A stretch of 54,061 nt of DNA, from positions 203,000 to 257,060 of the forward strand of contig JAHDWN010000002.1 of the NCBI GenBank assembly GCA_023382675.1. The letters run 5' to 3'. How positions within the stretch are numbered: the stretch's first letter is position 1; each line of letters starts with the position of its first letter. Made by a program: the position numbers and the translations under genes. The DNA is from Anaerolineae bacterium. Its GTDB lineage: Bacteria > Chloroflexota > Anaerolineae > Aggregatilineales > Phototrophicaceae. The notes under the pieces are model-generated. The model ran no database searches, was not told where the DNA came from, and saw only the letters and a program-made list of their open reading frames with translations. This document shows positions 1-54,061 of the stretch, in pieces.

Positions 1-1910
1 TCGTCGTAGTAGGCCTGCGCGCGGTTGTCATCGCCATGGAAACGCGAAATCTCGCCCAGGATGTTGAGTGCCTGTGCAACCCCCGCCTTATAGTCAAGTT
101 CGCGAAAGAGCGCCAGCGCTTCGCCTGCTGTTGCCAGCGCTTTGTCCTTATCACGCAACCACGTATAACCGGCGAACGTCAGCGTCCAGGCAAGCAGCAG
201 CTTATCGCTCATCGTGCGTGCCGCATCAAGTGCTTTCAGCACCAACTGCTCACCGCGTTGCAGATCGCGAAATGTCTCTAGCATCGCTGCACCATACAGA
301 AGTCGCGCAGAGTAAGCGGTCGGCGGCCCATCAAGCCGTTCGAGCAGCCGCCCCATCCAGTGCAGCCCCTCGACATGATAGCCGTACCAATACCAGAAGA
401 TCGCGAGCGCCCCGGCCAAGCGCACGCCTAAGGTGATGTCCCCGCCGCTCAGTGACCATTCCAGCGCCGTGCGCAGATTGCCGCGTTCGAGCTTGAGGAT
501 TTGCGCCCAGTAGACCTGCCGTGATAGACGTAGTTCAGGATCGGCGCGTTCGGCCAGTTCGGTGAAATACTGCGCATGACGGCGGCGAATCATGTCCGCT
601 TCGCCGCTCGCTGCCAGCCGCTCACGGGCATATTCCTGGATCGTGTCCAGCATGAAGAAACGCGGTTCGCCGCGCACCGTCTCACGCTGCTGGACGAGGC
701 TTTTGTCGATCAGCGACTGCAAGCCATCGTACAAATCGATAGTCAGGCCATCGGCGCAAACCCCTTCGATAGCCTCCAGAGCACGCCCGCCGCGAAAGGG
801 AGCCAGCCGCGCGAACAGCATTTGCTCGCCAGGCTCAAGCAAGTTGTAGCTCCATTCCATCGTGGCGCGCAGGGTTTGCTGGCGCAGCGGCACGTCACGC
901 GGGCCGCCGGTCAGTGCGCCCAGGCTGCTGTCCAGGCGCGCCAGCAGCGTCTGCGGCGAGAGCAGCTTGCAGCGTGCAGCCGCCAGTTCGATAGCGAGCG
1001 GCAGGCCGTCGAGCCGGCGGCAGATTTGCACGATGGCGGGGGCATACTCGGCGGTGAGTTCGAAATCGGGATGGATCATGCGCAGCCGCTGCACGAATAA
1101 CGCAACTGCCTCGGATTCGATCAGCGAGGTCAGCGGCGCATCCTTCGGTGGCAGCGACAGCGGCGGCACGGGATATTCCTGTTCGCCAGAGACGCGCAGC
1201 GCTTCGCGGCTGGTGATGAGGATCTTCAGGTGTGGAGCAGCGGCTAGCAGCGCGGGCACGGCCGGCGCGGCGTCGATCACGTGCTCGAAGTTGTCGATCA
1301 GCAGCAGCAGTTCCTGATCACTCAGCGCGCGCTGGAGCGTTTCCAGATAGCCTTCGCCGACAATTTCCACGATGCCGAGCGAATCCGAGATCGCCTTGAC
1401 GACCTGCCCGGCATCCGAAAGCGGGGCCAGATCGACAAAGTGTGCGCCGTCGGCAAACTGCGGCAGCGTCTGGGACGCGACTTTGAGCGCCAACTGCGTC
1501 TTGCCCGTGCCGCCCGGCCCGGTCAGTGTCAGCAGGCGCGACTCGCTTAGTAGCTCGCCGAGCTGCGCGATCTGACGCTCGCGCCCGATGAAGCGCGCGA
1601 CCGACGCAGGCAGATTATGCTTGCGTGGCGTTCGCGCCACAGCCGCAGCACTGGCGTGAGCGAGCACGTTGTCGTCAACCAGCAAGCCCAGTTCGCGCCC
1701 GCGCTGGATCGCCTGCACCCGGCCACTCACGCCGAGCTTGCTGTAGATCTGCTTGGTGTACCAACGGACGGTCTCGGTAGCGACGACGAGTTCTTCCGCC
1801 ACGTCACGATTGGATAAGCCCAGCGCGACCAGCTTCAGGATTTGCTGTTCGCGTCCAGTTAGCTGCACGAGCATGTCGAAATCGTGCGACTCCACAATCG
1901 CTCCTCCCAT
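1..1910 (-). CDS. LuxR-HTH / NB-ARC ATPase transcriptional regulator, partial (C-terminus off the window)
   Basis: Reading the complement from about 1910 gives an open frame that runs off the left edge, about 636 residues. It begins with a LuxR-type helix-turn-helix (LTGREQQILKLVALGLSN near residues 12-30, then an ETVRWYTKQIYSKLGV recognition region). A NB-ARC/AAA-like ATPase follows, with Walker A GPGGTGKT and a LLLLIDNFEHV Walker B-like strand, and then a helical TPR-like region. This resembles large signal-sensing regulators of the LAL/SARP type, but with the HTH at the N-terminus instead of the usual C-terminus. The start is uncertain. ATG 1913/1910 follows AGGAG, while GTG 1895 has an ideal GGAGGAG five bases upstream. 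The ligand and targets cannot be inferred. Confidence 0.85.
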   Translation of the reverse strand, partial: MGGAIVESHDFDMLVQLTGREQQILKLVALGLSNRDVAEELVVATETVRWYTKQIYSKLGVSGRVQAIQRGRELGLLVDDNVLAHASAAAVARTPRKHNLPASVARFIGRERQIAQLGELLSESRLLTLTGPGGTGKTQLALKVASQTLPQFADGAHFVDLAPLSDAGQVVKAISDSLGIVEIVGEGYLETLQRALSDQELLLLIDNFEHVIDAAPAVPALLAAAPHLKILITSREALRVSGEQEYPVPPLSLPPKDAPLTSLIESEAVALFVQRLRMIHPDFELTAEYAPAIVQICRRLDGLPLAIELAAARCKLLSPQTLLARLDSSLGALTGGPRDVPLRQQTLRATMEWSYNLLEPGEQMLFARLAPFRGGRALEAIEGVCADGLTIDLYDGLQSLIDKSLVQQRETVRGEPRFFMLDTIQEYARERLAASGEADMIRRRHAQYFTELAERADPELRLSRQVYWAQILKLERGNLRTALEWSLSGGDITLGVRLAGALAIFWYWYGYHVEGLHWMGRLLERLDGPPTAYSARLLYGAAMLETFRDLQRGEQLVLKALDAARTMSDKLLLAWTLTFAGYTWLRDKDKALATAGEALALFRELDYKAGVAQALNILGEISRFHGDDNRAQAYYD

Positions 1911-1967
1911 CATCTGCTCCTGCCCGAACTGTGCGCCCCGAATGCCCCGCAGCGTGTCAAGCTGGGC

Positions 1968-3350
1968 CTAGTCTAGCTGGCGCACTTCTTTCAAACGCGC
2001 GTCGATCTCGGCGACGCGGGTCTGATGCCCTTCCCACCAGGCTGGGTCGCGTTGGGCATCGAGTTCTTGAACGGTCTTGCCCTGCTGCTCGACCCAGGTG
2101 TAATACTTGAGGTTGTGCCAGCGTGCCCGGTTATGCCGTGTGCCATCCTGCACCCAATCGGTCTTCTGCGCGTGGAAGATGCCCTCGATGTGACCGACAG
2201 CGCGGGCTTCGTCGAGAGCACCCTCGCGTGCGCGCAGCTTGTCCATCTCCGAGTGATAGCGATTCAAGCTGTCGGTCGCCGCCGTCACGATCACGTCGTC
2301 CTTGCCGAAGCCGTAGTATTTCGCCGTCTTGATCGCGCCCAGAATGTGGCAAATACCGCTGATGCCGAACAACGATCCGAGCTTGTTGACCAGTGCTTCA
2401 TCCGCGCCATAACGTTTGACCAACGTCTCACGCCCAATCGGTTCGCTGATCAACTGCAAGCCACGCACGCAGCTCATGTCGTCGATGCACATGAGCGCAT
2501 CGACGTTCCAGACGTTGTGAATCCAGGTGACGTGCTTATCGCCGATGCCCTGGATTTCGTGCGCGCCATAACCATTGTTGAAAAGCGTCGGGCACTGGAT
2601 CGGTTCGAGTGAGACGTGCTTGCAGTTGGGATAGACCTGTTTGAGCCGGTCGGCGGCTGCGTTGGTGCCGCCGCTGCCCATCGCCCAGACGAAAGCCGCC
2701 GCCTTGCCGTTGCCGACGCCCTGCCCTTGCAGTTGGTCAAGCAGTTCGACGATGGTGTTGCCGGTCACGTGATAGTGGAAGCGATAGTTGCCCATCTGCT
2801 CGAACTGATTGAGGATACGGATATTCGGGTCACTGGCACGCAGGCGGTGCGTCTCGTCGTAGATCTCTTTGACGTTGCTTTCCGTGCCGGGCGTGCGAAT
2901 GATGTGCGCGCCGTAGCTTTCGATCTGCTCGAAGCGTTCGCGGCTCATGCCTTCCGGCAGGACAACGATGCTCTTGCAGCCCATGCGCCCGCCGACCCAT
3001 GCGCCGCCGATGCCGTAGTTGCCGGTCGAGGGCCAGACGAGTGTGTGTACCTTGGGATCGATCTCGCCAAAGATGACCTTCTCCAGCAGCACCGAATAGG
3101 CCGCGCCGACCTTGTGGCTGCCGGACGGGAAGTTGCGCGCGAAGAGCATAACAATGTTGGCATCGACGCCGGTCAGCGCTTTCGGCAGCACGACGTATTC
3201 GATCCGGTTCTCGGCATCGCGCCAGTTGATGTTGAACAGGTTGATCGAGTCGAGCGGATCATTAGCTTTGGCGGCCAATGCGCGCGCGCGCACCTCCGGC
3301 GCGATCGTATTCGGGTGCAGCATTTCTTCAAAAGTAGGGCCGGTAATCAC
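1968..3350 (-). CDS. PLP-dependent fold-type II enzyme (cysteine synthase / threonine synthase-like)
   Basis: This 460-residue protein belongs to the tryptophan-synthase-beta superfamily (fold type II). The Schiff-base lysine lies in SGSHKVGAAYSVL around residue 80, followed by STGNYGIGGAWVGG, the Asn-Gly loop that contacts PLP and substrate. A Gly-rich phosphate-binding loop (AMGSGGTNAAADRL) is near residue 225. Family members perform beta-elimination or replacement on amino acids such as Ser, Thr and Cys. The C-terminal 100 residues are longer than in a plain cysteine synthase (about 310 aa), so I do not assign a substrate. An upstream TTG at 3356 is possible, but GTG 3350 has GGAG eight bases upstream. 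No obvious operon partner. Confidence 0.8.
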   Translation of the reverse strand: MITGPTFEEMLHPNTIAPEVRARALAAKANDPLDSINLFNINWRDAENRIEYVVLPKALTGVDANIVMLFARNFPSGSHKVGAAYSVLLEKVIFGEIDPKVHTLVWPSTGNYGIGGAWVGGRMGCKSIVVLPEGMSRERFEQIESYGAHIIRTPGTESNVKEIYDETHRLRASDPNIRILNQFEQMGNYRFHYHVTGNTIVELLDQLQGQGVGNGKAAAFVWAMGSGGTNAAADRLKQVYPNCKHVSLEPIQCPTLFNNGYGAHEIQGIGDKHVTWIHNVWNVDALMCIDDMSCVRGLQLISEPIGRETLVKRYGADEALVNKLGSLFGISGICHILGAIKTAKYYGFGKDDVIVTAATDSLNRYHSEMDKLRAREGALDEARAVGHIEGIFHAQKTDWVQDGTRHNRARWHNLKYYTWVEQQGKTVQELDAQRDPAWWEGHQTRVAEIDARLKEVRQLD

Positions 3351-3534
3351 AATCAAAACTCCAGGTGTAAGCGCAGCTGTTATGGACTCCTATTCAACCG
3401 CAATCGCCGACTCCGTGCAATAGCCGGGACTAGGAGATGGTACTCGGTGTTCAGTGCTCGGTGGGATCATCGCCCAGAGAAGGTACGAGTAGAGTGCTAA
3501 TGGCAGCAATGCATCGTCGGCACTATTGCTCTTA

Positions 3535-4041
3535 TCATTTGATGCCGGCGCGCCAGTTGAGAAAGAGCGTCATGTCGATGTCGCCCGGCGAGTGACCGAA
3601 GCCGGTGAGCATGGACGCAGCCTCGCTCCGGTGCTGCGTGCCATGATTGACCACATGCACCAGGCAGTGCCACAGCAAGCGCTCGCGCCGCCCTTCCGGG
3701 ATCTCGTAGCGGACAATCGTTTCCATATCCTCGTCACGCAGGCTGGCGAGATAAGCGCGCATCTCGCGCTCCTCGTTCTTCCAGTAGGCGACAATGGAGT
3801 CGAGCGTCGGGAACGGCTCTGTCTCGCTGAGATCGTGTTCGTTGAGGCGACCGTGCTGGCAGAGATTGCGCCAGAAGTACTCCGCGTCCAGCAGATGTAT
3901 CAGCGTCCCACGCAGGCTGCCCCAGGGGAAGTCCGCAGGTTGCGACAACTGCTGCGGCGAGAGCTGCGCCGCCTTCGCCACGATCAGTTCGTTCGTCCAG
4001 TAGTTGTAGTCGAAGAGCAACTGCACGTCGCTGAGTCTCAT
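3535..4041 (-). CDS. DinB family protein
   Basis: This 168-residue four-helix-bundle protein has the DinB/YfiT metal-binding His triad: His49 (LIHLLDAEYFW), then His133 and His137 in VVNHGTQHRSEAA. Family members are metal-dependent thiol transferases or proteins of unknown function, often induced by stress. The start at 4041 is preferred over the longer frame (4095) because GGAGG lies four bases upstream and homologues begin with a similar xLxDxxxLFDYNxW segment. It is divergent from the SigZ-like sigma gene, with about 190 bp between them. Whether it belongs to the arsenic regulon is unknown; no second copy of the ECF-like promoter was seen facing it. Confidence 0.82.
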   Translation of the reverse strand: MRLSDVQLLFDYNYWTNELIVAKAAQLSPQQLSQPADFPWGSLRGTLIHLLDAEYFWRNLCQHGRLNEHDLSETEPFPTLDSIVAYWKNEEREMRAYLASLRDEDMETIVRYEIPEGRRERLLWHCLVHVVNHGTQHRSEAASMLTGFGHSPGDIDMTLFLNWRAGIK

Positions 4042-4185
4042 GTCGCCTCCGCGGGCGTTCCTTCTGCAGGCAGATAGTCCGTCCGCGCTGCCCAATTAGA
4101 TCAGTATATTTGTTCTAGAGCAGAGGTCAAGATCATAGTCCTCAAATGGTCCTATGCCTGTCTGAACCCACCTTTCAGGTGCGAA

Positions 4186-4213
4186 TTTGCGTCCTTTTGG
4201 CGCATCCCTCGTC
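4186..4213 (+). promoter_or_regulatory. ECF-type promoter of the SigZ-like sigma gene
   Basis: TTTGCGTCCTTTTG (4186-4199), then a 10-base spacer, then CGTC (4210-4213). The identical 14-mer, spacer length and CGTCT recur upstream of arsM at 4814-4841. CGTC is a common -10 core of ECF sigma promoters. The two copies therefore look like target sites of the sigma factor encoded here, giving autoregulation. The repeat is seen directly; the promoter role is inferred. Confidence 0.65.
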
Positions 4214-4233
4214 TATACTATCAAGGAGACAAG

Positions 4234-4806
4234 GTGCCACATATGACAACTTCTGTTGAAGCTATCTGGGACTCTTTCAATACGCCGCTGGCGCGTTTCA
4301 TCCGCCGTCGCGTGCCGGATGCACAGGCTGCCGACGACCTGCTGCAAGACGTATATGTCAAAATGCACACCCACATCGACAATTTGCGTGATCATCAACG
4401 GCTGCGCGCCTGGGTCTACCAGATCGCACGCAACGCGGTGCATGATTACTACCGGAGCTTGAAACCGGCGCTGCCACTGCTGGAGGATGTGATCGAACCG
4501 ACAGAGGATGATGCCACCGACGAGATGGCCGAACGCCTCAGCAAGAGTGTGCGCGAGATGGTTGACAATCTGCCGGAGCCATATCGCGAGGCGCTGATCC
4601 TCTCCGAGTTCCACGGCCTGACGCAGAAACAGATGGCGGAACAGCTTGGGATTTCGCTCTCCGGGGCGAAGTCGCGGGTGCAGCGCGGGCGCAAACTCCT
4701 GCGCGAGATGCTGTTTGCCTGCTGCCATTTTCAATTCGACCGCCTGGGCAAAGTCATCGACTATCACCCGCACTGCCAGTGCTGCGCCGAAGGCACATGC
4801 AATTGA
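4234..4806 (+). CDS. sigZ: ECF RNA polymerase sigma factor, SigZ-like, with Cys-rich C-terminus
   Basis: A 190-residue sigma-70 family protein. Region 2 (about residues 10-78) contains DDLLQDVYVKMHTHID and a WVYQIARNAVHDYYR melting/-10 recognition segment. Region 4 (about 105-158) ends in a helix-turn-helix, QKQMAEQLGISLSGAKSRVQ. The last 30 residues carry six cysteines (163, 164, 181, 183, 184, 189) including CQCC. That is unusual for an ECF factor and suggests a thiol- or metalloid-responsive tail. The GTG start at 4234 has AGGAG five bases upstream; ATG 4243 is the alternative. arsM follows 74 bp downstream behind a repeat of the same promoter. No anti-sigma gene is adjacent, so the Cys tail may itself sense As(III). 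That role is inferred. Confidence 0.88.
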   Translation: MPHMTTSVEAIWDSFNTPLARFIRRRVPDAQAADDLLQDVYVKMHTHIDNLRDHQRLRAWVYQIARNAVHDYYRSLKPALPLLEDVIEPTEDDATDEMAERLSKSVREMVDNLPEPYREALILSEFHGLTQKQMAEQLGISLSGAKSRVQRGRKLLREMLFACCHFQFDRLGKVIDYHPHCQCCAEGTCN

Positions 4807-4813
4807 CACGGCT

Positions 4814-4841
4814 TTTGCGTCCTTTTGCAAACTCGCCCGTC
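4814..4841 (+). promoter_or_regulatory. ECF-type promoter of arsM
   Basis: A second copy of TTTGCGTCCTTTTG (4814-4827), a 10-base spacer (4828-4837) and CGTCT (from 4838). It matches the element before the sigma gene in sequence and spacing. It begins 7 bases after the sigma stop codon and ends about 40 bases before the arsM start, as expected for a target promoter. Confidence 0.65.
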
Positions 4842-4880
4842 TGATCGTGTAGACAACTGATTATCCGAGGAGATGACACC

Positions 4881-5648
<768 letters not shown>

Positions 5649-5656
5649 AGCCCATC

Positions 5657-5804
5657 GCCAGTGGCACGCTTTGCGGGCTTCGCAACGAAGCCACTGGCTG
5701 GCGGAAAAAAGCCAGCTAGAAGCTGGCTGCAAGAAACAATTATCACCGACCAGCCACCTTCCAGGTGGCTTCTCAATATTCCCAGACCGATGCTTCGAGC
5801 ATCG
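5657..5804. repeat. Cluster of four consecutive perfect hairpins
   Basis: The gap after arsM contains four inverted repeats in a row: GGCTTCG/CGAAGCC (5676-5692, nested inside GCCAGTGGC 5657-5665 / GCCACTGGC 5690-5698), GCCAGCT/AGCTGGC (5711-5727), AGCCACCT/AGGTGGCT (5752-5770) and CGATGCT/AGCATCG (5788-5804). Each has a 3-base loop in the short stem. They lie between convergent genes and could act as bidirectional terminators or be a REP-like mosaic. A related short hairpin, CACCT/AGGTG, sits just before the SigZ promoter near 4169-4181. Confidence 0.7.
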
Positions 5805-5826
5805 GGCGACCGAGCGTGTCCGCCCC

Positions 5827-6375
5827 TCAATACGAAATGCGCCCGCTGCCCAACCAACCCCGGTAGATCGGGCGGGCAGGCTCGACCGCCACGAATGCCT
5901 CGTTGTGAATTTGCTGGACGATGCGTAGGAGCTGCGGCATCTGGCGGCTATCGACCATGCTTTTCAGCATCGTCACCATACCTTCGCGACCTTCGCCCAG
6001 CGATTCGGTCACGCCGTAGCCCGCCTCGCGCAGTGCCAGCGCGATCTCATGGCCTTTCGATTTCGAGATTATGTTGACGGTGACGAAGCTTAAGAAGTAG
6101 CGCGACTCAATGACCATGCCGATGTAATTGCCGAGCGAGAATCCGAGGCAGTACGCGGCCAGATTGAGCACGTTGCCGAAATCGGTCGCCACGGTCGATA
6201 TGGTGTAGGCGAACAGCAGCGCCTCGATGAAAGCCATCACCGACGAGATGAAGCGATGCCCCCGGTTGACGATAATCACGCGCACAGTGCCCAGGCCCGT
6301 GTTGAGCACACGCAGCACCAGGATGAAGATCGCGGTGAGAATGGCTTCCGGTGTCAGTACGAGTTCGATGACCAT
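5827..6375 (-). CDS. DUF5698 / DUF2179 membrane protein (UPF0316-like)
   Basis: A 182-residue protein with three predicted N-terminal membrane helices (about residues 8-28, 40-60 and 66-90) and a cytoplasmic C-terminal domain resembling DUF2179, a small regulatory alpha/beta module. The run RVLNTGLGTVRVIIVNRG matches the UPF0316 family, whose function is not established. The ATG at 6375 begins one base after the stop of the upstream lipoprotein gene, so the two are translationally coupled. A longer frame from 6414 would overlap that gene and is less likely. Confidence 0.78.
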   Translation of the reverse strand: MVIELVLTPEAILTAIFILVLRVLNTGLGTVRVIIVNRGHRFISSVMAFIEALLFAYTISTVATDFGNVLNLAAYCLGFSLGNYIGMVIESRYFLSFVTVNIISKSKGHEIALALREAGYGVTESLGEGREGMVTMLKSMVDSRQMPQLLRIVQQIHNEAFVAVEPARPIYRGWLGSGRISY

Positions 6376-6376
6376 A

Positions 6377-7789
6377 CTAGCCCCCAACGTAGTCGATGCG
6401 CCAGACGTGCCCATAGATGAAATCCGCCACCACCAGCGCGCCGTCGGGTGTCATCGCCACGTCAATCGGGCGGATCAGGCCGGTGACGAATGGCTCAGGC
6501 ACGTAGCTCGCCCGCGCTTCCGGGTCGGCGGGCACCGTGCGCGGATCGATATGGACGATGCGCTGACCGCCGTCAATCGCGTTCCAGATGGCGACGAACA
6601 GAGTGTCATAGTAATTCTGTGGGAAGGCTGTGCCGGTGTAGGCGACCAACCCGCGTGGGATGGCATACGACGGCAGCAGCAGCAGTTCGGGCAGCACGTC
6701 CAGTTCGGGCGGCGTGAACGGGCATTCGGCGCAGCCGCGCAGCCGCCAGTAGGGAAACCCATAGTGGCCGCCCGCCTCCAGCTTGAGCAGGCGGTCGCCC
6801 TCGCCCGTTACCAGGCCCTGATCGGTGGCGTAGAACGTGCCCTGGCTGTCGAAGGTCACGTCAAACGGATTGCGCAGGCCGCGCGCGTAAGGCTCGGCCT
6901 CGCCGGTGTGCGGTTGGATGCGCAGTACGGCAGCTTCGAGCGGTTCCAGCGTGGCGAACTGCTGGTGCGCCGGGTCGCTCGGCTCGGCGTGGTCGGTCAG
7001 CGAGCCGACGCCGAGATAGAGATAGCCATCCGGCCCGAAGACCATGCCGTTTGGCTGGTTATCGACGATGCTGAAGCAGCAGGGCAGGTCGTCACGGACG
7101 ATCTCCGGCGCGCCGCCGGGCGGGATACGATAAAGCACGCCGCCAGACTCCAATGCCTGCCGCGCGCTGACGTAGAGTACATCCGTGCCCGGCTGGAAGG
7201 CCAGCCCCACCGGCGAGACAAAATCACCGGCATAGCGTTCGGCGCTGCCGTCGGCATTCAACGCATAGACCGCGCCGCTGCGGGTGCCGTTTTCGAGCAC
7301 GGTCGCGTAGAGCCGCCCGTCATTGCCGAACGCGATTTGCATCGGCTGGCCGGGGAAGCGCCCGTAATGACGCACGAGGAAGCCCTGCGGCACGCGGATG
7401 CGGCTCAGGAAGCCGTCGATGTCGTCCGCACAGGGAAAATCACCGCACGTCCAGCCCTCCGTCGGGGCGAGATCGAACGCACGTGGGCGGCGGGCGGCGG
7501 GCGCGCCCTCATCTGAAGGCGGCGTCAGCGTCAGCAGCGGCACGGTCGGCGTCGGTGAGGGCGTCTGCGTCGCAGTTTGTGTCGGTGTGGGCGTCGCCGT
7601 CAGCGTCGCTGTGGGCGTCGGCGTGAAGGTCGGTGTCGTCGTCGGCGTGGCCGTGTAGATGGGCGCGGTGGCGCTCGGCGCAATGGTGGCGCGGAAAGCG
7701 GGCGGCGCTTCCGGCGCGCAGGCAGCCATCACGAGGGTCACAAACAGAGCAGCGAGGCTGCCGAACACTGAAATGGGCAGTTTCCGCAT
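6377..7789 (-). CDS. Secreted lipoprotein, PQQ-type glucose/sorbosone dehydrogenase-like beta-propeller
   Basis: A 470-residue protein with a lipoprotein signal peptide (hydrophobic core 8-20, lipobox MAAC with Cys24). A Thr/Pro-rich linker follows (about 33-88, written with many TPT and TPTPT units), then a six-bladed propeller domain. Propeller sequences include GLAFQPGTDVLYVSARQ, NGMVFGPDGYLYLGVGS, GLRNPFDVTFDSQGTFYATD and PIDVAMTPDGALVVADF. This is the fold of soluble PQQ sugar dehydrogenases and sorbosone dehydrogenases. The protein should be anchored outside the membrane, with the linker acting as a stalk. Substrate and PQQ dependence are not shown by the sequence. It forms a coupled pair with the downstream DUF5698-type gene. 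Confidence 0.8.
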   Translation of the reverse strand: MRKLPISVFGSLAALFVTLVMAACAPEAPPAFRATIAPSATAPIYTATPTTTPTFTPTPTATLTATPTPTQTATQTPSPTPTVPLLTLTPPSDEGAPAARRPRAFDLAPTEGWTCGDFPCADDIDGFLSRIRVPQGFLVRHYGRFPGQPMQIAFGNDGRLYATVLENGTRSGAVYALNADGSAERYAGDFVSPVGLAFQPGTDVLYVSARQALESGGVLYRIPPGGAPEIVRDDLPCCFSIVDNQPNGMVFGPDGYLYLGVGSLTDHAEPSDPAHQQFATLEPLEAAVLRIQPHTGEAEPYARGLRNPFDVTFDSQGTFYATDQGLVTGEGDRLLKLEAGGHYGFPYWRLRGCAECPFTPPELDVLPELLLLPSYAIPRGLVAYTGTAFPQNYYDTLFVAIWNAIDGGQRIVHIDPRTVPADPEARASYVPEPFVTGLIRPIDVAMTPDGALVVADFIYGHVWRIDYVGG

Positions 7790-7960
7790 GAGGTCGTCGT
7801 CAGGTGTGTGATGAATACTGCGCCATTATACACAGGCTTGCAGCGTGGGGTGACGTAAAGAAGTCGAGAGGCATATGGCTGGCAGTTCGCACAATGGATA
7901 TATCGAGATGGAGATGTCCTTACGGCAGGGATATATCGCTCCCGCAAGTGACAGGCAATA

Positions 7961-7992
7961 CAAAAAGAGGCCCGGCGAGTTGTCCGGGCCTC
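7961..7992 (-). terminator. Rho-independent terminator of the HEAT-repeat gene
   Basis: GAGGCCCGG (7967-7975) pairs with CCGGGCCTC (7984-7992) around an 8-base loop. On the minus strand the stem is followed by five T residues (complement of 7962-7966). It lies 25 bases beyond the stop codon of the HEAT gene. Confidence 0.85.
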
Positions 7993-8016
7993 TCTAGTAT
8001 AGTCGCGGATTGCAGG

Positions 8017-8820
8017 CTAGAGCACCGTCGTGAAGTGATCGGTGCTGAGCTGCTTGATAGCATCGAAGGCGGCGTCCTGCACCATCTCGTCTTCATCGTG
8101 CAGCGCTTCGCCGAGCGGATCGAGCGCGCGCGGATCGCCGAGTACACCGAGCGCCACGGCAGCCGCTCGCCGTACCCATTCCGAACGATCCTTGAGCATC
8201 CCGATCACAGGCTCGACTGCGCGCTGGTCGCCCAGCCGTCCCAGCGCCTCGACGGCGACTTCGCGCACCTGCTCGTTGCGGTCGTGCAGGAGCGTGAGCA
8301 GCATCCCGGCGGCGCTGGCATCGCCGATCCAGCCGAGGGCTTCGACGGCGGCCACACGCACGTCATCGACGGCGTGGCGCAGCGTTGCCATCAGCGGATC
8401 GATCTCGGATGTGCTGCCCGCACGCCCCAGCGCACGGGTGAAGAACGCCCGCTGGTGCGCATCCAGCGGCGCATCGCCGAGCGCCATGTGCAGCTTTGCC
8501 AGCAGCATTTCGTCGCCGCGCGGCAGCAGATCGAGCAGGCCGTGCCGCAGTCGCATACCGATATTGAGCTTCATCAGCCCCCAGACGCGGCTGTCAAGGT
8601 GGTCGATCAGGCTGGCGATCAGCGGCTCGGCAGCGCGCGAATCGCCGATCTTGACCAGACTGGAGACGGCGGCGTACTGAACTTTGTCATCCGTGTCCGG
8701 CAGCGCGGCGACGAGCGCATCGACGGCGCGCGCATCACCGAGCTTGCCCAGTTCTTGCGCAGCGTTATAACGCACCGCCGGGTCGGCGTGCCGCAAGTTG
8801 GTGATGTGTGTTTCGATCAC
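8017..8820 (-). CDS. HEAT / PBS-lyase-like repeat protein
   Basis: A 267-residue alpha-solenoid made of about seven to eight tandem two-helix repeats of the D-x-x-V-R-x-x-A-A-x-x-L-G-x-L-G-D type. Examples are DPAVRYNAAQELGKLGDARA, DDVRVAAVEALGWIGDASA and NEQVREVAVEALGRLGDQRA. Such E-Z type HEAT proteins are protein-interaction scaffolds or, in phototrophs, phycobilin lyases; nothing here supports lyase activity. No signal peptide or membrane helix, so it is probably cytoplasmic. The start is GTG 8820 with AAGGA eight bases upstream. It is monocistronic, with its own terminator. Confidence 0.88.
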   Translation of the reverse strand: MIETHITNLRHADPAVRYNAAQELGKLGDARAVDALVAALPDTDDKVQYAAVSSLVKIGDSRAAEPLIASLIDHLDSRVWGLMKLNIGMRLRHGLLDLLPRGDEMLLAKLHMALGDAPLDAHQRAFFTRALGRAGSTSEIDPLMATLRHAVDDVRVAAVEALGWIGDASAAGMLLTLLHDRNEQVREVAVEALGRLGDQRAVEPVIGMLKDRSEWVRRAAAVALGVLGDPRALDPLGEALHDEDEMVQDAAFDAIKQLSTDHFTTVL

Positions 8821-8918
8821 GGGGGAAATCCTTGAATGCTGTGCTTGCGATACAAAGGTGATTGTATCAGGATAACTCCCCCGCGTAAGATCGATCTCTG
8901 AGCAGCATTAGCGCTTCA

Positions 8919-10232
8919 TCAATCTTGCCACGTTTCCAGCGTCTGTTTGAGCGTCTGCATGAAGCGGTCGCCGGTCGCACCGTCCGCGACACGGTGATCG
9001 AACGTCAGCGAGACATAGACACAGGGCCGGATCGCGATCATACCGTCGATGACTTTGACACGCTGTTCCAGGATGCCGACGCCGAGAATGCCCGTCTGTG
9101 GCTGGTTGATGATCGGCGTGGCGAACAGGCTGCCGCTCACGCCGTGATTGCTGATCGTGAACGTGCCGCCGCGAGTGTCGTCCGCGCTGAGTTTCTTGCC
9201 ACGGGCACGCGCCGCCAGGTCGTTGACGCCGCGCGCGATGCCCATCAGGTTGAGATCCTGCGCGTTGCGCAGCACGGGCACGAGCAGCCCTTCGTCGAGC
9301 GAGACGGCGATGCCGATGTGGATGCGATGGTGCAGGAAGATGCCCTCGTCGCGCCATTCGGCGTTGACGTAGGGTGTTGCCTGGAGCGCAGCCACCGACG
9401 CCGCCACAAAATACGGCGTGAGCGTGAGTTTGACACCCTGGCGCTCATACGCATCTTTGTGCGCGGCCTGATGCGCCAGCACCGCCGACAGATCGATCTC
9501 GAAGACGGTCGTCACGTGCGGCGCGGTATGCAGCTTGCTCAAGACCATGTGCTCGGCGATACCCTTGCGCATAAGCGACAGGCCGACGAGTTCACCCTCG
9601 GCCTCGCTCACTTTCGGCGCGTGTTCGACCGGCGGTGCTGGCGCAGCGGCGGGCGGCGCAGATACGAGTTCATCCGTCGGCTTGAACAGATCGCCGCTGC
9701 CGGGCGTCTCCCAGGGAGCTGGCGCGTCAGCGGCAGGCACGGCGACCGCAGGTGACGGCGCTTCACGCGAGTCAAGGTAGGCTTCGACATCCTTCTTGGT
9801 GACACGCCCACCGCGTCCACTGCCCGGAATCTGCGCGAGATCGATGCTGTGCTCGGCGGCCATGCGTGCCACGACCGGCGTTACGTGCCAGCCCCCATTG
9901 CCGCTGTGCGCCTGCTCGGTCTGCACGGCGCGCACCGGCTGGGTAGTGTCGTCCGGTTTCACCGTGACCCGTGTCGTCTCGGCGTGCAGCTCATCCGCCG
10001 CGCCGATCACGCCCAGGAGCGTGCCCTTGGCGACTGTTTCCCCGGCCTGCACCTGGATCGAGAGCAGCACCCCGGCGGCCGGCGCGGGAATCTCCGTCTC
10101 GACCTTATCGGTGCTGACTTCCAGCAGCGGCTCGAATTCCGCGACGGAATCGCCAACCTGCTTGAGCCAGCGGCTGATCGTGCCCTCAACGACACTCTCG
10201 CCCAACTGGGGCATGAGGATTTTGGTGGGCAT
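8919..10232 (-). CDS. 2-oxo-acid dehydrogenase E2, dihydrolipoamide acyltransferase
   Basis: A 437-residue E2 core protein. The N-terminal lipoyl domain (about 1-80) carries the lipoyl lysine at residue 43 in STDKVETEIPA. An Ala/Pro linker leads to a peripheral subunit-binding domain (about 133-172, ending in GSGRGGRVTKKDVEAYL), and another Pro/Ala linker precedes the catalytic acyltransferase domain. Its active-site motif is DHRVADG with His413 and Asp417. It transfers the acyl group from lipoate to CoA. It is the third gene of an E1 alpha-E1 beta-E2 operon and has a strong AAGGAGG site. No E3 (lipoamide dehydrogenase) gene is in the window. Branched-chain substrate is favoured over pyruvate by E1 features and gene context. 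Confidence 0.92.
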   Translation of the reverse strand: MPTKILMPQLGESVVEGTISRWLKQVGDSVAEFEPLLEVSTDKVETEIPAPAAGVLLSIQVQAGETVAKGTLLGVIGAADELHAETTRVTVKPDDTTQPVRAVQTEQAHSGNGGWHVTPVVARMAAEHSIDLAQIPGSGRGGRVTKKDVEAYLDSREAPSPAVAVPAADAPAPWETPGSGDLFKPTDELVSAPPAAAPAPPVEHAPKVSEAEGELVGLSLMRKGIAEHMVLSKLHTAPHVTTVFEIDLSAVLAHQAAHKDAYERQGVKLTLTPYFVAASVAALQATPYVNAEWRDEGIFLHHRIHIGIAVSLDEGLLVPVLRNAQDLNLMGIARGVNDLAARARGKKLSADDTRGGTFTISNHGVSGSLFATPIINQPQTGILGVGILEQRVKVIDGMIAIRPCVYVSLTFDHRVADGATGDRFMQTLKQTLETWQD

Positions 10233-10282
10233 TGAGTCCTCCTTAACGAACGCCGCGTGACGCGCATCACGGCGGAATTGTG

Positions 10283-11266
10283 CTAATACTCTGCCAGATC
10301 GCGGATCGCGTCGGCGATTTTCTCCGGATTCGGCATGAAGAATTCCTGCATCGGATGGCTGTAGGGCACGCCGGGTACATCCGGACCGGTCAGGCGGCGC
10401 ACGGGGCCGTCGAGATACTCGAAGCCATCGGTGGCGATGACCGCCGCGACCTCCGCGCCATAGCCCATCGTCTGCATATCTTCGTGGACGATCAGCGCCT
10501 TGCCGGTCTTCTTGACCGAGTTCAGGATCGCGTCTTGATCGAGCGGCAGCAGCGTACGCAAGTCGATGACCTCGGCGTCGATGCCCTCCTGGGCGACAGT
10601 CTCCGCCGCCTGAGCCGCGTAGTAGGCCATCATCCCGTAGGCGAAGACGCTCACGTCGCGTCCCTCGCGGGCGATGCGCGCCGGGCCAATCGGCACGGTG
10701 AACTCGCCGTCGGGGATCTCGCCTTTGATGGCGCGGTAGCCTTTCTTCGGTTCGAGCACCATGACCGGGTTCGGGTCACGCACAGCGCTCTTGAGCAGAC
10801 CTTTGGCGTCATAGGGCGTGCTCGGCACGACGATCTTCAGCCCCGGTACGTGTGAGAAATACGCCTCGATGCTCTGGCTGTGATACAGACCGCCGCCGAT
10901 GCCGCCGCCGTAAGGCACGCGGATAACCATCGGCACGCACCATGCGCCGTTCGAGCGGTAGTACATGCGCGAGCCTTCGTTGACGATCTGGTTAAAGGCG
11001 GGATAGATGAAGTCTGCGAACTGAATTTCGCAAATCGGGCGCAGATCGGCCACGGCCGCGCCGATGCCGACGGCAACAATCGAGAGTTCCGCCAGCGGCG
11101 AATCGACCAGCCGGTTCGCACCATATTTCTCGTACAAGCCCTGAGTGGCGCGGAAGACGCCGCCGCGCGGGCCAACATCCTCGCCGACGACGAAGACACG
11201 CGGATCGCGCGCCAGTTCCTCGTCCATAGCCTGTCGCAGCGCTTCGATCAATGTAATTTCAGGCAT
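10283..11266 (-). CDS. 2-oxo-acid dehydrogenase E1 component, beta subunit
   Basis: A 327-residue transketolase-like protein of the usual E1 beta length. It has the N-terminal VVGEDVGPRGGVFRATQGLYEKYG segment typical of E1 beta, the TPP-pyrimidine-binding domain, and a C-terminal transketolase-C domain with DLRTLLPLDQDAILNSVKKTG and an LIVHEDMQTMGYGAEVAA strand. It pairs with E1 alpha to decarboxylate the 2-oxo acid using thiamine diphosphate. It lies 62 bp after E1 alpha and 50 bp before E2, with AGGAG upstream of its ATG. Confidence 0.93.
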   Translation of the reverse strand: MPEITLIEALRQAMDEELARDPRVFVVGEDVGPRGGVFRATQGLYEKYGANRLVDSPLAELSIVAVGIGAAVADLRPICEIQFADFIYPAFNQIVNEGSRMYYRSNGAWCVPMVIRVPYGGGIGGGLYHSQSIEAYFSHVPGLKIVVPSTPYDAKGLLKSAVRDPNPVMVLEPKKGYRAIKGEIPDGEFTVPIGPARIAREGRDVSVFAYGMMAYYAAQAAETVAQEGIDAEVIDLRTLLPLDQDAILNSVKKTGKALIVHEDMQTMGYGAEVAAVIATDGFEYLDGPVRRLTGPDVPGVPYSHPMQEFFMPNPEKIADAIRDLAEY

Positions 11267-11328
11267 TGCGTCTCCTGGAATAGCGAATTAGTGAATTAGC
11301 AGCTTAGCAACGTAGCTGAAGCCTCTGG

Positions 11329-12369
11329 CTAATCCAGTTCTCCTTTAGCATAAAGATCGCCGAGCGCTTCCTCTGGTGCGGGCATCGGCGCTGCATCCGC
11401 CTCTTGCTGAGCGCGGTCGGTCTCCGCACGGGCGCGCGCATCGTAGTCGCCGGCTTCGGCCTCGGTCAGCACGCCCACGTCGATTAAATGCTGGCGGAAG
11501 CGCGGGATGCCGTCCCTGGCTTTCCACAGCTCGATTTCTTCGCGCGAACGGTAAGTGCGGTCGTCATCGTCGCTGGAATGCGGTGTCAGACGGTACATCT
11601 TGGCTTCGAGCAGCGTGGCGCCATCGCCGTTGTAAGCGCGCTCGACAGCCTCCACCATCGCATCATAGACGGCAAGCACATCGTTGCCATCGACCACCGC
11701 CCCGGCGACGCCGTAGGCGCTGGCACGGTCGGCGACGTTGGCAACTGCCATCTGCTGGTGCGGTTTCTCCGAAATGGCATACATATTGTTCTGCACGAAG
11801 CAGATCATCGGCAGCTTATGGACACCGGCCCAGTTCATTGCCTCGTGCCATTCGCCCTGGCTGGTCGAGCCTTCGCCGAGGCAGGTGAGCGCCAGCCGTG
11901 GCTGAGTCGTATCCTGCGGATCGACCATGCCCGTTTGCTGGCGATATTTGACGGCGAAGGCCAACCCTGCCGCCTGCGGCACTTGCGTCGTCACGACGGC
12001 AGAACCGCTGACAACGTTCAGATGCTTGAAGCTCCAATGAAAAGGCATCTGCCGCCCGCCGCTGCTGATGTCATGCTTGCCGAACAGGCTGAGCATGAAA
12101 TCTGTCGTCGGCATACCGAGCGCCAGCAGCAGCGCCAGATCGCGGTAGTAGGGGGCGACGAAATCGACGCCGCGATTGATGGCGAAGGCTGCTGCGACCT
12201 GGGCCGCTTCCTGGCCAATGCCGCTGATATGAAAGGCAATGCGCCCTTGACGGTGGAGCGCCCAGGCGCGTTCGTCCAGCCGCCGAGCCAGCAGCATCGT
12301 CCAATACATGTCGCGCAGAGTCGACTCGCTTAAACGCGCAGCCGGGCGCACCGTCGAATTAACCGCCAT
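11329..12369 (-). CDS. 2-oxo-acid dehydrogenase E1 component, alpha subunit (branched-chain type likely)
   Basis: A 346-residue E1 alpha with the thiamine-diphosphate motif running from GEG (165-167) to NN (194-195). The active-site loop around residues 264-274 (HSSDDDDRTYR) resembles the branched-chain E1 phosphorylation loop more than the YRYHGHS-type pyruvate loop. That and the divergent enoyl-CoA hydratase and carboxylase genes favour a branched-chain 2-oxo-acid dehydrogenase. Pyruvate or acetoin cannot be excluded. AGGAG lies eight bases before the ATG. It is the first gene of the operon, divergent from the hydratase gene across a 250-bp regulatory region. Confidence 0.9.
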   Translation of the reverse strand: MAVNSTVRPAARLSESTLRDMYWTMLLARRLDERAWALHRQGRIAFHISGIGQEAAQVAAAFAINRGVDFVAPYYRDLALLLALGMPTTDFMLSLFGKHDISSGGRQMPFHWSFKHLNVVSGSAVVTTQVPQAAGLAFAVKYRQQTGMVDPQDTTQPRLALTCLGEGSTSQGEWHEAMNWAGVHKLPMICFVQNNMYAISEKPHQQMAVANVADRASAYGVAGAVVDGNDVLAVYDAMVEAVERAYNGDGATLLEAKMYRLTPHSSDDDDRTYRSREEIELWKARDGIPRFRQHLIDVGVLTEAEAGDYDARARAETDRAQQEADAAPMPAPEEALGDLYAKGELD

Positions 12370-12532
12370 TCAGCGTTCTCCTATCCAGTTGGCCGTTGAT
12401 ATGTAGGTGACAGGGAGTGAAGGTCGTACGGGTGGAGCGGGTGGGTGCTGCCGGGGGCTTATGGAGTGTGTGACCCTTTTGTGGAAGCACTGTTGGTTTG
12501 AAAAATTGCTTGATCAGTTTCATGGCATCACT

Positions 12533-12561
12533 TTTTCATTCCTAATCTTTGTTTGTACAAT
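12533..12561 (+). promoter_or_regulatory. Candidate sigma-A-type promoter of the hydratase/carboxylase operon
   Basis: TTTTCA (12533-12538) and TACAAT (12556-12561) are separated by 17 bases, matching 4/6 and 5/6 of the -35 and -10 consensus. The -10 box lies inside the left arm of the inverted repeat at 12554-12608, so a protein bound there would block the promoter. Confidence 0.4.
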
Positions 12562-12608
12562 ACACCGAACCCGACTTACAAACCCGTAAAATTCGGTGAA
12601 ATTGTACA
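12554..12608. promoter_or_regulatory. Long inverted repeat (candidate operator) before the enoyl-CoA hydratase gene
   Basis: The left arm TGTACAATACACCGAA (12554-12569) and right arm TTCGGTGAAATTGTACA (12592-12608) are complementary except for one base change and one extra base, separated by 22 bases. The left arm covers a -10-like box. The right arm touches the AGGA ribosome site (12608-12611) of the hydratase. This could be a two-site operator or an mRNA hairpin that masks translation. The repeat is seen; its role is inferred. Confidence 0.6.
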
Positions 12609-12619
12609 GGATTTCTTAC

Positions 12620-13408
12620 ATGTGGCCTGATTACGAAACCTTAAGAATTGCCCTCGATCCACCCTTTGCACAGGTGACGCTCAACCGCCCAGACGTGCGC
12701 AACGCCATGAATCACCGAATGGTGGAAGACCTGATCGCAGCCTTCGGCGTGCTGCGCGAACGCGACGACGTGCGCGCCGCCATCATTCGCGGGGCGCGGG
12801 GCACCTTCTGCGCCGGTGGCGATTTTGACGAACTGCGCGCCGCCATCGATATGGACGAAGCCCAACAAATTGCGCGCACCGCCCGCGTCGATACCATGCT
12901 GCGTACGGTCAACCATGCGCCGCTGATCACGATTGCTGTCGTCGAGGGCGCGGCGCTCGGCGGCGGCTTCGGTCTGGTGTGCGTGACGGATATCGCCATC
13001 GCCAGCACGGACGCCAAACTCGGCCTGCCGGAGGTGCGCCTAGGGCTGGTGCCCGCCGTGATTTCGCCCTACGTGATCGGGCGGGTCGGGCTGGCGCGCG
13101 CGCGCCAGTTGATGTTGAGCGGCAGCCGCTTCGACGGCGTGGCCGCGCAAGAATACGGCATCGTCCACGAGGCGCTGCCGCCGGATGGCCTGGACGTGCG
13201 CCTGGAAGGGCTGAAAGAGGAGATCCGGCAGTGCGCGCCCGGCGCCGTCCGCGAATGCAAGAAGCTGATCTTCGAAGTGGTCGGCAAGTCGCCAGACGAG
13301 ACACGCCAGACCCGCGCCGAATTGCTCAACCGCCTGCGCGTGGGCGACGAAGCTCAGGAAGGCATTCTCGCCTTCATGCAGCGCCGCCCGGCCAGGTGGG
13401 CAGAGTGA
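12620..13408 (+). CDS. Enoyl-CoA hydratase/isomerase family protein
   Basis: A 262-residue crotonase-fold protein. The oxyanion-hole segments are present: GARGTFCAGGDFDELRAA (about 60-78) and EGAALGGGFGLVCVTDIAIA (about 108-127), with LPEVRLGLVPAVISPYVI following. These hydrate an enoyl-CoA or isomerise the double bond. Next to an acyl-CoA carboxylase alpha subunit, a 3-methylglutaconyl-CoA hydratase role (leucine degradation, LiuC-like) is attractive but unproven. ATG 12620 has AGGA eight bases upstream; GTG 12596 in the same frame is an alternative that would put the start inside the inverted repeat. It is 39 bp from the next gene and probably cotranscribed. Confidence 0.88.
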   Translation: MWPDYETLRIALDPPFAQVTLNRPDVRNAMNHRMVEDLIAAFGVLRERDDVRAAIIRGARGTFCAGGDFDELRAAIDMDEAQQIARTARVDTMLRTVNHAPLITIAVVEGAALGGGFGLVCVTDIAIASTDAKLGLPEVRLGLVPAVISPYVIGRVGLARARQLMLSGSRFDGVAAQEYGIVHEALPPDGLDVRLEGLKEEIRQCAPGAVRECKKLIFEVVGKSPDETRQTRAELLNRLRVGDEAQEGILAFMQRRPARWAE

Positions 13409-13447
13409 GCGCGCCGAGCGCCGCCCGCAGAAAGCTGGACACCCGCC

Positions 13448-15421
13448 ATGATCCGCAAACTCCTGATCGCCAACCGGGGTGAGATCGCCTGCCGCATTAT
13501 CAAAACCTGCCGCGAGCTGGGCATCGCCAGCGCCGCCGTCTTCAGCGATGCCGATGCCCAGGCGCTGCACGTCGAACTGGCGGATGAAGCCGTCTTCATC
13601 GGCCCCAGTCCTGCGCCGGAAAGCTATCTGCACATCGAGAAAATCATCGCCGCCGCACAGCGTGTCGACGCAGATGCCGTGCATCCGGGCTACGGCTTTT
13701 TGGCCGAGAACGCGGCGTTCGCGCGAGCCGTGGTCGCTGCCGGGCTGATCTTCGTCGGACCGCCCGCCGACGCGATTGCGCAGATGGGCAGCAAGATCGA
13801 GGCCAAGCGGATCGCGCGGGCTGCCGGTGTAGACATCGTGCCTGGCTATGACGGCGACGATCAGAGCGATGCGCGCCTGATCGCCGAGGCGGACGCGATT
13901 GGCTTCCCGATCATGATCAAGGCCAGCGCGGGCGGCGGCGGCAAGGGGATGCGCGAAGTCCTGCGCGCCGAAGATATGGCGGAAGCGCTGGCTGGCGCGC
14001 GACGCGAGGCGCAGCAGGCTTTCGGCGACGACACGCTGATGCTGGAGAAACGGATCGTTCGCCCGCGCCACGTCGAAATCCAGATCTTCGGCGACAGCCA
14101 CGGGCGGGTGATCGCCCTGGGCGAGCGCGAGTGCAGCATCCAGCGCCGCCACCAGAAGATCATTGAGGAGACGCCCTCGCCCGCACTGGACGAGGCGCTG
14201 CGCGTGCGCATGTGCGAGGCCGCGGTCGCCATCGGTCAGGCGATTGGCTACGTCAACGCCGGGACGGTCGAGTTCATCCTCGATGCCGAGCGCAATTTCT
14301 ACTTCCTGGAGGTCAACACGCGCTTGCAGGTTGAGCACCCGGTCACAGAACTTGTCACCGGGCTGGATCTCGTGCGCTTGCAGATCGAGATCGCCGAGGG
14401 CGGCAGCGTCCCGGACAAGATTGAAGCTGCCGGGCACGCTGTCGAGGCGCGCATCTACGCTGAAGACCCGGCGCATGACTTTCTGCCCGCGACCGGTGCT
14501 GTGCTGCGTTGGCACGCACCGGATCAAGCAGCCGCACGCCTGAGCAGTTCGGCCGTGATCGATTCCGGCATCCGCAGCGGTGCTACCGTCAGCCCGTTCT
14601 ATGACCCGACGCTGGCGAAAGTGATTGCCCTCGGCAAGACCCGCGACGAAGCGATCCGCCGTCTCAACCACACGCTGGCGCAGATCCGGCTGTTCGGCAT
14701 CCGCAGCAACGTCGCTTTTCTGCGGCGGCTGCTGGCCGATCCGGAGTTCGTCACCGGCGCAGTCGACACGGGCTTCATCGACCGCCACCCGGAACTGCTC
14801 GCCGATCCCGGGCCGCCCGCGCTGATCTGGATCGCGGCGGCGCTGGCACAGACCATACGCACAGGCAGCGACTCTGGCATAAACACGCATTTCCGCAACA
14901 ATCCCTACCGGCCGATCCAGCACACCTTTGCCCACGGGGACACCGAGCAGGCCATCATGATCACGCCGCGCGGCAATGGTGTGTTTGGCGTTCAGATCGG
15001 CGCATCGTCACACGAAGCACACCTGTTCGCATTCAGGGATGGCGAACTGACAATCAATGTCGATGGTCATGTGCAGACAGTCGGCCTGGCGCACGGCGGT
15101 GAATGCGATTGGTGGGTCGGACAGGCCGGGGCAGCCTGGCTGCTGCGCTGGATCGACCCGCTGCCTGTGGGTGGCAGCCGCACCCAGGCGGAAGGTTCGC
15201 TGCGTGCGCCGATGCCGGGCAATGTGCTCGCCGTATACGTGAGCGCCGGGCAGCACGTCGTGGCCGGTGATCTGCTCATGATCATGGAAGCGATGAAGAT
15301 GGAGCATCGCATCAAAGCACCGTATGCTGGCGTCGTTACCGGCGTCCATTTCGCCGCTGGAGACTTCGCTCAAGCTGGCGTGGTGCTGCTCGATCTCCAG
15401 CCCGAATCTTCGTCTACATGA
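13448..15421 (+). CDS. Biotin-dependent acyl-CoA carboxylase alpha subunit (biotin carboxylase + BCCP)
   Basis: A 657-residue protein with the domain order of methylcrotonyl- or propionyl-CoA carboxylase alpha. The biotin carboxylase part (1-445) begins MIRKLLIANRGEIACRI and has the ATP-grasp glycine loop KASAGGGGKGM and the EVNTRLQVEHPVTE active-site run. A BT/linker region follows, then a C-terminal biotinyl domain with EAMKMEH and biotinylated Lys617. It carboxylates biotin with bicarbonate and ATP. The carboxyltransferase beta subunit needed for a complete enzyme is not in this window. With the upstream hydratase this suggests a leucine/isovalerate (Liu-type) or related acyl-CoA route. 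The substrate is not fixed by sequence alone. Confidence 0.92.
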   Translation: MIRKLLIANRGEIACRIIKTCRELGIASAAVFSDADAQALHVELADEAVFIGPSPAPESYLHIEKIIAAAQRVDADAVHPGYGFLAENAAFARAVVAAGLIFVGPPADAIAQMGSKIEAKRIARAAGVDIVPGYDGDDQSDARLIAEADAIGFPIMIKASAGGGGKGMREVLRAEDMAEALAGARREAQQAFGDDTLMLEKRIVRPRHVEIQIFGDSHGRVIALGERECSIQRRHQKIIEETPSPALDEALRVRMCEAAVAIGQAIGYVNAGTVEFILDAERNFYFLEVNTRLQVEHPVTELVTGLDLVRLQIEIAEGGSVPDKIEAAGHAVEARIYAEDPAHDFLPATGAVLRWHAPDQAAARLSSSAVIDSGIRSGATVSPFYDPTLAKVIALGKTRDEAIRRLNHTLAQIRLFGIRSNVAFLRRLLADPEFVTGAVDTGFIDRHPELLADPGPPALIWIAAALAQTIRTGSDSGINTHFRNNPYRPIQHTFAHGDTEQAIMITPRGNGVFGVQIGASSHEAHLFAFRDGELTINVDGHVQTVGLAHGGECDWWVGQAGAAWLLRWIDPLPVGGSRTQAEGSLRAPMPGNVLAVYVSAGQHVVAGDLLMIMEAMKMEHRIKAPYAGVVTGVHFAAGDFAQAGVVLLDLQPESSST

Positions 15422-15617
15422 GTGTTTGCTGAGCAACTGAGATACGCGCAATCCAGGCGTAAGATTGCTCCGACATTGTTTGTCAGAACCTTTGTGCGGT
15501 TGCACGGGTAGTCTTAGTAGGGTAGGGTTATGAGCGGCGCGGCTGCGCTGCCACGCTTACTCCATACTCTCCTGGCGATTGCCGTGCTGACACATTTTCC
15601 ACTCGTAGGAGGCATTC

Positions 15618-17186
15618 ATGGGTAATTCCTGGCTTGGGCGTCCACTTTTTGCTCGTCTGATTTTGGCGCTGTTTGTGCTCGCGCTTACGTTAGTGGGCGG
15701 CATCGTCAGCGCACAAGATGCGCCGGCGGGTGTGCTGCGTATCGGGCTGCCCGCCCCGGTGGTGCTCGATCCATCGCTGCATACCAATGATCCCGAAACA
15801 CTTCTGAACCGAGCCATTTACGACTATCTGGTCGAAGTGCTGCCCGACTCGACGATTGGCCCCAATCTGGCGACGGATTGGACGATCAGCGACGACGGCC
15901 TGACCTACACGTTCAATCTGCGTGACGACGTGACCTTCCACGACGGCTCACAATTCACAGCCACGGATGTCGTCTTCACGTTCGACCGCATCCGCGAAGC
16001 CGGCTCGCCAGCGCTCAATATCCTGGGCGATGGCTACACCGTGGCGGCGGATGGCGATTTCACCGTCGTCTTCACCCTGCCGGAAGTCAACGCCGATTTC
16101 CTCTATGGCCTGGGCGCGCCGCAGTCGCTCGTCCTGAAGGCGGGCACTGCCGAGCCGAACGTGATTGTCGAGGGCGATAACCCCTACGTCAACTTCAATG
16201 GCACCGGCCCGTTCATCCTCGAATCCTATGAGCCGGGCGCGGGCGCTACCCTCGTCGCCAACGATGCCTACTGGACGGACGGCTTGCAGTTGAGCGGCTT
16301 GCAGCTCGTCTTCATCGACGACAGCGTGGCGCAGGTCGATGCGCTGCTCAGCGGCCAGCTCGATTTCATCTTCAAAGTGCCGATTGCCCAGGTTGACCGT
16401 CTGGCCGACTTGCAGGGCATCAACGTGCTCCAGCGTTCCACCAGCCAGCACCCGGTCATCCGCCTGCGTACGGACGAAGGCCACCTTGGCGCAGACGTGC
16501 GCGTGCGCCAGGCGTTCAAGTACGCCACCGACCGCGAAGCGCTGAACGACATCCTGCTCCAGGGGCGTGGCACGGTCGGCAACAACGACCCGATTGCGCC
16601 GGTCTTCTCGTTCTTCTTCGACTCCAACATCCAGAATCAGACCTATGACCCGGCGATGGCCTGCGATCTGCTGACCGAGGCGGGCATGAACCCGGTCGAA
16701 GCCACGCTCTACGTGCCGGAGGCGTTCGAGTATGCCGATATGGCCGCGCTCTTGCAGCAGCAGTGGGCCGCGGCTTGCATCAACGTCGATATTCAGGTGC
16801 GCACCGAGGGCTACTACTACGACGTGAGCAACCCGGACAACTACTTCGACGTTGACCTGGGTATCACCGGCTGGGGCGCGCGCCCATCGCCACAGATTCT
16901 GCTGCGCCAGGCGTATATCGAGAGCGGCATCGAAACCTACTTCAACGAATCGCGCTTTGTCGATCCGGAACTGGAAGCGCTGGTCGCCGAGGCCAGCCAG
17001 ACGACCGACCAGGATGCGCGCCGCGCCATCTACGCGCAAGTCAGCCAGATCTTCCTGGAGCGCGGGCCAATCATCGTCCCCTACTTCGCGCCGCTGTTCG
17101 GGGCGACGAGTGGGCGTGTGCAGGGGCTGGAAATGGCACCGTTCGTCGGTCTGACCGATCTGCGTTCGGTTTCGCTCTCCGGCTAA
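15618..17186 (+). CDS. ABC transporter substrate-binding protein, family 5 (peptide/nickel type)
   Basis: A 522-residue extracytoplasmic solute-binding protein. It has a Sec signal peptide with probable cleavage after IVSA (about residue 33); no lipobox cysteine is seen, which is notable if the cell has a single membrane. Family 5 signatures include NLATDWTISDDGLTYTFNLR and DDVTFHDGSQFTATDVVFTF, and KVPIAQVDRLADLQGINV in lobe 2. These proteins bind oligopeptides, dipeptides or other small ligands and deliver them to a Dpp/Opp permease. AGGAGG lies five bases before the ATG. It is first in the dpp-like cluster and is followed by a hairpin, then the permease. Confidence 0.9.
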   Translation: MGNSWLGRPLFARLILALFVLALTLVGGIVSAQDAPAGVLRIGLPAPVVLDPSLHTNDPETLLNRAIYDYLVEVLPDSTIGPNLATDWTISDDGLTYTFNLRDDVTFHDGSQFTATDVVFTFDRIREAGSPALNILGDGYTVAADGDFTVVFTLPEVNADFLYGLGAPQSLVLKAGTAEPNVIVEGDNPYVNFNGTGPFILESYEPGAGATLVANDAYWTDGLQLSGLQLVFIDDSVAQVDALLSGQLDFIFKVPIAQVDRLADLQGINVLQRSTSQHPVIRLRTDEGHLGADVRVRQAFKYATDREALNDILLQGRGTVGNNDPIAPVFSFFFDSNIQNQTYDPAMACDLLTEAGMNPVEATLYVPEAFEYADMAALLQQQWAAACINVDIQVRTEGYYYDVSNPDNYFDVDLGITGWGARPSPQILLRQAYIESGIETYFNESRFVDPELEALVAEASQTTDQDARRAIYAQVSQIFLERGPIIVPYFAPLFGATSGRVQGLEMAPFVGLTDLRSVSLSG

Positions 17187-17205
17187 CCAACTCATGACAG
17201 CGGGA

Positions 17206-17227
17206 GGGGCGAGCTTCGGCTCGTCCC
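17206..17227 (+). terminator. UUCG-capped hairpin between the binding protein and permease genes
   Basis: GGGGCGAGC (17206-17214) pairs with GCTCGTCCC (17219-17227) through a TTCG tetraloop closed by C-G, with one G-T wobble, followed by TTTGCTT. It is 20 bases after the substrate-binding gene and before the permease. Partial termination or 3' end protection there would give more binding protein than permease. Confidence 0.6.
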
Positions 17228-17282
17228 TTTGCTTGTGCCGGTGATTCTGCCGGCGTGCGCGACCGATGAAGGGGACAACTCT

Positions 17283-18182
17283 ATGACGACCCTCGACAAA
17301 AGCACCGCCGCCCCCCGAATGACCGCCAGTGAGCGCGGCCAATTCTCGCTGCGCACCATCTTTCAAGGGCTGACGGGGCGGCCAATGCCGCTGGTGGGGA
17401 CGCTGATCGTCACCTTCTTTATAGCGCTCGCGCTGTTCGGTCCCCAGATTGCGCCCTTCCGCTTTGACGAAATCATCCGGGGGGCGGCACGCCAGCCGCC
17501 ATCCTCCACCTACTGGTTTGGCACCGATCATCTGGGGCGCGACGTGTTCAGCCGCGTCGTCTGGGGCGCGCGCGAGATCATCACCATTCCGCTGATCACG
17601 ACGTTTCTGTGCGTGACGCTCGGCGCAACCATCGGCATGTTCATCGGCTATGTTGGCGGCTGGGTCGATGAGATCGTCGCCCGCCTGCTCGACAGTCTGC
17701 TGGCGATCCCGGCGCTGGTGCTGGCAATGGTCATGCTCGGCACGATTGGCCCATCGGTCGCCGGGATCATCATCGTGATCGTGCTGCTGTACACGCCGAT
17801 TGTCGCGCGGGTCGTGCGCAGCGCGACGCTCAATCTGCGCGCGGCGGGCTACATCGAGGCGGCCAAACTGCGCGGCGAAAACATCGCTTACATCCTTTTT
17901 CGTGAGATTTTGCCCGGTGTGCTGCCCGCGCTGGCCGTCGAAGCGGCGCTGCGTTTTTCGTATGCGATCTTTCTGACGGCGTCGCTCGGCTTTCTCGGCC
18001 TGGGTGTGCAGCCGCCCTCGCCCGATTGGGGGCGGATGGTCAACGAGGCGCGGAGCACATTTTCGCTGACGCCGTGGGCGCTGTGGTTCCCGGCAGCCGC
18101 CATCGGCCTGCTGATCATCGGCGTCAACCTGTTGAGCGATGGCCTGCGCCGCGTCTTCCGCCGTGAAGGGCAATTGGTGTGA
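17283..18182 (+). CDS. ABC transporter permease, DppC-like
   Basis: A 299-residue inner-membrane permease. An N-terminal cytoplasmic tail precedes TM1 (about 37-57), then the signature TYWFGTDHLGRDVFSRVVWGA of DppC/OppC permeases, five further membrane helices, and an EAA loop (GYIEAAKLRGEN near 195-206) that contacts the ATPase. The start at 17283 is preferred to 17229 because the upstream 18 codons look non-coding and GGGG precedes this ATG. It works with the family 5 binding protein upstream, the fused ATPase downstream and probably the DppB-like permease at 21010. Confidence 0.9.
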   Translation: MTTLDKSTAAPRMTASERGQFSLRTIFQGLTGRPMPLVGTLIVTFFIALALFGPQIAPFRFDEIIRGAARQPPSSTYWFGTDHLGRDVFSRVVWGAREIITIPLITTFLCVTLGATIGMFIGYVGGWVDEIVARLLDSLLAIPALVLAMVMLGTIGPSVAGIIIVIVLLYTPIVARVVRSATLNLRAAGYIEAAKLRGENIAYILFREILPGVLPALAVEAALRFSYAIFLTASLGFLGLGVQPPSPDWGRMVNEARSTFSLTPWALWFPAAAIGLLIIGVNLLSDGLRRVFRREGQLV

Positions 18183-18205
18183 ACGCCCTGCGTGCATATT
18201 CACGA

Positions 18206-18235
18206 TGTACGGGCGGGATATATCCCGCCCGTACA
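18206..18235. repeat. Perfect 30-bp palindrome
   Basis: Each half is TGTACGGGCGGGATA, and the second half is its exact complement. It lies between the DppC-like and ATPase genes and is followed by a second imperfect inverted repeat, CCTACA/TGTAGG (about 18242-18263). The GGGATATATC core recurs at 7928-7937 in another intergenic gap. It looks like a REP-type intergenic element that may also shape the mRNA. Confidence 0.75.
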
Positions 18236-18321
18236 AACGCCCCTACACAATACGCATGTAGGACCGGGCGTGCCCTGTCCGCGCCCACGCCCATAGTTAT
18301 TGAAGATCGATAGGTCAACAG

Positions 18322-20391
18322 ATGCGCATGAATCCCGTCATCGAAGCCGTCAACCTGTCCATCGAATACCGGCTCGGCAGCGAGTGGGTCAACGCCCTGC
18401 GCGACGTGACGCTGGCGATCCATCCGCTGGAGATCCACGGGCTGGTCGGCGAGAGCGGCAGCGGCAAGTCGACCCTGGCGCTGGCGCTGATGCGCTACAT
18501 GGCAGGCAATGCGCGCATCTCCGGCGGAAGCATCCTGTTCGACGGCGAGGACATCACACATGCAACACCGGAGGCCATGCGCCCGCTCTGGGGGCGCAAG
18601 ATGGCGCTCGTGCCGCAAGACCCGCTGGCGTCGCTCAACCCGGCGTATACTATCGGCGAGCAGATCGGCGAGATCACACGCCAGCACGCCGGGCTGAGCC
18701 GCCGCGACTCGCTGGCGCGCGCGGTCGAAATGCTGCGCCGCGTCAAGATCGCTGACCCGGAGACGGTGGTCAAGCGCTACCCGCATCAACTCAGCGGCGG
18801 GATGCAGCAGCGCGCCGTGATCGCGATGGCGCTGAGCACACAGCCGCGCCTGCTGGTGCTGGATGAGCCGACGACGGCGCTCGATGTGACGACCGAGGCC
18901 GTCATCCTCGATCTGGTGCGTGAGTTGGTGCGCGAGGAGCAGGCGGCGGCGCTCTGGGTGACTCACGATCTCGGCGTGGTGGCGCAGGTCTGCGAGCGCA
19001 TGACGGTGCTCTATGGCGGCGAGGTCATGGCGAGCGGTGACGTGCGTAGTGTCTTTGCGCGGCAGGTACACCCGTACACGATCAGCCTGCTGGCGAGCTT
19101 GCCACGGGCAGTCCACGGCATCGAAACGCGGCTGCCGACCATTGAAGGCGTCGCGCCGTCGCTGGCGGAGCGGCCGCGGGCGTGCGTGTTCGCCGATCGC
19201 TGCCCGGTGGTGCTCGATATGTGCCGCGAACACAAACCACCGCTCGAAGCGACGGGCGACGGGCGCATTGTCCGCTGCTACCGCTGGCACGAGATCGCTG
19301 ACGGCACGCTAACGTTGCAGACACAGCCTCTGGAAGCGGCGACGAGCGCCCCGCCGCACGACAATCACGTCCTGGAGGCCGAGCACGTCTACCGCTTCTT
19401 CGGCGAGGCGGGGATGCTTGATCGGGCACTGGGACGCGAGCGTAAGCCGGTGCGCGCGGTCGATGACGTGTCGATCTCGATCCGTGAGCGTTCGACGTTG
19501 GGGCTGGTCGGCGAAAGCGGCAGCGGCAAGACGACGCTCGCCCGCGTGATCGTCGGCTTAGAGACGGCGGATGACGGCGCGCTGCAGTTGCTCGACGTGC
19601 CGTTGAGCAAGCATCTGGGCCGGCGCTCGCTGGAGCAGATGCGCAATCTGCAAATGGTGTTCCAGAATCCGAATGATGCGCTCAACCCGTACATGACGAT
19701 CGGCGAGACGCTGGCGCGGACGATCCGCCGCCTGAGCGCCGAACCGCTCGACGAGGCCGCCGTGAACGCGCGCGTGTCGGCGCTGCTCCAGGCCGTACGC
19801 CTGACCGACGAGTATGCCTATCGCTACCCAACCGAACTCAGCGGCGGGGAGAAGCAGCGCGTCGCCATCGCGCGGGCGTTTGCCGCGAACCCGGCGCTGG
19901 TTGTGGCCGACGAGCCAACCTCGTCGCTCGATGTGTCCGTGCAGTCGGTGATCCTGAACCTGCTCAAGGATCTGCGGGCGCAGCAGGGTGCGTCGTACCT
20001 GTTCATCTCGCACGATCTCAAGGTGATCGCCTACCTGGCCGATTGGATTCTGGTGATGTATCTGGGCGAAGTCGTCGAGCAAGGGACGGTCGAGCAGGTC
20101 TACGCCGGGCCATCTCACCCGTACACCGAGGCCCTGATCTCGGCCATCCCGGAGCCAGACCCGACCGCCGTCGGCAGCCACATCCGGCTCGAGGGCGACG
20201 TGCCAAGCGCACGCAACATCCCGACGGGCTGCCGCTTTCATACGCGCTGCCCGCGCAAGCTCGGCGCGATCTGCGAGACGGAAGCGCCGCCGTGGCGCGA
20301 TGCCGGCGAGGAGCATTTCATCCGCTGCCACATCCCGGTGGATGAACTGAAGATATTGCAGCAGAGTGTGCCGGAGGGATTATCGCGCTGA
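18322..20391 (+). CDS. ABC transporter ATP-binding protein, DppD-DppF fusion with two nucleotide-binding domains
   Basis: A 689-residue cytoplasmic ATPase with two complete ABC modules. Module 1 has Walker A GESGSGKST (43-51), signature LSGGMQQR (near 157) and Walker B LLVLDEPTTALD (near 178). Module 2 has GESGSGKTT (near 395), LSGGEKQR (near 506) and VVADEPTSSLD (near 527). Each module ends with the Cys-containing oligopeptide-type tail (CVFADRCPVVLDMC and CRFHTRCPRKLGAIC). It replaces the separate DppD and DppF subunits and powers the peptide-type transporter. All catalytic motifs are intact. The start may be Met1 or Met3. Confidence 0.92.
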   Translation: MRMNPVIEAVNLSIEYRLGSEWVNALRDVTLAIHPLEIHGLVGESGSGKSTLALALMRYMAGNARISGGSILFDGEDITHATPEAMRPLWGRKMALVPQDPLASLNPAYTIGEQIGEITRQHAGLSRRDSLARAVEMLRRVKIADPETVVKRYPHQLSGGMQQRAVIAMALSTQPRLLVLDEPTTALDVTTEAVILDLVRELVREEQAAALWVTHDLGVVAQVCERMTVLYGGEVMASGDVRSVFARQVHPYTISLLASLPRAVHGIETRLPTIEGVAPSLAERPRACVFADRCPVVLDMCREHKPPLEATGDGRIVRCYRWHEIADGTLTLQTQPLEAATSAPPHDNHVLEAEHVYRFFGEAGMLDRALGRERKPVRAVDDVSISIRERSTLGLVGESGSGKTTLARVIVGLETADDGALQLLDVPLSKHLGRRSLEQMRNLQMVFQNPNDALNPYMTIGETLARTIRRLSAEPLDEAAVNARVSALLQAVRLTDEYAYRYPTELSGGEKQRVAIARAFAANPALVVADEPTSSLDVSVQSVILNLLKDLRAQQGASYLFISHDLKVIAYLADWILVMYLGEVVEQGTVEQVYAGPSHPYTEALISAIPEPDPTAVGSHIRLEGDVPSARNIPTGCRFHTRCPRKLGAICETEAPPWRDAGEEHFIRCHIPVDELKILQQSVPEGLSR

Positions 20392-20398
20392 TCGATGT

Positions 20399-20869
20399 CT
20401 ATTCGGCGTAGTAGCGGCGCATCACCGGCAGCATCGGGATGATGACGATAGCCAGACCGATAGCGAAGATGACTGCCTGAATCGTTGCCGTCGTCGGGAT
20501 CATCAACAGCTGGGCGACGACCCAGCGTAGGATAATGCTGATGCCAAACGCCAGCGTCATATCCCAGGCCCAATATTCATGAGTCCAGCGTGTCAGACTC
20601 GCCAACGCGCCCCAACGCGGACGCAACCAGAGAGCGTAAAGGAGCAGGAAGCCGCCAATGCCGTAGACGACGGTCAGCCAGATGCCAGGCAAGAGATAAT
20701 TCGGCAGTGGCGTGTTTGACAGCCAGGCCGTGTCCATGCCCAGGGCAGCGCCGGAAGGATCGCTCAACATCGAGATGCCGCCGCCAATACTTATGATCGA
20801 GAGTAAGAGAATGCAAGTGGATACGACCAGGAGCATCACAGTGGGACGGCGAGGCTTGCGTGAACTCAT
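20399..20869 (-). CDS. Hypothetical four-helix membrane protein
   Basis: A 156-residue protein with a short basic N-terminus (SSRKPRRPT) and four hydrophobic helices (about residues 9-32, 59-80, 103-122 and 125-146). I do not recognise a family. ATG 20869 is chosen because AGGAG lies eight bases upstream; the open frame continues to 20956. It is encoded on the opposite strand inside the peptide-transporter cluster, only 8 bp from the ATPase stop, and separates the DppB-like permease from its partners. Nothing in its sequence suggests an ABC function. Confidence 0.7.
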   Translation of the reverse strand: MSSRKPRRPTVMLLVVSTCILLLSIISIGGGISMLSDPSGAALGMDTAWLSNTPLPNYLLPGIWLTVVYGIGGFLLLYALWLRPRWGALASLTRWTHEYWAWDMTLAFGISIILRWVVAQLLMIPTTATIQAVIFAIGLAIVIIPMLPVMRRYYAE

Positions 20870-20968
20870 AATCATGGCTCCTTTCGCAAGCGGTTTTATG
20901 AAAGGGATTTTGTTCTGATTGTTGCGCTTACTGGGATCGCCGGACAGTGTTGTCAATCAGCGCTGCCC

Positions 20969-20984
20969 TGTGATCAAGATCACG
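20969..20984. promoter_or_regulatory. CRP/FNR-type palindrome upstream of the DppB-like gene
   Basis: TGTGATCAAGATCACG contains GTGATC and GATCAC as perfect arms around AA, with the TGTGA-N6-TCAC spacing of a CRP/FNR-family site. It is 26 bases before the DppB-like start and in the divergent region with the membrane-protein gene. Binding is inferred; no CRP-family gene is in the window. Confidence 0.4.
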
Positions 20985-21009
20985 GTTCTGTAGCCGAAAG
21001 CTCGTTGCC

Positions 21010-21954
21010 ATGACCCGATTCATTCTGCGGCGTCTGGCGCTGCTGGCGCTGACGTTGCTGCTCACTTCGGTACTGATCTTCGTCCTGACGCAGCTTTTGC
21101 CCGGCGACATCGCCCGCTTGATCCTAGGACGAGAGGCGCGCCCGGAAGCGCTGGATGCGCTGCGTGAACAACTCGGGCTGAACTTGCCGCCCGCACAGCA
21201 GTACGTCAACTGGCTGGGGCGGTTCATCGCCGGGGATTGGGGCACGTCGTTCACCAGCGGCAGCGCGCCGATCCGCCCGTTGGTGCTGGCGCGGCTGGGC
21301 GATTCGCTGCAACTGGCACTGATGACGATGATCGTCGCTGTGCCGCTCTCGATTGTGCTCGGTGTCATTGCCGGGCTGCGCGAGAACAAGCCGGTCGACG
21401 CGGGCATCTCGCTGGTGTCGCTGGCGGTGGTCGGGCTGCCGGAGTTCGTTACCGGACTGGCGCTGATCAACATCTTCGCGCTGGGGCTGGGCTGGTTCCC
21501 GGCCAGTTCATCGCCGCCGCAGGGCAACCTCGGCGAGTGGGTGCGCCAACTGACGCTGCCCGCGCTGACGGCGACGTTCGTCCTGCTGGCCTACATCGTC
21601 CGGCTGACGCGCGCGGGCGTGATCGACGAACTCAAGAAGCCTTACGTGCGCACGGCGGTGCTCAAAGGTCTGCCACAGCGGACAGTGCTGTTCAAGCACG
21701 TGCTGCGCAATGCCCTGCTGCCGACGATCACCGTGATCGCGCTCAGCTTCGGCTGGCTGATCGGCGGACTGATCGTGATCGAGAACGTCTTCAGCTATCC
21801 CGGCCTGGGGCGGCTGATGGTGGCTGCCGTCGAGCGCAAAGACATCCCGCTGATGCAGGCGGTTGTGATGGTGATCATCTTCTTCTTCGCGCTGGCGAAT
21901 CTGCTGGCGGACGTGGTCTACGCGCTGCTGAATCCGCGGATCCGGTTGGAGTGA
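21010..21954 (+). CDS. ABC transporter permease, DppB-like
   Basis: A 314-residue permease with six membrane helices. The N-terminal MTRFILRRLALLALTLLLTS and LTQLLPGDIARLILG are typical of DppB/OppB, as is the conserved GDWGTSFTSG after the first periplasmic region. The EAA-type loop is YVRTAVLKGLPQRTVLFKHVLRNALLP, ending in AL(L)P as expected. It is the natural partner of the DppC-like permease at 17283 but is separated from the other subunits by an inverted gene and has its own upstream region with a CRP-like site. It could instead serve a second transporter. Confidence 0.9.
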   Translation: MTRFILRRLALLALTLLLTSVLIFVLTQLLPGDIARLILGREARPEALDALREQLGLNLPPAQQYVNWLGRFIAGDWGTSFTSGSAPIRPLVLARLGDSLQLALMTMIVAVPLSIVLGVIAGLRENKPVDAGISLVSLAVVGLPEFVTGLALINIFALGLGWFPASSSPPQGNLGEWVRQLTLPALTATFVLLAYIVRLTRAGVIDELKKPYVRTAVLKGLPQRTVLFKHVLRNALLPTITVIALSFGWLIGGLIVIENVFSYPGLGRLMVAAVERKDIPLMQAVVMVIIFFFALANLLADVVYALLNPRIRLE

Positions 21955-22022
21955 GGCTGCCTTCCATACTTATGCAAAGTATCTAATACATGTTGACGCG
22001 CCTTTTCAACCGGACTATCCTT

Positions 22023-22042
22023 ATAGTTAAGCGCTTAACTAT
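22023..22042. promoter_or_regulatory. Perfect 20-bp palindromic operator of the LacI-family regulator
   Basis: ATAGTTAAGCGCTTAACTAT is its own reverse complement and has the central CG of LacI/GalR operators. It lies 29 bases before the lacI-type gene, so autorepression is likely. A weaker similar stretch, TTATAGTCACGCTTAAG, occurs at 24580-24596 before the transporter permease. Confidence 0.7.
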
Positions 22043-22071
22043 TCGATCACAGTGAAAAGACTTCTTATTGC

Positions 22072-23088
22072 ATGGCTACCTTAAGTGACGTAGCAAAACT
22101 CGCAGGTGTTTCGACCGCAACGGTCTCGAAAGTGCTCTCCAATACACCGTACTTCACGGAAGAGACCCGCCTAAAAGTTGAGCGTGCGATCAAGGAGCTG
22201 AACTACAGTCCTAATCTGCCCGCGCGAGCGCTTGCATCGGGCAGGACGGAGATCATTGCGGTCGTATTTCCCTACATTTACGACCCACTCTTTACTGATC
22301 CGTTTGTCCTCCATATGCTCCAGGGCATCGAAGCTGTATGCCACGAGCGTGGCTACAATCTGCTTCTGAGTACGCCCCGCCTAACGTTTGAGGGGCCCGA
22401 TGACCTGTATCTCCGGCTGCTGCGGAGTCACTATCTGGATGGCATGATCGCCCTCGACAATGTGCCGTTGGCATCCGTCTCGGAACCCGCTCGCCAACGG
22501 GATATCCCGTGTATCACCATTGGCTATCATGCAACACACCATTATGTGCGGACGGACGATCATGGCGGCGGGATGCAAGCCATGCAGCACATCCTCGATC
22601 TGGGGCATCGGCAAATCGGGATCATCTCGGTTTCAGACTCCCTCAACATTGCGCTCAATCATCGTCTCACCGGGATGCGTAGTGCGGCAGAGGCCAGAGG
22701 CTTGAACTACGATGCGTTCCCAACTGCCCAAGGAGATTTTTCGGTTGACAGCGGCATGGCGGAAGCGGCTGCCTTGCTCGCTCAACACCCGGATCTAACG
22801 GCATTAGTCTGCTTGAACGACCGTATGGCCATGGGGGCAATTCAATATATTCGCTCGCTGGGCAAGCGCGTTCCGGAAGACATTTCCGTGATCGGTTATG
22901 ACGATATCCCGACTGCCGCCGGTTTTGCGACGCCGCTGACGACCATTTTCAATCAGGCGCCGACATCCGGGCAGGTTGCCGCACAACTGCTGTTCGATCT
23001 GATCGAAGGCAAGCCCGTGCAGTCGGTTGTTCTGCCAACCCAGCTCGTTTCACGCGCTTCGACAGCGCCCGTGTCACGAGAATCCTGA
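22072..23088 (+). CDS. LacI-family transcriptional regulator
   Basis: A 338-residue repressor. The N-terminal LacI HTH (residues 2-25, TLSDVAKLAGVSTATVSKVL) is followed by the hinge helix (NLPARALASGRT) and a periplasmic-binding-protein-like sugar-sensing domain ending in the family pattern PEDISVIGYDDIPTAAGFATPLTTI. It probably controls the downstream sugar ABC transporter and itself through the palindrome at 22023-22042. The effector is presumably a sugar carried by that transporter. No strong ribosome site is seen before the ATG. Confidence 0.92.
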   Translation: MATLSDVAKLAGVSTATVSKVLSNTPYFTEETRLKVERAIKELNYSPNLPARALASGRTEIIAVVFPYIYDPLFTDPFVLHMLQGIEAVCHERGYNLLLSTPRLTFEGPDDLYLRLLRSHYLDGMIALDNVPLASVSEPARQRDIPCITIGYHATHHYVRTDDHGGGMQAMQHILDLGHRQIGIISVSDSLNIALNHRLTGMRSAAEARGLNYDAFPTAQGDFSVDSGMAEAAALLAQHPDLTALVCLNDRMAMGAIQYIRSLGKRVPEDISVIGYDDIPTAAGFATPLTTIFNQAPTSGQVAAQLLFDLIEGKPVQSVVLPTQLVSRASTAPVSRES

Positions 23089-23119
23089 TCATCCTGACAC
23101 CGATTGTTATAGGAGGTTA

Positions 23120-23188
23120 ATGGCACATTCAAGATCGGAAGTGTTCCAGGTTTCGCCGCGATCAATAGGCTGTTTAAGGAGTTCATAA
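23120..23188 (+). CDS. Possible 22-codon leader ORF coupled to the sugar-binding protein gene
   Basis: ATG 23120 opens a 22-residue frame whose TAA stop shares its last A with the ATG of the binding-protein gene (TAATG). AGGAGG sits at 23111-23116, only three bases from the ATG, which is shorter than optimal. The peptide contains no run of one amino acid and matches nothing I know. It may be a translational-coupling leader or chance. Confidence 0.25.
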   Translation: MAHSRSEVFQVSPRSIGCLRSS

Positions 23189-24480
23189 TGACGAAACGTA
23201 TGCTGATCTCACTGGGACTACTGGTGATTCTCACGCTGTCACTGACAGCGACATTTGTCAGTGCGCAGGAAGACGTCACACTGCGCTGGCGCACGCGTCC
23301 AGACAATCAGGCTGAAATCGACGTTTACTCCGCTGCGAGTGAGTCGATCGATGCTGCGTGGGATGGCGTGACGCTGGTCTACGAACCGGGCGGTTCGGAG
23401 AGCGCCAGCTATCAGGACGTGCTCGTGACCGAGATTGAGGCCGGAACCGCGCCTGATGTGTTCTGGATTCCTGGGACCGACGTGGCGCGCTTTGCCAAAG
23501 CCGGCCTGATCCTGAACCTGAACGATCTTTCCAGTGCTGATCCAGAATTCAGCGCCAGTGATTTCTACGCCGGGCCGATGGGCTTCTTGACGACTCCGGT
23601 CGAAGAAGGTATGGCTGCCCTGTGGGGTCTTCCACGCGACGTGTCCGCGTTCGCCATCTACTACAACGCCGACCTGTTCGATGAAGCGGGCATGGATTAT
23701 CCCGGCGGTGATGACTGGACATGGGAGCGGTTTGTCGCATCTGCCGAAGCGATCAACGAGCTTGGTGCAGACATTTATGGCTTTGGCATGAACGCGTGGT
23801 GGGCGAACTGGGGTTACTTCGTTAACGCGGCAGGCAGCGGCTTCTTCAACGAAGACTTCACCGCCTGTGGTCTGAACAATGCCGGGACAGTCACCGGTCT
23901 GGAAACTGCCGCCAGCCTGTTCGATAGCGGCGCAGCCGTCCCCTGGGGCACCGACAGCGAACCGCCGTTCCTGGCCGGCAGCGTCGGCATGTTCCTGAAT
24001 GGGCGCTGGGCGACCCCGGGCACGATTGCGAACGCCGATTTCAACTGGAATGTGGCGCCGCTGCCGATTGGCCCCTCGGGTGAAGCGACCAACTGGCTCT
24101 TCTGGGGTGCCTATGTGGTCAATGCGAATACGGCCCATCCGGAAGAAGCGTGGGATCTGGTCACGCGACTGACGAGCGCTGAAATTCAGGGGCAGATTGC
24201 CAGCCTGGGTGCGAATATTCCCAGCCGCGCGACACAAGAAGCAATCGACCTGTTCCTCGGCACGCTGCCGGACAGCGGCGTCAACAATCAGGCGTTCATT
24301 GACGGCACGACTGCTGCCGATGTCCGCACCGAAGCGCCGTTGTTCTTTGGCGATTGGCCCGCAGTCGATCAGGCTTACGGGACGGGTGTAACCGCCGTCT
24401 TTAACGGTGAGATGACCGCACAGGAATTCGCTGACACCATCTGCGATACCGTCGCGCCATTGTTCTCTGCGGGCATGTGA
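23188..24480 (+). CDS. Sugar ABC transporter substrate-binding protein, family 1
   Basis: A 430-residue extracytoplasmic protein with a Sec signal peptide (hydrophobic 7-22, cleavage probably after FVSA) and no lipobox. Family 1 sugar-binding features include the segment TAPDVFWIPGTDVARFAKAG, PRDVSAFAIYYNADLFDEAG, and GSVGMFLNGRWATPG near residues 268-282. It should capture an oligosaccharide or monosaccharide for the permease pair downstream. AGGAG lies six bases before the ATG. It sits between the LacI gene and a strong hairpin, the classical malE-like position. Confidence 0.92.
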   Translation: MTKRMLISLGLLVILTLSLTATFVSAQEDVTLRWRTRPDNQAEIDVYSAASESIDAAWDGVTLVYEPGGSESASYQDVLVTEIEAGTAPDVFWIPGTDVARFAKAGLILNLNDLSSADPEFSASDFYAGPMGFLTTPVEEGMAALWGLPRDVSAFAIYYNADLFDEAGMDYPGGDDWTWERFVASAEAINELGADIYGFGMNAWWANWGYFVNAAGSGFFNEDFTACGLNNAGTVTGLETAASLFDSGAAVPWGTDSEPPFLAGSVGMFLNGRWATPGTIANADFNWNVAPLPIGPSGEATNWLFWGAYVVNANTAHPEEAWDLVTRLTSAEIQGQIASLGANIPSRATQEAIDLFLGTLPDSGVNNQAFIDGTTAADVRTEAPLFFGDWPAVDQAYGTGVTAVFNGEMTAQEFADTICDTVAPLFSAGM

Positions 24481-24516
24481 TCCGCAGCGACTATACCTTG
24501 ACGTAGCGCCGTGAAC

Positions 24517-24552
24517 GGCTCGGCGGTCGAGCAGCCTCTTGACCGCCGGGCC
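24517..24552 (+). other. 12-bp hairpin between sugar-binding protein and permease genes
   Basis: GGCTCGGCGGTC (24517-24528) pairs with GACCGCCGGGCC (24541-24552), with a single T-G wobble and a 12-base loop. There is no T-run, so it is more likely an mRNA-stabilising or attenuating structure than a full terminator. It mirrors the hairpin at 17206 in the peptide transporter cluster. Confidence 0.6.
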
Positions 24553-24616
24553 AGCTTAATACTTCATACGAATGATGCGTTATAGTCACGCTTAAGCCTC
24601 ATCAAAGGAATGTGTG

Positions 24617-26326
24617 ATGGGCACGACGAATCAGTCAATACGACGAACGCGGTTTGGCGAGATCGAGTCGATGCCACTTGTCATTCCCGCCAGCATCGCA
24701 CTCAATGTGGGCATCATTCTTGGCTCTTTACTGCTGGCGTTCACTGTCTTCAACATTGAGAGCGCAACGACCAGCGATAGCACTGCGGTTCAGCAGTTAG
24801 TGCGCCTGGGCAGACCCGTGATCCTATTTGTCGCGGCGCTGTCACTGCTCCCAGGACTCATGGCGGCATACAGCAGTGTCCAATTGCTCCGTCACAAGAT
24901 AAACGGACGCTATGTCGCGCTGGTGCTGCAATACGTGGGTATCGTCTTGTGCGCGATTGCGCTCATTCATCTCTGGGGCTTTTTTCTCAGCTTCGAGCTG
25001 ATCGTCGACGGGATCATGGCCAATCCCTGGATGCTGCTCGGCTTACCCATCGCTTATGCGTTGTACTGGCTCGGCGGACGCCTGTCCGAGGGCGAGCTGG
25101 GACGGCGGCTGGAGACAATCGGCGGGCTGCTTGGCATGGCGACACTGATCGTCGTCCTTTTTTTTTCCAATTTCCTGACGTTTGCCAATAATATCCTCAG
25201 CGCCTACGCCAACCCGATCACCTGGGCGGCGACCATTCTGCTGGTCGTGTTCGCGCTGGTGGCGTGGAACTTGCTCAAGGCCGGGCGTTATTTCAGCGAA
25301 ACGATGGATCAGAAGGCTGCCTGGCAGGGCTGGCTGATGCTGTCGCCCAACATTATCGGATTCGCGATCTTTTTTGCCGGACCGCTTCTGCTTTCTTTCT
25401 ATCTTTCGTTTACTGACAGCACCGTCGGACAGGTGCCTCAGATCACCGGGCTGGCGAATTACGCCAACATCTTCGCATTGGAAGTCATGCCGCTCACCGA
25501 GGCGGGTGCGGCGCTCCAGAGCGCCCTGACCTTCGGTTACACTCCGCTTGGTGCGCTTGATCTGTTCGGCACGACCTACGTTATTGGCGCCAAAGACACG
25601 CTGTTTTGGCTTAGCCTCCGCAATACAATCGTGTACTGCCTCATCCTCATTCCCTTGAGCGTGATCCCGGCGCTGGGGTTGGCGCTTGTGCTCAACTCGA
25701 AGTTGCCGGGCGTGAAATTCTTCCGCGCCATCTACTTTATACCGTCTGTGGCAGCCGTGGTCGGCACCGCGTTAATCTGGCGCTGGCTCTATGATCCGAC
25801 GATTGGCTACATTAACTACGCCATCACCGGTGTCGTCAATGCTCTGAACGGGCTGGGGCTGCAAATTGTCGATCCGCAGATCGCCTGGCTGACCGGGCCG
25901 GGCACGGTTCTGATTTCGATGGTCATTCTCTCGGCGTGGCAGGTCATCGGCTTCAACACCGTGCTCTTCCTTGCAGGATTGCAGGGCATTCCCCACGAAC
26001 TGCACGAAGCCGCCTCAATTGACGGGGCGGATGGCTGGCGCACGCTGCGCTACATCACCATTCCGATGCTCGCGCCAACGACGTTCTTCGTCGTCATCAC
26101 CACCGTCATCACCGGCTTGCAGGTTTTCAACGAACCCTATGCATTGTTCCCCGCGCTGCCTATCCCGGAGAACGCGGTAACGTCAGTGTACTATCTCTAC
26201 AATCAGGGCTTCTTCCGCTTCAATTTCGGTTACGCTTCGGCCATTGCCTGGGTCGTATTTGCGCTGATCTTCCTGGTGACACTGGCGCAGTTCCGCCTAC
26301 AGCGCGCGAACGCGTACGAAGGCTAG
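24617..26326 (+). CDS. Sugar ABC transporter permease, MalF-like, with extra N-terminal membrane domain
   Basis: A 569-residue permease. The C-terminal 320 residues form a normal MalF/UgpA-type domain beginning WLMLSPNIIGFAIFFAGPLL, with the EAA loop HEAASIDGADGWRTLRYIT near 460-480. Before it come about 235 extra residues with five or six hydrophobic helices, so the protein is nearly twice the usual 300 aa. ATG 24617 has AAAGGA seven bases upstream. A run of nine T residues inside the gene (from about 25158) encodes Leu-Phe-Phe-Ser without breaking the frame. It pairs with the MalG-like protein 12 bp downstream. No ATPase gene is nearby, so a shared MsmK/MalK-type ATPase is likely. Confidence 0.88.
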   Translation: MGTTNQSIRRTRFGEIESMPLVIPASIALNVGIILGSLLLAFTVFNIESATTSDSTAVQQLVRLGRPVILFVAALSLLPGLMAAYSSVQLLRHKINGRYVALVLQYVGIVLCAIALIHLWGFFLSFELIVDGIMANPWMLLGLPIAYALYWLGGRLSEGELGRRLETIGGLLGMATLIVVLFFSNFLTFANNILSAYANPITWAATILLVVFALVAWNLLKAGRYFSETMDQKAAWQGWLMLSPNIIGFAIFFAGPLLLSFYLSFTDSTVGQVPQITGLANYANIFALEVMPLTEAGAALQSALTFGYTPLGALDLFGTTYVIGAKDTLFWLSLRNTIVYCLILIPLSVIPALGLALVLNSKLPGVKFFRAIYFIPSVAAVVGTALIWRWLYDPTIGYINYAITGVVNALNGLGLQIVDPQIAWLTGPGTVLISMVILSAWQVIGFNTVLFLAGLQGIPHELHEAASIDGADGWRTLRYITIPMLAPTTFFVVITTVITGLQVFNEPYALFPALPIPENAVTSVYYLYNQGFFRFNFGYASAIAWVVFALIFLVTLAQFRLQRANAYEG

Positions 26327-26338
26327 AGGGGATAAACC

Positions 26339-27583
26339 ATGACACCTCAGCAACGAACACTTTGGAATACCTACCTGCCGCGGGCTATCGCCTACCTGCT
26401 GCTGACGTTTTTCGCCTTCCTCATGATTTTCCCGTTCATCTATATGATGATGACCTCGTTCAAGAACTCGAGCGACGTGTTTCATTTTCCGCCGCGTCTG
26501 TTTCCGTATTCGGCGGAAACACGCGAGCAGAATGGCGAGACCTTGCCGATCTACCGCTTCACCGTCGACGGCGTCGAGCGTGATTTCGTTCTGGTCGAAG
26601 GCGAGCGCACAACCTTCGGCTTCTTCACCGCTGAAGATCAGGTGAACGTCGATTCTCCGCGCGACAGCAATATTCTCTCGCAGGTTCCCCTGGACGAGGC
26701 GGTTGCGACGGGTGAGACCGTTGCACTCCAGGGCGCGGATGGCGAGCAATCCGAATTCGACGTTTACGAAGTCCCGGCTGAAGGCGGAACTCAGCGGCTC
26801 TTGCTGGCCTACCGGGGAGCGATGGACAAATTCGTTGATCCGGAGGATCCCGAGATCTTCACCTACGCCGTCGCTCGGACTGCGCCGCTTTCCGAATACA
26901 TCGACTTCCAGTTTTCGAACTACAATCGCGCTTTCGACGAACTCAACCTGAACCGGGCGCTGGTCAACACCACGATTGTCACGCTGGGCGTGGTCGCCGG
27001 GCAGTTGGTCACGTCGATTTTTGGCGGCTACGCCTTTTCACGTGTGCAGTTTCGCGGGCGCAATACACTGTTTCTGGTCTACCTTGGCTCAATTATGATC
27101 CCGTTTGTCGTCCTGATCATCCCCATGTACCGCGTCATGGTGATCATTGGCTGGGAGAACCGACTCGTCTCGTTGATCGTGCCCTGGATTTTCACAGCGT
27201 ACGGCACGTTCCTGCTGCGGCAGTTCTTCATCACGATTCCCAAGGAGATCGAAGAAGCGGCCTTGATGGACGGCGCCAGCCGCTTGCGCATCCTCTGGAC
27301 GATCTTCGTGCCCCTCAGCCAACCTGCAATCGCGACCCTGGCGATCTTTTCGTTCCTGTACGCCTGGAATAGTTTCCTCTGGCCGCTGTTGATTATCGGT
27401 GAAGGCAACACGGCGAATCACGTCCTGACTCTCTCGATGATTCGCCTGCGCAATGTGTTCGCCGACCAGCCAAATCTGGTGCTGACTGGCGCGGCGGTCG
27501 CGATTTTGCCACCGATCATCATCTTCATTCTGGCGCAGCGTTATTTCATTGAAGGCGTGGCCAGTTCTGGGGTGAAAGGATAG
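26339..27583 (+). CDS. Sugar ABC transporter permease, MalG-like, with large extracytoplasmic insertion
   Basis: A 414-residue permease. TM1 (about 16-38) leads to the usual SFKNSSDVFHFPPRLFP, but about 130 residues (roughly 59-187), rich in acidic and beta-strand-like sequence, are inserted before FQFSNYNRAFDELN, where MalG family members normally continue directly. Five further helices and the EAA loop EEAALMDGASRLRILWTIF (near 305-323) follow. The insertion should lie outside the cell, where it could contact the binding protein. Spacing to the MalF-like gene is 12 bp, so the two are cotranscribed. Confidence 0.88.
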   Translation: MTPQQRTLWNTYLPRAIAYLLLTFFAFLMIFPFIYMMMTSFKNSSDVFHFPPRLFPYSAETREQNGETLPIYRFTVDGVERDFVLVEGERTTFGFFTAEDQVNVDSPRDSNILSQVPLDEAVATGETVALQGADGEQSEFDVYEVPAEGGTQRLLLAYRGAMDKFVDPEDPEIFTYAVARTAPLSEYIDFQFSNYNRAFDELNLNRALVNTTIVTLGVVAGQLVTSIFGGYAFSRVQFRGRNTLFLVYLGSIMIPFVVLIIPMYRVMVIIGWENRLVSLIVPWIFTAYGTFLLRQFFITIPKEIEEAALMDGASRLRILWTIFVPLSQPAIATLAIFSFLYAWNSFLWPLLIIGEGNTANHVLTLSMIRLRNVFADQPNLVLTGAAVAILPPIIIFILAQRYFIEGVASSGVKG

Positions 27584-27622
27584 AAAGACGCTGTCGAAAC
27601 TGCGGGTTCGATTGGCGTGAGC

Positions 27623-28465
27623 CTAACTGCGGACGCGGACGATGCGTTCGTGCCCGGTGTAATCGCGGATGATGTCGATCTGCGCGCCCGGCAGCGCCGC
27701 CTGCGCCAGCGCCGTGATCGCCGCCCCCTGATCGAACTGCATTTCGAGCAGCAGCAGACCGCCGGGATTGACCAGCGCCGGTGCTTGATCGAGCAGCCGC
27801 CGGATCAGCGCTAGGCCGTCCGCGCCGCCATCCAGCGCGAGCGCAGGCTCGTGGCGGCTTACGTCGAGCGCGGCAGCGATCTGGCTGGGGATGTAAGGCA
27901 GGTTCGCCATGATCAGATCGACACGCACAGCTTGCGCAATTAGCGGCGTGAGCAAATCACCCGCGACGAAGATGATGCGCTCGGCGATACTATGCCGTTC
28001 GGCGTTGTGCTCAGCGACCGCCAGCGCCGCCGGGCTGACATCGACCGCGCAGACCCGCCAGCCGGGTTGGTGTGCTGCGAACGTGACCGCCAGCGCGCCG
28101 CTGCCCGTGCCGACATCGACCGCGATGCCCGGCTCGCATTCTGCCGCAAACGCGAGTGCCGCTTCTAGCAAGAGTTCGGTTTCGGGGCGCGGGATGAGCA
28201 CGGCGGGACTGACGAAGAAATCACGGTCGAAGAAGGCGCGTCTGCCCAGGATGTAGGGCAGCGGTTCGCCGCCCGCGCGCCGCGCCACGAGTGTCTCGAA
28301 GGCAATGTTCTGCATCGGCGTGAGCGACTGCTCTGGATAGGTCAGCAGATGAACACGGTCAACGCCGAGCGTCGCAGCCAGCAGCGACTGCGCCTCCGCG
28401 CCGGGAGATTCGGTGATTGTTTTGAGACGTTCACGGGCGCTGTGGAGCGCGTCGCTAATCCTCAT
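27623..28465 (-). CDS. prmC: Peptide chain release factor N5-glutamine methyltransferase
   Basis: A 280-residue SAM methyltransferase that methylates the Gln of the GGQ motif in release factors. The N-terminal helical domain is followed by [18 protein letters not shown] motif [12 protein letters not shown] and the substrate motif NLPY (188-191). Most homologues have NPPY; the Leu in position two is a tolerated variation seen in some relatives. The start at 28465 overlaps the end of prfA by 11 bases and matches homologue N-termini; the frame extends to 28489. The prfA-prmC order is the classic arrangement. Confidence 0.92.
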
Positions 28466-29549
28466 CGACCGCAGCGGCCAGCTTGACACCGCCGCCGAGC
28501 TTCTCCGCCTGATCCTGCGTGATCAGCGCGTCGATGAACTGGTCGATGTCGCCGGTCATGATCGCCGGCAGGTTGTAGCTGGTGACGCCGACGCGGTGAT
28601 CGGTGACGCGGTTCTGCGGGAAGTTGTAGGTGCGGATCTTTTCCGAGCGTTCGCCGGTGCCGACCTGCCCACGCCGCTCGCCTTCGAGCGCGGCCCGCTG
28701 CTTCTCGACCTCGATCTCATACAGCCGCGCGATCATGATCTGCACGGCGCGCTCTTTGTTCTGCCCCTGGCTGCGCTCATCCTGGACGGCCACGACCAGT
28801 CCGGACGGGATATGCGTCAGCCGGACGGCGGTTTCGTTCTTCTGGACGTTCTGACCGCCTGCGCCGCCCGCGCGGAACGTATCCAGGCGCACGTCGTTCC
28901 AGCTAAAGTTCACATCGACCGGGTCCATCTCCGCCAGCACCGCGACCGTGACCGTGCTCGTATGCACGCGCCCCTGGCTCTCCGTCTCCGGCACGCGCTG
29001 GACACGATGCACACCGCCCTCGTACTTCAGGCGGCTGAACGCGCCGCGCCCACGGACTTCGAAGCGGATCTCCTTGAAGCCGCCGACGCCGGTCTCGTTC
29101 TGGTCGATGACTTCGGTCTTCCAGCCGCGCGCCTGGGCGTAATAGCTGTACATGCGAAACAGATCGGCAGCGAACAGGCCAGCTTCGTCGCCGCCCGCGC
29201 CCGCGCGGATCTCCATGATGACGTTCTTGTCGTCGCGCGGGTCTTTCGGCAGCAGCAGCAGTTTCAGCTGTTGTTCGAGTTCGGGCATGGTTTCTTCAAT
29301 GGCGGCGATGTCTTCCTGAGCCAGCGCACGCAGATCGGCGTCGCTTTCCGTGGCGATGATCTCGCGCGCTTCTTCGAGCTGCTTCATCTGCTGGCGATAC
29401 TTGCGGTACGCGCGGACGATATCTTCCAGCCCGGTGCGTTCCTTGCTGTACTCGGCAATCTTGGTGTAATCATTCATGATGGCGGGATCGCCCATCAGCC
29501 GTTCGAGTTCGTCGTAGCGCGCTTCGATCTGCGCGAGTTTGTCGAGCAT
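28455..29549 (-). CDS. prfA: Peptide chain release factor 1
   Basis: A 364-residue class I release factor, normal length. The codon-recognition PxT motif is present as PET (187-189 in [18 protein letters not shown]), which fits UAA/UAG reading. The peptidyl-hydrolysis motif GGQ is at 231-233 in [18 protein letters not shown]. The N-terminal coiled-coil domain 1 and the [19 protein letters not shown] segment are intact. It is cotranscribed with prmC, which modifies its GGQ glutamine. Confidence 0.95.
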
Positions 29550-29662
29550 ATGCCGCCTGCTTGTGACTGGAGAATGCGGAATATGGCCATTATAGCCCTG
29601 CGCGTCCAGGAATTGAACGGGGAAGACTTGGGGCCGCCACGCCTTATGGACTCAGACGCAAT

Positions 29663-30229
29663 CTAGCGCACGAAATCCGCCGAGAGCGGCTCGCGCATTC
29701 CCAGCACGAAGTAGCTGACGAAGACCAGCGACAGCGGCAGCAGTTGGATGTAGGCTTTGCCGAGCACGAGTTCGTGAGTATCCGGGTTGGGCAGCGCCAC
29801 TACGTCGCGGATCGTGCGCAGCGGCAGGTTGAGCCACGTGTTGCGCCCGACGTTGTAGTTGAGCAGCTTGAGCGGCTGGTAAGGCACGTACTCGGCGATG
29901 CTGCTGGCCTGCGGTACCTCTTGAATTCCGTAATAGCCCGCGCGCAGCGTCTGACCGAACAGGCTGACCTCGCGCCACTCGCCGCGATACTCCTTGAAAT
30001 CGTACATGATGACCAGGTTGCAGCCCTGGCCGCCGTCGCCATCTTGCCAGAAGCATTTCTTGAATTTGCGCCCGGTCAGATAGGTGATAAAGCCGTCGTT
30101 CCAGCCCTTGTAGACGTAACCGGCAAGCTGCGCCGGATCTGGCGGCGGGTTATGGCACAAGATTTGCTCGAAGGTCGCACGCCCGGCCTGCGCCAACGAC
30201 TCGAATGTCCATGGTTGCTGCGTGGTCAT
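29663..30229 (-). CDS. Conserved-looking protein of unknown function
   Basis: A 188-residue protein without a signal peptide; a weak hydrophobic stretch (LPLSLVFVSYFVLGM) lies near residues 163-177. It is rich in aromatic residues, with GYVYKGWNDGFITYLTGRKFKKCFW (two short segments of about 12 residues each) in the first third. I do not recognise the family. The reading frame has codon use like its neighbours and begins MTTQQPW. It is codirectional with prfA but 113 bp upstream of it, so it may be a separate unit. Confidence 0.65.
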   Translation of the reverse strand: MTTQQPWTFESLAQAGRATFEQILCHNPPPDPAQLAGYVYKGWNDGFITYLTGRKFKKCFWQDGDGGQGCNLVIMYDFKEYRGEWREVSLFGQTLRAGYYGIQEVPQASSIAEYVPYQPLKLLNYNVGRNTWLNLPLRTIRDVVALPNPDTHELVLGKAYIQLLPLSLVFVSYFVLGMREPLSADFVR

Positions 30230-30350
30230 CGCTCTACTCTCCCCCTGTTTGCATCATCAATTGAAGCGCAAGCCCGGCGAGAGCGCAAGCAGTGATCAGA
30301 TGCGGGTTCGGGCCGCCGCAGCAAAATCGGGCTGGGCGATAGATATTCGT

Positions 30351-30428
30351 TTGAACCGCAAAACCGCGAAGCACGCAAAGGTAATTCAAAGAATCCTGCT
30401 CTGTGTCCTTTGAGCCTTTGCGGTTCAA
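30351..30428. repeat. 78-bp inverted-repeat element (AACCGCAAA type)
   Basis: TTGAACCGCAAA (30351-30362) and TTTGCGGTTCAA (30417-30428) are perfect 12-base arms. Inside them CAAAGG (30376-30381) pairs with CCTTTG (30407-30412). Elements with nested GCAAAG/CTTTGC units are scattered in the intergenic DNA of many bacteria. Here it sits beyond the TetR gene stop and upstream of the unknown gene, with no coding potential. Confidence 0.7.
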
Positions 30429-30467
30429 TTTTCCCACCTCTCATCTGCTCGAACCTGTTCAAGGCAA

Positions 30468-31034
30468 TTACTCTGTGAGCATCTTCAGCCCTGCCAGATA
30501 GACGTGCACGATCTGGTCGAAGGTGGCGTCGAGATCGCCGCCGCGCTGGAAGTTGTGTGTGAGTTCGAGCGCGACGTAGCCATGCACCAGCGCCCACAGG
30601 CCGCGCAGCGCTGTCAGCGAACCTGCCTCGCCCGACCATGCAGCGACGGCGGCCTGGAGCGGCAGTGCCAATGCCAACAGCGCATCGGGATCCGGTTGGG
30701 CGGTGGTATCGCCATATGCCAGCATGTACGCAGCCGGACGCGTGTGAGCGAAGACGCGGTAGGCGCGCATCATCGTCAGCAGGCGGTCATGCGCATCATG
30801 AGCAGCCGCGTCGCCGGCGGTGTGCATGGCAGAGACCAGGCGCTCGTTCGTCAACAGGTTGACCGCGCGCAAAAGTGCCGTCTTGCCATCGAAATAGCGA
30901 TACAGCGATGGCGCTTTGATGCCGAGCGCGTTCGCCAGCCGTCCCAGCGAGAGCGCATCGACGCCCTCGGCCTCGATCATGTCGGCGGCCTGTTCAACAA
31001 TGCGTTCGGGCGTGACCTGTGCCGGGTAGGGCAT
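30468..31034 (-). CDS. TetR-family transcriptional regulator (WHG-type C-terminal domain)
   Basis: A 188-residue regulator. The N-terminal TetR HTH is clear (about 10-56: LSLGRLANALGIKAPSLYRY then DGKTALLRAV). The C-terminal ligand domain contains LRGLWALVHGYVALELTHNF, the W-x-x-x-H-G pattern of the WHG subgroup. It probably represses the DUF4260 gene 11 bp upstream and itself through the tandem dyads at 31437-31479. The effector is unknown. Confidence 0.9.
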   Translation of the reverse strand: MPYPAQVTPERIVEQAADMIEAEGVDALSLGRLANALGIKAPSLYRYFDGKTALLRAVNLLTNERLVSAMHTAGDAAAHDAHDRLLTMMRAYRVFAHTRPAAYMLAYGDTTAQPDPDALLALALPLQAAVAAWSGEAGSLTALRGLWALVHGYVALELTHNFQRGGDLDATFDQIVHVYLAGLKMLTE

Positions 31035-31045
31035 GGCGGGCGATC

Positions 31046-31426
31046 CTAGACGTGTTGGAGATGCGTGTCTTTGAAGTGCGTCGGATATTTTAGCCCGTAG
31101 CCCATTAGTCGATCCATGCCGATGTGCGCCGTCCAGATCAGGCCAATGTGCAGCAGCACAGGCGTATTCGTCAGCAGCGCCGCCGCGATGATCGCGCCAG
31201 GCAGCGCGTAGAAATGGGCGATATTGTAAAGCAGGCTGCCCAGCCGGACGTTGGCGAGATAGCCGAGCATGGCGAGGTCGGGCGCAAGCAGCAGCCCTAC
31301 AAACGCCCAGCCGTTACCGTTCGTATACGCGTAGGCGGCGATAGCGGAAGCGAGCACGACGCCCCCTTCCAGACGAAGCAGGATCGAGGCCATGGTGGTT
31401 GCCCGCTTTTCCGGTTCGTTGTTCAT
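31046..31426 (-). CDS. DUF4260 membrane protein
   Basis: A 126-residue protein with four predicted membrane helices. The LLLAPDLAMLGYLANVRLGSLLYN segment (shown in part) and a C-terminal WTAHIGMDRLMGYGLKYP match the DUF4260 family, whose function is not known. It is the first gene of a two-gene operon with the TetR regulator and starts 11 bases from the operator-like dyads. Regulated expression by the TetR protein is therefore likely, perhaps in a membrane-stress or efflux context, but that is inference. Confidence 0.8.
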   Translation of the reverse strand: MNNEPEKRATTMASILLRLEGGVVLASAIAAYAYTNGNGWAFVGLLLAPDLAMLGYLANVRLGSLLYNIAHFYALPGAIIAAALLTNTPVLLHIGLIWTAHIGMDRLMGYGLKYPTHFKDTHLQHV

Positions 31427-31436
31427 TGCTTCCCCA

Positions 31437-31479
31437 AAAACTAATGTCGTTAGTGTTCATAGCTAATGATATTAGTTTT
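31437..31479. promoter_or_regulatory. Tandem TetR-type operator dyads
   Basis: Two dyads lie just upstream of the DUF4260-TetR operon: ACTAATGTCGTTAGT (31440-31454, arms ACTAA/TTAGT) and CTAATGATATTAG (31463-31475, arms CTAAT/ATTAG). The flanks AAAACTAAT (31437-31445) and ATTAGTTTT (31471-31479) are also mutually complementary. The arrangement suggests two TetR dimers binding side by side. Confidence 0.6.
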
Positions 31480-31550
31480 CATCAGTTTGTCAAGTCGCGT
31501 TTCCGGCTCACATTGGGTATCCTGTAGGAGTCTCATTCGCGATCACAGCC

Positions 31551-32273
31551 ATGCTGGTCGGTCCCATGTTTACCAAGTCTGCTGCCTATTACGACCTGAT
31601 CTACGCTTACAAAGACTACGCCGCCGAGGCATCGGCCATTCACGAGATCATCCACACCCACCGCCGCCGGGTGGGCAACGCCCTGCTCGACGTTGCGTGC
31701 GGCACCGGCAAGCATCTAGTGCAGCTCAAGCATTACTATCTGGTGGAAGGCATCGACCTCGACGAAGGTGGGGTGCTCAACATCGCCCGCCGCCGCCTGC
31801 CGGACGTGCCGTTTCACGTTGGCGACATGATCGATTTCGACCTGGGGCGCGAGTACGACATGATCACCTGCATGTTCAGCAGCATCGGTTACACGCGCAC
31901 CCTGCCCCGGATGCGGCGCGCCATCGCCAACATGGGGCGGCATCTCGCGCCCGGCGGCGTCCTGATCATCGAGCCGTGGCTCGCGCCGGGCGAATTCATC
32001 CCTGGCAAAGTCACCGCGCGCTTTGTCGATGAGACGGATCTCAAGATCGCGCGCATGTGCGTCGGCGAAGTCGAGGGCACCGTCTCGATCCTCGATTTCC
32101 ACTATATGGTGGCGACGCCGGTGGGAATTGAGACCTTCCGCGAACGCCACAGCCTGGGGCTGTTCACGCACGATCAGTACATGGCGGCGTTCAAGGAAGC
32201 CCGGCTGACCGTCGAATACGATCCGAAAGGCCTGGGGCGCGGCCTGTACATCGCGATGCGTCCGCAGGAGTAA
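31551..32273 (+). CDS. Class I SAM-dependent methyltransferase
   Basis: A 240-residue methyltransferase with SAM motif I LLDVACGTGKHLVQL (about 45-59), an acidic loop near GIDLDEGGVL and a post-motif segment HLAPGGVLIIEPWL. The N-terminal FTKSAAYYDLIYAYKDY resembles small-molecule and sugar N-methyltransferases. The substrate is unknown. The start is uncertain: ATG 31551 or ATG 31566, neither with a good ribosome site. It ends four bases before the next gene, so the two are coupled. Confidence 0.8.
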   Translation: MLVGPMFTKSAAYYDLIYAYKDYAAEASAIHEIIHTHRRRVGNALLDVACGTGKHLVQLKHYYLVEGIDLDEGGVLNIARRRLPDVPFHVGDMIDFDLGREYDMITCMFSSIGYTRTLPRMRRAIANMGRHLAPGGVLIIEPWLAPGEFIPGKVTARFVDETDLKIARMCVGEVEGTVSILDFHYMVATPVGIETFRERHSLGLFTHDQYMAAFKEARLTVEYDPKGLGRGLYIAMRPQE

Positions 32274-32277
32274 GCCG

Positions 32278-33222
32278 ATGGCTTTTCAGATCACGCGCGC
32301 TGGCAAAGACAGTCTCCTGCTCGATTCGCCGGTCATGCCCGCCGCAGGCACGCTGGGTTTCGCCGACGAATACAAGGGGCTGATCAAGCTGGACAAGCTC
32401 GGCGCGCTGGTGACGAACCCGGTCACGCTCTACCCGCGCAGCCCGGCATCCGGCACGCGCGTGGTCGAACTGGAGTCAGGCGTGCTCGTCCACAGCGGTC
32501 TGCCCAACCCCGGCCTGTCCAAAGTGCTGGAGACCTACGCGGGCAAGTGGCGCAAGCTGCATCTGCCGGTCATCCTGCACCTGATCGGCGCGTCAACCGA
32601 CGAGATTCGCCGTGCCTGTGAGCGCATCGACGAGGAAGACAGCATCGCCGCCGTCGAGTTGGGCATTGGCGATGAGACGCCACCGCAGGACGCCGCCCGC
32701 CTGGTCAAGGCGGCAGAAGCGCTGGAAAAACCGCTGATCGTCCGCGTGCCTTATCAAGATGCGCTGCCGATTGGGCGCGCCTGCGCCGACGCCGGTGCGG
32801 ATGCGGTCGTCGTCTGCGCCGCGCCGCGGGGCACTGCCCGCGATGCCAGTGGACGGCTGATCTCCGGGCGTGTCTATGGCCCACTGGTCAAGCCGATGAC
32901 GCTGCGGCTCGTCGGGCAGATGGTGCGCGCGTCGTCGGTGCCGGTCATTGGCGCGGGCGGCATCCACAGCGCTCAGGACGCACGCGATTATCTGGACGCG
33001 GGCGCGGTCGCCGTCCAGGTCGATTCAGCGACGTGGATAAGGCCGCAGGTGATCGAGATCATCGCCCGCGATCTCGGCGGTTTGGTACTGACACAGCCGT
33101 TGGGTGCATTCGCCGACGAGTGGCACGAAGGCATCGGCCAGACCGAGGCCAATCAGCGCGTCGAACCGAGTATCAGCGACGTGATCCCCAGGCCACAAAA
33201 ACCGAAAAAAGACCAGAAATAG
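32278..33222 (+). CDS. Dihydroorotate-dehydrogenase-like TIM-barrel protein with altered active site
   Basis: A 314-residue protein that aligns by eye along its length with class 1B DHODH (PyrD): SPVMPAAGTLGF, VTLYPRSPASGTRVVE, SGLPNPGL, GPLVKPMTLRLVGQM and VPVIGAGGI are all recognisable, so FMN binding is plausible. The catalytic loop, ELNISCPN in real enzymes, reads ELGIGDETPP, with no Cys/Ser base and no orotate-binding Asn. The later Asn-Thr pair is also lost (CAAPRG). It is therefore unlikely to be a true DHODH. It may be a flavoprotein with another substrate. It is coupled to the methyltransferase gene and ends flush with the convergent UPF0173 gene. Confidence 0.75.
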   Translation: MAFQITRAGKDSLLLDSPVMPAAGTLGFADEYKGLIKLDKLGALVTNPVTLYPRSPASGTRVVELESGVLVHSGLPNPGLSKVLETYAGKWRKLHLPVILHLIGASTDEIRRACERIDEEDSIAAVELGIGDETPPQDAARLVKAAEALEKPLIVRVPYQDALPIGRACADAGADAVVVCAAPRGTARDASGRLISGRVYGPLVKPMTLRLVGQMVRASSVPVIGAGGIHSAQDARDYLDAGAVAVQVDSATWIRPQVIEIIARDLGGLVLTQPLGAFADEWHEGIGQTEANQRVEPSISDVIPRPQKPKKDQK

Positions 33223-33915
33223 CTAATCGAGTTCGAAGCTGCCGCCAAAGGGCAAGACGACCGGCATGGCTGCCGTCTCGTCCTTGACGCGCTCTGCCCA
33301 GGCGTTGGCGTCCTGCGCCAGCAGCGGGAAGGTGTTGTAGTGCATCGGCACGACGTAGCGCGGGCGGATGAGCTTCACCGCTTTGACCGAATCTTCGATA
33401 CCCATGGTGTAGTTATCGCCGATGGGCAGGAAAGCGATGTCGATGCCGTGATCGCCGATCAGCGACATATCCGAAAACAGCGCCGTATCACCGGCGAAAT
33501 AGAGCTTCTTGCCGCTCGCCTTGGCGGTCAGGATGAAGCCATTCGGCGCGCCGCCGTAAGTGCCATCCGGGAATGACGAGCTGTGGAAGGCGACCGTCCA
33601 CTTGGCGATGACAAAGCCATGGTCGAAGCTGCCGCCGGGATTCTGCCCGTGCGTCGCCGCGACCCCCTGCCTGGCGATGTAGATCGCGATCTCGTTATTG
33701 GCGACGACCTTCGCGCCAGTGCGATTGGCAATCGCAACCGTGTCGCCGTAATGATCACCGTGGGCGTGCGACAGGAAGATGATTTCCGCGCTGACCTGCG
33801 TCGGCGACGCCGCCGCGACCGGATTGCCGCTCAGAAATGGATCGAACAGCACCGGATGCCCATCGATCAGAACTTGGAATGCCGAATGACCGAGCCAGGT
33901 GAGTTTAATCGACAT
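33223..33915 (-). CDS. UPF0173 metal-dependent hydrolase (metallo-beta-lactamase fold)
   Basis: A 230-residue protein with the di-metal motif HAHGDH (50-55), the GDTA metal-binding aspartate loop (LYFAGDTALFSDM) and a C-terminal PMHYNTFPLL histidine. The substrate of this YtkL/UPF0173 family is not established. ATG 33915, nine bases after GGGAG, matches homologue N-termini (MSIKLTWLGHSAF); the open frame continues to 33984. Its stop codon abuts the stop of the convergent DHODH-like gene. Confidence 0.92.
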   Translation of the reverse strand: MSIKLTWLGHSAFQVLIDGHPVLFDPFLSGNPVAAASPTQVSAEIIFLSHAHGDHYGDTVAIANRTGAKVVANNEIAIYIARQGVAATHGQNPGGSFDHGFVIAKWTVAFHSSSFPDGTYGGAPNGFILTAKASGKKLYFAGDTALFSDMSLIGDHGIDIAFLPIGDNYTMGIEDSVKAVKLIRPRYVVPMHYNTFPLLAQDANAWAERVKDETAAMPVVLPFGGSFELD

Positions 33916-34058
33916 GAGCTTGTTCTCCCAAAAAAGGTGATGAGTAACGAGTAATTCAGATGAGTTTGGCATTTTTGGCGGCAAGCATTACGCGCAGTGA
34001 TCGACGATGCGCCGCTCTCCGCAAAGCATAGCGTATCTCGGCTGCCGGGCGCCAACGG

Positions 34059-35321
34059 CTAAGGCGCGAGCGGCAGCGTGATGGTGAAGGTCGTGCCATG
34101 GTTCAGACCGGGGCTGTCCGCCCAGATGCGCCCCCCATGCGCCTGGACCAGCCCCTGGGCGATGCTCAGGCCCACGCCCAGGCCGCCGTGATGGCGCGTC
34201 ATGGGATCTTCCACCTGGTAGAACTTCTCGAAGATTCTCTCAAGCTGATCGGGTTCGAGGCCGATGCCGTTATCCTGCACACTCAGCGCCGCCTCCCGGC
34301 GGTTGTTGATTTCGCCCTTGATCGTGATCGCCCCGCCATCCGGCGTGAACCGGATCGCGTTCATCAACAGATTGCTGATCGCCATACCCATCCAGCCTCG
34401 GTCCACCGAGATGCGAATGCCCGGCACGATCTGCACATCCAGCCGGTGTCCCTTGGCATCCGCCAGTCCGCGCACATCCGCCAGTAGTTCGTAGACAAGT
34501 TCGTCCAGGAGCAGCGTCTGGCGCACAAGATCGGTTTCGTCGGTTTGCAGATAGCGCAGGTTGGTCAGGTCTTCGATGATGCGGCGCAGTTGCAAGGCAC
34601 TGCCGACCACCTTCGAGGCCAAATCATTCACCTCCGGGTTGTCGCCTTCCTGCAAGAAGCTCGCATAACCGAGGATGACGCCGAGCGGCGTCCGCAGTTC
34701 GTGCGAAGCCACTGCGATGAAATCGTTTTTGAGCTGATCCAGCTTCGCCAGTTCTTTGTTGGCTTTGCGCAGGCGGTTCACCAACTGCGCGCCATCGATT
34801 GCAACGGCTGCCTGCGCCGCCAAAATCGAGAGATAGTGCACGTCTTCGGCTGTCCAGGGCAGCTTGCGCCGGTTGATCGCTTCGAGCACGCCGATGACGC
34901 GGTTCCTGGAGGTCAAGGGCACCCCCAGCACGGAGCGCGTCTGGAAGGCGTTGCTGTCGTCGATCTTGCGGTAGTGGCGCGGGTCCTGGCGCACGTCGTT
35001 GACGACGAGCACTTTGCGCTCGCGCAGCACTGTCCCGGCGATGCTGTTATCCAGCGGCACTTCCTGGCCGATGAGACTGGCCCCGCTGCCGCCTTCCGTC
35101 GTCGTCGCCGCGAAGCGCAGTGTATTACTCTTGTGCTCTAGCAGCAGTACGGAGGCCGCTTCTGCGTTGGTGATCTCGGCGGCAATGTTCATGATCGATG
35201 CCAGCAGCGGCTGGAGCCTGATGGTGGAGTTCAGGACGGTACTGACTTCGGAAAGGCGTGTGAGAATGGCAACTTGATGTTCAAGTTCGATCAGTTGTTT
35301 CTGAGGATTCCTATGCTGCAT
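34059..35321 (-). CDS. GAF-domain sensor histidine kinase
   Basis: A 420-residue, apparently soluble kinase. A short N-terminal coiled segment is followed by a GAF domain (about 25-175, with VLGVPLTSRNRVIGVLEAIN), a coiled linker, and a HisKA domain with phospho-acceptor His207 in SHELRTPLGVILGY. The HATPase has N-box NLLMNAIRFTPDGG, G1 DNGIGL, F-box FEKFYQV and G2 GGLGVGLSIAQGLV. No response regulator gene is adjacent, so it is an orphan. The open frame reaches 35546, but the extra 75 residues look non-coding and would overlap the divergent sigma gene. ATG 35321 fits GAF kinases. Confidence 0.9.
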   Translation of the reverse strand: MQHRNPQKQLIELEHQVAILTRLSEVSTVLNSTIRLQPLLASIMNIAAEITNAEAASVLLLEHKSNTLRFAATTTEGGSGASLIGQEVPLDNSIAGTVLRERKVLVVNDVRQDPRHYRKIDDSNAFQTRSVLGVPLTSRNRVIGVLEAINRRKLPWTAEDVHYLSILAAQAAVAIDGAQLVNRLRKANKELAKLDQLKNDFIAVASHELRTPLGVILGYASFLQEGDNPEVNDLASKVVGSALQLRRIIEDLTNLRYLQTDETDLVRQTLLLDELVYELLADVRGLADAKGHRLDVQIVPGIRISVDRGWMGMAISNLLMNAIRFTPDGGAITIKGEINNRREAALSVQDNGIGLEPDQLERIFEKFYQVEDPMTRHHGGLGVGLSIAQGLVQAHGGRIWADSPGLNHGTTFTITLPLAP

Positions 35322-35485
35322 AATGCCTGATGCCTGCCTGCAACACTGATGCATTGTTAGTGTAGCATTCCCTGCCTTGCACGCACATGAAAGAAGTCTA
35401 TACACATAGAATACCCATGAGGAGGGACGCACCGCCGCATCCTGCAACTGGCTATTGAGATTCGTGAGGAAGTTGTGCGATCCTT

Positions 35486-36139
35486 GTGTATACAGCATCG
35501 AACGGCAAAGGCAATCACCATGTGGAGACAGGGCGCTTGAACTCACCGGAGCCGACTTTACAGGAAACGAGCGAGGCCCACATCGCGGCGTGTTTGCGCG
35601 GCGACCAGGCGGGGTATTCGGCGCTCTACGAGCTGTACGCGAGCGGTGTGTATCGCCTGTGCTACAACCTGCTGCTCAACCATGATGATGCCGAAGACAT
35701 CACACAGGATGCCTTTGTCTATGCCTTCAAGAGCCTGCGTCGTTACGACTCGGCCAAAGCCTCGTTCAAAACGTGGCTGTATACGATAGCGATCTGCCGC
35801 TGCCGCAATCTCTACCGGCGCAACCGGGTGCCGCTGCTGGATATTTCGTCCTTGCTGCATAACCCGCTCGCCGCGCCGAAGAGCGAATCGCCGGAAGCCG
35901 CCTTTGCCCACCGCAATGCGCGCGAAGCGCTGGAAAAGGCGCTCGGCCGGCTGCAACCGCGCCTGCGCGAGGCGCTTGTCCTGCGCTACGGCCACGGGCT
36001 GACCTACCGCGAGATCGCCGAGGTTATGGACTGCCCGGCCAAAACGGCGGAAAGCCGTGTACGGCTGGCGACCGAAGCGCTGGCCGGAATGTTGCGACCA
36101 ACGAGTGAGTATCTGCTGGAAGAGCTGTTGAGTTATTGA
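35486..36139 (+). CDS. ECF RNA polymerase sigma factor
   Basis: A sigma-70 family protein of about 200 residues. Region 2 has NHDDAEDITQDAFVYAFKSL and WLYTIAICRCRNLYRR. Region 4 has YGHGLTYREIAEVMDCPAKT and a basic recognition helix. The annotated frame opens with GTG 35486, but the first 17 residues look non-coding. GTG 35522 or TTG 35537 (after GGAG) would give the more likely start NSPEPTLQETSEAH. An anti-sigma gene follows after 68 bp, then a large envelope protein and a PBP-like protein, all codirectional. This sigma probably controls that cassette and is itself held by the anti-sigma factor. Confidence 0.9.
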   Translation: MYTASNGKGNHHVETGRLNSPEPTLQETSEAHIAACLRGDQAGYSALYELYASGVYRLCYNLLLNHDDAEDITQDAFVYAFKSLRRYDSAKASFKTWLYTIAICRCRNLYRRNRVPLLDISSLLHNPLAAPKSESPEAAFAHRNAREALEKALGRLQPRLREALVLRYGHGLTYREIAEVMDCPAKTAESRVRLATEALAGMLRPTSEYLLEELLSY

Positions 36140-36207
36140 GAGCGATGCGTGATGAACACGGGCGCACAATTCTGTTCACCCCCTCGTCATCTGAGCCTGG
36201 CGATTGA

Positions 36208-36756
36208 ATGATGAAGACCTACACCTGCCGCCGCTGCCGGGCGGACATCCCGGCCTACATCCACCGAGAGCTGCCGCCGCGCCGCCGCCGCCGTGTGCAT
36301 CTGCACCTGAATGGCTGCGCGGCCTGCTACGCGTTTTATCGCAACCTGCGCGACGTGGACGCCGAACTGCGCGCCACGATGCCGTTGATCGGCATAGCCG
36401 ACGCACCGCAGTTGGCGCAGGTCTGGCGCGGCATTCAGGCGGAGATGCGCCCACAGCGCCCCGCTTATGGGCACTGGCGGATGCGCTACAGTCTGGCGAT
36501 GGTCGTGCTCGTGCTGGCGGTCATTCTGCCCTGGCGTTTCAGCGCCGAGCAGGTGCGTGCGCTGCCGACACAGCCGACACCGCGCGTGCAAACAGACACC
36601 ACCGAAGCCATCGTCAGCCACGTCGTCGTCATGGCGACGCCGGATGCCAGCCGTGATACAGAGCCAGCGCCGCTAGCTACGAACGACGAGCGTGCCGAGA
36701 CTCCCGCCATCGTTCGCAACGATGCGCCGAAGATCATTGCAACCGATACGCCTTAA
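36208..36756 (+). CDS. Zinc-finger anti-sigma factor, membrane-anchored
   Basis: A 182-residue protein with a ZAS-type N-terminal domain. Cys7 and Cys10, then His33-x3-Cys37-x2-Cys40 (HLNGCAAC), match the HxxxCxxC zinc site of ECF anti-sigma factors. One membrane helix (about 96-111, YSLAMVVLVLAVILPW) follows, then a roughly 70-residue extracytoplasmic tail rich in Thr, Pro and Ala. It should sequester the ECF sigma factor encoded just upstream and release it on an envelope signal. It is 17 bp from the next gene. The tail has no recognised sensor domain. Confidence 0.85.
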   Translation: MMKTYTCRRCRADIPAYIHRELPPRRRRRVHLHLNGCAACYAFYRNLRDVDAELRATMPLIGIADAPQLAQVWRGIQAEMRPQRPAYGHWRMRYSLAMVVLVLAVILPWRFSAEQVRALPTQPTPRVQTDTTEAIVSHVVVMATPDASRDTEPAPLATNDERAETPAIVRNDAPKIIATDTP

Positions 36757-36773
36757 AGACTGCGAAACCAGCT

Positions 36774-39700
36774 ATGAGTGCCATTCTGCCTTCGACCAAC
36801 CTTCGCCCAGAACCCCGCAGCGCCGCGCGCAGTGGGCTGCTCAGCGGCATCACCCTGAATTGGGAGACGGCTGCTTATATCGCCATCCTGATCCTGGCGA
36901 TCTTCACGCGCTTTTACATCCTGGGTGACCGGGTCATGAGCCATGACGAGAGCCTGCACACGCAGTTCTCGTACAACCTCTACACGACCGGCGTTTTCCA
37001 GCATACGCCGCTGATGCACGGCCCGATTCTGTTCCACGTGACGGCCTTTTTCTATTCGCTCTTCGGCGATAACGATTTTTCCGCGCGCATCTACCCTGCC
37101 ATTCTCGGCGTGATCATGACGGCAGGCTTCCCGCTGCTGTTCCGCCGCTGGTTGGGCAAGTGGGGCGCGCTCTTGCTGGCGCTCATGCTGCTGATCTCGC
37201 CGATCTGGATGTATTACAACCGCTACATTCGTGAGGACACGCCCAACATCTTCTACGCCTTCCTCATGATCTATTGTTTCTTCATGTATCTGGACGGCCC
37301 ACGGCATTTGCGCCGCAAAGCGCGCTGGCTCTATATCTGCGCCGCCGCCATGCTCTTCATGATGGGGTCGAAAGAAACCGGCTTTATCTACCTCGCCATC
37401 TTCGGCAGCTTCATGACACTCTACTGGATCGTGCGCCTCTATCAGCACATCCGCAAAGTGCCGTCGCGCTCGTTGTTCAACTTCATCGTCCTTTCGGTGC
37501 TGGTCGGCGGCACGGTTGCCGTGTTGATGTACGTCATCTTCAACATCGCGCTCCAGCCCTACCCGACGCTGACCGACCGCCTGGCCCACCTATCCTCGCA
37601 GATCAGCGTCCTGTTCAGCGGCGCGCCGATCAGCCTGGACGCAGCTTCGTTCTTCAACTGGACGCTGCTGCTGGCCGTGGTAGCGATTGCCGTGGTGGTC
37701 GCAACCGCGCTCTGGGCCTTTCGCAATGGCCTGGCGCGGGCGCGCTGGGGTGAAGTCATCGTGCTGCTGCTGTTGGCAGCGGTCGTCTGCATCGGCTTTA
37801 TTTATATCGAGGAATTGTCGTTCGAGCCTGCGCGCGCTCAGGCCACGGTTCCGGAAGCCCCCGGCGAAGCCGCGCCGGTCGAGCAAACGGCCACCACCAG
37901 CGACCTGCCGATCATCGCTGCCTGGGTCGTGGCCGGGGCTGTCATCATCGGCGTTCTGTATTCCTATCAGGCCGGATGGTGGCGCACGCTCCATCGCTTC
38001 CGCGAACTGGACATGCTCATCTTGATGGGCACACTGCTCTTGCCATGGCTGACGCCGGTCATCATCGTCATGGCGGGCGCGAACCCCAAAGACTACTCGC
38101 CCTTCGGCATCCAGCGCGCGATCCTCTCCGGCCTGCCGCTGCTGGCGATCTCAATCGTTGTCGGCGTCGTCTGGAACTGGCGACGCTGGCTGATCATCGC
38201 CGCCTGCTTCTGGATACCGTTCTTCTTCTTTTTCACGACCATGTTCACCAACCCTAACGGCATCTGGACGGGCGTGATCGGCAGCCTGGGCTACTGGCTG
38301 GGCGAGCAGGCAACCCGGCGCGGCAGCCAGCCGAACTACTACTATCAAGTCATCGTCTTACCGATGTACGAATTCCTGCCGATCATCGGCAGCATCCTGG
38401 CGATGCTGGCCGGTATGGTCGGCTTCTGGCGTATGCGCCGCCAGGAGATCGAGACGGTCGAACTGGCTGACGAGATGCAGCGCCGCGCCGTCCTGAGCGC
38501 CGAGAGCGCCCCCGCCGTCGAAGGCGATCCGCTCAAGATCGAATCGCTGCCGTTTGCGCCGACCGATGCAGACATCGTGCGCGCAGGCCAGAAACAACTC
38601 TGGCTCAAGCGCTTGCCGTTCGTGCCTTTCTTCGCCTACCTCGGCGTGCTCAACCTGATCGCGTACACGCTGGCAGGCGAGAAAATGCCCTGGCTCGGCA
38701 CGCACATGACCATCCCGATGATGTTCCTGACTGCCTGGTATTTCGGGACGATCTTCACTCACACGGATTGGTCGCGCTTCAACAAACGCGGCTGGCTCTA
38801 TCTCCTGCTGCTGCCGCTGCTCATTATCGCGGCCTTCCAGATCGTTCAGCCGTTCCTGATCGGGCGCAACATCTTCGGCCTGATGCAAACGCAGCTTTCC
38901 GAAACCGGCGCGTGGATCGCCGCTATCGTCGTCGTCGTCGTTGTCGCCTATGCCATCTGGCGCGTGCGCGCCATCACCGGCGGACTGCATCTGCGCCATA
39001 TGATCGGCGTGGCTGCCTTCGTCATGCTCGCGTTCTTGACCTTCCGCGCGGCCTGGACGGCGTCCTTCATCAATTACGACCGCGCCAACGAATTCCTGGT
39101 CTATGCCCACGGCGCGCCCGGCTGGCGCTTGATGATGGATCAGATCGAAGACATCAGCCGCCGCACGACCAACGGCATGGACATCCGTTTCGCCTGGGGT
39201 GGCAATGCCTGGCCGGCAAGCTGGTACTTCCGCCATCTGCGCTTTGCAACCTACTTCGGCCAGGATCCGTCGCCCGGCACGCTCAATGACGCCGTGGCCG
39301 TCTACGCCAGTTCCGATATACGCGGGCGCGTCGAGCCGCTGCTCGAAGATCGCTACGTGCGCTTCGACTACACGCGCATGTGGTGGCCGATGCAGGACTA
39401 CTTCAATCTCAATGCCCAGCGCGTGGATACGGTGTTCGACTTTTCCGGCAGCAACCCGGTCTCGGCGCAGCTCCGCGAGGGCCTGCTCGACATCTGGTGG
39501 TCGCGCGATTACACCGCCTACGGTCAGGCGACCGGCGGCGATTTCAGCCTGACCAACTGGCCGGTCAGCGAGACGATGTCTTTCTACGTCCGCAAAGACG
39601 TAGCCGCGCAGATCTGGTCGCTGGGCGTGGGCGATGCGCTGGCGCAGAACGCCGCCGACGCGACCGCTGTCAACCAGTGCGTCGCCAACTGGCAGCCCAC

Positions 39701-40631
39701 GGGCGCGGATCTGATCTTCCAGCAGCCCGCAGGCGGTGCGCTCAACCACCCGGTGGGTATCTCTATTGGCAATGATGGCCGCGTCTACGTCGCCGACGAG
39801 TTCGGCAACCGCGTGGCCGTCTTCAACGCGGATGGCGTGCCGGTCGCCGATTACATATCTGCCGGTGGCTCGACTGGGGCGTTCAACCGCCCGAACAGCG
39901 TCGCCGTCGCACCGGACGGCAGCATCGTTGTCGCCGATACCTGGAACTACCGCATCCAGGTACTCGACGACCAGGGCTTGCCCGTGGTCGGTTGGGGACA
40001 GGCGGGCCAGTTCGGTTACGACGCGCCCTTCCAGCCGGTCGATGCGTTCTGGGGGCCGCGCGATGTCGCCGTCGATGCCAACGGCAATATCTATGTCGCC
40101 GACACCGGCAACAAACGCATCCGTGTTTATGATGCCAACGGCAACTACCAGCGCGACATCGGCAGCGGTGGCGGTGGCCCCGGCCAGCTCAATGAGCCGA
40201 GCGGCCTCGCCATTAGCGCGGATGGGCGGCTGTTCGTCGCCGATACCTGGAACCGCCGCATCAGCGTCTTCGGTCTGGACGGCAACCCGCAGTACGATTT
40301 CCGCGTGCGCGGCTGGTACACCGACGTGGGCAACCGCCCGTACCTGGCCTTCGACGCCCAACGCAATTATCTGTACGTCAGCGATCCGGACGCCGGACGT
40401 GTACTCGTCTACACGCCTGAAGGCGACTGTGTTGGCTCATTCGGCCAGCCCGGTGATGCACCGCTCGGCAGCAACCAGTTCCAGGTCAGCGCCGGGATCG
40501 CCATCGACAGCGCGGGCAATGTCTACGTGGTCGACAGCGGCGCGAACCGCGTGCTGCGCTTCCCGCCGTTCACCCCACCGGAGTCACCAGCAGAAGGTGA
40601 AGCACCCGCAGGCGGTGAACCACAGGGATGA
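36774..40631 (+). CDS. GT-C membrane glycosyltransferase-like protein fused to an NHL beta-propeller
   Basis: A 1285-residue protein. Residues about 30-800 hold more than a dozen membrane helices. The first loop has the GT-C acidic motif SHDESLHTQFSYNL and then HGPILFHVTAFF, as in the Agl23/TIGR03663 family and GT39-like enzymes that use lipid-linked sugars. A soluble region (about 760-980) follows. Residues about 985-1265 then form a six-bladed NHL propeller, with repeats such as GRVYVADEFGNRVAVFN, GSIVVADTWNYRIQVLD, GNIYVADTGNKRIRVYD and GNVYVVDSGANRVLRF. The tail is Pro/Glu/Gly-rich. The propeller should be extracytoplasmic. It starts 17 bp after the anti-sigma gene, so it probably belongs to the ECF regulon. 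Substrate unknown. Confidence 0.85.
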   Translation: MSAILPSTNLRPEPRSAARSGLLSGITLNWETAAYIAILILAIFTRFYILGDRVMSHDESLHTQFSYNLYTTGVFQHTPLMHGPILFHVTAFFYSLFGDNDFSARIYPAILGVIMTAGFPLLFRRWLGKWGALLLALMLLISPIWMYYNRYIREDTPNIFYAFLMIYCFFMYLDGPRHLRRKARWLYICAAAMLFMMGSKETGFIYLAIFGSFMTLYWIVRLYQHIRKVPSRSLFNFIVLSVLVGGTVAVLMYVIFNIALQPYPTLTDRLAHLSSQISVLFSGAPISLDAASFFNWTLLLAVVAIAVVVATALWAFRNGLARARWGEVIVLLLLAAVVCIGFIYIEELSFEPARAQATVPEAPGEAAPVEQTATTSDLPIIAAWVVAGAVIIGVLYSYQAGWWRTLHRFRELDMLILMGTLLLPWLTPVIIVMAGANPKDYSPFGIQRAILSGLPLLAISIVVGVVWNWRRWLIIAACFWIPFFFFFTTMFTNPNGIWTGVIGSLGYWLGEQATRRGSQPNYYYQVIVLPMYEFLPIIGSILAMLAGMVGFWRMRRQEIETVELADEMQRRAVLSAESAPAVEGDPLKIESLPFAPTDADIVRAGQKQLWLKRLPFVPFFAYLGVLNLIAYTLAGEKMPWLGTHMTIPMMFLTAWYFGTIFTHTDWSRFNKRGWLYLLLLPLLIIAAFQIVQPFLIGRNIFGLMQTQLSETGAWIAAIVVVVVVAYAIWRVRAITGGLHLRHMIGVAAFVMLAFLTFRAAWTASFINYDRANEFLVYAHGAPGWRLMMDQIEDISRRTTNGMDIRFAWGGNAWPASWYFRHLRFATYFGQDPSPGTLNDAVAVYASSDIRGRVEPLLEDRYVRFDYTRMWWPMQDYFNLNAQRVDTVFDFSGSNPVSAQLREGLLDIWWSRDYTAYGQATGGDFSLTNWPVSETMSFYVRKDVAAQIWSLGVGDALAQNAADATAVNQCVANWQPTGADLIFQQPAGGALNHPVGISIGNDGRVYVADEFGNRVAVFNADGVPVADYISAGGSTGAFNRPNSVAVAPDGSIVVADTWNYRIQVLDDQGLPVVGWGQAGQFGYDAPFQPVDAFWGPRDVAVDANGNIYVADTGNKRIRVYDANGNYQRDIGSGGGGPGQLNEPSGLAISADGRLFVADTWNRRISVFGLDGNPQYDFRVRGWYTDVGNRPYLAFDAQRNYLYVSDPDAGRVLVYTPEGDCVGSFGQPGDAPLGSNQFQVSAGIAIDSAGNVYVVDSGANRVLRFPPFTPPESPAEGEAPAGGEPQG

Positions 40632-40644
40632 TCGACCACGCACG

Positions 40645-40667
40645 GGGGTTTGGTGGCGCCAAACCCC
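40645..40667. repeat. Hairpin between the GT-C/NHL and PBP-like genes
   Basis: GGGGTTTGG (40645-40653) and CCAAACCCC (40659-40667) form a perfect 9-bp stem with a 5-base loop. There is no T-run. It could attenuate transcription into the PBP-like gene or be a REP-type element. Confidence 0.6.
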
Positions 40668-40711
40668 TACGATACCCTCTCCCTGCGCCGCGATTGTGAG
40701 GTAGACGAATC

Positions 40712-43657
40712 TTGGCGACGATCTCACAGGTGGTGCGCAGGCATCGCAAACGAATCGAACGCAAGCGCGCGCAGGATGCGCGCAGGCAAACCTGGACGTA
40801 TGTGCTCGTCGGGCTGTTCGGCCTGTTCATCGCCCTGCCGCTGCTGGCGATGATGGGCACGACGATCTTCTTCTACAGCCGCGCCGTCCAGGATCTGCCG
40901 ACACCAGCGGATACCTTCGCGCGCGAGTCGCGCAGTGGCATCACTGAACTGTACGACCGCAGCGGATCGACTCTGCTCTATCAGGTGCGCGATCCGCTCG
41001 GCGATCAGCGCACGGTGATCTCGCTCGATTCGCTGCCGCCTTACGTGCTCGCGGCGACCCTGCAAACCGAAGACCCGGACTTCCTGACGGCGACGCGCTT
41101 CAACCCGCTGGTACTTTTCCTACGCATGTGGGATCACATCCTGTTCGAGGCGCTGCCGCCCGATCCATCGCTGACCGGACGGCTGGTGCGCAATGTCATC
41201 CTGCCGCAGACAGAGCGCGTCAGCAACGATGATCGCTTGCGCGAACTCATCCTTGTCGCCGAGATCAACCGCCGCTATGCGCCACTCGAAATCCTGGAGT
41301 GGCATCTCAACACCAATTACTACGGCAACGAAGCCTATGGCATCGAAGCCGCGGCCCAGATCTACCTGGGCAAGTCCGCCGTCAGCCTGACACTGGACGA
41401 GGCCGCGCTCCTGGCGGCGATCCCGACCGCGCCGCAGTACAACCCGTTCGATAACCGGGTGGCGGCGCAGGGGCGGCAGCAGGACTTGCTGCGCGCGCTG
41501 TTCAACAACGGCCAGATCACCCGCGCCGATTACGACACCGCCGTCGGCACCGTCACGGCGGTGCGCCCGTCGAGCGGCCTGACGCCGCAGGTCGCGCCGG
41601 AGTATGCGCTGTATGCACGCGGCCAGGCGGAAGACATCCTCGACAGCCTGGGCCGTGACGGCGCGCAGTTGGTGGCACGCGGTGGGCTGCGCATCACGAC
41701 CGCGCTCGATCTCGATCTGTACCAGCAGGCAGACTGCGTTCTGACGGGCTATCTGCGCCATGTGCGCGGCGAGCAGGCGACTGCCAGCGCCGTGCCCTGC
41801 CCGGCCTACGCGCTCGTGCCCAACGTGGCGCTGACCGGCAATACGCCGCCGGATACCGGCGCGGTGGTCGTCATTGACGTGAAGACGGGCGAACTGCGCG
41901 CGATTGTCGGCGATGCGCGCGCCGCCGCGCACCAGCCAGGGCCGACGCTCCAGCCGTTCGTCTATCTCCAGGCCTTTCTCGGCGGCTACAACCCGGCGTC
42001 GATGGTGCTCGACATCCCGACGCGGCTGCCCGGCGCACAGGAAGGTCTGATCTACACGCCGACCAACCCCGATGGCTCCTTCCGCGGCCCGATGAACCTG
42101 CGCGATGCCATGAGCGCGGGCTTACTCCCGCCCGCCGCGCAGGTTGCGCAGGAACAGGGCATGTTCCGCATCATCCGCTTGGCGCACCAGATGGGCATCA
42201 CCAGCCTGGACGACACGGCGCAGGTGCTGCTGCTGGATCAGGGCGGCGGCGTCTCGGTGCTGGACATGACCTATGCCTACTCGGTCTTCGCCTCGTTGGG
42301 GCAGATGCGCGGCATACCAACCGAGCCGGTCGGGCGCGGCTTCCGCGTGCGCGACCCGGTCGCGGTACTCAAGATCGAAGCGCCGGACGGCGAAGTTCTC
42401 TGGCAGTACGATCAGGCGCAGGTAGCGACGAATCAGATCACGATCCCGGAGCGCGGCCTGGCTTATCTGGTCAACGACATCCTGGCCGACCAGGGCACGC
42501 GCTGGCGTGTCATCGGCCAGGGCACGCCGCTCGATCTGTCGCGGCCGGGCGCGGTCGTCAACGGCGTCGCCGGCGATCCGGAGCGCGGTGGCCAGGGCGA
42601 TGACTGGACGGTCGGTTACACGCCCGATTACGTCGTCGGCGTCGTCATGAACCGCAGCGACGGACAGTCGATGACGCTCGACCCGTTCGGGCTGGAGGGC
42701 GCTGCACCCGTCTGGCGCGGGATCATGGAGTACGTCCACACACGCGACGAACTCCCGGCCTCGCGCTGGGAGCGCCCGTTCAATATCGTCGAGGCGGCTG
42801 TGTGCGAGCGCTCTGGCCTGCTGCCGAATGGCGTCTGCCCACCGCGCACGGAGATCTTCCTCGACGGGATGCAAACCGCGCTGCGCCGCGACACCTACTG
42901 GCAGGCAGTGGACATCAACAGCCGCACGCGCCAGCTGGCCACGGTCAACACGCCCGCCGAGCTGCGCAGCCAGCAGGTCTATTTCATCCCGCCGGATGCC
43001 GCGCTCGATTGGTGGCGCGCCAACAATCAGCCGCTGCCGCCGGAAGAATTCGACAGCGTCAGCCGCCCGGAGATCCTCTCGACCGCGCAGATCCTCGCCC
43101 CGGCGCAGTTCGATCAGGTGGGCGGCGTCGTTCAGGTGCGCGGCAGCATTGACGCGCCGAACATCCAGTCGTACCAGCTTGCTTACGGCGAAGGCCGCAA
43201 CCCCACCGCCTGGATCGACATTGGCGAGGCGCAGGCGGTCGTCCCGCCCGGCGGAGTGCTCGGCGAATGGGACACGCGCGGGCTGAACGGCATCTACAGC
43301 TTGCTGCTGACGGTCGTCATGCAGAATGGCACCAGCGAGTCGCAGGCTGTCCAGGTCAGCGTCGATAATACGCCGCCGACGGTCGAACTGCGCGCGGGCG
43401 AACCGGGTCAGATCTTCCGCTTCCCTGGCGACCGCGTCATCAACCTGGAGGCGATTGCCGTCGATAACCTCGCTATGCGCAGCGTCGAGTTCTACGCAGA
43501 CGGCGAATTCATCGGCACGGCGGAGCAGTATCCATTCGGCTTTAGCTGGAATGTGACCGGCGTCGGCGACGTGACGTTTACAGCCATCGCCTACGATCAG
43601 GTCGGCAACAGCGCGACCGCCGAGCTTGCCGTTCAGGTCGTCCGGTCCGGGTCGTAG
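40712..43657 (+). CDS. Class A PBP-like protein with inactivated transpeptidase (pseudo-PBP) and C-terminal Ig-like domain
   Basis: A 981-residue protein: cytoplasmic basic N-terminus, one membrane helix (29-55), GT51-like lobe (about 75-285), transpeptidase-like domain (about 375-690), then a Pro-rich stretch and an Ig-like domain (about 885-980). The GT51 C-lobe is well kept (EWHLNTNYYGNEAYGIEAAA), with Glu120 and Glu178 retained, but the His-x-Gly after the first Glu and the TQQLxKN motif (now SLTGRLVRN) are changed. In the transpeptidase the SxxK motif reads PTLQ (411-414), SxN is not recognisable, and KTG reads VAG (619-621), while the flanking WTVGYTPDYVVGVV is intact. Penicillin binding and crosslinking are therefore unlikely. 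TTG start with GAGG ten bases upstream. Confidence 0.85.
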   Translation: MATISQVVRRHRKRIERKRAQDARRQTWTYVLVGLFGLFIALPLLAMMGTTIFFYSRAVQDLPTPADTFARESRSGITELYDRSGSTLLYQVRDPLGDQRTVISLDSLPPYVLAATLQTEDPDFLTATRFNPLVLFLRMWDHILFEALPPDPSLTGRLVRNVILPQTERVSNDDRLRELILVAEINRRYAPLEILEWHLNTNYYGNEAYGIEAAAQIYLGKSAVSLTLDEAALLAAIPTAPQYNPFDNRVAAQGRQQDLLRALFNNGQITRADYDTAVGTVTAVRPSSGLTPQVAPEYALYARGQAEDILDSLGRDGAQLVARGGLRITTALDLDLYQQADCVLTGYLRHVRGEQATASAVPCPAYALVPNVALTGNTPPDTGAVVVIDVKTGELRAIVGDARAAAHQPGPTLQPFVYLQAFLGGYNPASMVLDIPTRLPGAQEGLIYTPTNPDGSFRGPMNLRDAMSAGLLPPAAQVAQEQGMFRIIRLAHQMGITSLDDTAQVLLLDQGGGVSVLDMTYAYSVFASLGQMRGIPTEPVGRGFRVRDPVAVLKIEAPDGEVLWQYDQAQVATNQITIPERGLAYLVNDILADQGTRWRVIGQGTPLDLSRPGAVVNGVAGDPERGGQGDDWTVGYTPDYVVGVVMNRSDGQSMTLDPFGLEGAAPVWRGIMEYVHTRDELPASRWERPFNIVEAAVCERSGLLPNGVCPPRTEIFLDGMQTALRRDTYWQAVDINSRTRQLATVNTPAELRSQQVYFIPPDAALDWWRANNQPLPPEEFDSVSRPEILSTAQILAPAQFDQVGGVVQVRGSIDAPNIQSYQLAYGEGRNPTAWIDIGEAQAVVPPGGVLGEWDTRGLNGIYSLLLTVVMQNGTSESQAVQVSVDNTPPTVELRAGEPGQIFRFPGDRVINLEAIAVDNLAMRSVEFYADGEFIGTAEQYPFGFSWNVTGVGDVTFTAIAYDQVGNSATAELAVQVVRSGS

Positions 43658-43692
43658 ATCGCCCTCGGCTCACGGTCAGCCTTCACCACTGG

Positions 43693-43712
43693 ATAGTGTA
43701 GTTTGACACTAT
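43693..43712. promoter_or_regulatory. Inverted repeat upstream of the alpha/beta hydrolase gene
   Basis: ATAGTGT (43693-43699) and ACACTAT (43706-43712) are perfect 7-base arms with a 6-base spacer containing TTTG. It lies 36 bases after the PBP-like stop and 61 bases before the hydrolase start. It could be an operator or a weak terminator. No T-run. Confidence 0.4.
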
Positions 43713-43772
43713 GGCTGTCGCTGCGACCCGCGTATGCTGAGAATGTCGCGGTTGAAGTCTCCGAAGGTCATT

Positions 43773-44600
43773 ATGAACGCCGCAAGCGATGCCCTTTACG
43801 AACGTGCCCTGGCCAATTGGCCGCAGCCCTGTGAGACGCGCTTCATCGACACGGCGCTCGGCCAGGCGCACGTGATTGTCAGCGGCGATCCGGCTGCGCC
43901 GGCGCTGCTGCTCGTGCATGGCGCGGGCCTGAATGCCACCCTGTGGGCGCGCCAGATCGCCGAATTCAGCGCCCATTTCCGCACCTACGCCATCGATCTG
44001 CCCGGCCAGACGGGGCGCAGCGCCCGCGTGCGGATGCCGACGCGCGGCTCGGCCATGGCCGATTGGGTCGCCGCCGTGCTCGACGGCCTGGGCGTGCAGC
44101 AAACGATGGTGCTCGGCGCGTCGCTCGGTGGCTGGGTGTCGCTGTTGTTCGCCGCCCACCATCCAGAGCGCGTCCGCAAGCTGGCGCTGCTCGTGCCCGG
44201 CGGGATCGTCCCGGCCAAGATCGTCGGCGGGCTGCGTCTGCTTGCCTATGCCGCGCTGAGTGGCAGACCTGGCTACGAGCGCCTGTATGGTGCCATGTCC
44301 TACCACGAACTTGACGCCGACACGCTCGATCTGCTGGCGACCTCGACGCAGGCGCAGTCACTACGCACGGCCATCGCGCCGCCCAGGCTGTCTAACGATG
44401 TGCTCCGGCGCGTGACGATGCCGACGCTGATCCTGGTCGGCGTGCGCGATTTCTTCTTCCCGCCGGATCAGGTGATGGCGCGGGCGCGCAGCCTGCTGCC
44501 GGATGTCACCATCCGCCAACTGCCCGAAAGCGATCATCTCCTGCTGCGCGATCAGCCGGAACTGATGATGCAAGAGCTGATGGCGTTTCTCACGCCTTGA
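43773..44600 (+). CDS. Alpha/beta hydrolase
   Basis: A 275-residue alpha/beta hydrolase with oxyanion segment LLLVHGAGLNATLW, nucleophile Ser117 in GASLGG, a probable catalytic Asp in LVGVRDFFFPP and His in LPESDHLLLRD. The substrate is unknown; relatives include esterases, haloperoxidase-like enzymes and C-C hydrolases. ATG 43773 has GAAGG five bases upstream; the frame extends to 43734. Its last 11 bases overlap the end of the convergent glycosyltransferase gene. Confidence 0.85.
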   Translation: MNAASDALYERALANWPQPCETRFIDTALGQAHVIVSGDPAAPALLLVHGAGLNATLWARQIAEFSAHFRTYAIDLPGQTGRSARVRMPTRGSAMADWVAAVLDGLGVQQTMVLGASLGGWVSLLFAAHHPERVRKLALLVPGGIVPAKIVGGLRLLAYAALSGRPGYERLYGAMSYHELDADTLDLLATSTQAQSLRTAIAPPRLSNDVLRRVTMPTLILVGVRDFFFPPDQVMARARSLLPDVTIRQLPESDHLLLRDQPELMMQELMAFLTP

Positions 44601-45876
44601 TCGTCCGCCCTTTCCAGCGGACACCGCCATAGCGAATCTGCCACCAGAGAGCCTGCGCCGCGATCCACGTCATCAACAGCGCCGACACAGGCAGCAGCAG
44701 CGCATCGCCCACGCGCTGGCGTGTGACCGCCGCCGTCAGCGCACGCACGCCGACGCCAAGCACACACAATCCGAGCGCACCGGCGAAGTCGACAGTCTCA
44801 GGGCTGGTGCCGCCAGCGAGCACGAGCCAGATCAGCCACGCCCACGGAAACAGAAGAATCAGCCAGTGAAACAGCGTGCCCAGGAGCAATCCGAAGACGC
44901 TGCCATACCCGGCGATGATGTTTTTGGCGAAGCCATCGCGCACTTCGCGCCAGCCGGTGTACATGCGGCAGCCAATCAGCCCGCCGCCGTCAGCGGTGCG
45001 CAGGCGCAGCCCGGCCCGCTTGATCAAGCGCGCGAAGACGATGTCCTCGACGATGCGGTCGCGCACAGCTTCATGCCCACCGATCCGGTCGTAAGCGCTG
45101 CGGCGAAAGCACAGACACTGCCCATTCGCGGCAGCCAGCGACGCAAAAGGCACATGATGCACAGCCAGCGCCGGGAGATAGCCGAGGATGACGAACGCCA
45201 TCAGCGGCACGACCAATCGCTCGCCCCAGGTGATCGTCGTCTGCGTCGGCCAGACGGTCAGCAGGTCAGCGCGCGTCCGTTCCATCTCGGCCAGCAGCGC
45301 CGCGACTGCCTCCGCCTCCCAGCGCACGTCCGCATCAGTGAAGATGAGCACGTCGCCGCGCGCCGCCGTGCCCAGTTGTTGACACGCCCAGTTCTTGCCC
45401 AACCAGCCTTCCGGCAGTGCCGCGCCATCGATCACCCGCACGCGCGAGTCACCCTCCGCTGCGGCTAAGGCCAGCGCGCGCGTGTCGTCGCTCGAATGAT
45501 CGTCCAGGATCAGGATTTCCACGTTGGCGTAGGTCTGCGCCCGCAGCCTGAGCACCGCCTGGCCGATGACATCCGCCTCGTCCCGCGCCGGGATGCAGAT
45601 CGATACATGATGCTCAGACGCCGATTCAGAGTGAATTGCTTGAACCGCTTTTACATCCCCACCCCTGAACCTGTGGTTCGTCCCCTCCCCATCGCGATGG
45701 GGAGGGGATTGAGGGGAGAGGATGCCCGCATCTGTAATGTCCTCAGATTGCACTGGCGTTCCCACTTGCTCTTGTGAGACCGCCAGCCGCGCGAACGTCA
45801 GCGCGTTCAGGATCGCGACACCCGCGATCCCGATCAGCGCCAGGCCAGCAGCGAGCGCGATCAGGTCGAGCGCCAT
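44590..45876 (-). CDS. Membrane family 2 glycosyltransferase, CruG-like
   Basis: A 428-residue protein with an N-terminal membrane helix (1-25), a GT2 domain and three or four C-terminal helices. GT2 features are VSICIPARDEADVIGQAVLR, the UDP-binding ILDDHSSDDT, GWLGKNWACQQLG, the metal-binding DADV and the acceptor-site VEDIVFARLIKRAG. This is the arrangement of CruG carotenoid glycosyltransferases and some hopanoid-associated enzymes. It overlaps the plsY-like gene by 16 bases and is the last gene of the carotenoid-type operon. Between helix 1 and the GT2 domain (about residues 40-75) lies low-complexity sequence encoded in part by a 26-bp palindrome. The long frame up to 46632 is a shadow. 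Confidence 0.88.
   Translation of the reverse strand: MALDLIALAAGLALIGIAGVAILNALTFARLAVSQEQVGTPVQSEDITDAGILSPQSPPHRDGEGTNHRFRGGDVKAVQAIHSESASEHHVSICIPARDEADVIGQAVLRLRAQTYANVEILILDDHSSDDTRALALAAAEGDSRVRVIDGAALPEGWLGKNWACQQLGTAARGDVLIFTDADVRWEAEAVAALLAEMERTRADLLTVWPTQTTITWGERLVVPLMAFVILGYLPALAVHHVPFASLAAANGQCLCFRRSAYDRIGGHEAVRDRIVEDIVFARLIKRAGLRLRTADGGGLIGCRMYTGWREVRDGFAKNIIAGYGSVFGLLLGTLFHWLILLFPWAWLIWLVLAGGTSPETVDFAGALGLCVLGVGVRALTAAVTRQRVGDALLLPVSALLMTWIAAQALWWQIRYGGVRWKGRTIKA
45682..45707. repeat. 26-bp perfect palindrome inside the glycosyltransferase coding sequence
   Basis: CCCCTCCCCATCG is followed immediately by its exact complement. GATTGAGGGGAGAGG follows on the right, giving the look of the C-rich REP-type elements usually found between genes. 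Here it lies in frame inside the glycosyltransferase gene and encodes part of a Ser/Pro/His/Arg-rich linker. Confidence 0.8.
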
Positions 45877-46466
45877 ATGAGCCGCTTGAATGAGGGGCGC
45901 AGGTCGAGCGGGCGGCGCAAATCGGCGCGGTACTTGTAGGCGAACAAGGCAGCATTCAGCGCCAGCACCGACAGCCAGACCGGATCGGGATAGGTGATCA
46001 GATAGTAGGCGAACATGCAGCCGGTCATCAGCATGACCGCCCAGCCGGAACCGGCCACGATACTGAACCAGAGGCCGAGCAGGATGCCCATGAATGTCGG
46101 CGCCTCCCAGGCCGTCAGCCCGACCCAGACGCCGAACGTGACCGCGACCGCCTTGCCGCCTTTGAAGCCGAGCCAGGGCGAAAAGGCATGGCCGAGCACC
46201 GGCGCAATCGCCACAGCGACGAGCGGCGCGCCGTCGATGTGCAGGAACCAGCGCCCCAGCCCAACCGGGATCGCGCCTTTGAACACGTCGAGCATGAGCG
46301 CCGCGAAGCCCCAGGCTTTGCCACCTGCCGCCATGACGTTGAACGCGCCGGGGTTGCCGTCGCCGACCTCGCGGATGTCCTGGCGCAGCGCCAGCCTGCC
46401 GAGCCAGAGCGAAAACATCACTGAGCCGGAGAGAAAGCCCGCGACCGTCAGAAGCGCCGCCGTCAT
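45861..46466 (-). CDS. PlsY-like acyl-phosphate glycerol-3-phosphate acyltransferase family protein
   Basis: A 201-residue polytopic membrane protein with the three PlsY motifs: GSVMFSLWLGR with DIREVGDGNPGAFN (about 14-43), LDVFKGAIPV (59-68) and GHAFSPWLGFKGGKAVAV (92-109). PlsY transfers an acyl group from acyl phosphate to glycerol-3-phosphate. Motif 1 reads GDGNPGAFN where canonical enzymes have GSGNIGATN, so the acceptor could differ. The ATG overlaps the CruF stop (ATGA). Set in a CruF-CruG operon, it may acylate a carotenoid glycoside or simply be the housekeeping enzyme; context favours the former as a hypothesis. Confidence 0.85.
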   Translation of the reverse strand: MTAALLTVAGFLSGSVMFSLWLGRLALRQDIREVGDGNPGAFNVMAAGGKAWGFAALMLDVFKGAIPVGLGRWFLHIDGAPLVAVAIAPVLGHAFSPWLGFKGGKAVAVTFGVWVGLTAWEAPTFMGILLGLWFSIVAGSGWAVMLMTGCMFAYYLITYPDPVWLSVLALNAALFAYKYRADLRRPLDLRPSFKRLIWRST

Positions 46467-47254
46467 GGTGCGCCCTTTCGCAACCGCAGCAGCGCCAGCG
46501 CGAAAACCGTGCCCATGACCAGACTGCCGACCAGCGCCGGGCCGGGCAAGCCCCAGAAGAATAACTGACCGATGAATTGCAGCGCCCACGTAATCGCATA
46601 GATCGCCAGCAGCGGCGCGAGCGGCAGGTCACGCGGGCGAACCAGCAATGTGATCAACGCCGTGACGAGCAGCCAGCCGGCGAAATTCACCGGCGGGATG
46701 CCGAAGTAGGTCAGCCCGCCCGCGCTCTCCCACTGCCAGACGTTCCAGTTGACCATCTGCGGATCAAGAAAGAAATCCCAGGCCGTCATCGCCACCGCGC
46801 TCGCGGCGACGAAGCCCGCGCCTCCCCAGCGCCCGGCCAGCGCACGCCCGACCGCCCAGGCCGGTGGCAGCATCATCAGCCAGGCCAGCGGCACGAGCAG
46901 CGGCACGCCGCCAAGCTGTGGCTGGAAACGATCGGTGTAGATGTAATCGCCGAAGGGGAAGCCGGTGTTGTGGCCGATGAACTCCGAGGCCCAGGCGACG
47001 ACGAGCGTGATCCCGTAGGCAAGCTGTGTCCGCCGCGTGCCCCAGGCGCGCAGCGTCACGAACAGGACAGCGCTGACCTGCGCCAGCACGCCGAGCGCAA
47101 TGCCGACCGTCAGCCCGGCCTGGCCGAGCGTCCACAGCAGGATCGGCACGGTGATGAAGATCAGCGTCCAGCCCGTCAGCACAAGCGCGGTCTGTCGGTC
47201 GATGCTGCGCAGCAGCGGCAAGGCGAAACGCGACCGTATATCGACGGCTCTCAT
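46463..47254 (-). CDS. cruF: Carotenoid biosynthesis protein, CruF-like (carotenoid 1',2'-hydratase)
   Basis: A 263-residue protein with about seven membrane helices, of the DUF422 family that includes CruF and bacterioruberin-type hydratases. Characteristic runs are WASEFIGHNTGFPFGDYIYT (46 residues before the middle) and AWDFFLDPQMVNWNVWQWE, with the acidic residues thought to act in water addition to the psi end of gamma-carotene or lycopene. ATG 47254 shares a base with the stop of the upstream gene, and the end overlaps the plsY-like gene by four bases, so translation is coupled. In cyanobacteria CruF and CruG together make myxol-type glycosides; a similar product is inferred here. Confidence 0.88.
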   Translation of the reverse strand: MRAVDIRSRFALPLLRSIDRQTALVLTGWTLIFITVPILLWTLGQAGLTVGIALGVLAQVSAVLFVTLRAWGTRRTQLAYGITLVVAWASEFIGHNTGFPFGDYIYTDRFQPQLGGVPLLVPLAWLMMLPPAWAVGRALAGRWGGAGFVAASAVAMTAWDFFLDPQMVNWNVWQWESAGGLTYFGIPPVNFAGWLLVTALITLLVRPRDLPLAPLLAIYAITWALQFIGQLFFWGLPGPALVGSLVMGTVFALALLRLRKGAP

Positions 47255-48249
47255 CAAACGATCAACCTCTCCCACTCCCCAGCGACTTCCAGCCCCGCGC
47301 AGCCGCCGACGCCCTCAAATAAGACATCCGATTCATCTTTGAGCGCGGTCAGTCGCACCTCGATCTCGGATCTGAGCGTTTCCGGCACGCGCTTGCCCAT
47401 CTCGATCTTGTCCGGCCCCGGCAGCGGCGTCGTCTCTGCTCGCCGCGCCAGGATATGCAGTCGGTGTGTGCGGTTGCGCAGCGTCCAATCGACGTGACTC
47501 GCGTCGATCTCCAACCGTTCGGTGCCTGACTGGCGATAGGTCGCGAAACGGTGCAGCACGCCATGATGCCAGAAGCCGACGATGAAGCCGATGAAGGACG
47601 TGCCCATGAACGGGATGACCGCCGCCGATGCTGTCAGGCTCGTGCCCGGCAGGTCGAAATGGTTGGTCTGCATCCACACCCAGCCCGACGGGAACGACTG
47701 CCCCCAATCTTTCTCGATGTAGCCGCGCCCGCCGGAAAACGTCGTCGTCGCGCCATCAATGGTCAGGTCGCCCGCGACGGCGTGATCCAGCCCGACCACA
47801 CCATGATAGCACTCCATGAACGGCAGCCAGCCGAAATAGCCCATGATACCCGGCTCGATGACGCGCGTCGGCCAGCCGATCACGCCGTCGAAGCGCAGAT
47901 CGCCCTGCACGGTGCGCAGGTCGTCATTGATCTCCAGGTGGATGCCATCGTGCGTGAAGACGTTTGCGCCGATGCGCACCTCAAGACGGTCACGGGCGGC
48001 TGCGAAGGCTTCGGGCGGGAAGCGATGATAGGTTGCCTCGCCGTGCAACCCGTCGAACACCTGGATAAAGGCATGATGCCGGTCGGGATCATCGCTCAGG
48101 AAGATGCCGGGAATGATGGCGATGCGCCGCTGGCGGTCGGCGCTGACCATCTTGTAGTACCAGCCTTCGAAGAACGGCGGCTGTTTGCCATGCCCATGAT
48201 AGCGTTCGGGGTGCATGACCAGATCGACGTAGCGGGTAAATGAGGGCAT
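47254..48249 (-). CDS. Tocopherol cyclase-like protein (AttH/CrtC lipocalin-like fold)
   Basis: A 331-residue soluble protein. The N-terminal KQPPFFEGWYYKMVSADRQR and the central GGRGYIEKDWGQSFPSGWVW are hallmarks of the tocopherol-cyclase family, which shares a double beta-barrel fold with AttH and the carotenoid hydratase CrtC. Trp/His/Asp-rich strands (HFDLPG, WHHGVLHRFATY) fit a hydrophobic ligand pocket. It is the first gene of the operon with CruF, PlsY-like and CruG-like genes. A role in cyclising or hydrating an isoprenoid (carotenoid or quinone) is reasonable, but no tocopherol pathway genes are visible. The start at 48249 is chosen from homologue-like sequence; the frame extends to 48300. 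Confidence 0.85.
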   Translation of the reverse strand: MPSFTRYVDLVMHPERYHGHGKQPPFFEGWYYKMVSADRQRRIAIIPGIFLSDDPDRHHAFIQVFDGLHGEATYHRFPPEAFAAARDRLEVRIGANVFTHDGIHLEINDDLRTVQGDLRFDGVIGWPTRVIEPGIMGYFGWLPFMECYHGVVGLDHAVAGDLTIDGATTTFSGGRGYIEKDWGQSFPSGWVWMQTNHFDLPGTSLTASAAVIPFMGTSFIGFIVGFWHHGVLHRFATYRQSGTERLEIDASHVDWTLRNRTHRLHILARRAETTPLPGPDKIEMGKRVPETLRSEIEVRLTALKDESDVLFEGVGGCAGLEVAGEWERLIV

Positions 48250-48327
48250 GGCAGAGGGTTGGCTCCCGTTGGTTGAACGAAGCGACGCATTCTGCCACAC
48301 ATTGGTGAGAAAAGCCTAAATAGCGGA

Positions 48328-48969
48328 TTACGGCTGTGTCAGGCGGTCAAAGTGAGTTCGCAGCCATTCGTCGTGCGGCGGCTGCAAACTGAGATCGAGT
48401 TGCAGCGGCTGCCACGAGCAGGTAAACGTCGAATCTGTTTCCCCCAGCACGTGCCACTGCGCTGCCGTGTCGTCACTTGACATCAGATGGAAAAAGTGAC
48501 GCACAACCGAGCGCGTGACGCTGCTCTGCATGACCCAGCCTGTATGTCTGCCCTTGAGATTGCGCGCGCCTTCGCGGTAGGTCTCTTCCTCATAGGCGAT
48601 GCGGAGGAAATTGCCTTCGCTCTCCAACAACTTGACGCGCATTCCGCGCCGCAGGATGAACGAAGTGACAACCGTCGATGAGTAATCGGGGGTCAATTGG
48701 AGCAAAGCATCGGCGAACATCAAGCCTTCGTCGGCGGCGAACTCGACACGGCGGCTGTTAAGCAGGGCGATGATGCCCAACTGCTTCAACCCGGTCTCTT
48801 CCCTGGACTCGCGTAGCACTGCTGCGCGCGGTGTTTCACTCGCTTCCACCGCCCCCGCGGGCAGTTGAAGCCCGGCGTCCAGGTGGCGGATCACCAGAAT
48901 TTCGTGGGGTTCGGGCAGCCCTCGCGTGATAAAGGCCGTTACTTTTTGCAACTGCCTGTCGTCAGCCAT
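48328..48969 (-). CDS. Nudix hydrolase family protein with long C-terminal region
   Basis: A 213-residue protein. The Nudix box GAVEASETPRAAVLRESREE (then TG) fits G-x5-E-x7-REUxEExG except that the U position is Ser. This motif hydrolyses nucleoside diphosphates linked to another moiety. The last 100 residues after the Nudix fold contain an unassigned domain (GRHTGWVMQSSVTRSVVRHF). It is downstream of the esterase gene by 16 bp in the same direction, so it is probably cotranscribed. TTG 48993 is an alternative start. Confidence 0.8.
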   Translation of the reverse strand: MADDRQLQKVTAFITRGLPEPHEILVIRHLDAGLQLPAGAVEASETPRAAVLRESREETGLKQLGIIALLNSRRVEFAADEGLMFADALLQLTPDYSSTVVTSFILRRGMRVKLLESEGNFLRIAYEEETYREGARNLKGRHTGWVMQSSVTRSVVRHFFHLMSSDDTAAQWHVLGETDSTFTCSWQPLQLDLSLQPPHDEWLRTHFDRLTQP

Positions 48970-48985
48970 GTGCTCTTTTCCTGAA

Positions 48986-49813
48986 TCAATCAAAAGTTGC
49001 GACGGACTCCTCTATAAATCGTAGCACAAGGTTTAGAACATGATCCCACCCTGATTGTTTAGGAATCGTAAAGTTATGTTCAGCATCGATTTCCGCATAC
49101 TCACAGATGGGCAGCCGCGCGGCCAGTTTCCGCGTCATCTCCGGGGAAATCGTCTGATCCCGCAGCCCCTGGACGACCAGCGTCCTTACGTACACTTTCG
49201 GCGCGACCCGAAAGGCCTGCTCGCCTACCTGGCGCAGTTGCTCGAACATACGCGTCGGCACGCTGAAATCACGGATCGCGTCTCGCACCTGCGGATCGTC
49301 CAGATCAGCCCCCGGCATGAACTGGGCGATGCTTTCGCGCGTTTGCGAATTCTCGAAATCAAGCTTGATCAGGTTGAATGGCTTGACCTGCGGGAACAGC
49401 CGCGTGATCAGCGGCAGCAGCCGCCAGAGCGCGTGGCTCATGCGCGTGAGCGGGTTGAGGAGCACGAGCGCATCGGGTTGGACACGTGCCGCAGCCGACA
49501 AAGCCACCGCCCCGCCCATCGAGAAACCGATCACCGCCACCGAACGATGGCGCTGTCGCAAAGCGCGTGTGGCGGCGCAGGCAGACTCGATCCAGTCATC
49601 ACACGTGCGCCGTGGCAGCGTTTCGATGTATGCGCCGAACCCCGGCAGCAGCAGCCCCTGCGCCGTCCAGCCTGCCGCGTGCAGGGCTTCGCCGAGCGGG
49701 CGCATCTCGGCAGGCGTGCCGGGAAAGCCGTGGATGAGCAAGACTGCGGCCTCGCCACCTTCGAGCCAGAAAGGGCGATGCGCCTCGCCTTCGAAAGCGG
49801 CGAAACTCATCAT
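48986..49813 (-). CDS. Alpha/beta hydrolase, carboxylesterase / monoacylglycerol lipase-like
   Basis: A 275-residue esterase-like enzyme. HGFPGTPAEMRPLGEAL forms the oxyanion loop, the nucleophile is Ser98 in GFSMGG, the acid is Asp in VVQGLRDQTISPE and the base is His in DAEHNFT. This resembles Est30-type carboxylesterases, which hydrolyse short acyl esters or monoglycerides. No signal peptide. The ATG overlaps the stop of the upstream membrane-protein gene by four bases (ATGA), which indicates coupling. Confidence 0.88.
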   Translation of the reverse strand: MMSFAAFEGEAHRPFWLEGGEAAVLLIHGFPGTPAEMRPLGEALHAAGWTAQGLLLPGFGAYIETLPRRTCDDWIESACAATRALRQRHRSVAVIGFSMGGAVALSAAARVQPDALVLLNPLTRMSHALWRLLPLITRLFPQVKPFNLIKLDFENSQTRESIAQFMPGADLDDPQVRDAIRDFSVPTRMFEQLRQVGEQAFRVAPKVYVRTLVVQGLRDQTISPEMTRKLAARLPICEYAEIDAEHNFTIPKQSGWDHVLNLVLRFIEESVATFD

Positions 49814-50259
49814 CGGGGATCGCTGCCCTCCCAGGGCCAGGTCGGTGTTTGCCGGGCGTGTATAAGGTCGAAGATGAACAAGGCTGCGCCCTGCAAGAGA
49901 ATGCCGACGCCGACACCGCGCAGCCAGGGTTTACGCGTTCGCCGTGTCACCCACTGTCCGCCGACCATGTACAGGATGTCCAGCCCGGCGTTGATCCAGA
50001 GCAGGCGGCGCAGGTTGTTGCCCTCACGGATGTACGTCTTGGGCAAATCCGAATCAGCATGTGCTGCCCGGCGCTGCTGGGCAGCAATATCGCCGCCGGT
50101 GGCAATGGCCGCATTCACCAGCGCCCAGCCCACGAACTGCGAGCCAACGCCGCGCCAGAACGCGCCGAAAAAGCTCATGCTGATACCCAGAGCAGTGCTG
50201 ATGCCTGCCCATTTAAGCAAGCGCTGGCTGAGCAGCTTTTGAAAGTTCCAGATATTCAT
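49810..50259 (-). CDS. Small membrane protein, DUF6992-like
   Basis: A 149-residue protein with four hydrophobic helices (about 16-34, 40-54, 85-102 and 112-131) and an N-terminus MNIWNFQKLLSQRLLKWAG. I think it belongs to the DUF6992 group, but the assignment is from memory of the pattern and not firm; function unknown. It is the first gene of a three-gene unit with the esterase and Nudix genes, overlapping the esterase start by four bases. Divergent from glutamine synthetase across 204 bp. Confidence 0.7.
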   Translation of the reverse strand: MNIWNFQKLLSQRLLKWAGISTALGISMSFFGAFWRGVGSQFVGWALVNAAIATGGDIAAQQRRAAHADSDLPKTYIREGNNLRRLLWINAGLDILYMVGGQWVTRRTRKPWLRGVGVGILLQGAALFIFDLIHARQTPTWPWEGSDPR

Positions 50260-50378
50260 GGTCGCCTTATGTCCTTGTGACTGCGTTCATGATAATGCTT
50301 TTGCCTGAGCGGGCCATGAGCAGCCACGGCTGCTGATACCCTGTCGTCATGCAAATCGACGAATCCACACGGGCTATG

Positions 50379-50424
50379 TTGTGCAATCTTACACAATGTC
50401 ACAGATACAGTCACCTCGTATAAT
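50379..50424 (+). promoter_or_regulatory. Promoter and inverted repeat of the glutamine synthetase gene
   Basis: ATGTCA (50396-50401) and a perfect TATAAT (50419-50424) are 17 bases apart. The inverted repeat TTGTG-N8-CACAA (50379-50396) ends at the first base of the -35 box. The start codon lies 40 bases beyond the -10 box. The repeat may be an operator for a nitrogen regulator, but it does not fit the NtcA consensus spacing. Confidence 0.55.
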
Positions 50425-50463
50425 TGCCCGATCCACCGGTTCATCACAAAGGTCTGCTTCAAC

Positions 50464-51882
50464 ATGTCTGTTCCGCTCCGTGATTTTCTGGAAATCCCCT
50501 ACGAAGAACTGGAAGAACTCAATCTCAGTGCCAAGCAGCAGCGCCTGGATCGCACGCCTAGCGATGTCGTGCAAGAAGAGCGCCTGCGCTATCTGGCGAA
50601 CGAGAAGCGAGTCAAGGCCGTCACGGTCTGTTTTACCGATCTCGAAGGTCGGCTGCATATGCTGGACTACGACAAAAAGTTCCTGCTCAAATCTGCCGAC
50701 AATCTGACATTCGACGGCTCGTCGATCCGCGGGTTTTCGCGCCAGGCCGAGTCCGACCTGCGCCTTGCCATCGACTGGCCGGCATTTTACTGGCTGCCGG
50801 CGGATGTCTTTGGCCCTGGCAAAGTGCTCGTCTTCGGCAGCGTTCTCGAACGCGACGGCACGCCCTATCCTGCTGATCTGCGCGCGCTCTTGCAGCGCTA
50901 CACCACCGAGCTTCACACCAACCACGGGCTGACCTGCAACGTCTCTAACGAGATCGAAGGCTTCCTCGTGCGTGGACGCAATGCCGAGCAGCATTTCCTC
51001 GAAACGGGCAAGCTGGAGCCTGTTTCGACTGGCGGGTACTATCACTCGCTGCCGGGCGATCCGCTGCGCCTGTTCATCGACACAGCCGCCGAAGTCCAGC
51101 GCGCGATGGGCTTCGCCAATGAGAAAGATCACCCGGAAGTCGCGCCATCGCAGTTCGAGATGAACTACAGCTACACCGAAGCGTCTATCGCTGCCGATCA
51201 GGTGCTGCTCTACAAACTCATCTGCCGCCAGGTCGCCTCACGTCTGGATATGACCGCCAGCTTCCTGCCCAAGCCGGTGGTCGGCGTCAACGGCAGCGGT
51301 ATGCACACCAACCTGTCAGTGTCGCAGAACGGCACTAACCTGTTCTATGCAGCAGATGGTAACGAGGGTCTCTCGGACATGGCCTGGGATTTCATCCAGC
51401 GTATCCTGACCCAGGGGCTGGATCTGTGTCTGGTGCTCAACCCCAGCGTCAATGCCTACCGCCGCCTTGACCCGCACTACGAAGCGCCCAACGAGATCAA
51501 GTCCTCCCCCATCGACCGTGGCTCAATGGTGCGCATCCCCATCGGCAACGCCAAGTCGGCGCGCGTCGAAGTGCGCTCGATTGCGCCGGACGCGCATCCG
51601 CACCTGGCGATCTATAGCATCCTGAGGACAGGACTTGAAGGCGAAAAGGGCAGTGTGCCACCGGGCGCTGTGCTGCCGGACAACATCAACGATGCGATCC
51701 GGGCCTTCGAAGCCAGCCCGCACATCGCCAGCATCCTCGGCGAGACTGTGCGCGATAAATACGCCGCGCTCAAGCAAACCCAGGCCGACCGCTGCCCGCG
51801 CTATCTCGGCACGATCATCAAGCGGTCAGAGATCCAGTTCCATCATGAAGTGACGAACCAATATCTCTGGAGCCGCTTCTAA
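50464..51882 (+). CDS. glnA: Glutamine synthetase, type I family
   Basis: A 472-residue enzyme that ligates ammonia to glutamate. Beta-grasp and catalytic motifs are present: FDGSSIRGF (83-91), the metal-site NEIEGFL near 160-166, PSQFEMNY, the ATP/glutamate region NGSGMHTNLSVSQNG (near 276-290) and NPSVNAYRRL followed by the arginine-containing SPIDRGSMVRIP. The Asn-Leu-Tyr adenylylation segment of regulated GSI-beta enzymes is not recognisable near the C-terminus, so control by adenylylation is unlikely. The N-terminal 45 residues are longer than usual. Nearly all catalytic motifs match, so true synthetase activity is likely, though GS-like paralogues exist. Confidence 0.88.
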   Translation: MSVPLRDFLEIPYEELEELNLSAKQQRLDRTPSDVVQEERLRYLANEKRVKAVTVCFTDLEGRLHMLDYDKKFLLKSADNLTFDGSSIRGFSRQAESDLRLAIDWPAFYWLPADVFGPGKVLVFGSVLERDGTPYPADLRALLQRYTTELHTNHGLTCNVSNEIEGFLVRGRNAEQHFLETGKLEPVSTGGYYHSLPGDPLRLFIDTAAEVQRAMGFANEKDHPEVAPSQFEMNYSYTEASIAADQVLLYKLICRQVASRLDMTASFLPKPVVGVNGSGMHTNLSVSQNGTNLFYAADGNEGLSDMAWDFIQRILTQGLDLCLVLNPSVNAYRRLDPHYEAPNEIKSSPIDRGSMVRIPIGNAKSARVEVRSIAPDAHPHLAIYSILRTGLEGEKGSVPPGAVLPDNINDAIRAFEASPHIASILGETVRDKYAALKQTQADRCPRYLGTIIKRSEIQFHHEVTNQYLWSRF

Positions 51883-51900
51883 AAAGCGACCACGCTTCTT

Positions 51901-51926
51901 CGCCGGGGCAGCCCGTTGCCCCGGCG
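51901..51926 (+). terminator. Strong hairpin after glutamine synthetase
   Basis: CGCCGGGGCA (51901-51910) and TGCCCCGGCG (51917-51926) form a perfect 10-bp stem around a 6-base loop, 18 bases after the glnA stop. There is no T-run, so it may terminate weakly or protect the transcript end. Nothing else is seen between here and the dnaX remnant. Confidence 0.6.
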
Positions 51927-52137
51927 TCCCCAGCCGGACTTGAAGATCTGGCTATTCGCCTTGTCCGCAGTTTTCAAGGTCGTCCACTAAAGAAATCTGG
52001 CAAGGTGGAGCTGACGATACGCGTCTGTTGATGGGCAGCGTTGGCTATTTGCTTTGGCAGACAATTTGGACAGCAGGCTTCCAATCATTGCCCTCGCCTG
52101 ACCATCATGTTAGACTCTGATGCGGAGGAAAGCACCC

Positions 52138-52272
52138 TTGCCCAGACAAGCGCTCTATCTTCAGTGGCGTCCGGCGACGTTCGACGCTGTGGTCGGTCAG
52201 ATGCAGAGCGTCCGCACACTGCACGATCCACTCAAGAGCGAACGTATCCGCCATGCCTACCCGTTCGGCTGA
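52138..52272 (+). pseudogene. dnaX: dnaX 5' remnant (DNA polymerase III gamma/tau, first 44 codons)
   Basis: TTG 52138, preceded by GGAGGAAA, opens a frame of 44 residues ending at TGA 52270. The peptide contains QALYLQWRPATFDAVVGQ and RTL..LKSERIRHAYPF, the unmistakable N-terminus of DnaX just before its GPRGTGKT Walker A loop. The frame then stops and the following bases do not continue the DnaX sequence. recR, the usual neighbour of dnaX, lies 1 kb downstream. This is therefore a truncated copy left after a rearrangement. A functional dnaX must exist elsewhere in the genome. Confidence 0.85.
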
Positions 52273-52297
52273 TCCTGCGCGCCCGTCCCAGATACTG

Positions 52298-53257
52298 ATG
52301 TCTCGGCGTTTTCACGCAATAATGGCTGTACTACCGTATTCGATTCTGGCAGCCGTAATCATCCTGATCGTGATGATGCATCCTGAGAATGATCTCACAC
52401 GATTGTTCCTCCCGGCGGGCGACTTATTGCTTGATGGACGCTCGCCATATAGCTTGAACCAACCTGACATTGGGCAACCTTTCATCTACCCGCCGGTCAG
52501 CCTGTGGGTTTTTGCCCTGCTGGCTGCTTTTCCGGCGAATCTTGCCTATCTATTGATGCTGGTGATCAACGGCGTGCTGCTCGTCGTGATTGCGCGCAGA
52601 CTGAACGTGAGCCGGTGGTGGTGTTTATATGCACCGGGGCTGTTCGTCGCCCTGGCGGGACAATTGGATATTGCCGCGTTCTGGTTCGGCTTAGAGGCGA
52701 CGCTGCGACATCATAAGCGGGTATCCGTTTTGCTGCTGATCATCGCGTTTCTTATCAAGCCCCAGGTAGCGCTCTTCTGGCTGCTTCCGTGGTGGTTCTC
52801 GTTTGACGATCGCCGCCAGCGCCTCCACAGCGTGTTGTTGGGGCTGGCAGTCGCGGCGGCGGCGCTGCTCATCTGGAGCGGATTACAACCGCTGTGGTCG
52901 GCGCAGCTGTGGCGCGATTGGTGGGCGTCACTTCAGACAGGCGCTGGCGCATATATAGGTGACAGCCCAAGCTTCTGGGCGGTGGGTTTTTTGCCGGGCG
53001 CGGTCGTCGCCCTGGTGCTCTGGCTCGTCTTTGGGCGTAATCAGAGGTTATCCCGCCCATTGCTGGCATTGGGCTTGCCTGCGCTGCGTTATTACAGCAG
53101 CTATGCGCTGGTGGGAGCCGCGCCCGCGTGGGGCATCGCCCTGGGTTATGTGACGGTTGGGATGAGCCTGCTGTTCACACTGCCGCTTTTTTGGATCGAG
53201 CCGTTGATCGTAGCGGCGTACTGGCTCTGGAAAAATACTCAGCCGCGTCGTTCTTGA
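52298..53257 (+). CDS. Polytopic membrane protein, GT87 / DUF2029-like
   Basis: A 319-residue protein with eight to nine hydrophobic helices and a first extracellular loop LLLDGRSPYSLNQPDIGQPF followed by YPPVSLWVFALLAAFP. The D-G-x-x-P-Y...Y-P-P pattern fits DUF2029/GT87 mannosyltransferase-like proteins of the GT-C fold. LIKPQVALFWLLPWW is the conserved K-P-Q helix. The donor should be a lipid-linked sugar; function unknown. The start is unclear (52253, 52298 or 52322; none has a strong ribosome site), and the longest frame would overlap the dnaX remnant. It sits between that remnant and recR, so it may have been inserted. Confidence 0.75.
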   Translation: MSRRFHAIMAVLPYSILAAVIILIVMMHPENDLTRLFLPAGDLLLDGRSPYSLNQPDIGQPFIYPPVSLWVFALLAAFPANLAYLLMLVINGVLLVVIARRLNVSRWWCLYAPGLFVALAGQLDIAAFWFGLEATLRHHKRVSVLLLIIAFLIKPQVALFWLLPWWFSFDDRRQRLHSVLLGLAVAAAALLIWSGLQPLWSAQLWRDWWASLQTGAGAYIGDSPSFWAVGFLPGAVVALVLWLVFGRNQRLSRPLLALGLPALRYYSSYALVGAAPAWGIALGYVTVGMSLLFTLPLFWIEPLIVAAYWLWKNTQPRRS

Positions 53258-53273
53258 TAAAGGTGGCTACAAA

Positions 53274-53882
53274 ATGATGAACAGAGCGATTCCCGAACCC
53301 GTCACCAATTTGATCGAAGCCCTTTCCCGTTTGCCGGGCGTCGGCCCGAAAACGGCCTCGCGCCTTACCTATTATCTGCTGCGCGCGCCGGATGAAGTGT
53401 CGCTGACGCTGGCGGATGCGCTGCGCGAACTCAAGACGGAGACTCGGCTGTGCTCCGTTTGCCACAATATCACCGTCACCGATCCCTGTGGCATCTGCGG
53501 CGATGACAAACGCGATCACCACATGATTATGGTGGTGGAAGAGCCGCTGGACGTGCTCGCCATCGAACGCACCGGCAGCTATCACGGCGTTTATCACGTG
53601 CTGCATGGTGTGATCAGTCCGGTCAATGGCGTTGGCCCGGACGATCTCAAGCTCCGCGAGTTGGGCGCGCGGGTCAGCAACAGCGACGTGCTCGAAGTCA
53701 TCATCGCCACCAACCCCAGCTACGAAGGCGATGCTACGTCGATGTACATCCAGCGCGAAGTGCTGCGGGATAAGGGCGTCAAGGTCACGCGGCTGGCGCG
53801 CGGGCTGCCGGTGGGCAGCGACATCGAATATGCCGATGCCGTCACCCTTTCGCGAGCTTTGCAGGGCAGAAGCGAGCTGTAA
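53274..53882 (+). CDS. recR: Recombination mediator protein RecR
   Basis: A 202-residue protein of normal length that works with RecO/RecF to load RecA on gapped DNA. It has the N-terminal helix-hairpin-helix (ALSRLPGVGPKTASRLTYYL), a four-Cys zinc finger (Cys60, Cys63, Cys72, Cys75 in CSVCHNITVTDPCGIC) and a Toprim domain with MVVEEPLDVLAIERTG and ATNPSYEGDATSMYI. AAGGTGG lies seven bases before the ATG. recR normally follows dnaX and ybaB; here only a dnaX fragment and a GT87-like gene precede it. Confidence 0.95.
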   Translation: MMNRAIPEPVTNLIEALSRLPGVGPKTASRLTYYLLRAPDEVSLTLADALRELKTETRLCSVCHNITVTDPCGICGDDKRDHHMIMVVEEPLDVLAIERTGSYHGVYHVLHGVISPVNGVGPDDLKLRELGARVSNSDVLEVIIATNPSYEGDATSMYIQREVLRDKGVKVTRLARGLPVGSDIEYADAVTLSRALQGRSEL

Positions 53883-54007
53883 AGACCCGAAACGGCAGAA
53901 TTTATCGTTAGATATCCCAAATATCCCAAACGATTTTCCAATTTGCGTGAAATCTGGCTGGAATGCCCTTGCGCGGGGAAAAAAGTATGCTATCTTTGAG
54001 AGGTGAG

Positions 54008-54030
54008 CGCGCGGGGAAGCCGCGCGTTTT
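54008..54030 (+). terminator. Hairpin with T-tail downstream of recR
   Basis: CGCGCGG (54008-54014) pairs with CCGCGCG (54020-54026) around a 5-base loop and is followed by TTTT (54027-54030). It is 125 bases after the recR stop. A promoter-like pair, TTGCGC (from 53969) and TATCTT 16 bases later, precedes it, so it could also be an early hairpin of a transcript leaving the window. Confidence 0.55.
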
Positions 54031-54061
54031 GCACCTTAACAACAGCAGCGTGCGATGAAGG

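Follow-up and report, generated by a model that had tools for sequence, protein, structure and literature searches.

The gene at 40712-43657 on the forward strand of the window, by which is meant the whole stretch of 54,061 nucleotides that was analysed, encodes a full-length relative of the class A penicillin-binding proteins (PBPs) in which the transpeptidase, judged from the sequence, is dead. The loss of the transpeptidase across a whole family, together with its repeated loss in relatives, points to an unrecognised non-enzymatic job. The reading to which we give about an even chance is that the protein is a transpeptidase pseudoenzyme that now acts as a non-catalytic scaffold or regulator in the cell envelope, and that its GT51 head may still bind a lipid-linked glycan.

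Protein layout and the transpeptidase site

The reading frame of 981 codons is intact, as an earlier note on this DNA had stated. It opens with a TTG that follows a GAGG by ten bases (Table 1), and most orthologues have M, V or L in the start column of the alignment. In the basic tail ahead of the membrane helix, R10, R14 and R17 are nearly invariant in the orthologue alignment.

Table 1. Features of the gene and its product, by position in the window
Feature	Position	Strand	Basis
Pseudo-class A PBP gene, 981 codons + stop, TTG start	40712..43657	+	Frame read and start-column comparison
GAGG, ribosome-binding-site-like, 5' of the TTG start	40698..40701	+	Sequence reading
Basic cytoplasmic tail and membrane helix, residues 1-60	40712..40891	+	Modelled as a single helix, 4-60
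GT51 domain, residues 98-262	41003..41497	+	Pfam PF00912, 93.1 bits
E120, GT51 motif-1 catalytic-type Glu	41069..41071	+	Family, 40/41
TGRL (155-158) replacing TQQL	41174..41185	+	Alignment
E178, presumed GT51 motif-3 Glu	41243..41245	+	Family, 38/41
GT51 C-terminal half, residues 195-262	41294..41497	+	Mean identity 0.69 in family f1 vs 0.69 in live rows of the order
Dead transpeptidase-fold domain, residues 380-680	41849..42751	+	Pfam, fold model
Former SxxK site, P411-T-L-Q414	41942..41953	+	Alignment, including profile to solved PBP1A
Former SxN site, G470-L-L472	42119..42127	+	Alignment
Former KTG site, V616-N-G618	42557..42565	+	Alignment, including profile to solved PBP1A
Post-transpeptidase module, residues 681-789	42752..43078	+	C698 and C709 each 41/41 in family f1
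Ig/Fn3-like domain 1, residues 790-885	43079..43366	+	Models, fold matches
Ig/Fn3-like domain 2, residues 886-981	43367..43654	+	Pfam Big_7 at 889-957; model, fold matches

The AlphaFold2 model of the protein has a mean pLDDT of 86.9 and matches PBP1A (4oon; Z 34.5, rmsd 3.0, 376 residues) and PonA1 (5crf; Z 32.6, rmsd 2.3, 333 residues). The modelled structure thus has a transpeptidase fold after GT51 and supports the earlier view that the class A PBP fold is retained. Residues 690-981, when folded alone, give two Ig/Fn3-like domains with a pLDDT of 90.0. This fold is shared with the Fn3-like modules of C. thermocellum CbhA (3pdd, Z 14.6, rmsd 4.7, 176 residues; 3pdg, Z 13.3, rmsd 2.0, 90 residues; 3pe9 belongs to the same CbhA group) and with the B1 domain of CelAly (9kvu, Z 14.4, rmsd 1.5, 92 residues), although these modules belong to other enzymes and the likeness of fold shows no function. 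The Ig-like domain had been described as an addition, which does not hold: live orthologues align over the same C-terminal region and carry it too, so that the Ig-like domains are ancestral and were not added by the pseudo-PBP.

The transpeptidase domain scores only 14.3 bits against PF00905, under the Pfam cut-off of 22.1. The motifs that define a transpeptidase are SxxK, SxN and KTG (as given in PMC4810414). When aligned with live relatives and with solved PBP1A, the QPG-SxxK-PF segment reads QPG-PTLQ-PF, so that both the Ser and the Lys proposed as lost at 411-414 are indeed replaced, and the SxN motif is lost through S470G and N472L. The KTG motif is also lost as had been claimed, but the VAG reported in its place is the next triplet, three residues off; KTG aligns with V616-N617-G618, and the profile alignment to solved PBP1A agrees on this site.

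A displaced but intact SxxK or KTG was looked for in the window protein and not found. A pattern search of the whole protein gave no SxxK anywhere, and its sole KTG lies at 391-393, ahead of the SxxK position. This KTG was rejected as a displaced motif because the strand reads D..TGE in the live-row consensus too, and the KTG of the closely related protein L006 was rejected for lying on the same conserved strand. The search for displaced motifs covered the window protein and the aligned transpeptidase region of 41 family rows and seven other dead rows; SxxK strings at unassigned positions are present in L016, L086 and L087, and a KTG in L088, while columns 411 and 414 hold Ser or Lys in no row of the family.

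Distribution of the losses among relatives

The window protein was searched against 61 genomes. Orthologues, some of them partial, came from 35 of the 37 genomes of the window's own family (f1), where G025 and G034 gave paralogues only, and from 23 of the 24 genomes that belong to different families within the same order. The relatives among the matches listed are Anaerolineae of the Chloroflexota, for example isolate SJ143 (91 percent identity) and OLB13. The near-full-length set of the family comprises 41 rows, namely the window protein, 32 from the searched genomes and eight from named records, and omits the partial rows L036 (Asp120, dead transpeptidase) and L062 (Glu120, N-terminal part only).

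Comparison with orthologues, proposed earlier as a check on whether the substitutions are fixed, shows that all 41 rows share the losses. Ser411, Lys414, Ser470, Lys616 and Thr617 are each found in 0/41 rows and Asn472 in one, while the Gly of KTG is kept in 38. Given that 40 of the rows come from other genomes, identical losses in all of them exclude chance or sequencing error. New residues have also become nearly fixed in the old transpeptidase region, for example L509E, G510R and N648R.

Outside f1 and the family f4, 18 of the 19 orthologue rows of the order (a set that includes the partial rows L059 and L061) carry all three motifs, and the frame of the nineteenth, L058, is broken before KTG. 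The four rows of f4 are dead as well but represent an intermediate state, with Lys414 changed to Arg in 4/4, KTG and TQQL gone, and Ser411 kept in 3/4. In a tree of 87 chosen proteins the 77 orthologue rows form a single clade against the paralogues (100 SH-aLRT), within which f1 is monophyletic (100) and f4 is its sister (99). Live class A PBPs lie in the same clade, so that the pseudo-PBP shares an ancestor with them.

In a second search, a distant dead relative served as the query against 396 genomes of the class. Of the 70 loci fetched, two were 100-base fillers, and the remaining 68, a sample biased by the query being itself a dead protein, comprised 13 dead loci and others that were live where readable; for the count of losses, a protein was called dead when Ser411, Lys414 or Lys616 was changed. 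The starred branches of a tree of 91 chosen rows, built without the motif columns by a quick search with SH-aLRT support only, force at least four losses. One is that of f1 with f4, another that of G404 in f34 (L231), a third belongs to a ten-member clade of f42, and the fourth to L108/L179, nested among live f42 rows. Near-identical L108 and L179 were tallied once; f1 and f4, sisters at 99 in the 87-protein tree and both on long branches, may share one loss and were likewise tallied once. The count alone cannot tell the direction of change; the changes are read as losses and not as gains because the outgroup is live. A single origin for all dead rows was also considered, and conflicts with the starred branches of the same tree.

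Selection on the frame and the GT51 head

Ratios of dN/dS were obtained pairwise by the Nei-Gojobori method, with dS above 1 in several pairs. Between the window protein and L006, from the same genus and 91 percent identical, the values are 0.045 for GT51, 0.092 for the transpeptidase domain and 0.046 for the C-terminus, while a live class A PBP from the same two genomes (L001-L072) gives 0.135 and 0.121 for GT51 and the transpeptidase domain. In the same order of domains, the dead pair L019-L023 gives 0.059 and 0.042, and the wider dead pair formed by the window protein and L007 is looser (0.18 and 0.17); of the live orthologue pairs, L046-L050 is tighter (0.015 and 0.030) and L039-L045 gives 0.092 and 0.111. 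From these pairs, the dead protein of f1 appears to be constrained within the range of live proteins. This bears out the proposal that selection has kept the frame, with purifying selection acting on both frame and fold.

These values also weigh on the alternative of a decaying gene that is heading for loss, which we regard as very improbable and as largely refuted for f1. Of the 35 f1 genomes that bear the gene, 33 have open frames of at least 900 codons and two have it truncated at a contig end; close pairs show dN/dS of about 0.1, and new residues are fixed at the old sites. Decay would nonetheless fit the absence of an orthologue from 2 of the 37 f1 genomes, the fast divergence of the N-terminal half of GT51 and the weaker constraint on the dead rows of f42. 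In the latter family, two distant dead pairs give dN/dS of 0.27 and 0.38 and two close live ones 0.09 and 0.10, and identity in the C-terminal half of GT51 is 0.54 in dead rows versus 0.84 in live ones. Given this weaker constraint and looser GT51 half, the dead lineage of f42 may be partly decaying.

The constraint is unevenly spread along the protein. Fixed positions were defined from 45 live rows, at a threshold of 90 percent. Those that f1 keeps at the same threshold number 3/11 in the N-terminal part, 2/27 in the N-terminal half of GT51, 20/28 in its C-terminal half, 5/12 in the linker, 33/88 in the transpeptidase domain and 26/43 in the C-terminal region. Mean identities, which are rough per domain and compare groups of different age, fall from 0.63 in live rows of the order to 0.41 in f1 for the N-terminal half of GT51 and from 0.60 to 0.50 for the transpeptidase domain, whereas for the C-terminal modules they are slightly higher in f1 (0.51, 0.45 and 0.45) than in live rows (0.45, 0.43 and 0.39).

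The GT51 domain is still well recognised by its Pfam model (Table 1), for which the cut-off is 27 bits. The change of TQQL to TGRL described earlier is present, and the TQQL and RK..E motifs are not retained in f1 (Q156 in 0/41, Q157 in 2/41, K175 in 0/41); R137, N127 and K160 are likewise found in 0/41. Replacements at several of these sites are nearly fixed, at frequencies of 0.83 for Q156G, Q157R and Y198H and 0.93 for K160R. By contrast, E120 and E178 are the best kept of the 27 live-fixed positions between residues 98 and 194. E178 we take to be the motif-3 Glu of GT51. E120 is equated through the shared motif 1 with the key catalytic glutamate of E. coli, which is E94 in PBP1A and E233 in PBP1B (PMC4632607). 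The exceptions include an Asp at position 120 in L060 and likewise in L036, the latter lying outside the 41-row count. In f4, E120 is kept in 4/4 rows and position 178 is Asp in 4/4. Among the eleven dead rows of f42 each glutamate is kept in only 3/11.

On this alignment, the GT51 domain of f1 appears to have been rebuilt around its two glutamates, which makes it remodelled, as had been proposed, and not clearly dead. The broader proposal that selection has removed catalysis therefore stands for the transpeptidase, by its predicted loss, and does not stand for GT51, in which no position of the N-terminal half is kept better than the two catalytic-type glutamates and some function may therefore remain.

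One form that such a function could take is that of a working glycosyltransferase with a changed site made up of E120, E178, R157, R160 and H198, which would polymerise or transfer a lipid-linked sugar with new specificity. We hold this to be possible but unlikely. It would account for the retention of glutamates that the fold does not require, as the independent losses in the dead f42 rows indicate, for the nearly fixed new residues around them, and for the low GT51 dN/dS in the window pair. Against it stand the five residues that are absent from all 41 rows and the disappearance of most other live-fixed positions of the N-terminal half, the fall in identity of that half, and the substitution of Asp for E178 throughout f4 and for E120 in L060 and L036.

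A pure scaffold would not need E120 and E178, and their selective retention counts against a scaffold of that kind.

Genome setting, possible role and known systems

The same genome carries three SEDS genes and three other GT51 genes, the latter all with SxxK and KTG. A transpeptidase domain that passes the Pfam cut-off is encoded by eight of its genes, and the window gene is not one of them. Given this complement, wall synthesis need not depend on the chemistry of the window protein.

In 15 of the 29 f1 genomes that hold both genes, that of an OmpR-type response regulator is placed divergently at 0.1-0.5 kb from the PBP gene; in two more it is about 8-11 kb away. In the order's other families, 4 of the 7 regulator-holding genomes show the same divergent placement, there beside a live PBP. 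These counts were made by hand, with orthologues of the regulator taken at 300 bits or above in f1 and 200 bits or above elsewhere, and the counts omit G056 (partial, at a contig end) and G030 (weak). A histidine kinase often comes next after the regulator in these relatives, and a DtxR-type regulator sometimes lies 3' of the PBP gene. The fact that the pairing is found with live and dead PBPs alike suggests that it predates the loss of the motifs.

This arrangement would suit a receptor or sensor of a two-component pathway, with wall fragments or lipid II as its ligand and the adjacent kinase and OmpR-type regulator receiving its signal, a reading that we consider improbable. The divergent regulator is close by in many genomes of f1 and of the other families, with the kinase often next to it, but in the window's genome the regulator lies on another contig (C37), away from the PBP gene. 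Moreover, the single linked kinase that was scanned has only HisKA and HATPase_c, with no obvious periplasmic sensor, and the linkage with live PBPs may mean shared regulation only. The earlier alternatives of scaffold or sensor thus fare differently: a scaffold is consistent with the data and is the leading reading, whereas a sensor draws only indirect support from a regulator, often with a kinase, that is adjacent in many relatives and absent beside the window gene. The window gene itself comes after a gene for a PMT/NHL protein. An operon with the neighbouring sigma factor, zf-HC2, PMT/NHL and alpha/beta hydrolase genes was considered and rejected. Of the loci compared, often with short flanking sequence, only the closest relative (L075) shows the linkage.

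In the preferred reading of a non-catalytic scaffold or regulator, the protein would descend from a bifunctional class A PBP and lie outside the cytoplasm, anchored in the membrane. Its transpeptidase site has been erased, whereas purifying selection appears to have retained the fold, the GT51 C-terminal half and the Ig-like module. Beyond purifying selection, we infer a role that does not involve cross-linking, that of a structural or allosteric partner in envelope synthesis, in which it may pair with or position live class A PBPs or complexes of SEDS proteins and class B PBPs. Possible ligands are lipid II or a nascent strand for the GT51 head around E120 and E178, and wall glycan for the Ig-like module. 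The repeated loss of motifs in the same orthologue suggests that the non-catalytic role is older than the losses; it would already have been present in the live ancestor and would have been enough once catalysis became redundant. A combined reading, in which an older non-enzymatic role was repeatedly stripped to a pseudoenzyme and the GT51 of f1 was re-tooled for a different lipid-linked glycan, giving both a scaffold and a transferase of new specificity, seems rather unlikely.

In the literature searched, which covered few subscription journals, no report was found of a class A PBP that is naturally dead throughout a family. Class A PBPs are regarded as enzymes, and a full-length one with its transpeptidase dead family-wide and at least four losses amounts to a natural separation-of-function experiment. 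The residues conserved in dead versions would mark the surfaces of a non-catalytic role at which laboratory PBP mutants have only hinted, and such a role becomes directly testable. The protein is also a caution that the label 'penicillin-binding protein' can mislead about penicillin binding. Beta-lactam sensors of the BlaR1/MecR1 type have an acylatable Ser in a PBP-fold domain, a residue for which the window protein, without SxxK, offers no counterpart.

PBP 2B of B. subtilis and PBP3 of C. difficile are class B PBPs and have no GT51. The respective reports describe roles independent of catalysis for PBP 2B, with its site mutated (PMC5656894), and for PBP3 (PMC12539705), so that both would share with the preferred reading a structural or regulatory role without catalysis, although there catalysis was removed in the laboratory. 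For E. coli PBP1B, stimulation by dimerisation is described (PMC4632607). With class A PBPs such as PBP1A and PBP1B (TIGR02074, PF00912 and PF00905) the window protein shares the domain order, the membrane anchor, the GT51 and transpeptidase folds and the GT51 glutamates, but it is without SxxK, SxN and KTG and has its GT51 TQQL and RK motifs replaced; its best NCBIfam model is that of PBP1A (TIGR02074), at 258.8 bits and below the cut-off of 508.75. Live orthologues in the order's other families, for example L039, L043 and L046, belong to one clade with it, are of similar length and have the same C-terminal region, and these three also have divergent response regulators nearby; they differ in that their three transpeptidase motifs and TQQL are intact.

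Cysteine pairs of the pseudo-PBP

The cysteine pair 342/363 of the pseudo-PBP is present in 40 of the 41 near-full-length orthologues of its family and in 25 of the 29 orthologues that keep the transpeptidase motifs, while the pair 698/709 is found in all 41 and in 26 of the 29, respectively. Both pairs possibly form disulfides.

Gene neighbourhood

The pseudo-PBP lies immediately 3' of the PMT_2/NHL gene, a linkage that, among the loci examined, is shared by the closest relative only. The long antisense open frame is likely to be a shadow frame within coding sequence rich in GC. The genes for the sigma factor and the zf-HC2 protein are also located 5' of the pseudo-PBP and are co-directional with it. 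Judged by its best BLAST match, the GAF-domain histidine kinase appears to be distinct from the kinase linked to the PBP in relatives.

Features of the pseudo-PBP and its surroundings
Feature	Position	Strand	Source
Cys 342 + Cys 363, pseudo-PBP	41735-41737, 41798-41800
Cys 698 + Cys 709, pseudo-PBP	42803-42805, 42836-42838
PMT_2 glycosyltransferase domain + C-terminal NHL repeats, 1285-residue protein	36774-40631	+	domain scan
Sigma-70 ECF-like factor, then zf-HC2 (anti-sigma-like) protein	35486-36756	+	domain scan
667-codon open frame, antisense to PMT/NHL gene	38358-40361	-	ORF listing
Histidine kinase with GAF domain	34059-35546	-	domain scan

Eroded orthologues in another family

In the eroded orthologues L174, L175, L184, L187, L188, and L209 of f42, another family of Anaerolineae, the nucleophilic serine is replaced by threonine. 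L175 retains the lysine, the sole such case in the series, and L187 has an unbroken KTG. This series may be a natural record that shows in which order the losses occurred.
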